Both the position numbers and the translations under genes were made by a program. From positions 1 to 20,094 of the IMG/VR virus record IMGVR_UViG_3300024520_000611: DNA of 20,094 nucleotides; one strand, 5' to 3'. The stretch is from a virus. Below are positions 1 to 20,094 of this stretch, one piece after another; within the stretch, counting starts at the first letter, position 1, and every line of letters starts with the position of its first letter. Below the pieces are notes generated by a model that worked only from the letters and a program-made list of their open reading frames with translations, was not told the DNA's origin and did not search any database.

Positions 1-240
1 AAATTCTTTCTCAAACTTAGGATCTTCAGCGACCTTTTCCCAATATTCCACAACCACCTTTCCCTTTTCAGCCTCACTAAAGTTCTTTGAGTTCATAAAT
101 TCTAGCAAGTCTATCAAGGGGGGGTGCTTTAACTGTTTCTTCTTGTTTCTTTCAATAGCTCTTTTATAGTTAAAATTAGAAGATTTTCTAATTTTACTTA
201 ATTCATATAAAATATATTTAGGATTAACATATCTGGTCAT
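1..240 (-). CDS. Unknown basic protein, C-terminus cut by window edge
   Basis: An open frame runs from ATG at 240 through position 1 with no stop, giving 80 residues beginning MTRYVNPKYILYELSKIRKS. It is rich in Lys, Arg and Glu and looks helical, with no signal peptide or membrane segment. I do not recognise the family. The codons for His-Pro-Pro contain a run of seven G on the plus strand at 118-124, which is unusual in this AT-rich DNA. Only a weak purine stretch precedes the start. It is the last gene I can see in the leftmost minus-strand group, and the tandem repeat at 271-296 lies just upstream. Confidence 0.65.
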   Translation of the reverse strand, partial: MTRYVNPKYILYELSKIRKSSNFNYKRAIERNKKKQLKHPPLIDLLEFMNSKNFSEAEKGKVVVEYWEKVAEDPKFEKEF

Positions 241-264
241 ATTCTATCTAGTTATATATTAGTA

Positions 265-378
265 TTATATCTTTATTATGTACCCTTTATTGTACCTATC
301 AAGGTGTCTTTTTTGTGGCATCCCTTTTAACTCCTTAAACAAGTTATTAACAGGATGAGATCCTACTGCCAGACCCAC
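265..378 (-). CDS. Doubtful small membrane-protein frame without a clear start
   Basis: A frame open from 435 to 265 encodes a hydrophobic stretch (roughly LILPIFAHILGICLLVGLAVG) and then a basic tail ending RYNKGYIIKI. This is the shape of a small single-pass membrane protein. The frame has no ATG or TTG before the hydrophobic part. GTG at 378 would give 37 residues but removes half the membrane segment. An internal ATG at 321 has a good site (AAGGAG) but yields only 18 residues. It may be a gene with a rare start, a decayed gene, or chance. Confidence 0.25.
   Translation of the reverse strand: MGLAVGSHPVNNLFKELKGMPQKRHLDRYNKGYIIKI
271..296. repeat. Two tandem 12-14 bp repeats (GGTACA...AATAAAG)
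   Basis: On the minus strand two near-identical units, GGTACAATAAAG and GGTACATAATAAAG, stand head to tail. A TATAAT hexamer follows at 264-269, upstream of the gene starting at 240. No -35 box sits at a proper spacing, so an activator or repressor site, or a phage-specific promoter element, is more likely than a plain sigma-70 promoter. The units also lie inside the doubtful reading frame 265-378. Confidence 0.4.
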
Positions 379-443
379 TAATAAGCATATTCCTAAAATG
401 TGGGCGAAAATTGGTAAGATAAGCTGTCCTAAATATCAGAAAG

Positions 444-848
444 CTATTTAATTATCTGTACTTTTTTAGATACAACTCCTTGTTGCAACAACCTTTGGTG
501 GTATTTTTCCTTTTGTTTTCTACTCATGATTGCTCTCAACTTCAGATTGTTTAAATAAGATTGTTCAAAATCAGGATCATTTCTAAATAAATATTTATTA
601 GTTAAATTGTTTCCTCTATGCTTCCAAGTAATGTAACCAAATAAACTTAATCTGTCCAAAGCCCTCAGAAGCGTTCTCCTTCGCTTTACCTTGCAACGCT
701 TCATCAGGTACTCATAACTAGGACAACAACCTCTAGGTGCGTCTCTAAGGCGTAGCAACAGGCAATAAATCAGCTTCTCTAAAGGTTTAAGAACTGGATT
801 ATCCAATAATTCATGCTCAACCTTTAAGAAGCCTTTAATTTTTCCCAT
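444..848 (-). CDS. Winged-helix DNA-binding protein, replication-initiator-like
   Basis: This 134-residue soluble protein has a helix-turn-helix of the winged type over about residues 15-90. The core LKPLEKLIYCLLLRL, followed by CPSYEYLMKRCKVKRRRTLLRALDRL and an aromatic wing (FGYITW), resembles the N-terminal domain of phage replication initiators and replisome organisers. The basic C-terminal tail may help bind DNA. Residues after about 95 have no recognised domain, and the protein is too short to contain a full initiator. It could equally be a transcription factor. Its start overlaps the upstream 35-residue membrane peptide by 25 bases and has no Shine-Dalgarno site, so it is probably translated by coupling. 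Confidence 0.6.
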   Translation of the reverse strand: MGKIKGFLKVEHELLDNPVLKPLEKLIYCLLLRLRDAPRGCCPSYEYLMKRCKVKRRRTLLRALDRLSLFGYITWKHRGNNLTNKYLFRNDPDFEQSYLNNLKLRAIMSRKQKEKYHQRLLQQGVVSKKVQIIK

Positions 849-931
849 AACATTTTAAAATAAATAATAATTTTCTTATATGTTGCCAATATATATCCCA
901 TCAACATACAAAATAATAATAACCAAATCAT
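824..931 (-). CDS. Tiny single-pass membrane peptide (35 aa)
   Basis: The start ATG at 931 overlaps the stop of the preceding gene as ATGA, and a strong GGAGG lies about eight bases upstream, inside that gene. The peptide begins MIWLLLFCMLMGYILATYKK and ends with a basic amphipathic tail. One N-terminal hydrophobic segment is followed by Lys residues, which suggests an inner-membrane peptide with a cytoplasmic C-terminus. No family is recognised. The ribosome site and the coupled overlaps on both sides are the main support. Confidence 0.6.
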   Translation of the reverse strand: MIWLLLFCMLMGYILATYKKIIIYFKMLWEKLKAS

Positions 932-1047
932 TTTTTCCATCCTCCAAATATCCGATCATATAAAAAAATAAAAGGAAGCAATATAAACCACATAATAACC
1001 ACAAAAATTATACACACCCCTTTAAAAAAAGTTACAATTTTTTTCAT
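928..1047 (-). CDS. Tiny single-pass membrane peptide (39 aa)
   Basis: The ATG at 1047 comes one base after the stop of the oxygenase gene, with AAAGGA about nine bases upstream. The peptide has a basic start (MKKIVTFFKG), a hydrophobic segment at about residues 11-29 (VCIIFVVIMWFILLPFIFL) and a short polar tail ending GGWKK. It looks like an inner-membrane peptide. It is coupled to the next membrane peptide by an ATGA overlap, so the two may work together. Function is unknown. Confidence 0.6.
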   Translation of the reverse strand: MKKIVTFFKGVCIIFVVIMWFILLPFIFLYDRIFGGWKK

Positions 1048-1048
1048 T

Positions 1049-1723
1049 TTAATTTCCTTTTCCATTGGTTTTCGTAAATTCCACACAGGCGTTCAGGCTA
1101 AAACTTATGCGTTCAGCATCAGGATCATCACTATTAAATGGTGCGACAAAATGTGCCAAATGACTTGGAAAAATTAAGTAAGTTTTTTCAACTGCTGTTT
1201 TCTTATATGCACTAAAAGAAAAATAGTTTTCAGATCCTTCAAAAAATTCAATTGTTCCACTTACATCATGGTGAGGCTTTGCACATTCTAATGGGATCAT
1301 TTTAGGGATTTGCAAATAGCCAACACAAGAAAGCTGGGGGTGTTTTTGTTCAACAGCAGTATGGTTGGTGTGTTGATGTATGGAATTAAATTGGTTTATT
1401 TTCTGTACCACAAACCATGCAGAATTTATCAAAATTTTCTTAACTTTAAAGTCTGGGTATAAGGTCTGGCAATACTCAGAAATACAAACATCAAAAAAAG
1501 AATGTTTATGTTTTAATAAAACTTTTGGTGTGATTAAATATTCCGACTCAACGCTGCCAACTAACTTATGACCAAACATATAACCTTGTCGTTCCTCATC
1601 AGGTAAAGCTCTAATCATTTTAAGATCAGCCAAAAAATCTTTAATTAAATCATTAGGTAAATTTTGTTCAGAAATTGTTGAGCCAAAAGGCTTGAACATT
1701 TTAATATTAATTTTATCGTTCAT
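1049..1723 (-). CDS. 2OG-Fe(II) oxygenase, TIGR02466-like
   Basis: The 224-residue protein carries the double-stranded beta-helix signature of iron- and 2-oxoglutarate-dependent oxygenases. Likely metal ligands are the paired histidines at 116 and 118 (SIHQHTNH) and the distal His191 in FPSHLAHFV. Arg205 in ERISFSL is placed to bind 2-oxoglutarate. The strand SCVGYLQIP and the FPSxLxH block match the layout of the TIGR02466 putative oxygenases, as does the protein encoded at 18060-18695. The substrate cannot be read from the sequence; such phage enzymes have been proposed to hydroxylate proteins or nucleobases. Its start overlaps the end of the upstream nuclease gene by 11 bases, so the two are probably co-translated. 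Confidence 0.75.
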   Translation of the reverse strand: MNDKINIKMFKPFGSTISEQNLPNDLIKDFLADLKMIRALPDEERQGYMFGHKLVGSVESEYLITPKVLLKHKHSFFDVCISEYCQTLYPDFKVKKILINSAWFVVQKINQFNSIHQHTNHTAVEQKHPQLSCVGYLQIPKMIPLECAKPHHDVSGTIEFFEGSENYFSFSAYKKTAVEKTYLIFPSHLAHFVAPFNSDDPDAERISFSLNACVEFTKTNGKGN

Positions 1724-2213
1724 ATTTAAACTTTTCTAAAGGGGTTAATTTTTCTTTAGGGATAGACCAAACAAAAGGTCTTGATTGAATATTAAAATTA
1801 GTCCAAGTTCCAATTCGTTCTATATTGTGTGGAGCTACATAACCAAGACAAATATATTCTGGAAAATTATCTAACATTAAAAAATAATAGTCATCCTTTT
1901 TTTTATTTTGTCTTATAATTAAATTGTGTGTTTTTTTTGACATTAACTGAGATCTTACTTGGCAACTTTTACCATTAATAATTAAATCTGCACCATGAAA
2001 GTTGTTGACACTGTGGCTAAAATATGTTTGACCCATTTTGGCTAATGCCATTTCTGCTAACGCACCACTAATGGTCATTCCCCATTTCTCATATTGGTTG
2101 AAATTAGCACCATGACCCCATTCAATTCCTTGTCTTAAACTTTCAACCTCTCTTAATAAACCACTGGTTGCACCAGCTATAATTTCTTCCCACTTTAAAG
2201 TAATCTTATTCAT
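1713..2213 (-). CDS. PD-(D/E)XK-type nuclease-like protein
   Basis: The 166-residue protein has the order expected of a small PD-(D/E)XK endonuclease: a helix with Glu54 (GALAEMALAKMG), then Asp76 in FHGADLIING, then SCQVRSQ with Gln85 and Arg87. The usual Glu-x-Lys is therefore Gln-x-Arg, which could mean altered metal use or lost activity. I base the fold on this pattern only; no search was possible. It lies between a metallopeptidase (four-base overlap) and a 2OG oxygenase (11-base overlap). A role in DNA processing or host DNA breakdown is inference. Confidence 0.5.
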   Translation of the reverse strand: MNKITLKWEEIIAGATSGLLREVESLRQGIEWGHGANFNQYEKWGMTISGALAEMALAKMGQTYFSHSVNNFHGADLIINGKSCQVRSQLMSKKTHNLIIRQNKKKDDYYFLMLDNFPEYICLGYVAPHNIERIGTWTNFNIQSRPFVWSIPKEKLTPLEKFKYER

Positions 2214-2527
2214 TTTAATAATTTTTTAAAAACATTTAACAACTTAGGATTGTGAACTAATAACCTAACAAAACTCTCACTTAATTTATCTACAACTTTT
2301 TCTTCACCAAATTTAGACACATTTATGCCATCTTTTGAACACAATAGATGATACAACTCATGTAAGAAAGTAATGAGGACATTTTTCATGGACTGATTTT
2401 TATAAATTAAAATTTCATTATCTGTTGGTACGAACATACCCACACAATCTAGGTCTTGGGCTTCTTTTCTACCCATATACCTTATCTTGATTTTCTGTCT
2501 TTTGTAGTAAATGAAAGGTGGGAGCAT
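2210..2527 (-). CDS. Small HExxH metallopeptidase-like protein
   Basis: This is a zincin-like protein of about 105 residues. The helix ITFLHELYHLLC (HELYH near residues 56-60) holds the two zinc histidines and the catalytic Glu. The third ligand is probably a Glu in the following helix (EEKVVDKLSESFVRLL). The layout resembles ImmA/IrrE (DUF955) and similar phage zincins, which in some phages cleave repressors, but this protein lacks a DNA-binding domain. I chose ATG at 2527; the TTG immediately before it at 2530 is also possible. It is the first gene of the leftward transcript from the divergent region. Confidence 0.65.
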   Translation of the reverse strand: MLPPFIYYKRQKIKIRYMGRKEAQDLDCVGMFVPTDNEILIYKNQSMKNVLITFLHELYHLLCSKDGINVSKFGEEKVVDKLSESFVRLLVHNPKLLNVFKKLLK

Positions 2528-2530
2528 CAA

Positions 2531-2603
2531 GGGTTTTTACCCTATAAAAATAATTAAATCAATGATTGACTTTACTACTTATTGATAGTAAATATGTTGT
2601 CAA
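2531..2603. promoter_or_regulatory. Divergent promoter region
   Basis: The gap separates the leftward metallopeptidase gene from the rightward exonuclease gene. On the plus strand TTGACT (2566-2571) is followed after 17 bases by TAAATA (2589-2594), a fair sigma-70-like pair. A start point near 2600 would give the exonuclease an extremely short leader or none. A GGGT-TTTT-ACCC inverted repeat at 2531-2542 abuts the leftward start and could be an operator. Leftward promoter boxes are not clear. Confidence 0.5.
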
Positions 2604-3544
2604 TGAGTGAGATTGATAGATTTACTGACATTGCTTTTATGCAAGGGGATTTTAAAAAGGTTAATACCTCCCCCTCTCAAACTTGCTTACCTAATTGGAT
2701 GTGGTTCATTAAATATCCTTTAGCCCTTCACTTAAATTTTAAACCTGAAAGTCCATCTATTTCTTTTATGACAGGTACAGCCGTTCATAGATTTTTTCAA
2801 AATATTTTAATAGGTAAAATGAAAATTACTGATGTTGAAGAATATTATAAAAATATATTAGAAAATAATAAATTTCCTGAAAAGGAATATATTAAAGGAA
2901 CATTTATTTTAAAAAAAATAGAAAAAATGGTATCAAGCCATCTTGATACTCTTAAAGAAATTTCAGGCAAATATATTAAAGACTGGGAAATAGAAGTTTC
3001 TTTTTCCAATTGGTATGACAATAAATATATGGGTCAAACTTTAAATATTGCCAATGATGGTGCAATTGATTGTCGTAACAAGCCTCTTAAAATATTTACC
3101 GAACATAAAAATAGATTTCCTTCTGTTTATTTAAGCACTGCTAAAAAACATAAAGGCGAAAAAGTTTATAATAGTAGAAAACCCAACACATTAAAATCTC
3201 CTCACTTCACCCATTTAATTGCAGTAGCAATGTATGCCAATCATTTAGGCAAAGACTATGAGGCAGCTCTTATTTATGTGGATGGAGATGGTGCAACTCT
3301 TTTTAATAAACATAATTGTGAAGACTTAACACAAGAAGGATTGAAATATTATTTTAATAAATTTATTCAGATTAATATTCAACGACAAGAAATGTTGAGG
3401 ATGGCACAAGGGGATATAAAAAAGTTAGCTTGTATGGTTGGTGTGGATTGGTCTGAGATTAAAAAATATAAAGACAATCTTTTTCTTTCTCATATTCAGG
3501 AAGAAGATGTGCAAAAAATGGAAAGGTTCTATGATGGTTTATAA
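2594..3544 (+). CDS. RecB/Cas4-like PD-(D/E)XK exonuclease
   Basis: With ATG at 2594 the protein has 316 residues and the order of motifs of RecB-family (PDDEXK_1) nucleases: GTAVH (His65), NDGAID (Asp159), then FTEHKNR with Glu170 and Lys172, and a later helix HFTHLIAVAMYANHL that stands where QxxxY usually lies. CLPNWMWFIKYPLAL near the N-terminus also fits phage members. It probably resects DNA ends to supply single strands to the annealing protein encoded two genes downstream. No Shine-Dalgarno site precedes TTG 2582, ATG 2594 or ATG 2603, so the true start is uncertain and translation may be leaderless. The C-terminal end overlaps the next gene. Confidence 0.75.
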   Translation: MLSMSEIDRFTDIAFMQGDFKKVNTSPSQTCLPNWMWFIKYPLALHLNFKPESPSISFMTGTAVHRFFQNILIGKMKITDVEEYYKNILENNKFPEKEYIKGTFILKKIEKMVSSHLDTLKEISGKYIKDWEIEVSFSNWYDNKYMGQTLNIANDGAIDCRNKPLKIFTEHKNRFPSVYLSTAKKHKGEKVYNSRKPNTLKSPHFTHLIAVAMYANHLGKDYEAALIYVDGDGATLFNKHNCEDLTQEGLKYYFNKFIQINIQRQEMLRMAQGDIKKLACMVGVDWSEIKKYKDNLFLSHIQEEDVQKMERFYDGL

Positions 3545-3716
3545 AACTCAAGATGGTATTAGCAGCGAAGATATAAAAAGAATTATTAATAATGAAGTGT
3601 TAGAAAAATGGGTCAAGGATAAAGTTAAGGAAGTTTATTATCAGGAAAAGGAAAAAGAAATAAAAGAAATAATAAAAGAAGTAGAAAAAAAAGAAGGGAA
3701 AGAGGGGACAATATGA
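3531..3716 (+). CDS. Small charged coiled-coil protein (61 aa)
   Basis: I place the start at ATG 3531 (ATG 3534 is equally possible), because GGAAAGG lies about eight bases upstream and a longer frame would run back through the exonuclease gene. The peptide is dominated by Lys and Glu in a heptad-like pattern (EKEKEIKEIIKEVEKKEGK), which predicts a long charged helix. It overlaps the exonuclease by 14 bases and the annealing-protein gene by four. A role as an accessory of the recombination pair is suggested only by position. Confidence 0.6.
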   Translation: MMVYKTQDGISSEDIKRIINNEVLEKWVKDKVKEVYYQEKEKEIKEIIKEVEKKEGKEGTI

Positions 3717-4387
3717 TAGATGAAAAAGTACAAAGAATTTTAATTAAATATAATATAGATCAGCAAAAAGCCTTATGGGATTGTCATGGTACACAAATTA
3801 TGTACCACCGATACATCGAAGAAATTGGAGCTAGTGCTGGAGTTCAAGTTATTAAGTATGAAACTATTAAAGCTGATGAAAGCACAGCCATTGTTAAATG
3901 TCATGCAAGGTTAGGAAAAGTGGATCAGTTTTCTTATGGAGAATGTAGTCCAAGAAATTCTAAAAATGCTTACCCAGTAGCGATGGCAGAGAAAAGGGCA
4001 TTTGATAGATGTGTTTTAAAATTGGTGGGATTACATGGTCATGTCTATGCTATTTCTGAAATGCCTGATGAAGATAATATTTCAAAGAAAATGAACAATC
4101 AAAATAATTCTATACCTAAAACAATACCAACACCAATACCAAAACCAAAATCAAATGGACAACATGAAAGTATAGATAAACTTTTTATTCAAACCAGTTT
4201 GGATGACATCCAAGATGGAATTGATAAAAAGGAATTTAAAAACTTGGGCTTTAAGGTGGAAAAACTCAAGACACTAATTCATAAGGCTGGGTTCTGGGAT
4301 TCATTTACCAAGACTAATGAATTTAAAACACTAAATAAAATGAATCTCACAATTCGTACACAAATACTTAACCTAAGGAGGAACTAA
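3713..4387 (+). CDS. Probable single-strand annealing (recombination) protein
   Basis: This 224-residue protein has a compact N-terminal domain (about 20-120), a Pro/Lys/Thr-rich linker (about 134-147, PKTIPTPIPKPK) and a helical C-terminal tail. The block FSYGECSPRNSKNAYPVAMA followed by EKRAFDRCVLKLVGLHGHVY resembles the conserved segment of phage Rad52/Erf/DUF1071-type annealing proteins, where GE...A..KRA..R..L precedes a small Gly-rich end. Its place next to a RecB-like exonuclease fits an exonuclease-annealase pair. The linker-tail layout is also typical. It could instead be another ssDNA-binding protein. GAGGGG lies upstream of the start. Confidence 0.5.
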   Translation: MIDEKVQRILIKYNIDQQKALWDCHGTQIMYHRYIEEIGASAGVQVIKYETIKADESTAIVKCHARLGKVDQFSYGECSPRNSKNAYPVAMAEKRAFDRCVLKLVGLHGHVYAISEMPDEDNISKKMNNQNNSIPKTIPTPIPKPKSNGQHESIDKLFIQTSLDDIQDGIDKKEFKNLGFKVEKLKTLIHKAGFWDSFTKTNEFKTLNKMNLTIRTQILNLRRN

Positions 4388-4388
4388 G

Positions 4389-4583
4389 ATGGCTTTTGAA
4401 TTAAAAGCAGGAGAAGGCTACTTGAATAGAGATCAAGAAAACCCAGAAAAATTTTGGGGTTCATATAAAGTAAGCAAAGATATGAAAGCTGGAGATACTA
4501 TTAATCTTACAGAGTGGATTAACACAAAGGAAGATGGTCGTATCGTACATAAACTGGTAGAACGCAAACCTAAACAGGTTTAA
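4389..4583 (+). CDS. Small unknown protein (64 aa)
   Basis: AAGGAGG stands just before the ATG, the best ribosome site in this operon, so high expression is likely. The 64-residue protein starts MAFELKAGEGYLNRDQENPE and contains alternating hydrophobic residues suggesting a small beta fold (FWGSYKVSKDMKAGDTINLTEW). The start is one base after the annealing-protein stop. Co-expression suggests a DNA-metabolism accessory, perhaps nucleic-acid binding, but I recognise no family. The gene ends directly before an intrinsic terminator. Confidence 0.6.
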   Translation: MAFELKAGEGYLNRDQENPEKFWGSYKVSKDMKAGDTINLTEWINTKEDGRIVHKLVERKPKQV

Positions 4584-4595
4584 CTTCTTTAATGG

Positions 4596-4620
4596 GGTGG
4601 TGTAAAACCACCACCTTTTT
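4596..4620 (+). terminator. Intrinsic terminator inside the early operon
   Basis: GGTGGTG (4596-4602) pairs with CACCACC (4609-4615) around a six-base loop, followed by TTTTT. The seven-pair GC-rich stem plus T-run is a classic Rho-independent terminator for rightward transcription; the other strand has no T-run. It splits the strongly translated recombination genes from the small genes downstream, whose first start lies only three bases after the T-run. Confidence 0.8.
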
Positions 4621-4623
4621 AAA

Positions 4624-4878
4624 ATGAAAGTTATAATTATGGTAATGCACTTACTAAATGGAGATGTTGCTAAAGTTCCTATCACTTTAGAAATAGGAGA
4701 ATGGTGTTCAGATAAAATTGATGAGCATACAAAGTTTATTGAAAATCCAAACTACTATCCTGGCAGTGGTGAGGTGTGGATTCATAGATACTACAAAGAT
4801 CAAATAGTATTTCTTCATTACTGTGTATCAGGAGATGGAAAATATTATATAAATTATAATGATGGAAATGGAGGATAG
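4624..4878 (+). CDS. Unknown protein (84 aa)
   Basis: The ATG sits directly after the terminator and has no Shine-Dalgarno site, so a message that reads through would be translated poorly unless the hairpin unfolds. The protein is acidic and aromatic-rich (NPNYYPGSGEVWIHRYYKDQ), looks soluble and beta-rich, and ends NYNDGNGG. The family is not recognised. A shorter start at ATG 4642 is possible. Confidence 0.55.
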   Translation: MKVIIMVMHLLNGDVAKVPITLEIGEWCSDKIDEHTKFIENPNYYPGSGEVWIHRYYKDQIVFLHYCVSGDGKYYINYNDGNGG

Positions 4879-4883
4879 ATCAC

Positions 4884-5075
4884 ATGATTGATTTAAAAAA
4901 AAGATATGAAGTATTAATGGATAAAAATAAAAGGTTAAGTTTTAGAATTTCTGAATTGGAAGAAGAAAATTTTAAACTTAAAAAAAATTTAAGTTTAGAA
5001 AAAGAAGATCATCAATACGATAATCTAATTCATGCAAAAGAAATAAAAGAAATAAGAAAGGAAAAAAAGAAATGA
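4884..5075 (+). CDS. Small coiled-coil protein (63 aa)
   Basis: GGAGG lies about nine bases before the ATG. The sequence (MIDLKKRYEVLMDKNKRLSF and on) has a leucine heptad pattern with Glu/Lys pairs and a basic end (KEIRKEKKK), which predicts a parallel coiled coil with a possibly nucleic-acid-binding tail. Its last four bases overlap the next gene. Function is unknown. Confidence 0.6.
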   Translation: MIDLKKRYEVLMDKNKRLSFRISELEEENFKLKKNLSLEKEDHQYDNLIHAKEIKEIRKEKKK

Positions 5076-5233
5076 GTGGAGATATAAGAAACATAACTAA
5101 GCCACAAAAATATACCGACAAAAGAATATTAGATATGATTAAAAACTATTTTTATCACATACATTGGAGAGACAATCCTCATTTAAGTCATATTTATTGG
5201 TCTATTGTAGCAGGAAGAAAGGCAAAAAAATGA
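5072..5233 (+). CDS. Small unknown protein (53 aa)
   Basis: This short gene begins at ATG 5072 inside the end of the coiled-coil gene and ends with TGA at 5231-5233, which overlaps the next ATG as ATGA. AGGAAAAAAAG lies upstream. The protein starts MSGDIRNITKPQKYTDKRIL and has a Trp/His-rich second half (HIHWRDNPHLSHIYWSIVAG) with a basic end. That composition and the overlaps on both sides support a real gene. No domain is recognised. Confidence 0.6.
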   Translation: MSGDIRNITKPQKYTDKRILDMIKNYFYHIHWRDNPHLSHIYWSIVAGRKAKK

Positions 5234-5574
5234 GTAATGATAATATAAAATACATTAATCCAAATTCTAAAGAAAAAATAATTAAAAAACTTTTGGATAA
5301 AAAGGAAGATGACTACGGACACTTTCCTAACAACTGTTATGTGGTTGCTAAATTTATTCAAGGGGTTTTAGAAGTTATTAATAAAAGGGAGCTTACTGTT
5401 CCTGTTACTTTAATTCCTCAACTTATGATTGTGCTTAAATTAACTAGAACGATTAATGATGGCACAAAAAAGAATCTTTATAAAACAGATACTCACTTAG
5501 ATATTGAGGGTTACAATTCTTTATTAAAAGAAATGATGAAAGTTCAAGATCAGGAGGATCAAAATGACAAGTAA
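5230..5574 (+). CDS. DUF6378-like protein (114 aa)
   Basis: I take ATG 5230, in an ATGA overlap with the previous gene and with GAAAGG upstream; the frame is open further back to 5164 but that part lies inside the previous gene. The pattern KKEDDYGHFPNNCYVVAKFI, then LIPQLMIVLKLTRT, then THLDIEGYNSLL matches the phage DUF6378/DUF1599-type domain (YGxxxxN, lysine-Leu-x-Arg, Asp-x-x-Gly-Tyr). These all-helical proteins are often found among nucleotide-metabolism genes and may be MazG-like, but no activity can be claimed. The 3' end overlaps the next gene, whose AGGAGG site lies inside it. Confidence 0.6.
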   Translation: MSNDNIKYINPNSKEKIIKKLLDKKEDDYGHFPNNCYVVAKFIQGVLEVINKRELTVPVTLIPQLMIVLKLTRTINDGTKKNLYKTDTHLDIEGYNSLLKEMMKVQDQEDQNDK

Positions 5575-5833
5575 TGGCAGGGTTTTTTATAGCCCTCAAA
5601 TTAAGAAGATACTTACCTTTATGTCCAAATACCATAAAGAACATGAGGCATACCCCAAGTTAAATGAAATAGGAAAATCTTTAAATGTTTCCAAACAAAG
5701 AATTGGGGTACTTTTAAAACAGGCTGAACAACTTGGACTGGTACAATCTCATAACTATTTTATGAGGAAATATAGCTTGAATAATTTAGCTAAAGAAGGT
5801 AAGTTGAAGGTCAATAATTACTATGAGTTGTAA
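5564..5833 (+). CDS. Small winged-helix DNA-binding protein (89 aa)
   Basis: The start is fixed by CAGGAGG about eight bases upstream. Residues about 10-60 form a LexA/MarR-like winged helix: IKKILTFMSKYHKEHEAYPK, then LNEIGKSLNVSKQRIGVLLKQAEQLGLV, where VSKQRIGVLLK is the recognition helix. The pattern is the LexA N-terminal type (xPTxxEI) without any protease domain. It is probably a phage transcriptional regulator of the early or middle genes. Confidence 0.65.
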   Translation: MTSNGRVFYSPQIKKILTFMSKYHKEHEAYPKLNEIGKSLNVSKQRIGVLLKQAEQLGLVQSHNYFMRKYSLNNLAKEGKLKVNNYYEL

Positions 5834-5835
5834 TT

Positions 5836-6066
5836 ATGCAGAAGTGTACTAAAGTGTGGAACATAGAGTTGACGGCAGTCATGGAGCAAGACTTTGATAA
5901 TGTAGAAGAAGCTGCCAATCAACTTGAAGCCTCTGATAAATCAAGGGTGAAAGAAATTAGTGGTCAGAGAACAGTATTTTCCACAGTTAAGTTGTTAAAG
6001 GAGGATAAGGTAGATGGACTACGATCCAAAAAAGATAAGGGAGTTGGAGGATCAAGTACAAAATGA
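5836..6066 (+). CDS. Unknown small protein (76 aa)
   Basis: The ATG follows the regulator's stop by two bases and lacks its own Shine-Dalgarno site, so it is probably translated by re-initiation. The first half (VWNIELTAVMEQDFDNVEEA) looks like a beta-alpha element and the second is basic and low in complexity. The last part overlaps the next gene in another frame, which has a much better ribosome site, so the exact C-terminus matters less. The family is not recognised. Confidence 0.45.
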   Translation: MQKCTKVWNIELTAVMEQDFDNVEEAANQLEASDKSRVKEISGQRTVFSTVKLLKEDKVDGLRSKKDKGVGGSSTK

Positions 6067-6181
6067 AACTAGGCTAATGTATAAATACAAAAGCTGGGTT
6101 TTTAAAAAGCAGGATGCTATTTTAAAAAAGCAAGATGATCTTCAACTGGAAAAGGCAAAGCAAGACATAATTACGACATAA
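6014..6181 (+). CDS. Small charged helical protein (55 aa)
   Basis: AAAGGAGG at 5998-6005 lies eight bases before ATG 6014, one of the best sites in the window, which is why I call this gene although it overlaps the previous frame by 53 bases. It starts MDYDPKKIRELEDQVQNETR and continues as a Lys/Gln/Asp-rich helix (KKQDAILKKQDDLQLEKAKQ). It is probably a coiled coil. Function is unknown. Its stop is followed by the control region of the XRE gene. Confidence 0.65.
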   Translation: MDYDPKKIRELEDQVQNETRLMYKYKSWVFKKQDAILKKQDDLQLEKAKQDIITT

Positions 6182-6196
6182 TTTATTTATAAGTTG

Positions 6197-6227
6197 TGTG
6201 GATAAAATGTAAATGGTTGTGAACAAC
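6197..6227. promoter_or_regulatory. DnaA box and inverted repeat before the XRE gene
   Basis: TGTGGATAA at 6197-6205 is the exact reverse complement of the DnaA-box consensus TTATCCACA. GTTGT-GA-ACAAC at 6216-6227 is an inverted repeat that could be the operator through which the downstream XRE protein controls its own gene. TAAAAT at 6203-6208 could serve as a -10 box, but no -35 is evident. One perfect 9-mer in 20 kb can occur by chance. Confidence 0.4.
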
Positions 6228-6247
6228 TAGAAAGGAGTATTGTCTTT

Positions 6248-6649
6248 ATGCCACTTGATACAAAAGAAAAGTTATCATTTGATAGTCATGTAGGGAAGAA
6301 GTTAAGAAATAAAAGAATACAACTCAAACTCACTCAAACTCATATTGGAAATGCCTTAAATAAAACATTTCAACAAGTTCAAAAGTATGAAAAGGGTGTT
6401 AATGGATTGAGTTCTTTTGTTTTAGGAAAATTAGCTAAGTTTTTTAAAGTTCCTGTTTCCTATTTCTACGAAGGATTTGATTATGAAACTTTTACAAGTC
6501 AATTAACTTACAAAGATAATGAACCAGAAATTCATGTGAACAATCAACACAGGAATGAAAAGCATTATCCTAATCCTAATTCTTATGGTGAAATTACCGA
6601 CCATTTGAATCTGCAGGTAGTAGCAGCACAAAAACTGGTAAGTAAGTAA
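6248..6649 (+). CDS. XRE-family transcriptional regulator (Cro/CI-type HTH)
   Basis: Residues about 14-72 form a Cro/CI helix-turn-helix: VGKKLRNKRIQLKLTQTHIG followed by FQQVQKYEKGVNGLSSFVLGKLAKFFKVPVSYFYEGF. The FQQVQKYEKGxN recognition helix and the VPVSYFYEGF end are characteristic of alphaproteobacterial XRE regulators, which is one reason to suspect an alphaproteobacterial host. The remaining 60 residues are polar and have no protease or dimerisation domain I recognise. AGGAG lies 11 bases upstream. It is the last gene of the rightward operon and probably represses an early promoter; an inverted repeat lies just upstream of it. Confidence 0.85.
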   Translation: MPLDTKEKLSFDSHVGKKLRNKRIQLKLTQTHIGNALNKTFQQVQKYEKGVNGLSSFVLGKLAKFFKVPVSYFYEGFDYETFTSQLTYKDNEPEIHVNNQHRNEKHYPNPNSYGEITDHLNLQVVAAQKLVSK

Positions 6650-6660
6650 TACAACTATGT
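6647..6660. repeat. 14-base repeat, copy 1 (TAATACAACTATGT)
   Basis: The same 14 bases occur exactly at 16853-16866, both at gene ends and both in plus orientation. The first ten bases match the start of the T7 promoter (TAATACGACT) at nine positions, but the rest does not. The TAA of this copy is the stop codon of the XRE gene. Chance is a real possibility in AT-rich DNA. Confidence 0.25.
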
Positions 6661-6665
6661 GTAAG

Positions 6666-6707
6666 CAGGGCTAGTCGGAACCAAGAATAGGTCAACCGAC
6701 TAGCCTG
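6666..6707. other. Long-stem hairpin at convergent junction
   Basis: GGCTAGTCGG (6669-6678) is perfectly complementary to CCGACTAGCC (6696-6705). Allowing one bulged G, the stem lengthens to 12 pairs (6666-6678 with 6696-6707). The 17-base loop contains ACC/GGT, which could form a small inner stem. It is clearly richer in GC than its surroundings. There is no T-run on either side, so it is not a standard terminator. It could be a bidirectional transcript end, a small structured RNA, or a recombination or packaging site. Confidence 0.6.
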
Positions 6708-6724
6708 AGAAGTGTAATTGATAG

Positions 6725-6744
6725 AATTTTAATATATTAGAATT
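6725..6744. repeat. AT-only palindrome
   Basis: AATTTTAATATATTAGAATT is self-complementary apart from one G-T pair. It lies in the roughly 150-base gap between the rightward XRE gene and the leftward small genes, 20 bases after the long-stem hairpin. It could be an end-of-transcript element or a protein-binding site. AT-rich DNA yields such palindromes easily. Confidence 0.35.
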
Positions 6745-6802
6745 GTTTTAGCTTTACAACCCTTAATATAACCCTCCAACCATACCCAATCATATCAAAT
6801 GA

Positions 6803-6958
6803 TTACACCTTATCCGTAGTTTTATTAATCTTTTTACGATTATAAATCTTTTTAGAGGGTATGATTTGAGATTGATACTGTGGGTTTCTCAGGCTTTTAG
6901 CGACAGGATTAGGCGTACTTTTTTTTATGAGTAACTTTTTTTCCTGTTTTTTTAGCAT
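6803..6958 (-). CDS. Small basic phage protein with RNPQY motif (51 aa)
   Basis: A frame from ATG 6958 to TAA 6803 encodes a 51-residue, strongly basic protein whose second half reads VAKSLRNPQYQSQIIPSKK then IYNRKK. The pattern A-x-x-LR-x-x-x-(F/Y)-x-x-(x)-(V/I)-x-x-x-KK-x-Y-x-RK is one I recognise from small conserved proteins of many phages; their role is unknown. It overlaps the upstream 37-residue gene by 50 bases in another frame. AAAAGG stands immediately before the ATG, closer than usual, so the exact start is uncertain. It is the last gene of the leftward late transcript. Confidence 0.6.
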   Translation of the reverse strand: MLKKQEKKLLIKKSTPNPVAKSLRNPQYQSQIIPSKKIYNRKKINKTTDKV

Positions 6959-7022
6959 ACCTTTTGGCAGCCCTTTTTCCTGCTGCTGAATATGAAAAAT
7001 GTTTTCTACCGACTTTTGGCAT
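6909..7022 (-). CDS. Small basic peptide (37 aa)
   Basis: AAAAGGAAC lies before ATG 7022. The peptide starts MPKVGRKHFSYSAAGKRAAK and ends in a Lys-rich stretch; about 40% of residues are Lys or Arg. Its beginning (MPKVGxKxFxY...GKxAAKxYAKKTGKK) is like short basic proteins common in marine phages. It is probably a nucleic-acid-binding or virion-associated peptide, by composition only. It overlaps the upstream zinc-binding gene by 17 bases and the downstream gene by 50. Confidence 0.6.
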   Translation of the reverse strand: MPKVGRKHFSYSAAGKRAAKRYAKKTGKKVTHKKKYA

Positions 7023-7200
7023 TTTGTTCCTTTTCTGTTTGCGTTTTATAACAAGAAAAATGAGCTGGTTCTTTAGTGGCAAATACTACAAACGACATAT
7101 CTGAATTAATGTGCTTGGCACAATATTTGCAATCACCAACATCATAAGTTGCATGAATTTTTCTGCTCCAAGTTTTCTTGGTCTTCTTTTTTTTAAGCAT
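7006..7200 (-). CDS. Small zinc-binding-like protein (64 aa)
   Basis: After a very basic start (MLKKKKTKKTWSRK), Cys24 and Cys27 (DCKYCAKH) and His47 with Cys50 (PAHFSCY) form a C-x2-C...H-x2-C set that would hold one zinc. The spacing suggests a small treble-clef-like or zinc-ribbon fold. The tail is polar and charged. Single-finger proteins of this size often bind nucleic acid, but I know of no named family. It follows the poly-lysine peptide gene by nine bases and has no strong ribosome site. Confidence 0.6.
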   Translation of the reverse strand: MLKKKKTKKTWSRKIHATYDVGDCKYCAKHINSDMSFVVFATKEPAHFSCYKTQTEKEQNAKSR

Positions 7201-7209
7201 TAAAAAGAA

Positions 7210-7278
7210 TTATCTTTTCTTTTTACCTTTTTTATTCTTCTTTTTTTTGCTTTTGTTTTTTTTCTTTTTTTTTGCCAT
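7210..7278 (-). CDS. Poly-lysine micro-peptide (22 aa)
   Basis: ATG 7278 comes one base after the endolysin stop (TAACATG) and GGAAG lies about ten bases upstream, a normal coupled arrangement. The 22 codons give 15 Lys and one Arg; the rest are Met, Ala, Asn, Ser and Gly. The peptide begins MAKKKKKNKS and ends KKGKKKR. A chance open frame in A-rich DNA is possible, but the start/stop coupling and the position inside an unbroken operon argue for translation. It might bind DNA, RNA or the membrane surface. Confidence 0.45.
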   Translation of the reverse strand: MAKKKKKNKSKKKKNKKGKKKR

Positions 7279-7279
7279 G

Positions 7280-7732
7280 TTACTTCCATTGATGATAACC
7301 TTCGTTATCTTTTATTAAGGACTCTTTCCTATTCTTACCAGATAAAAATGAACAATGAATCCAACCTGAATTAATATCACTTTCATCATAATATTCAAGT
7401 ATCAGTTGGTCAAAGTCAAAATTGTTTTTAATGTGTGAGGCCACTTGTTTGTTATCATAACCTGGAATTTCAAAATCACAAGCTGCACCGTTGTTAGCAC
7501 AATGCTGAGAATTAGAACTAGATCCTAGTTTCTCACATAATTTTGGAGAACGATAGCAAGAAGTTATTTTAAGAGGAGCTTCGTAGTAGTCCCTTAAAGG
7601 TTGAAGAATATTTTTAACAAGTTCTTCTATGTTTTGAATTTGTAAATCGTTTGGAGAATTATCTATATGATTTCTTAATGCCGTTTGGCTTTGCGTCATT
7701 TCTTTTAATGTAAAGTTTTGACTGAGTTTCAT
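7280..7732 (-). CDS. Peptidase M15 endolysin (L-Ala-D-Glu or D-Ala-D-Ala type)
   Basis: This 150-residue single-domain protein is a zinc peptidase of the M15A family. It has the SxHxxGxAxDF motif as NSQHCANNGAACDF (His77, Asp86) and the WxH motif as GWIHCSF (His126); these three residues bind zinc. CYRSP (59-63) is the usual CxYRS/T-x-P strand. It has no signal peptide, so release needs the holin. It cuts peptide bonds in the cell-wall peptidoglycan for host lysis. The neighbours (holin, lipoprotein and small membrane proteins) confirm a lysis block. Confidence 0.9.
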   Translation of the reverse strand: MKLSQNFTLKEMTQSQTALRNHIDNSPNDLQIQNIEELVKNILQPLRDYYEAPLKITSCYRSPKLCEKLGSSSNSQHCANNGAACDFEIPGYDNKQVASHIKNNFDFDQLILEYYDESDINSGWIHCSFLSGKNRKESLIKDNEGYHQWK

Positions 7733-7734
7733 AA

Positions 7735-7962
7735 TTATAAATCTACTTCTTCTTTTTTAATTTTTTTGCAAAAGAATTTAATATAAGTTTTATTTTCATT
7801 AACATAATCAGCTCCCATTAAATCCATAACTCCTAAAGATTCAACATATCCCTGCCTCATGCAAGAATCCCAATCTGAAAAATTTATATTTTGTTTTTCC
7901 CATCCTCTATCGCACTCCCCATTTACTGCGGAGCATATAATTAAAACTAAAATTATTTTCAT
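7735..7962 (-). CDS. Small exported Cys protein (75 aa)
   Basis: The N-terminus (MKIILVLIICSAVNGECDRG) is a short signal peptide; cleavage after SAVNG or a nearby residue would export the protein. Three further features follow: a DxDSCMRQGY segment, a hydrophobic stretch VMDLMGADYV, and KFFCKK near the end, so the mature form probably has Cys pairs that form disulfides in the periplasm. Similar small exported proteins occur in marine phages with no known role. It lies directly upstream of the endolysin, suggesting a part in envelope disruption. The 86-residue protein at 9129-9389 has a similar layout. Confidence 0.6.
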   Translation of the reverse strand: MKIILVLIICSAVNGECDRGWEKQNINFSDWDSCMRQGYVESLGVMDLMGADYVNENKTYIKFFCKKIKKEEVDL

Positions 7963-7971
7963 TATTCATTG

Positions 7972-8184
7972 TTATCCACCTTTACTTTTTTTTATTTTTT
8001 CTTCAAGCTCCTTAACTTTTTCTGTAGTTTGTTCTAAATCCTTTTGGCAATACTCTAGTTTTTGTAAGCACCTTTTGTTAGCTGCGTCTTTAGACTTACC
8101 TGCGTCTTGCAGTTCAGCTACTTCCTGTTTAAGTATTCGGATTTGATCCTTATACTCATTTACCAAATCTAAGTTATCTGACAT
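7972..8184 (-). CDS. Small coiled-coil protein of the lysis block (70 aa)
   Basis: Almost the entire sequence is a heptad-patterned helix (LVNEYKDQIRILKQEVAELQ, then YCQKDLEQTTEKVKELEEK) with two internal Cys that could cross-link. There is no membrane segment, so it does not fit a normal inner-membrane spanin, yet its place between holin and endolysin resembles that of Rz-like proteins. It starts straight after the holin stop. It might pair with an exported partner or modulate the holin; both are inference. Confidence 0.6.
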   Translation of the reverse strand: MSDNLDLVNEYKDQIRILKQEVAELQDAGKSKDAANKRCLQKLEYCQKDLEQTTEKVKELEEKIKKSKGG

Positions 8185-8568
8185 CTATTTTTTATTATTA
8201 CGAAAAATCTGAGTTCCTTTAATGCCAAAAATACTTGCACAAACTAGAATCCATAAATTTGTAAACCAGGTCGGAAGTGCTGCAAAATGTTCAAAAAACA
8301 TTTTTATCTTTTCCATAGCTTCAGGATCGTCTGACCAGACTCCCCATGCCAAAATTATTATAGGCAATGTGAGGATCGCCAAAACTACCTCATCCTTATA
8401 GTCGTTCTGTCTAGCCTCTAATAGTTTGCCTTGATATTCTGTTTCGCCTTTAGCCATTTTGGTAGCTGCCATGTGTTGAGCATCTGCCATAGCCATTTGA
8501 GTTTCTTTACGCTTTTTATAAATATGCGTACCTGCATTTAAAGCTAATTTGATTGCACTAAACCACAT
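8185..8568 (-). CDS. Holin, GTA-type 3TM-holin-like
   Basis: The 127-residue protein has a cytoplasmic helical N-terminal part (KKRKETQMAMADAQHMAATK) and two clear membrane segments: about 61-78 (VVLAILTLPIIILAWGVW) and about 101-117 (WFTNLWILVCASIFGIK), with a basic end. The KETQ..ADA..(A)..K...DE order before the first segment is what I recall of the PF11351 family, the holin used for release of gene-transfer agents, which is common in alphaproteobacterial phages. It forms lesions in the inner membrane so the endolysin can reach the wall. It follows the 21-residue peptide by three bases. Confidence 0.75.
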   Translation of the reverse strand: MWFSAIKLALNAGTHIYKKRKETQMAMADAQHMAATKMAKGETEYQGKLLEARQNDYKDEVVLAILTLPIIILAWGVWSDDPEAMEKIKMFFEHFAALPTWFTNLWILVCASIFGIKGTQIFRNNKK

Positions 8569-8571
8569 AAG

Positions 8572-8637
8572 TTATTTATCCAAACCTTTGCATAGCCAGT
8601 CAGTAATTTTCTTAAATAGTTTTTTAAACCATTTCAT
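8572..8637 (-). CDS. Amphipathic cationic micro-peptide (21 aa)
   Basis: AAGGAG stands seven bases before ATG 8637 and the stop lies three bases before the holin start. The 21 residues begin MKWFKKLFKKITDWLCKG. Trp3, Phe4, Leu7, Phe8, Ile11, Trp14, Leu15 and Leu19 fall on one face of a helix and lysines on the other, the pattern of membrane-active peptides. The strong ribosome site makes translation likely. It may bind or destabilise the inner membrane with the holin. Confidence 0.7.
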   Translation of the reverse strand: MKWFKKLFKKITDWLCKGLDK

Positions 8638-8659
8638 AGCAAACTCCTTCTTGTTAAAA

Positions 8660-8815
8660 TTAATTGCAATTATTTTTGTGTAAATCGGCTGGAATATCTT
8701 TTGTAAACCAAACCCAACTTGAAATTTTAGTACCCTCTTGGGTATAGGTACATTTATGTCCTATAGAACATCCTGATATAATTAAGAATACTATTAGTAA
8801 TAGTATTTTTTTCAT
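8660..8815 (-). CDS. Small lipoprotein (51 aa)
   Basis: GAGGAG precedes ATG 8815. A type II signal peptide (MKKILLLIVFLIISGC) has a lipobox ISGC with Cys16 as the lipidated residue, so the mature protein has only 36 residues, with three further Cys residues at 22 and near the end. The size and place in the lysis block suggest an outer-membrane lipoprotein of the Rz1/o-spanin kind, but it is not proline-rich, so this is tentative. It could alternatively act in superinfection exclusion. Confidence 0.75.
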   Translation of the reverse strand: MKKILLLIVFLIISGCSIGHKCTYTQEGTKISSWVWFTKDIPADLHKNNCN

Positions 8816-8828
8816 AGTTTCTCCTCTA

Positions 8829-8939
8829 TTAAAGTATGTATAGAATAAAACCTATAGTAATTACTATAATTGCTTTAGTTCTAAAACTTCTTTGTTCCCA
8901 AAGCAATACAATTTTATCACTTAAATCTGGTAATGTCAT
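8829..8939 (-). CDS. Tiny tail-anchored membrane peptide (36 aa)
   Basis: ATG 8939 is preceded by AAAGG about 11 bases away and the stop abuts the ribosome site of the lipoprotein gene. It starts MTLPDLSDKIVLLWEQRSFR, then TK and a single C-terminal membrane segment (AIIVITIGFILYIL). The N-terminal part is predicted cytoplasmic. Function is unknown; it may regulate holin timing. Confidence 0.55.
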   Translation of the reverse strand: MTLPDLSDKIVLLWEQRSFRTKAIIVITIGFILYIL

Positions 8940-8955
8940 AATATATTATACCTTT

Positions 8956-9129
8956 TTATTGGCAAGATTCACACTCATTAGTGTCGTCTATAACCAATCC
9001 TCCGTTAGTTTCATAGCTTTTATCTTCTTCTTTTTGTCCACAAATACAACCATCGCATTTACAACCTTCATGGTCTGCTTCAATACAATGGCATAAATGA
9101 TTACATTTTTTACAAAATCTTTCAGTCAT
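8956..9129 (-). CDS. Cys-rich metal-binding-like protein (57 aa)
   Basis: The ATG at 9129 shares a base with the upstream stop (TAATG), the tightest coupling possible. Ten of 57 residues are Cys: FCKKC, LCHC, CKCDGCIC (nearly alternating) and a final CESC. This could bind two or more zinc ions or an iron-sulfur cluster; the layout is not a standard zinc finger. The middle (EEDKSYETNGGLVIDDTN) is acidic. No signal peptide is present, so it is cytoplasmic. I recognise no family. Confidence 0.65.
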   Translation of the reverse strand: MTERFCKKCNHLCHCIEADHEGCKCDGCICGQKEEDKSYETNGGLVIDDTNECESCQ

Positions 9130-9389
9130 TATTTTGTATATCCTGTTGAATCGTATTTATCTTTAATGATTTTAACTACTCTCATTTTATCGCTGTATTC
9201 GTCTTTCTCTATGATGGCTGTAACTTCTCCACAAGCCATTCTTACATTTTGAGGATTTACCGATCTCTCAACTTGGCGCTTTGCTTTAAGACATGAACTC
9301 ATCTTTTGATCTTGAATATAAGTATGCTCAATAATTCCACCTTGATAAAACATACATAAAACTATTACTCCACTAATTATGGTTTCCAT
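9129..9389 (-). CDS. Small membrane-anchored or exported Cys protein (86 aa)
   Basis: The N-terminal hydrophobic segment (IISGVIVLCMFYQGGI) is a membrane anchor or signal peptide. The rest is polar, with a Cys pair about 20 residues apart (SSCLKAK and VRMACGE), probably a disulfide in the periplasm. The order (anchor, C-x7-9-V/Y-x2-S, then a second Cys) resembles the protein at 7735-7962, suggesting two distant paralogues. The start lies in the last 17 bases of the upstream gene. It is coupled downstream to the Cys-rich gene by TAATG. Confidence 0.55.
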   Translation of the reverse strand: METIISGVIVLCMFYQGGIIEHTYIQDQKMSSCLKAKRQVERSVNPQNVRMACGEVTAIIEKDEYSDKMRVVKIIKDKYDSTGYTK

Positions 9390-9768
9390 TTTGCCTCACT
9401 TTATCTTTTAATTTTTCAATATCATTTAATATTTTTTCTACATCTTTTTGTATTCTTATAATATTAACTGCGTTGTGTCTTGATTCTTTAATTTCTAATT
9501 GAATATATTCTACATCAGTTAATAAACTTTCTATTAAAAGAAATTGCTCTGAATCTGCTGGAAGTAAACCTAATTCTCCTCTAGGCCATTTGATTGAAAA
9601 TTCAACTGCTTGGTCTAAATCTTTTTTAATTAATGTGTTGTCAGTTTCTAATGTATTTAGTCTTTCAATAACACCAAAATAAGCCCATACCCCAATACCA
9701 ACTGCTGCCAAAATTGACAGTAGGTTACGCATAGGCATAGAAATTGCTGTATTATCTGATACTCTCAT
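9373..9768 (-). CDS. Membrane-anchored coiled-coil protein (131 aa)
   Basis: A short polar start is followed by one membrane helix (about 15-33, LLSILAAVGIGVWAYFGVI) and a long coiled coil, ending in a charged tail (NDIEKLKDKVRQNGNHN). The segment DSEQFLLIESL is one I recall from marine phage proteins of this shape. The topology is like an inner-membrane spanin with its coil in the periplasm, so it could pair with the lipoprotein at 8660-8815. This pairing is inference. The start overlaps the upstream 41-residue gene as ATGA. Confidence 0.6.
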   Translation of the reverse strand: MRVSDNTAISMPMRNLLSILAAVGIGVWAYFGVIERLNTLETDNTLIKKDLDQAVEFSIKWPRGELGLLPADSEQFLLIESLLTDVEYIQLEIKESRHNAVNIIRIQKDVEKILNDIEKLKDKVRQNGNHN

Positions 9769-9890
9769 TTTCTTTTTCTTCCCATATAATTATCTGATGG
9801 TTCATAATCCCAACGCTTACCATGATGTCCTCTAAAGTTGGCATACCACATTCTTAATTTTACTATAAATTTTTTTACTGGTCTTGGCAT
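9765..9890 (-). CDS. Small basic protein (41 aa)
   Basis: ATG 9890 to TGA 9765 gives 41 residues, with an ATGA overlap onto the next gene. It starts MPRPVKKFIVKLRMWYANFR and has a memorable middle, GHHGKRWDYEPSDNY, which I recall from short marine phage proteins. It is basic and aromatic-rich, without a membrane segment. No Shine-Dalgarno site is seen; the upstream stretch is A/T only. Function is unknown. Confidence 0.6.
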   Translation of the reverse strand: MPRPVKKFIVKLRMWYANFRGHHGKRWDYEPSDNYMGRKRK

Positions 9891-9901
9891 AATTAATTTT
9901 T

Positions 9902-10036
9902 TTATTCATTAAGAGGGAGTAATAATAAAACTAGAAATAAAATAACAGTTATATATCTTACCCATCTTTCAGATTTCTCCCTTTTTATCCTTGCAATTTT
10001 TCTTATTCTTAAAAGTTTTAGCGTCTTGAATTTCAT
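9902..10036 (-). CDS. Possible basic-plus-membrane peptide (44 aa), overlapping nuclease
   Basis: In the +1 frame of the nuclease gene, ATG 10036 opens a 44-residue frame with a very basic first half (KLLRIRKIARIKREKSERWV) and a C-terminal membrane segment (YITVILFLVLLLLPL). This is a typical small phage membrane peptide shape and fills the gap before the 41-residue gene. There is no ribosome site and the frame overlaps coding sequence by 68 bases, so it may be chance. Confidence 0.35.
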   Translation of the reverse strand: MKFKTLKLLRIRKIARIKREKSERWVRYITVILFLVLLLLPLNE

Positions 10037-10295
10037 TATCAATCATCATTAGTTCTACTTTTAATGCCTTTTGTTTTTTAGTTGGAATACGATGTATTTT
10101 CCAGTGCCTTGATTTGCGATAGGAAATTGTTTTTACATCAATCAGTTTTATTTTACCATATTTTGAAACTGCTACAATATCAAAAGGACATTGGGGGTCT
10201 AAAGATTTGGCAACCCAGTGGCCGTTTTGTGTTAATTTTGTGATGGCTTTTAGCTCAGAAATAGTACCCTTTACACTCTTGCTAAGTTTCGCCAT
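9969..10295 (-). CDS. Small PD-(D/E)XK nuclease (resolvase-like)
   Basis: Starting at ATG 10295 the protein has 108 residues; a longer TTG-initiated frame adds 15 unlikely residues. The motifs are SELKAITKLTQNGHWVAKSL (Glu14), then CPFDIVAV (Asp39), then KLIDVKT (Asp53, Lys55). This matches PD-(D/E)XK proteins of the Holliday-resolvase and group I intron endonuclease-like type. The C-terminal part is basic. A role in branch resolution, before or during packaging, or in host DNA breakdown is inference. A palindrome and direct repeats lie immediately upstream, and no Shine-Dalgarno site precedes the start. Confidence 0.7.
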   Translation of the reverse strand: MAKLSKSVKGTISELKAITKLTQNGHWVAKSLDPQCPFDIVAVSKYGKIKLIDVKTISYRKSRHWKIHRIPTKKQKALKVELMMIDNEIQDAKTFKNKKNCKDKKGEI

Positions 10296-10305
10296 AATTA
10301 TACAT

Positions 10306-10346
10306 ACAAGATGTAGTTGTATAATACAACTAAAACACAAGATGTA
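10306..10346. promoter_or_regulatory. Palindrome between direct repeats, probable operator
   Basis: AGTTGTATAATACAACT (10315-10331) is a perfect palindrome of two 8-base arms around one base. It is flanked by ACAAGATGTA at 10306-10315 and 10337-10346. The set lies between the 1109-residue virion gene and the nuclease start at 10295, and TATAAT (10297-10302, minus strand) follows it. It looks like a binding site for a dimeric regulator of the downstream lysis transcript, or a transcript-end element. Confidence 0.5.
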
Positions 10347-10349
10347 TCA

Positions 10350-13300
10350 TTATTTATTTTTACTTTGAAATTCTTTAATTAAAGTATCTATATAATCTTT
10401 TCCCAAAACTTCATCTAAGACTTTTCTTTGAGACTTAGGAAGATTATTAATTTTATATTCCATTAAATAAGGAATTAATTCTGGATTAGATTGTAGTGCT
10501 GTCATGGTATTTTTCTTTGCTTCTTTTAAAAATTCTTTAATAATTAGTATTTGAACATTAGGAGTTAAAGTTAAATATTTTTCATTTGTAACTATTGTAG
10601 ATAAACCAAAATGAATTTGTGGAGCAAGAATATCTTTATACATTCTATCCAAGAAAGGGATTCCTGTTGTTTGAAAAATTTCCCTATACTGGAAATTTAA
10701 ACGATCCAATTCTTTTTCGGCAGGATTTTTAGGCTGCTTAATAGTTAATCCTGTAAATTCTGTTAAAAGGGGTTTTTCGTTTCTTAAAGGTCTAGCCACC
10801 CATTTTTTTGTTTCATCATCAAAAACAGCATGGGTAATAGAAGTATAATCTGGAAGCTCATCTTTATTAAATATGCTTTTGAAATTTTTTTCAATAGCTA
10901 ATCCTAGACTTGTGTCTAATGGTGAGGTTCTAGTATCTTTAACTGCTTTAGTTGCATCACCTTCAAAAAAACTTTTTCCTCCTTCCCATAAATTAATATA
11001 AGTTTTAAATGGAGTCATATATTGATTGGCAATTTTACCTACTGCATCAAAAACCCTATTCCATTTTTTAGTAGTCATAGGGTCAGTAATTAAATTAATT
11101 ATTTGATCTACAAAATATAATCCTGTACCTCCTCTTGTTCCTGCAAAAACTTTTAAAAGTTCTTTAGTTGGATTTGCAGGAAAAACTGGAACTCCGTTTT
11201 GATAGCGATGAACTAAATCGGCAACATATAAATAGGCTGCTAGAGGGTTATAAGGCAAGGTATCTATTATTCTATCTCCCACCACAAGTTCATTCCATTT
11301 TTCTCCAGCTAATTTAGAACCTCTTATTTGATAAGCGGTTGCAAAAATTCCCCACCCAACCATAGCTTTGCTCATACCACTCATATCGCCTTTTGCTAAT
11401 CTTTGAAGAAAACCTTTTGTCCATCTTCCTTTTGTTGAAAAGGTTAGCATGGTAGCAGGTATATCTAATACCGCACCAGCAACACCTCTTGCTGTCGCTA
11501 ATGGACTATACTCAAATAAAAATTTTAATGAGTTCACTAAGAATCTGGGAAAAGGAACTAATAAAGAAAAAGTAAAAGGCATTTTATTAATAAAACTTAC
11601 AAATGCCTTTCCTATTTCACCTTTAGGTGAAGCCGCATAAGTTGCTTCCAATGCAATATCTATGGCAGCAGCAATATCTTTAGGTTTTATTCTTATAATT
11701 AAATTTTTATCTGCCACCATTTTTGCTAAGGTCATTCCTTTACCATAGATATCTGGTTGTCTTCTAATGATAGCATCTAATGCGTTTTGAAAGACTGCCC
11801 TTCTAGTTACAAATTCCTGTAACCTATTAAAAATATTAAACATATCTACACCCCTCATTCCAAGTCCAAGTGGAGAATATTTTTTTCCACTAAAGGCAAT
11901 AACATCTGAACTATATCTTAAAAATAAACGGTCTTTTAGATTTGGATAATAAGAAAGAATCTTATTAACATCTGCTTTAATTTTACTAAAATTTTTTGGT
12001 CTAATTTGTCTAAAAATATCTACAAAACCTTGAAAGGTTCTAAGGGGATCGGCAGGTTTTTTGATCGTTCCTTTTCCTAGGGTAGCTGCTTTCCAAAGCT
12101 GTTCAGCACCCCATTGAACTGCATCGTTAAGAACATTAATTCCCTGTCTTCCCATCTGGGATAGAAAGTTTCTAGCAGCCGTAGCCCATCTACCAACCAT
12201 CATTCCCCTTCTTATATTGTCTAATTGTTTAAGGGTATCATCTAACAATAATTCTACATCTACACCTTGTGCCTCTAATGCCGCCTTTTCTTTTTTAGTT
12301 AGTTTGGCATCATCCATAAATTTGCCTGTGGCTTTAGCCCATTGACTTAGTTGATTAAGTTCTTGAGCTGATGCTCTTTTGGTTCTGCTATATAAATCCA
12401 TAAGATCATCTATGGAAATATTATATTTTTCTAAAAGTTTTTTATCTTTAATTATTTTTATTATTCTAGGATTTCTCATGGTATCAAAAATTTGCACACC
12501 AATTCTAACTAATGGATTTCTAGCTACCAAGCCCTGCTCAACAAGATCACCCCAAAACTTTTCAATTTTTTTACTAACATCAGGATTGAGACGCTTAACT
12601 GTTAATTCGTTGTTAGCACTTACATCAATATCATCTAACGATTTAGGTTTAACGCCTGTAGCATCTTCAATAAGTTCAGCTTCCCTTTGAATTTTTTCAT
12701 TAAATTTTTTAATAGGTTTGTCGGTATTTTTAAGTTTGTTAGTTTTAACTCCTGCTGCTTTTGCAGGTTTTAAAAGACGCAATAACTTATCAATCCCTAC
12801 GGCAAAAATACTACCTTCAAGTGCCATCTTGAATCTAGCTTCGTTTTCAGAATCTTCGGTATTAGCTGCTAAATATTCACTGATAGGATTAGCTAAATAA
12901 GGATAGGCTTGAATGAGATTAGTAATCCGACTTTCATAAGGAGACCAAGTGAACTGGGCTGCAATTTCACCTTTAACAGCAGCTCTAACTAGGTGTCCTG
13001 TTGCAGTTGTGGCTTTAGGAATTTTAGTTATTAAATTGGCTGCGGTTCCAACTTTAGAAACACCAAATAAAGAAGTAGCAAAACCCAAAAGGTCTCTACT
13101 TAAACTTCCACCAAAATAATCTGGTTCTTCAATTTTTTCAAATTGCTTATTAATAATATTTTTATCAATGTTAGGAAGTTTTTTAGCAGCCCAATTAATA
13201 GTATCAACAGTGGCTTGACCTGTATCTTTTGCAGCAGCTAGAAAAGTTCTTCTTAAAAGATTTTCTTTAAAATTTTCCCAGCTATAATAACCATGTTGAT

Positions 13301-13679
13301 CTATAATTTCTTCGGTGTCTATTTTTCTAGGTCCATCCAGAACAGACCCCTTCATAACATCTACGGTTTCCGATCCTATAACAACAGAATCTCCTAAAAA
13401 TTCTTCAAAACTAATGGATTTTTTTTCTTTGATTTTTTCTTTATCTTCAGTGAGCTGACTAATAATATTTTTTTTTTGAGAAAGTGTTGCTAAAGGCGAT
13501 ATTTCTATTCCCAAACTTTCAGCAGAAACAAAATCTTCTTCTTTAGATTCTTCTTTTAATAATTTTTCAAGTTCAGCTTTTTTCTTTTTTTCTTCTTCTT
13601 CTTTATCTTTATCTTTTGTTGAAATAGTAGAAATAATGGAACTTTCTCCTAAAAATTCTTGAAGCGATATATTGGCCAT
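10350..13679 (-). CDS. Large internal virion / DNA-ejection protein
   Basis: At 1109 residues this is by far the longest gene. Its length, mostly helical composition, lack of a signal peptide and place after the small Gly-rich virion genes match the largest internal (DNA-ejection) proteins of T7-like podoviruses, although no named domain is clear to me. The first 115 residues are charged (KDKDKEEEEKKKKAEL). They contain a repeated motif, ISLQEFLGES at 4-13 and ISFEEFLGDS at 89-98. The middle has basic and hydrophobic stretches (for example FTFSLLVPFPRFLVNSLKFL) that could contact membrane. AAGGAG precedes the start. No lysozyme or lytic transglycosylase motif was seen. Confidence 0.65.
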   Translation of the reverse strand: MANISLQEFLGESSIISTISTKDKDKEEEEKKKKAELEKLLKEESKEEDFVSAESLGIEISPLATLSQKKNIISQLTEDKEKIKEKKSISFEEFLGDSVVIGSETVDVMKGSVLDGPRKIDTEEIIDQHGYYSWENFKENLLRRTFLAAAKDTGQATVDTINWAAKKLPNIDKNIINKQFEKIEEPDYFGGSLSRDLLGFATSLFGVSKVGTAANLITKIPKATTATGHLVRAAVKGEIAAQFTWSPYESRITNLIQAYPYLANPISEYLAANTEDSENEARFKMALEGSIFAVGIDKLLRLLKPAKAAGVKTNKLKNTDKPIKKFNEKIQREAELIEDATGVKPKSLDDIDVSANNELTVKRLNPDVSKKIEKFWGDLVEQGLVARNPLVRIGVQIFDTMRNPRIIKIIKDKKLLEKYNISIDDLMDLYSRTKRASAQELNQLSQWAKATGKFMDDAKLTKKEKAALEAQGVDVELLLDDTLKQLDNIRRGMMVGRWATAARNFLSQMGRQGINVLNDAVQWGAEQLWKAATLGKGTIKKPADPLRTFQGFVDIFRQIRPKNFSKIKADVNKILSYYPNLKDRLFLRYSSDVIAFSGKKYSPLGLGMRGVDMFNIFNRLQEFVTRRAVFQNALDAIIRRQPDIYGKGMTLAKMVADKNLIIRIKPKDIAAAIDIALEATYAASPKGEIGKAFVSFINKMPFTFSLLVPFPRFLVNSLKFLFEYSPLATARGVAGAVLDIPATMLTFSTKGRWTKGFLQRLAKGDMSGMSKAMVGWGIFATAYQIRGSKLAGEKWNELVVGDRIIDTLPYNPLAAYLYVADLVHRYQNGVPVFPANPTKELLKVFAGTRGGTGLYFVDQIINLITDPMTTKKWNRVFDAVGKIANQYMTPFKTYINLWEGGKSFFEGDATKAVKDTRTSPLDTSLGLAIEKNFKSIFNKDELPDYTSITHAVFDDETKKWVARPLRNEKPLLTEFTGLTIKQPKNPAEKELDRLNFQYREIFQTTGIPFLDRMYKDILAPQIHFGLSTIVTNEKYLTLTPNVQILIIKEFLKEAKKNTMTALQSNPELIPYLMEYKINNLPKSQRKVLDEVLGKDYIDTLIKEFQSKNK

Positions 13680-13692
13680 TCTAGTTTGCTCC

Positions 13693-14433
13693 TTATTTTA
13701 TAATTTCTACTTCAAGAATTTTACCATTTTCATCAACTTTAATTACTTTAGCTTTTGATCCATCTTTTCTTTCAATAACATCTCCAATTTTCCAAGTGCT
13801 TTTTATTCCTCCATCACCTGATTTTAAATCTCCTGTAAGCAATTCTTCAACCAGATTAAATTGTTGTCTAATATATTTTTTGTAAAGGTCTTGTTGTATT
13901 TTTGGTAAAGCCTTAATAGCTGCAAGTTGTTTATCAGGAGGCAGGGCAGCAATCTTATCAAAAATTTCGGTAGCTCTGTCTCCCAATGTTGTTTTTCTCA
14001 TTTTTTCTGAAAGCATAGCTGTTACATATTTTTCAGGAAAAGCTAAAAATAATTCCATATCTTCTTTAGGAACTTTATCTTTATAATCTTTAATAAATTT
14101 TTGTTTTCGTTTAGCAGCTTTAACTTTATCAACGGCTGATGTTGTAACTAATGATGATTTAAAAGCAGGTAATAAGGCTTCGTTAATAGGCTTGCCTTTT
14201 GTTCCGCTTTGTATAACCTCCATACCAGCAACCACAGGAAGATTAGAAAATAAATCTAACATTCCTTTACTTGGATCGTTGGGTTGATTAAAGGTTGTAA
14301 ATAATCCGCCTTGACCATATTCACCTCCAGAGCCAAATAAACCTGATGTAGGAACTTCTCCACCTACAGCATCTGGTACACCTTGAGTTGCCATGCCTCC
14401 TTTTAAATATTTTTCAAGCCATTCCCAAGCCAT
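13693..14433 (-). CDS. Probable virion protein (246 aa)
   Basis: The N-terminal 60 residues are rich in Gly (GLFGSGGEYGQGGLFTTF) and disordered. A basic helical centre follows (VDKVKAAKRKQKFIKDYKDK), then a helical part with PEKYVTAMLSEKM, and the last 40 residues look like a small beta domain (STWKIGDVIERKDGSKAKVI). The gene is coupled to the preceding one by TAATG and precedes the long ejection protein by 13 bases. Position suggests a structural or internal virion protein. I recognise no named family. Confidence 0.55.
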   Translation of the reverse strand: MAWEWLEKYLKGGMATQGVPDAVGGEVPTSGLFGSGGEYGQGGLFTTFNQPNDPSKGMLDLFSNLPVVAGMEVIQSGTKGKPINEALLPAFKSSLVTTSAVDKVKAAKRKQKFIKDYKDKVPKEDMELFLAFPEKYVTAMLSEKMRKTTLGDRATEIFDKIAALPPDKQLAAIKALPKIQQDLYKKYIRQQFNLVEELLTGDLKSGDGGIKSTWKIGDVIERKDGSKAKVIKVDENGKILEVEIIK

Positions 14434-15443
14434 TAGATTAATCCTTTTAATTCAGCTTCTTTAAAAATTCCATAAGAAGCGTTTGTTATTGGTGTCGTTA
14501 TAAAATTGTTTGTTTTTGCTTTTGCTAAATTGTATTGACTCATAATATTATCACTTGCTTTTGAAATGTCGCTAAAAAAAGTATCAAAGACTGAAGGGGG
14601 TAATTCGTTTCCTCCGATTAAACCTGGAAGTCTAGTAATAGCCTCATTCACATCAGCTCCTGTTTCTACATTTCCTAATAAATAATCTTCACTACTTAGT
14701 AATCCACCATCACCTCCACCTAAACTACCTTCTTTAATAACCTCTCCTGTATAACCTAAAAGTTCCAATGCTTTATTATTTTGATATTGGTCAATACCTG
14801 ACTTAATTAGCGTTGGCATTAAACCACCAGATGTAACAACTGTTTTTATAGGGTTGTCTTTTAAATCTTGTAAAAAAGTTTGATCTGGAACTTTATTAAT
14901 TCTATCTGTGTAATATGAATATTCTGGATCATTTGCAAGATTAGCAAAAGCCTGATCTAAATTATCTAAAACAAAATCTCCAGTTTCCTCATCTACCCCT
15001 TTTAATTTTGATCCCACTAAATCTGAATTAGCAATAGTAGATAATCTATTTAAAGCAGCCAACTTTTCTTTATCTGTTGGAATATCAGAATCTAAATAGG
15101 CTTTTAAATTAGCTGTTTGATATTTTGATGATTGAATAATACCTTCTGTTTGTTCATAAGAAAATGTTCCGTCTTCATTATAGGTGGTCTCTGTAATTTC
15201 CCCTATACCATAAGCATCATCTAAAGTAGCTAAAGAATCTTTTAATTGTTGATCTTGAATAGCGGCTAATTCAGGATGAAAACCTGGATCAATTAAACCG
15301 TCTCCACCACTAGATTGTGTTGGATTATTTTGAGTTTGTTGAACTGCTCTATCAAATTGTCCATAATCTGATCCTGTATCTCTACCAGAATTTCCTCCTG
15401 AATATGCTGCTGCCTCTGCTGCTGTTCCATGTGGTGGTGGCAT
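14433..15443 (-). CDS. Probable virion protein (336 aa)
   Basis: AAGGAGAATA precedes the ATG. The first 55 residues are of low complexity (Gly, Ser, Gln, Asn), probably flexible. Later parts are acidic and helical (ELAAIQDQQLKDSLATLDDA), with several Asp-rich loops. There is no signal peptide or clear membrane helix. The arrangement of disordered start and helical body resembles podovirus internal core proteins. Together with the two genes downstream it would form the ejection apparatus, which is inferred from gene order. Confidence 0.55.
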   Translation of the reverse strand: MPPPHGTAAEAAAYSGGNSGRDTGSDYGQFDRAVQQTQNNPTQSSGGDGLIDPGFHPELAAIQDQQLKDSLATLDDAYGIGEITETTYNEDGTFSYEQTEGIIQSSKYQTANLKAYLDSDIPTDKEKLAALNRLSTIANSDLVGSKLKGVDEETGDFVLDNLDQAFANLANDPEYSYYTDRINKVPDQTFLQDLKDNPIKTVVTSGGLMPTLIKSGIDQYQNNKALELLGYTGEVIKEGSLGGGDGGLLSSEDYLLGNVETGADVNEAITRLPGLIGGNELPPSVFDTFFSDISKASDNIMSQYNLAKAKTNNFITTPITNASYGIFKEAELKGLI

Positions 15444-15451
15444 TATTCTCC

Positions 15452-15562
15452 TTAAATTGCTATTGCGATAATGACTAAAATTAATAAGCCCACCAAATAT
15501 TTCATTGGATGAGTTTTTACTCTAACTTCTAAATCGTAATATAATTTACTTATCTTTTTCAT
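15452..15562 (-). CDS. Single-pass membrane peptide with HP motif (36 aa)
   Basis: ATG 15562 is preceded by TTAGGA about ten bases away. The peptide starts MKKISKLYYDLEVRVKTHPM and ends with a membrane segment (YLVGLLILVIIAIAI). The cytoplasmic part and the His-Pro just before the segment match the neighbouring peptide at 15575-15676, so the two look like tandem paralogues. Their position among virion genes suggests a role at the membrane during DNA entry or in lysis; this is inference. Confidence 0.65.
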   Translation of the reverse strand: MKKISKLYYDLEVRVKTHPMKYLVGLLILVIIAIAI

Positions 15563-15574
15563 TTTTAAAAATTC

Positions 15575-15676
15575 CTAATTTATTAAAAAATAAATAGCAA
15601 TCACTACAACCACTACAGCAGTAGCAATTTTAGGATGAGCTTGTGCTAACGCCCATACTTGTTTAATTTTTTCCAT
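15575..15676 (-). CDS. Single-pass membrane peptide with HP motif (33 aa)
   Basis: ATG 15676 overlaps the stop of the upstream gene by one base (TAATG), so it should be translated at a rate linked to that virion protein. The peptide starts MEKIKQVWALAQAHPKIATA and continues with a valine-rich segment (VVVVVIAIYFLIN). The AHPK before the membrane segment matches THPM in the next gene. Function is unknown. Confidence 0.65.
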   Translation of the reverse strand: MEKIKQVWALAQAHPKIATAVVVVVIAIYFLIN

Positions 15677-16389
15677 TATAATAATAATCCTCCTAATACT
15701 CCTCCTAAACCACCCATTAAAGCTCCTTTTCCTCCACCTAAACCATAACCTAATAATGCTCCACCCATACCTGTTGTTAAAGGGTTGGTTTGATAATTAG
15801 TTTGTTGTTGTTGAGTAGGAAACCCACCACCAATAGGACTTACAATTGATCCATACGCTTGTAAATTTTGAAAAGGAGCCATTTGAGCTTGTCTAGTTAA
15901 AGACTCTATTCCTTGTCCTGTTTGTAATAAAGTTGGAGCTTGTTGTGCAACTTGTAATTGTCTAGCTCTTTCGGTATTTACATTTTGAAAGGCGTAGGGC
16001 AAAGCTGCTAAAGCTGTTTGATTGGCTACCATTTGTTGTGAGACAGGTGAACCTGGTGTTCTTCCAGCTCCAGAAAATTGTTGTGCAACATTAGTATAAG
16101 CGTCTCCTGCTGCTTGTTGAATTAAAGGATTAAGATAAGGATTGGTATAACCACCAGCTAATGTAGATTGAAGTTGTGATCTAGCTGCTCCTGCATCTGT
16201 TTCTTGTTGAGATAAACCTGTTAAAGTTTGAGTCGTTGGTGCAACATATTGGCCCACACCACTTCCATAAACTTTTCCTGCTTCTGATATAATTTGTTGT
16301 AAGGCTGGTTGAGCTGGACTCCAAGGGTCTCTATTAACAACCTGCGTTTGTCCACCACCACCTCCTGATGATCCTCCCATAAAACTCAT
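15676..16389 (-). CDS. Gly/Gln-rich virion protein with glycine-zipper tail
   Basis: This 237-residue protein has a poly-Gly start (GGSSGGGGGQTQVV), a Gln/Ala-rich helical body and a C-terminal segment at about 208-237 (MGGALLGYGLGGGKGALMGG and on) with Gly every three to four residues, a glycine zipper able to insert into membrane. Proteins of this design follow the tail or GNAT-like gene in many podoviruses and are thought to help DNA ejection. The start overlaps the upstream gene by four bases. Low Lys/Arg content and the absence of Cys fit a structural protein. Confidence 0.65.
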   Translation of the reverse strand: MSFMGGSSGGGGGQTQVVNRDPWSPAQPALQQIISEAGKVYGSGVGQYVAPTTQTLTGLSQQETDAGAARSQLQSTLAGGYTNPYLNPLIQQAAGDAYTNVAQQFSGAGRTPGSPVSQQMVANQTALAALPYAFQNVNTERARQLQVAQQAPTLLQTGQGIESLTRQAQMAPFQNLQAYGSIVSPIGGGFPTQQQQTNYQTNPLTTGMGGALLGYGLGGGKGALMGGLGGVLGGLLL

Positions 16390-16832
16390 TTATCTTTTTT
16401 CTCCTGTTTGATTTGCTTTTCTAAAACCACATGGGTTCTTTTGTAGCCGAATTGATTTAAAATTTTTTGCCATCCTGGTCTTGCGATTAATTCCATCATT
16501 GAACATTTTTCTTTTTGTGCAAATGTTTCAATATCTTTAATTAAATATTGCCATTTGTGTCTCTGTCTACCAGTCATCATATAGATGTGGCAGACTTTTC
16601 CTAGCGGTTTTTCTACTATCTCAGTAATAACGACACCAAAATATTTTTCTACATTTGTTTTTTGTTCTTTATCCCAAAGAATCCAAACTTGAAACTTACC
16701 CTCTTTAGCGGTCTTTAAAACAAATTGTGAATCTGAAAGTTGACCTGAAAAAAGTAGGGCTTTTCTAATATCTTTTTCAATTAAACCCCATACCTTATCA
16801 AGTTCTTCTGTGGGTATTCTAACTAACTCCAT
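16386..16832 (-). CDS. GNAT-fold protein, T7 gp13-like
   Basis: The 148-residue protein has the topology expected of a GNAT acetyltransferase: an N-terminal helix, then strands VWILWDKE, FGVVITEIVEK and VCHIYMMTG, then the loop RQRHKWQYLI leading to a helix and CSMMELIARPGWQKILNQFG. The RQRHKW loop stands where the acetyl-CoA pyrophosphate loop (QxxGxG/A) would be but is not a clean match. Small GNAT-like proteins of this size occur at the same place in podoviruses (T7 gp13, 138 residues), where they are linked to tail and ejection function. It is therefore probably structural or chaperone-like. No Shine-Dalgarno site precedes the start. Confidence 0.6.
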   Translation of the reverse strand: MELVRIPTEELDKVWGLIEKDIRKALLFSGQLSDSQFVLKTAKEGKFQVWILWDKEQKTNVEKYFGVVITEIVEKPLGKVCHIYMMTGRQRHKWQYLIKDIETFAQKEKCSMMELIARPGWQKILNQFGYKRTHVVLEKQIKQEKKDK

Positions 16833-16852
16833 AAATATACTACTTTTGAAGT

Positions 16853-16866
16853 TAATACAACTATGT
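16853..16866. repeat. 14-base repeat, copy 2 (TAATACAACTATGT)
   Basis: This is an exact copy of 6647-6660. On the minus strand the repeat lies directly upstream of the GNAT-like gene and covers the stop of the gene before it. Reading leftwards, TTGTAT is followed after 17 bases by TATTTA, a weak promoter-like pair that would give the GNAT gene almost no leader. Confidence 0.25.
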
Positions 16867-17187
16867 AATTACTAGATAACTAACCGTTATATCTACAGCA
16901 TCCGTTGAACTCATAGTTGCTTTTAGAATATCAGTTTGCTCCATTACCAAGGGTTCTGTTAGTAATTCTTCAGCTGTATTGGCACTTAAAGAATAAGTAT
17001 TGATTATTTTATAAGTGGCACTAGCTGAGGTATCGGTCATATCCAATGTAACTGTAGGTGTATTAGCTGTATTATTACTAATTCTAATAGATTTAATAAT
17101 TATAGTTTCTGTTGCTCCTGCTGTTAAAATAGCAGTTTGAGATACTGTTGCAAGGGGTGTCCCTTTAAATTTATAAGTGTTTGCCAT
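16861..17187 (-). CDS. Small beta-rich virion protein (108 aa)
   Basis: Composition is rich in Thr, Ser, Ala and Ile with alternating strands (TAILTAGATETIIIKSIRIS, TPTVTLDMTD, ATYKIINTYSLS, AVDITVSYLVIT) and no Cys or Trp. This is typical of small beta-sandwich tail, fibre or decoration proteins of phages. Position next to the virion genes agrees. The start overlaps the preceding gene by 17 bases with an A-rich site only. I cannot assign it to a named structural family. Confidence 0.55.
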   Translation of the reverse strand: MANTYKFKGTPLATVSQTAILTAGATETIIIKSIRISNNTANTPTVTLDMTDTSASATYKIINTYSLSANTAEELLTEPLVMEQTDILKATMSSTDAVDITVSYLVIT

Positions 17188-17395
17188 CTTTTTCTTTTTT
17201 AGGAAGATAACTTAATAAATGTTGTAGTTTTCCATAATTGCTATCTTTTGCTTCTAGCCATTTATCAATTTCTTTATTTATATCACTATGGTCCACAATA
17301 GCCATAGGGTTCTTTAATAATAATTTTATATTTTCATCAGCTTCTAGGACTTTAGATTCATATTGTCTTTTAAGCGATTCAATTCTTTGTTCCAT
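17171..17395 (-). CDS. Small coiled-coil protein (74 aa)
   Basis: The sequence (MEQRIESLKRQYESKVLEAD and on) is helical, highly charged, and has heptad-spaced Leu/Ile, with a short central break at NPMAIVDHSDI. It is probably a coiled-coil adaptor, perhaps a chaperone or minor virion protein for the beta-rich protein with which it overlaps. It is the first gene after the hairpin at 17406-17432, and no clear ribosome site is seen beyond the purines in that hairpin's 3' arm. Confidence 0.55.
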   Translation of the reverse strand: MEQRIESLKRQYESKVLEADENIKLLLKNPMAIVDHSDINKEIDKWLEAKDSNYGKLQHLLSYLPKKEKDGKHL

Positions 17396-17405
17396 ATTAT
17401 TAGAA

Positions 17406-17432
17406 GGGGATAGATAGGTGGCTATCTACCCC
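17406..17432 (-). terminator. Stable hairpin between oxygenase and virion genes
   Basis: GGGG-TAGATAG (17406-17417 with one bulged A) pairs with CTATCTA-CCCC (17422-17432) around GTGG, giving 11 pairs. In leftward reading it is followed by TTCTAATAAT, a weak T-run. It may end or attenuate transcription coming from the oxygenase genes, protect the 5' end of the virion message, or be an RNase processing site. It is the only sizeable gap in the region 10350-19845 apart from the promoter-like one at 16833. Confidence 0.55.
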
Positions 17433-17446
17433 CATCAAATAATATA

Positions 17447-18067
17447 TCAACTTTTAAACCAACTTGGTAGTCCTAAATGAGGTCGTTTATCAAAAAGGTT
17501 TTGTCCTGAACCTTTAGTTTTTTTATTGTTATAATGTAAAAATACTTGTCCGCAAGATTTACCTTTAAACTTTTCTCTCCAATGTTCCAATTCACAACCA
17601 CTATAAACCAACATATCTCCTGGTTCTAAATTTACTTTAATACCTTTCTTTCCCTCTTGTCCTGATGGTTCAAGGTATAAATCCCATTTATCTCCACCTA
17701 AATTCATTGTTGTAGATATTTCACAACTAAACCTATCTTTATGTCTTTTTAAAATATCTCCCTTTTTATAAAGTCTGGCATAGGTATAAGCTGGTTGAAG
17801 TTTTAAACCTGTGGTCTTTTCCATAATCGGTTGGCATTTTAATAATAAAGTTTCCATAACTATATCTGAATAGCAAGAATAAGTATGTGGTATTTGTTCA
17901 TTTGCTCCCTCATAATATCCAAGTATAACTTCATAAGGGGAAATATATCTTCTTTGAATACAAGTATCATAAACTTGTTTTTTCATTAAAAAATAATTGT
18001 AAATAAAAGTAGCCATGTCTTTTGAAATGGCTTGTTTAATAACTACATATTTATTTTTCTTAAACAT
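17447..18067 (-). CDS. 2OG-Fe(II) oxygenase (206 aa)
   Basis: The beta-helix fold signature is clear. His109 and Asp111 form the HxD metal pair (ILKRHKDRFSCEIS), His162 is the distal ligand (CELEHWREKF), and FKGKSCGQVFLHY holds the 2-oxoglutarate-binding part, probably through Lys170. The first 60 residues fit the helix-strand lead-in (FIYNYFLMKKQVYD). Ligands are intact, so it should be active. Target unknown; related phage and bacterial proteins are annotated only as putative hydroxylases. It overlaps the upstream oxygenase by eight bases and is the last gene of the oxygenase run. Confidence 0.8.
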   Translation of the reverse strand: MFKKNKYVVIKQAISKDMATFIYNYFLMKKQVYDTCIQRRYISPYEVILGYYEGANEQIPHTYSCYSDIVMETLLLKCQPIMEKTTGLKLQPAYTYARLYKKGDILKRHKDRFSCEISTTMNLGGDKWDLYLEPSGQEGKKGIKVNLEPGDMLVYSGCELEHWREKFKGKSCGQVFLHYNNKKTKGSGQNLFDKRPHLGLPSWFKS

Positions 18068-18695
18068 TTTTTGCCATCTCTTTAGGGATAGCGGTTATAT
18101 TCCAATGGATAAATCTAAAGGGTGCTTTACCATGATCTACTGCGTATTCATGTTCTAAATATCCTGGAAAAATAATTAAAGTTCCAGGCTTTGGTCTAAA
18201 ATTAACTAGCTCTGTTCCAGGCCATATACCTTTTTGGTTTTTCATTTTTAATTTAGTAGCTCTTGCTCCTGTTCTAGGTTCATGGAAAATAGGATAAGAA
18301 GTTTTATCTGAACATTTTAAAAAATAGAATCCTGATACATGCTGATTCCAATGAATATGTGCTGAATGATGACCTCCGCCTTTTTTAGAAAATTCTTGTA
18401 CCCACATTTCAGAAAACATAGTTTGATATTGTGGCATATCAAAACCACTGTGATCTAAAAATTCCCAAGACTTTTGACCTATATAGTTTCTTAAATCTAT
18501 AAAATCATTATCTTGTGTTAATGGAGTTGAGTGCCATGACCTACCAAAATCTCCAAAGTCTTTTAGATATTTTTTAGAATCAGGCATTTTTTTAGCTGCC
18601 TTAATATATTTATCACTAGCTTTGTTTAATGATTTAACAAACTCTGGTTTTTCTTCTGTCCAAACTGGTGTTGAAAAATAATTATTTATATACAT
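18060..18695 (-). CDS. 2OG-Fe(II) oxygenase, TIGR02466 / 2OG-FeII_Oxy_5 type
   Basis: The layout fits the TIGR02466 putative oxygenases: HHSAHIHWNQHVSGFYFLK (His113 and His115, with the SGFYFLK strand), then SYPIFHEPRTGARA, then the distal His182 in FPGYLEHEYAV, and Arg194 in PFRFIHWNI. These elements also appear, in the same order, in the protein at 1049-1723 and partly in the protein at 19320-19835. It starts in a TAATG overlap with the upstream oxygenase. Catalytic residues look complete, so enzyme activity is probable, on an unknown substrate. Confidence 0.8.
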   Translation of the reverse strand: MYINNYFSTPVWTEEKPEFVKSLNKASDKYIKAAKKMPDSKKYLKDFGDFGRSWHSTPLTQDNDFIDLRNYIGQKSWEFLDHSGFDMPQYQTMFSEMWVQEFSKKGGGHHSAHIHWNQHVSGFYFLKCSDKTSYPIFHEPRTGARATKLKMKNQKGIWPGTELVNFRPKPGTLIIFPGYLEHEYAVDHGKAPFRFIHWNITAIPKEMAKNV

Positions 18696-19333
18696 TATTT
18701 AAATGGATATCCTAAATGCCATAAGACAAGTGAATATCTAGTTCCTGAAGTTATCGGTTTAACTCTATGCCAAAGAAAACTAGGAAACACTACAATACTT
18801 CCTTTAGGTAATATCTCTGTTGCTTTTCTTAAATGTTTATCTTCCTCTCTTTGATGAGGCTCATAGTTTCTAAAATCAAATTCTAGTTCCCCACCTTTAT
18901 ATTCTGAACCATCGGTTAATTGACAAGTCATAGATAGCTTTCTTATCTTACCATTATCAGGATCATTTTTATTTTTTCTTTTATATGCTTTATCCCAACT
19001 ATCACAATGCCAATCGTAATATTGACCTTGTTTATATTTTGTAAATTGACAAGACTCCGATCTATCCCATTCAAAATTCCAACCAGCTCTTTTGTTGGCT
19101 TCATGGACAAAGGGGTGTATTTCTTTATAAATCCAAGTATCGTTGAACCATACTAAATCTGATTTTCTTTTTCTTTGAATATTTTTAATATCTTCTTTTG
19201 ATAATTCTTTTTTGTCAAAACCCCCAGTTCTAGCAATACTGTCTTGTTGTTGTAATGCGTATTTAATAACTTCATCACAGAATCTAGGCGTTAATGCAGA
19301 TTTAAAATACCAAAAGTAATTAGATAAATTCAT
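18695..19333 (-). CDS. PKHD-type 2OG-Fe(II) hydroxylase (PiuC/YbiX-like)
   Basis: The 212-residue protein has a complete prolyl-4-hydroxylase-like site: His109 and Asp111 in YYDWHCDSWDK, distal His189 in FPSFLWHRV, and Arg199 in TSGTRYSLVLW for 2-oxoglutarate. The end (SFLWHRVKPITSGTRYSLVL) is the hallmark of PiuC/YbiX PKHD hydroxylases. Family members include Fe-related bacterial enzymes of unclear substrate and many phage proteins. It is embedded in the oxygenase run, with overlaps to the genes on both sides (14 bases and one base). Confidence 0.85.
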   Translation of the reverse strand: MNLSNYFWYFKSALTPRFCDEVIKYALQQQDSIARTGGFDKKELSKEDIKNIQRKRKSDLVWFNDTWIYKEIHPFVHEANKRAGWNFEWDRSESCQFTKYKQGQYYDWHCDSWDKAYKRKNKNDPDNGKIRKLSMTCQLTDGSEYKGGELEFDFRNYEPHQREEDKHLRKATEILPKGSIVVFPSFLWHRVKPITSGTRYSLVLWHLGYPFK

Positions 19334-19835
19334 TAGTAATAGTTAAAATAAAGTTAAGGGAATCTTTTTGATTGTTGGTGATGTAATACATATTAGTTGA
19401 TGGGAACATAATAAATTGATTATTTTTTAAAGGCATATCCCAACTTCTTCCTGCTCTTCTATTGTCGTCATAATGGATTCTAACACTACAATCTTTAACA
19501 TTAACACCATATAACAAAGTGTAATCAGGAGAATTTCTTAAATCTACAGGATCTATATTTAATAAAGGAATAGAAATTTCTTTGGGTTTATAAACATTTC
19601 CCCATGTTTCTTTATTTACTAATTGGAAACCAAATTCCAAATTAATATGTTCTCTTAAATAGGTATTAAGTTTATCCCATTCCCTTGAATAGGGAAATTT
19701 TTTATTATTGATTTGTGATTTTAGAATATCTTCTTGAAGTTTATTACAATTTATTTCAAAACCTTTCGGCATTGAAACATCACCATAATATATTGCTATT
19801 TCTGAAAGTTTGTTTTTTTGTATTCCGCCACCCAT
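19320..19835 (-). CDS. Oxygenase-fold protein without clear metal ligands (171 aa)
   Basis: The C-terminal half aligns by eye with the protein at 18060-18695: LLYGVNVKDCSVRIHYDDNR parallels SGFYFLKCSDKTSYPIFHEPR, and FIMFPSTNMYYITNNQ parallels IIFPGYLEHEYAVDHG. At the positions of the ligands it has no HxH/HxD (the strand before is NIDPVDLRNSPDYT), and the distal His is Tyr (MYYIT). It is therefore probably an inactive relative, perhaps with a binding or structural role. An alternative is that HYDD (121-124) is itself a metal site. I also recall the DDNRRxG...W motif from marine phage proteins of unknown function. No ribosome site is visible; the start follows the upstream stop by nine bases. 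Confidence 0.6.
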   Translation of the reverse strand: MGGGIQKNKLSEIAIYYGDVSMPKGFEINCNKLQEDILKSQINNKKFPYSREWDKLNTYLREHINLEFGFQLVNKETWGNVYKPKEISIPLLNIDPVDLRNSPDYTLLYGVNVKDCSVRIHYDDNRRAGRSWDMPLKNNQFIMFPSTNMYYITNNQKDSLNFILTITNEFI

Positions 19836-19844
19836 ACAGTTTGA

Positions 19845-20094
19845 TTATAAATCTGATTTTAATTCCCAGTCGGTACTGCTTTCATTCCATTCGTAACGAT
19901 GTCTATGAGTACCAGCGGTATTTTGAGATTCTTGTGCAGCCGTTAAAGCTGGAGCATCTCCTTTTGGGGATTTCCAAGAAGCTGTAGGAACATCAAGAAC
20001 CCAACTTGCATAAGGTTTTTTACCATAGAATAAATTATTATCTTCATCCCAAGTATAACCTATACCTGCGTAGTTTCCTCTTAATGGTGTACCA
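19845..20094 (-). CDS. C-terminal part of a marine-phage structural-type protein
   Basis: The frame enters from the right edge and gives 82 residues up to TAA at 19845. It begins with GTPLRGNYAGIGYTWDEDNN followed by FYGKKPYASWVLD, a pattern I recall at the C-terminus of cyanophage and other marine phage proteins (LRGNYAGIGYTYD...FY.PKPYASW). It ends in a charged, His-containing stretch. Usually these proteins lie among structural or host-interaction genes. The N-terminus is outside the window, so total length and function are unknown. Confidence 0.65.
   Translation of the reverse strand, partial: GTPLRGNYAGIGYTWDEDNNLFYGKKPYASWVLDVPTASWKSPKGDAPALTAAQESQNTAGTHRHRYEWNESSTDWELKSDL

Follow-up and report, generated by a model that had tools for sequence, protein, structure and literature searches.

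The window (the whole stretch of DNA analysed, 20,094 nucleotides, positions 1 to 20,094 of IMG/VR virus record IMGVR_UViG_3300024520_000611) carries on its minus strand, at 8572..8637, a gene for a 21-residue amphipathic, cationic peptide, here called PEP, which, judged from its sequence, is a genuine microprotein gene in a late envelope/lysis module. The most likely reading is that its product would be a cytoplasmic-face amphipathic membrane helix of that module (probability roughly 0.45), because this fits the make-up of the peptide, the module in which the gene lies and the precedent of the disruptin of phage phiKT.

The reading frame of PEP runs from an ATG through 21 codons to a TAA stop and encodes MKWFKKLFKKITDWLCKGLDK; it was recovered from the ORF list and by the family profile, with a whole-record profile match of 4.0e-10. 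Its Shine-Dalgarno sequence AAGGAG (8644..8649, minus strand) lies 6 bases 5' of the ATG and has an anti-SD pairing energy of -8.3 kcal/mol, compared with -3.1 kcal/mol for the downstream gene, a homologue of phrog_2524, whose start follows the PEP stop after exactly 3 bases (TAA-CTT-ATG). The ORF, the strong and well-spaced AAGGAG and the 3-base gap had all been reported in the first-pass annotation of this DNA and were read from the sequence as claimed. The same annotation had described a helix with hydrophobic and cationic faces, and the computed values agree: the mean hydrophobic moment is 0.67 (z = 3.9 against shuffles of the peptide itself, 0 of 2000 being as high), the best 18-residue moment 0.71 and the net charge +5. 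In its make-up PEP is a predicted cationic amphipathic helix rich in Trp, Phe and Tyr, and among the family members tested for amphipathicity 3 of 32 failed to beat 90% of their own shuffles.

An iterated profile recovered 137 short ORFs at E<1e-3 from 38,523 short ORFs in 405 sequences (404 fetched viral loci and the window), and none from composition-shuffled peptides; some contigs are present under two or three locus identifiers (L085/L246/L426; L086/L245/L424), so that locus counts exceed contig counts. Family members are mostly 19-27 residues long and share the rough pattern K-K-x-W-K-K-[YF]-x-[DE]-W-[LF]-[FW]-K-D-[FY]-Y. The closest relatives, L085 and L086, have peptides 100% and 90% identical to that of the window, and when whole records were searched with the profile, 12 of them, the window included, each had a single match at E<1e-9. 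IMG/VR was also scanned for motifs without regard to neighbouring genes. The motif WLFKDFY occurred in 81 stretches, and 77 of the 80 examined (L325-L404; the 81st, L405, is outside the motif-ORF and gene-order counts) were short ORFs, i.e., ORFs ending no more than 15 codons from the first codon of the motif. For a second pattern, WFWKD[FY]Y, there were 44 stretches, with 38 short ORFs by the same measure and 37 of them family-like, and a pattern taken from the C-terminus of the window's peptide gave three, two of which are the L085 and L086 contigs. In genome_contigs, WLFKDFY was found in 75 stretches, 15 of them in short ORFs and one a family member (L494, a MAG contig).

The ratio pN/pS, obtained by simple pairwise counts at high synonymous divergence and therefore approximate, was 0.30 over codons 2-13, which lie outside the searched motif, and 0.19 over codons 5-13 (14 distinct 21-codon sequences); over codons 2-19 of five distinct sequences, from loci fetched by their neighbouring genes, it was 0.12. 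By these ratios, purifying selection acts on the amino-acid sequence of PEP across several of its gene orders. A chance ORF with no function might be suspected in a frame so short, with no match in Pfam, a best E of 0.076 in PHROGs (where variants of PEP were also without a convincing match) and no tblastn match of PEP and two variants in the phages collection, a search that masks low-complexity sequence. We rejected this explanation as hardly credible in view of the conservation (137 ORFs against 0 shuffled peptides; pN/pS about 0.1-0.3), the motif scans, the conserved gene order and the strong matches in the 12 whole records. In 21 named phage records searched whole with the family profile (18 isolates, two fosmid-derived uncultured genomes and phage 023Pt_psg01), PEP was found in none at E<=1; the same profile matched the PEP-bearing records given to it as a positive control.

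The genes around PEP in the window lie on the same strand in the order phrog_20984, phrog_24646, Cys57, TM36, LP51, PEP, phrog_2524, a 70-aa coiled coil, phrog_19893 and M15 endolysin. The phrog_20984 homologue (9373..9768; PHROGs) has an N-terminal hydrophobic segment and then a long helical-looking part and is i-spanin-like, by layout only, and the phrog_24646 homologue (9129..9389, 86 aa; PHROGs E 5.5e-8) also has an N-terminal hydrophobic segment. Cys57 (8956..9129), recognised by profile and gene order, is a Cys/His-rich, probably metal-binding protein of 57 aa, and is separated from PEP by 319 bases. Between them are TM36 (8829..8939), a 36-aa product in the ORF list with a single hydrophobic membrane-type segment, and LP51 (8660..8815), a 51-aa lipoprotein predicted by a lipobox scan, both co-inherited with PEP by their identity to relatives. 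On the other side of PEP follow the phrog_2524 protein (8185..8568; 127 aa, predicted two-TM, weak SD), the 70-aa coiled-coil-like protein (7972..8184; from its sequence), the phrog_19893 homologue, a probable exported protein (7735..7962; PHROGs E 4.9e-15), and the M15 peptidase endolysin (7280..7732; Pfam PF08291 4.8e-15; phrog_894 endolysin 9.7e-38). The layout of TM36 (window 8829-8939(-); also L407:5-127), a polar N-terminus with one hydrophobic segment at the end, recalls the 40-aa MIIYGY...LWVM proteins of cultured pelagiphages. In phage T7 the holin gene 17.5 and the spanin genes 18.5/18.7 lie near the maturases, a layout which the gene order of the module may resemble.

The first-pass annotation had called the neighbour of PEP the holin, an assignment that needs correcting: no holin model of Pfam, PHROGs or NCBIfam recognises the protein, whose one match is phrog_2524 (E 6e-30), a family of unknown function. 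Its topology and position, and these only, suggest a holin-like protein. Two helices of membrane type appear in the predicted structure, a model of low confidence (pLDDT 64.5), and identification by fold was abandoned, the model being poor and the fold search made with it returning no structural match. In several isolates the phrog_2524 gene overlaps or abuts endolysin genes, and the phrog_2524 protein of the window matches 28 phage records, 26 of which are Pelagibacter phages. A weak similarity of phrog_2524 proteins (window 8185-8568(-); L420:601-975) to Oxa1-type insertases was also seen, the best match being EMC3/TMCO1 (E 5e-4), followed by YidC (E 0.002), both below cut-offs.

The first-pass annotation would have been refuted by the lack of a conserved amphipathic peptide at this place in relatives; PEP is conserved there, often directly 5' of phrog_2524. 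The 3' neighbour of the 77 WLFKDFY ORFs was phrog_2524 in 39, phrog_20984 in 17, Cys57 in 14, phrog_24646 in one and unrecognised in five, with too little sequence (under 150 bases downstream) in one; the gap between PEP and the phrog_2524 ATG in those 39 was 3 bases in 28, 2 in 8 and 5 in 3. Next to the 38 WFWKD[FY]Y ORFs the 3' gene was Cys57 in 33 and unrecognised in three (too little sequence, by the same limit, in two), and their 5' neighbour was DNA polymerase A, named from reading its sequence, in 25 and a 217-aa protein in nine; in this DNA-polymerase/Cys57 gene order PEP adjoins neither phrog_2524 nor the endolysin. PEP is therefore found in three settings, of which two belong to the phrog_2524/phrog_20984 region. 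Neighbours of PEP in L333 and others (cluster c16) and in L345 and others (cluster c33) include proteins that are SET-domain-like and Hsp20-type-chaperone-like by sequence reading. In the 80 loci closest by phrog_2524 sequence (a few with short upstream sequence) PEP stood beside phrog_2524 in none, and because phrog_2524 loci without PEP are common, PEP is not essential to the module. Most of these PEP-less loci (L001-L080) have another coupled small gene, of 46-82 aa, with its stop 1 base 5' of the phrog_2524 start and its product often ending in ...VTWY or ...KWF.

Where PEP does precede phrog_2524, the two are probably translated by coupling and made together. In 44 coupled loci the median anti-SD energy was -8.2 kcal/mol for PEP and +0.45 for phrog_2524, compared with a median of -3.1 over 70 phrog_2524-type starts of PEP-less loci (collected with a loose motif, at least one non-start included), some of which have strong sites (e.g., L006, L008). 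Since phrog_2524 is without a good SD of its own, ribosomes probably reach it through the PEP ORF. In phrog_2524-coupled loci (L325, L330, L353 and others) PEP keeps its C-terminal codons, TTC AAA GAC TTT TAT, nearly unchanged. The unusual codons TTC and GAC are kept in 11 of 13 distinct phrog_2524-coupled sequences (in the genes nearby they make up 11% of Phe codons and 21% of Asp codons, respectively), which may reflect common ancestry or a signal in the RNA that serves coupling. It could be argued that the short ORF is a translational leader that loads ribosomes for an SD-less downstream gene and that its peptide product is incidental, as the strong SD of PEP and the lack of one for phrog_2524 in the 44 coupled loci, the gap of always 2, 3 or 5 bases, the better SDs of PEP-less phrog_2524 starts and the possible RNA-level constraint on the end codons would all allow. 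We regard this as unlikely, because the PEP sequence is conserved 5' of three unrelated genes with pN/pS of 0.1-0.3, and its length and amphipathicity are kept although a leader would not need them.

In the contigs of L085 and L086 (ids L426/L424) the identity to the window is 100/100% for Cys57, 97/94% for TM36, 100/96% for LP51, 100/90% for PEP and 87/89% for the endolysin, but only 37/52% for phrog_2524, the identity break falling between PEP and phrog_2524. On these values PEP is inherited together with Cys57, TM36 and LP51 in the window lineage, whereas the adjacent phrog_2524 has been swapped. In a phrog_2524 tree (52 of 137 rows kept after near-copies were removed) the state "PEP directly upstream" needs five changes, of which branches with good support require at least two, and the window falls beside L001 and L052 (97/84), both without PEP. 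The break and the tree therefore indicate that PEP is not tied to one phrog_2524 lineage. The tie to an adjacent "holin" drawn by the first-pass annotation thus survives only in part: PEP often lies directly 5' of phrog_2524, but phrog_2524 is swapped, and elsewhere PEP stands before phrog_20984 or Cys57. The same data bear on the idea that PEP regulates phrog_2524, antiholin-like or as a trigger, by direct binding at the membrane in a ratio fixed by coupled translation. The probable coupling and the adjacency in 39 of the 77 loci would agree with such a regulator, which we nevertheless think improbable, the same peptide being found beside phrog_2524 proteins 37% and 52% identical to that of the window and other genes adjoining PEP elsewhere.

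Cultured pelagiphages have a small protein, named MIDK here, with an amphipathic start and a basic tail, 32-74 aa long in the proteins compared and often with a Cys-rich C-terminus. The MIDK profile matched 15 of the 21 named phage records, which serve as its positive, and the profile of the MID[KR] amphipathic N-terminus matched none of 24 IMG/VR records including the window, 13 of which match PEP (G012 only weakly). PEP and MIDK occurred in the same record in 0 of 45 (probability 0.0016 if independent); as the records are related and partly chosen for PEP, this is no more than suggestive of mutual exclusion. MIDK (e.g., HTVC200P gp47, HTVC106P gp36) is like PEP in being short, with an amphipathic N-terminal helix and a basic tail. 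In HTVC200P, where endolysin (lysozyme), phrog_2524, MIDK and phrog_20984 lie side by side, it sits between phrog_2524 and phrog_20984, which is the place of PEP in the phrog_2524-peptide-phrog_20984 order of L345 and L370. The two differ in sequence, however, and with an hhalign probability of 18% homology of their helices is not demonstrable. In five PEP-less loci (L001, L052, L057, L065 and L082, the last being isolate HTVC106P) MIDK is fused to a C-terminal Cys/His domain that the Cys57 profile recognises. The fusion links a predicted amphipathic helix to the Cys domain; in the WFWKD[FY]Y group the two are separate neighbouring genes. Cys57 was present in 14 of 57 motif-found PEP loci of at least 6 kb, compared with 5 of 37 PEP-less phrog_2524 loci of at least 4.5 kb, and the pairing of PEP with Cys57 is far from general. 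Mini-proteins of the Cys57 type are widespread in marine viruses (190 loci; window 8956-9129(-), L052:536-760), with a pattern of about CKxCxCxCHCxxxxHxDxYGxCxCxxC and often a separate ECExCQ tail at the end; the three sequences tried had no Pfam match.

The main rival to the membrane-helix reading, and one compatible with it, is built on this fusion: the main job of PEP would be to tether the probably metal-binding Cys57 to the inner membrane, for a target that need not be lysis, with PEP and Cys57 as the split counterpart of the MIDK-Cys fusion found in other pelagiphages. We hold it to be a real but tentative possibility. Among motif-found PEP ORFs, 33 of 38 in one group and 14 of 77 in the other are followed by Cys57, five PEP-less loci fuse an amphipathic N-terminus to the same Cys domain, the block Cys57-TM36-LP51-PEP stays 90-100% identical in the window lineage while phrog_2524 is exchanged, and the phrog_2524 tree groups the window with L001 and L052, the carriers of the fused form. 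On the other hand, 39 of the 77 motif-found peptides precede phrog_2524 instead, most long PEP contigs of the WLFKDFY group are without a recognisable Cys57 nearby, the helix homology between PEP and MIDK stands at an hhalign probability of 18%, and in the window itself Cys57 is 319 bases from PEP. It is conceivable, with long odds against it, that PEP and Cys57 are the halves of a split membrane sensor in which PEP would anchor a metal- or redox-sensitive domain that sets when phrog_2524 opens the membrane; if so, SAR11 viruses would possess a novel type of lysis clock, in a fused (MIDK-Cys) or a split form (PEP and Cys57).

For the membrane-helix reading, the nearest precedent is gp28 (56 aa) of Escherichia phage phiKT, which we take to be the disruptin of that phage. 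Like the predicted helix of PEP it is small, cationic and amphipathic (charge +7 and best 18-residue moment 0.68, against +5 and 0.71 for PEP), and its gene, ORF28, follows the endolysin gene and directly precedes the holin gene, as PEP directly precedes phrog_2524, which is holin-like by layout only, near the M15 endolysin. It differs in having 56 residues against 21, the conserved acidic/aromatic C-terminal motif being a feature of PEP, and the window, unlike the disruptin case, carries a lipoprotein (LP51). No sequence similarity was found between PEP and phiKT gp28 (family-profile score 2.2 bits), and by sequence PEP falls outside the disruptin family; the two are analogous, not homologous. 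The absence of spanins was dropped as an argument for a disruptin. None of the 27 motif-found PEP contigs with at least 2 kb on both sides had a lipobox ORF on the gene strand within 4 kb, but the window has LP51; a looser scan gave hits in 26 of 79 motif-found loci (searched on both strands; some of the hits are LP51 and several seem spurious) and in 0 of 62 PEP-less phrog_2524 loci (gene strand only). Because PEP-less loci are also without lipoproteins, the absence is not linked to PEP and cannot serve as such an argument. The first-pass annotation had suggested that the peptide might trigger or assist lysis in a way that is not part of the usual holin/endolysin/spanin scheme; this would not be unprecedented, the phiKT disruptin being a known case outside that scheme (Holt et al. 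2022, cited in PMC12819732). A second comparison is the Mu releasin gp25, which acts on a SAR endolysin and resembles PEP as a membrane-associated accessory of the lysis region outside the holin/endolysin/spanin set; it differs in its 99 aa and true transmembrane segment, and the endolysin in the window is an M15 peptidase (PMC9239132). PEP showed no homology to any known lysis protein in PHROGs or to phiKT gp28.

In the mechanism that we propose, PEP would form a helix lying flat against the inner membrane on its cytoplasmic side and help the late membrane proteins phrog_2524 and phrog_20984 to destabilise the envelope. It could do so through its own effect in disturbing the bilayer, or, after the inner membrane has been opened, it could reach the outer membrane in the manner of the phiKT disruptin. 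PEP may also serve as a detached membrane anchor of Cys57, because it adjoins Cys57 in many relatives and a fused helix-Cys protein occurs in PEP-less pelagiphages. The conserved acidic and aromatic positions (WLFKDFYK), however, show more specificity than disruption of a bilayer would call for and could be a protein-binding motif.

SAR11 bacteria are among the most abundant bacteria of the ocean. In the open-access literature searched there was no account of host lysis by SAR11 phages, and four sequence words of the PEP family were absent from it. PEP represents a conserved family of tiny genes, too short for the usual gene callers, in viruses related to those of SAR11 and usually beside presumed lysis genes. 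The family allows a concrete and cheap test of a lysis role for stand-alone amphipathic phage peptides other than the well-studied disruptin. It also marks a slot for a small gene, filled by PEP or MIDK, that is open to study in cultured pelagiphages.

Follow-up and report, generated by a model that had tools for sequence, protein, structure and literature searches.

What do four overlapping genes of one fold do together next to the tail-fibre genes of a marine virus? The row is conserved, and its carrier is a virus of the ocean's commonest bacteria. The stretch of DNA that we analysed (the window) is a viral contig of 20,094 bases, kin of the cultured pelagiphage HTVC023P. The row consists of four overlapping ORFs on the minus strand, g4-g3-g2-g1, spanning positions 17447-19835. 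g4 and g3 overlap by 14 nt, g3 and g2 by 1 nt, and g2 and g1 by 8 nt. From the overlaps it seems probable that the array is transcribed as one unit and is translationally coupled.

A sequence-only reading of this DNA had claimed that the four genes share an oxygenase fold and lie beside virion genes. The ORF check located all four, tail-fibre genes adjoin them, and profile and structure searches of each protein (Pfam for g2 and g3, AlphaFold2 models for g1 and g4) assigned every one of them to the 2-oxoglutarate/Fe(II) (2OG-Fe(II)) oxygenase fold. g1, g2 and g3 look like active oxygenases, and g4 looks like a relative lacking the iron-binding residues. The array is preceded by the 3′ part of the gene of a small Trp-rich protein, c3 (19845..20093, minus strand; phrog_7759, E 1e-15), and the next gene downstream, found by the ORF and PHROGs searches, encodes 74 amino acids (17171..17395, minus strand; phrog_1811). 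A fifth oxygenase gene (1049..1723, minus strand; PF13759, E 1.8e-9; HxH...H...R), overlooked by the sequence-only reading, lies outside the array near the opposite contig end.

Fold and ligands of g1, g2 and g3

The 212-residue product of g3 (18695..19333, minus strand; H109-x-D111...H189...R199) matched the Pfam family PF13640 with 59.4 bits against a cut-off of 27 (E 7.1e-16). H109, D111, H189 and R199 were kept in 141/141 sequences (R190 aside). The profile match and the HxD...H...R motif place g3 in the 2OG-Fe(II) oxygenase superfamily. g2 (18060..18695, minus strand; 211 aa; H113-x-H115...H182...R194) matched PF13759 with 51.6 bits, the cut-off being 27 (E 1.3e-13). Its HxH pair, H113/H115, was present in 117/118 sequences and H182 in all 118, and the profile together with these three predicted metal ligands assigns g2 to the same superfamily.

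The two proteins had been ascribed to the PKHD (g3) and TIGR02466 (g2) subfamilies. g3 scored under the equivalog cut-offs of the PKHD-type hydroxylase models PRK05467/YbiX (56.4 against 143 and 29 against 399), and g2 scored under the NCBIfam cut-off of TIGR02466 (54.3 against 62.5 bits). Thus the likeness to these subfamilies holds, but membership does not.

g1 (17447..18067, minus strand; 206 aa; H109-x-D111...H162-W-R) is labelled ferrochelatase in PHROGs (phrog_2954), and the same label, which the sequence-only reading did not mention, is used in published pelagiphage work. g1 itself had no Pfam match, and the ferrochelatase family PF00762 matched none of 18 g1 homologues at E values up to 10. 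The only enzyme lead among the weak matches of the homologues was the 2OG oxygenase family PF13532, found with one member (E 0.015). Because the sequence-only hhalign links g1-g3 and g4-g2 had probabilities <1% each, structure was needed to assign g1 and g4.

The AlphaFold2 model of g1 (pLDDT 90, pTM 0.87) had as its best Foldseek match a Pseudomonas prolyl-4-hydroxylase bound to EF-Tu (4iw3_A, E 9.4e-9). In VIA-align comparisons the model aligned with SnoN (5ep9_C) over 183 residues (Z 16.3, rmsd 3.1) and with PHD2 at Z 15.9. Among the 50 best PDB matches listed, nearly all were named 2OG/Fe(II) oxygenases. Model and matches agree on a double-stranded beta-helix fold, and none of the tests made here supports the ferrochelatase assignment: the predicted structure contradicts it, and PF00762 is lacking in the 18 homologues. 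The Pseudomonas enzyme and PHD2 hydroxylate prolines in proteins (EF-Tu and HIF).

The putative metal ligands H109, D111 and H162 were invariant in 145/145 sequences, and were also retained in distant phage and cellular homologues. The sequence-only reading had credited three of the genes with complete motifs, which is true of g3 and g2 but not of g1: it has no Arg or Lys at the usual place, some 10 residues beyond the distal His. The residue invariant near there is Gln174; His178 is invariant as well, and R98 and R164 are other invariant candidates. The 2OG-binding residue varies within the superfamily, so the fold assignment of g1 stands. We regard g1 as a predicted prolyl-hydroxylase-like oxygenase with putative use of 2OG as cofactor.

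g4, a relative without metal ligands

g4 (19320..19835, minus strand; 171 aa) had no Pfam match. Its AlphaFold2 model (pLDDT 83, pTM 0.81) was matched best by 3bvc_A in Foldseek (E 1.1e-5), and VIA-align superposed it on 2rg4_A with Z 14.3 (159 aligned residues, rmsd 5.8). 3bvc and 2rg4 are PF13759-type proteins, and the fold of g4 is TIGR02466-like. The aligned ligand site reads N93-x-D95, and g4 does not have the HxD/HxH...H pattern of active oxygenases. According to the ligand table, N93 (codon 19557..19559, minus strand) occupies the position of the first metal His in intact orthologues, and Y150 (codon 19386..19388, minus strand) that of the distal one. Position 93 is Asn in 124/147 homologues, position 150 is Tyr in 140/147, and Asp95 is retained in 135/147. 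The proposal that the fourth gene shares the fold and not the ligands was therefore confirmed. The tripeptide HYD at positions 121-123 was considered as an HxD motif and rejected, since the position of its His holds H, F, Y, N, D or C in homologues and the aligned ligand site lies elsewhere, at N93-x-D95.

An intact His-x-Asp...His set was found in just four of the 147 homologues. Three of these are the type occupying the same slot, between the c3 protein and g3 (including those of loci L176 and L181), and the fourth is an extra copy in L051, which also aligns with PF13759 proteins. The homologue in L156 has the first His and has lost the second. In a FastTree tree of 147 tips the common ancestor of the four intact homologues spans five tips. 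As the tree does not fix the root, we infer the direction of change, which would be a ligand loss (H to N93 and H to Y150).

The dN/dS value of g4 (0.187) is like those of the other three genes (0.16-0.20), which argues that g4 is selected for something besides such catalysis. Purifying selection, combined with the existence of ligand-bearing orthologues in the same slot, makes g4 a conserved pseudo-oxygenase. A separate 140-aa gene that follows g1 in HTVC008M (L005:10626-11048) has HxH, apparently without the distal His, and is possibly a degenerate oxygenase.

Order, insertions and setting of the array

Conservation of the order was checked in loci chosen by similarity to one member, a choice that guarantees this member and not the others. 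In g4-anchored loci with 3.5 kb of room downstream, g3, g2 and g1 followed in order in 19/19. g1-anchored loci with room upstream had all partners in 36/42, always in the same order; loci anchored on the g1 of HTVC008M had all partners in 12/22 and in order in 10. The sampled loci are for the most part rather closely related, and choice by similarity inflates the agreement; the recurrence of the order in most related loci is well above chance.

Membership of the array is variable. g2 or g4 is absent from some arrays, and most of the genes that have entered the array or its vicinity are further oxygenases. Among 87 diverse neighbours PF13640 was found in 33 and PF13759 in 27 (one protein may match several families). 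The neighbours also include a few carbamoyltransferases and sulfotransferases, one Trp halogenase and one Asp/Asn hydroxylase, and glycosyltransferase-like genes are present in some arrays. In locus L022 a tryptophan-halogenase-like gene (6111-7595) separates g3 from g2 within the array.

PHROGs labels many of the inserted genes 'DNA endonuclease V' (phrog_274). The T4 DenV control matched phrog_1183 and PF03013 (Pyr_excise), and the phrog_274 proteins matched neither of these. The phrog_274 sequences inspected have HxD...H...R and profile links to oxygenase families; 2OG-oxygenase-like examples without PF03013 are L075:2648-3130, L003:10891-11373, L007:8145-8633 and L006:6663-7175. The label looks wrong for these inserts, and the DNA target that it suggested is unsupported by the control.

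In 147 cases c3 immediately preceded g4, and in 124 a c1 fibre gene lay upstream of c3. A Gly-rich ORF ended ≤2.5 kb upstream of g4 in 120/126 loci. The array comes after Gly-rich tail fibres and before other tail or virion genes. In HTVC025P, CRP-207 and Melnitz, c3 and Gly-rich fibres occur with no annotated oxygenases in the stretches inspected around them. The strong claim that c3 is the dedicated substrate was rejected, because c3 is found in several phages without annotated oxygenases in the stretches inspected nearby.

HTVC027P, a phage of the same group, had no matches to g1-g4, and no Gly-rich fibres in the stretch inspected. At the equivalent tail site it has gp72-gp74 (L226:4292-5953), three inverted genes in a row that bear oxygenase motifs; gp73 alone is annotated as an oxygenase and the other two are hypothetical. 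HTVC027P rules out the Gly-rich fibre as a necessary partner of the array, and shows that oxygenase arrays are drawn to the site even where this kind of fibre is lacking. The different run at the equivalent site points to a modular cassette that can be exchanged, and not to a fixed pathway.

The variable membership, the inserted oxygenases and the different genes of HTVC027P would also fit unrelated morons that had accumulated in an insertion hotspot and have no joint function. We consider this improbable: g4-g3-g2-g1 is the order in nearly all loci with room, the frames overlap, and the four genes are under similar purifying selection. The order retained across related phages argues against random insertion, in agreement with the sequence-only reading, and the additional genes of the array are other tailoring enzymes. 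Stepwise modification of a virion molecule, which that reading also suggested, is a hypothesis.

Possible functions and comparison with known systems

The best explanation, which we hold tentatively and at slightly less than even chances, is that the array is a late protein-tailoring cassette, probably acting on fibres, with g4 as its pseudo-oxygenase. Three predicted active 2OG-Fe(II) oxygenases and the ligand-less g4 stand in fixed order in HTVC023P-type and related marine phages. They would be expressed late, and g1-g3 would hydroxylate amino-acid side chains in proteins synthesised concurrently, the likeliest targets being the neighbouring tail fibres. g4 would be no catalyst, and may bind or scaffold the substrate or the enzymes. 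Swapping of cassette members could then alter the chemistry of the virion surface. What the enzymes act on and what g4 does are the least certain parts. The predicted fold of g1, closest to Pseudomonas prolyl-4-hydroxylase, PHD2 and SnoN, speaks for the cassette, and so do the conserved order, the place after the fibres, the tailoring enzymes in the neighbourhood and the selection on g4; against it speak the HTVC027P run without a Gly-rich fibre, the fibres and c3 without annotated oxygenases, and the missing Arg/Lys of g1.

The tailoring reading gains from the surroundings of distant cellular g1 homologues in Mucilaginibacter and Methylomonas (33-36% identity to the window protein). Near them are sulfotransferase, Asn synthase and more 2OG oxygenase genes, with PqqD and transglutaminase-like genes on the same contig. 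On the Mucilaginibacter contig (211,666 bp) B1/B2 are at 83.6-84.3 kb and Asn synthase at ~89-90 kb; in Methylomonas PqqD adjoins the g1 homologue and B2 is further off. A lasso-peptide cluster would have PqqD, transglutaminase-like B2 and Asn-synthase C genes close together; these clusters, only two in number, look lasso-peptide-like. The surroundings of the cellular g1 homologues L250 and L252 contain a sulfotransferase, a kinase-like gene and further 2OG oxygenases.

A broader version of the tailoring cassette, which we think unlikely though worth stating, is that marine phages have, next to the fibres that bind receptors, a line of post-translational tailoring in which exchangeable oxygenases organised by a dedicated pseudo-oxygenase subunit chemically diversify the fibres. 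A halogenase, a sulfotransferase or a carbamoyltransferase would join in some phages, and the fibres might be decorated by analogy with the precursors of peptide natural products.

An auxiliary metabolic role is quite unlikely. Consumption of 2OG, or action on small host metabolites, would change how the infected cell handles nitrogen or iron, in line with the 2OG/NtcA signalling proposed for cyanophages (PMC3037559) and the iron-linked auxiliary metabolic genes proposed for pelagiphages (PMC9599517, PMC12753301). The heme/ferrochelatase half of this idea, however, rests on a label contradicted by the structure of g1, a drawdown of 2OG needs neither many divergent oxygenases nor a ligand-less member, and the neighbours of the array are tail genes and no metabolism genes. 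Ecological conclusions in print depend on such names: genes labelled 'ferrochelatase' (phrog_2954) and those of 2OG oxygenases have been reported as enriched in seasonal viruses and as partners in an iron/heme pairing (PMC11561400, PMC9599517). Should g1 be an oxygenase too, a heme role would be left without support in these phages.

There is similarly little probability that the enzymes modify molecules or glycans on the host surface (LPS, capsule), for instance to block superinfection. Sulfotransferase, carbamoyltransferase and glycosyltransferase-like genes in some arrays would suit such a role, but the core four are not accompanied by sugar-nucleotide or LPS genes, and the structures that fit g1 best include protein prolyl hydroxylases. 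Least probable of all is an AlkB- or TET-like role in nucleic-acid modification or repair: it is favoured by a Tet-like dioxygenase as the weak best PDB sequence match of the g1 profile (E 0.21) and by the DNA repair proposed for cyanophage oxygenases (PMC3037559), but no DNA methyltransferase or base-modifying gene was prominent in the neighbour census, and the 'DNA endonuclease V' label fails the T4 DenV control.

Multi-oxygenase cyanophages were already known (PMC9602691, PMC3037559), and PHD-like folds have been found in marine phages generally with Phold (PMC12774648). The use of viral prolyl-4-hydroxylase genes has been called cryptic (PMC9301287); beyond that remark the literature searched yielded no paper on phage prolyl hydroxylation. 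In the literature searched, which covered few subscription papers, we found no earlier correction of the ferrochelatase label, nor any statement that 'ferrochelatase' or the 'DenV' inserts are oxygenases or that the set includes a conserved pseudoenzyme. Marine phage oxygenases are abundant and have no known function; the ordered tail-adjacent array, its pseudoenzyme and its peptide-tailoring relatives make the question testable in HTVC023P.

Pseudomonas putida prolyl-4-hydroxylase (4iw3, 4j25) and PHD2 rank with the structures most similar to g1, but share only ~11-16% identity with it, and g1 has Gln near the usual Arg/Lys site. The TIGR02466/PF13759-type structures 2rg4 and 3bvc are the best matches of g4, and g2 belongs to PF13759; they differ from g4 in that g4 has lost the metal ligands. 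Arrays of S-SM1, HTVC008M and Mosig are alike in having PF13640/PF13759/'ferrochelatase'/'DenV' runs near fibre or neck genes, and that of S-SCSM1 has 24 genes (PMC9602691). These arrays of T4-like cyanophages and pelagimyophages differ by their larger membership and other order.

Among the closest systems is gp64-gp67 of HTVC023P (MN698239), where all four genes recur with unchanged order and overlap, at 70-80% identity, flanked by fibre and tail genes. They are annotated as a hypothetical protein, two 2OG oxygenases and a 'putative ferrochelatase', and the literature searched does not present them as a quartet of one fold. HTVC023P-type phages are reported to have eight non-orthologous 2OG genes, often close to each other, with every ferrochelatase adjoined by a 2OG oxygenase (Wittmers 2022, PMC9599517). 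That study reads the partner as a heme enzyme, whereas here g1 has an oxygenase fold and the array includes a pseudo-oxygenase. The co-location of 2OG and 'ferrochelatase' genes has been known since 2022; to judge from the literature searched, the two reassignments ('ferrochelatase' and 'DNA endonuclease V') and the pseudoenzyme appear to be new, though we claim no priority.
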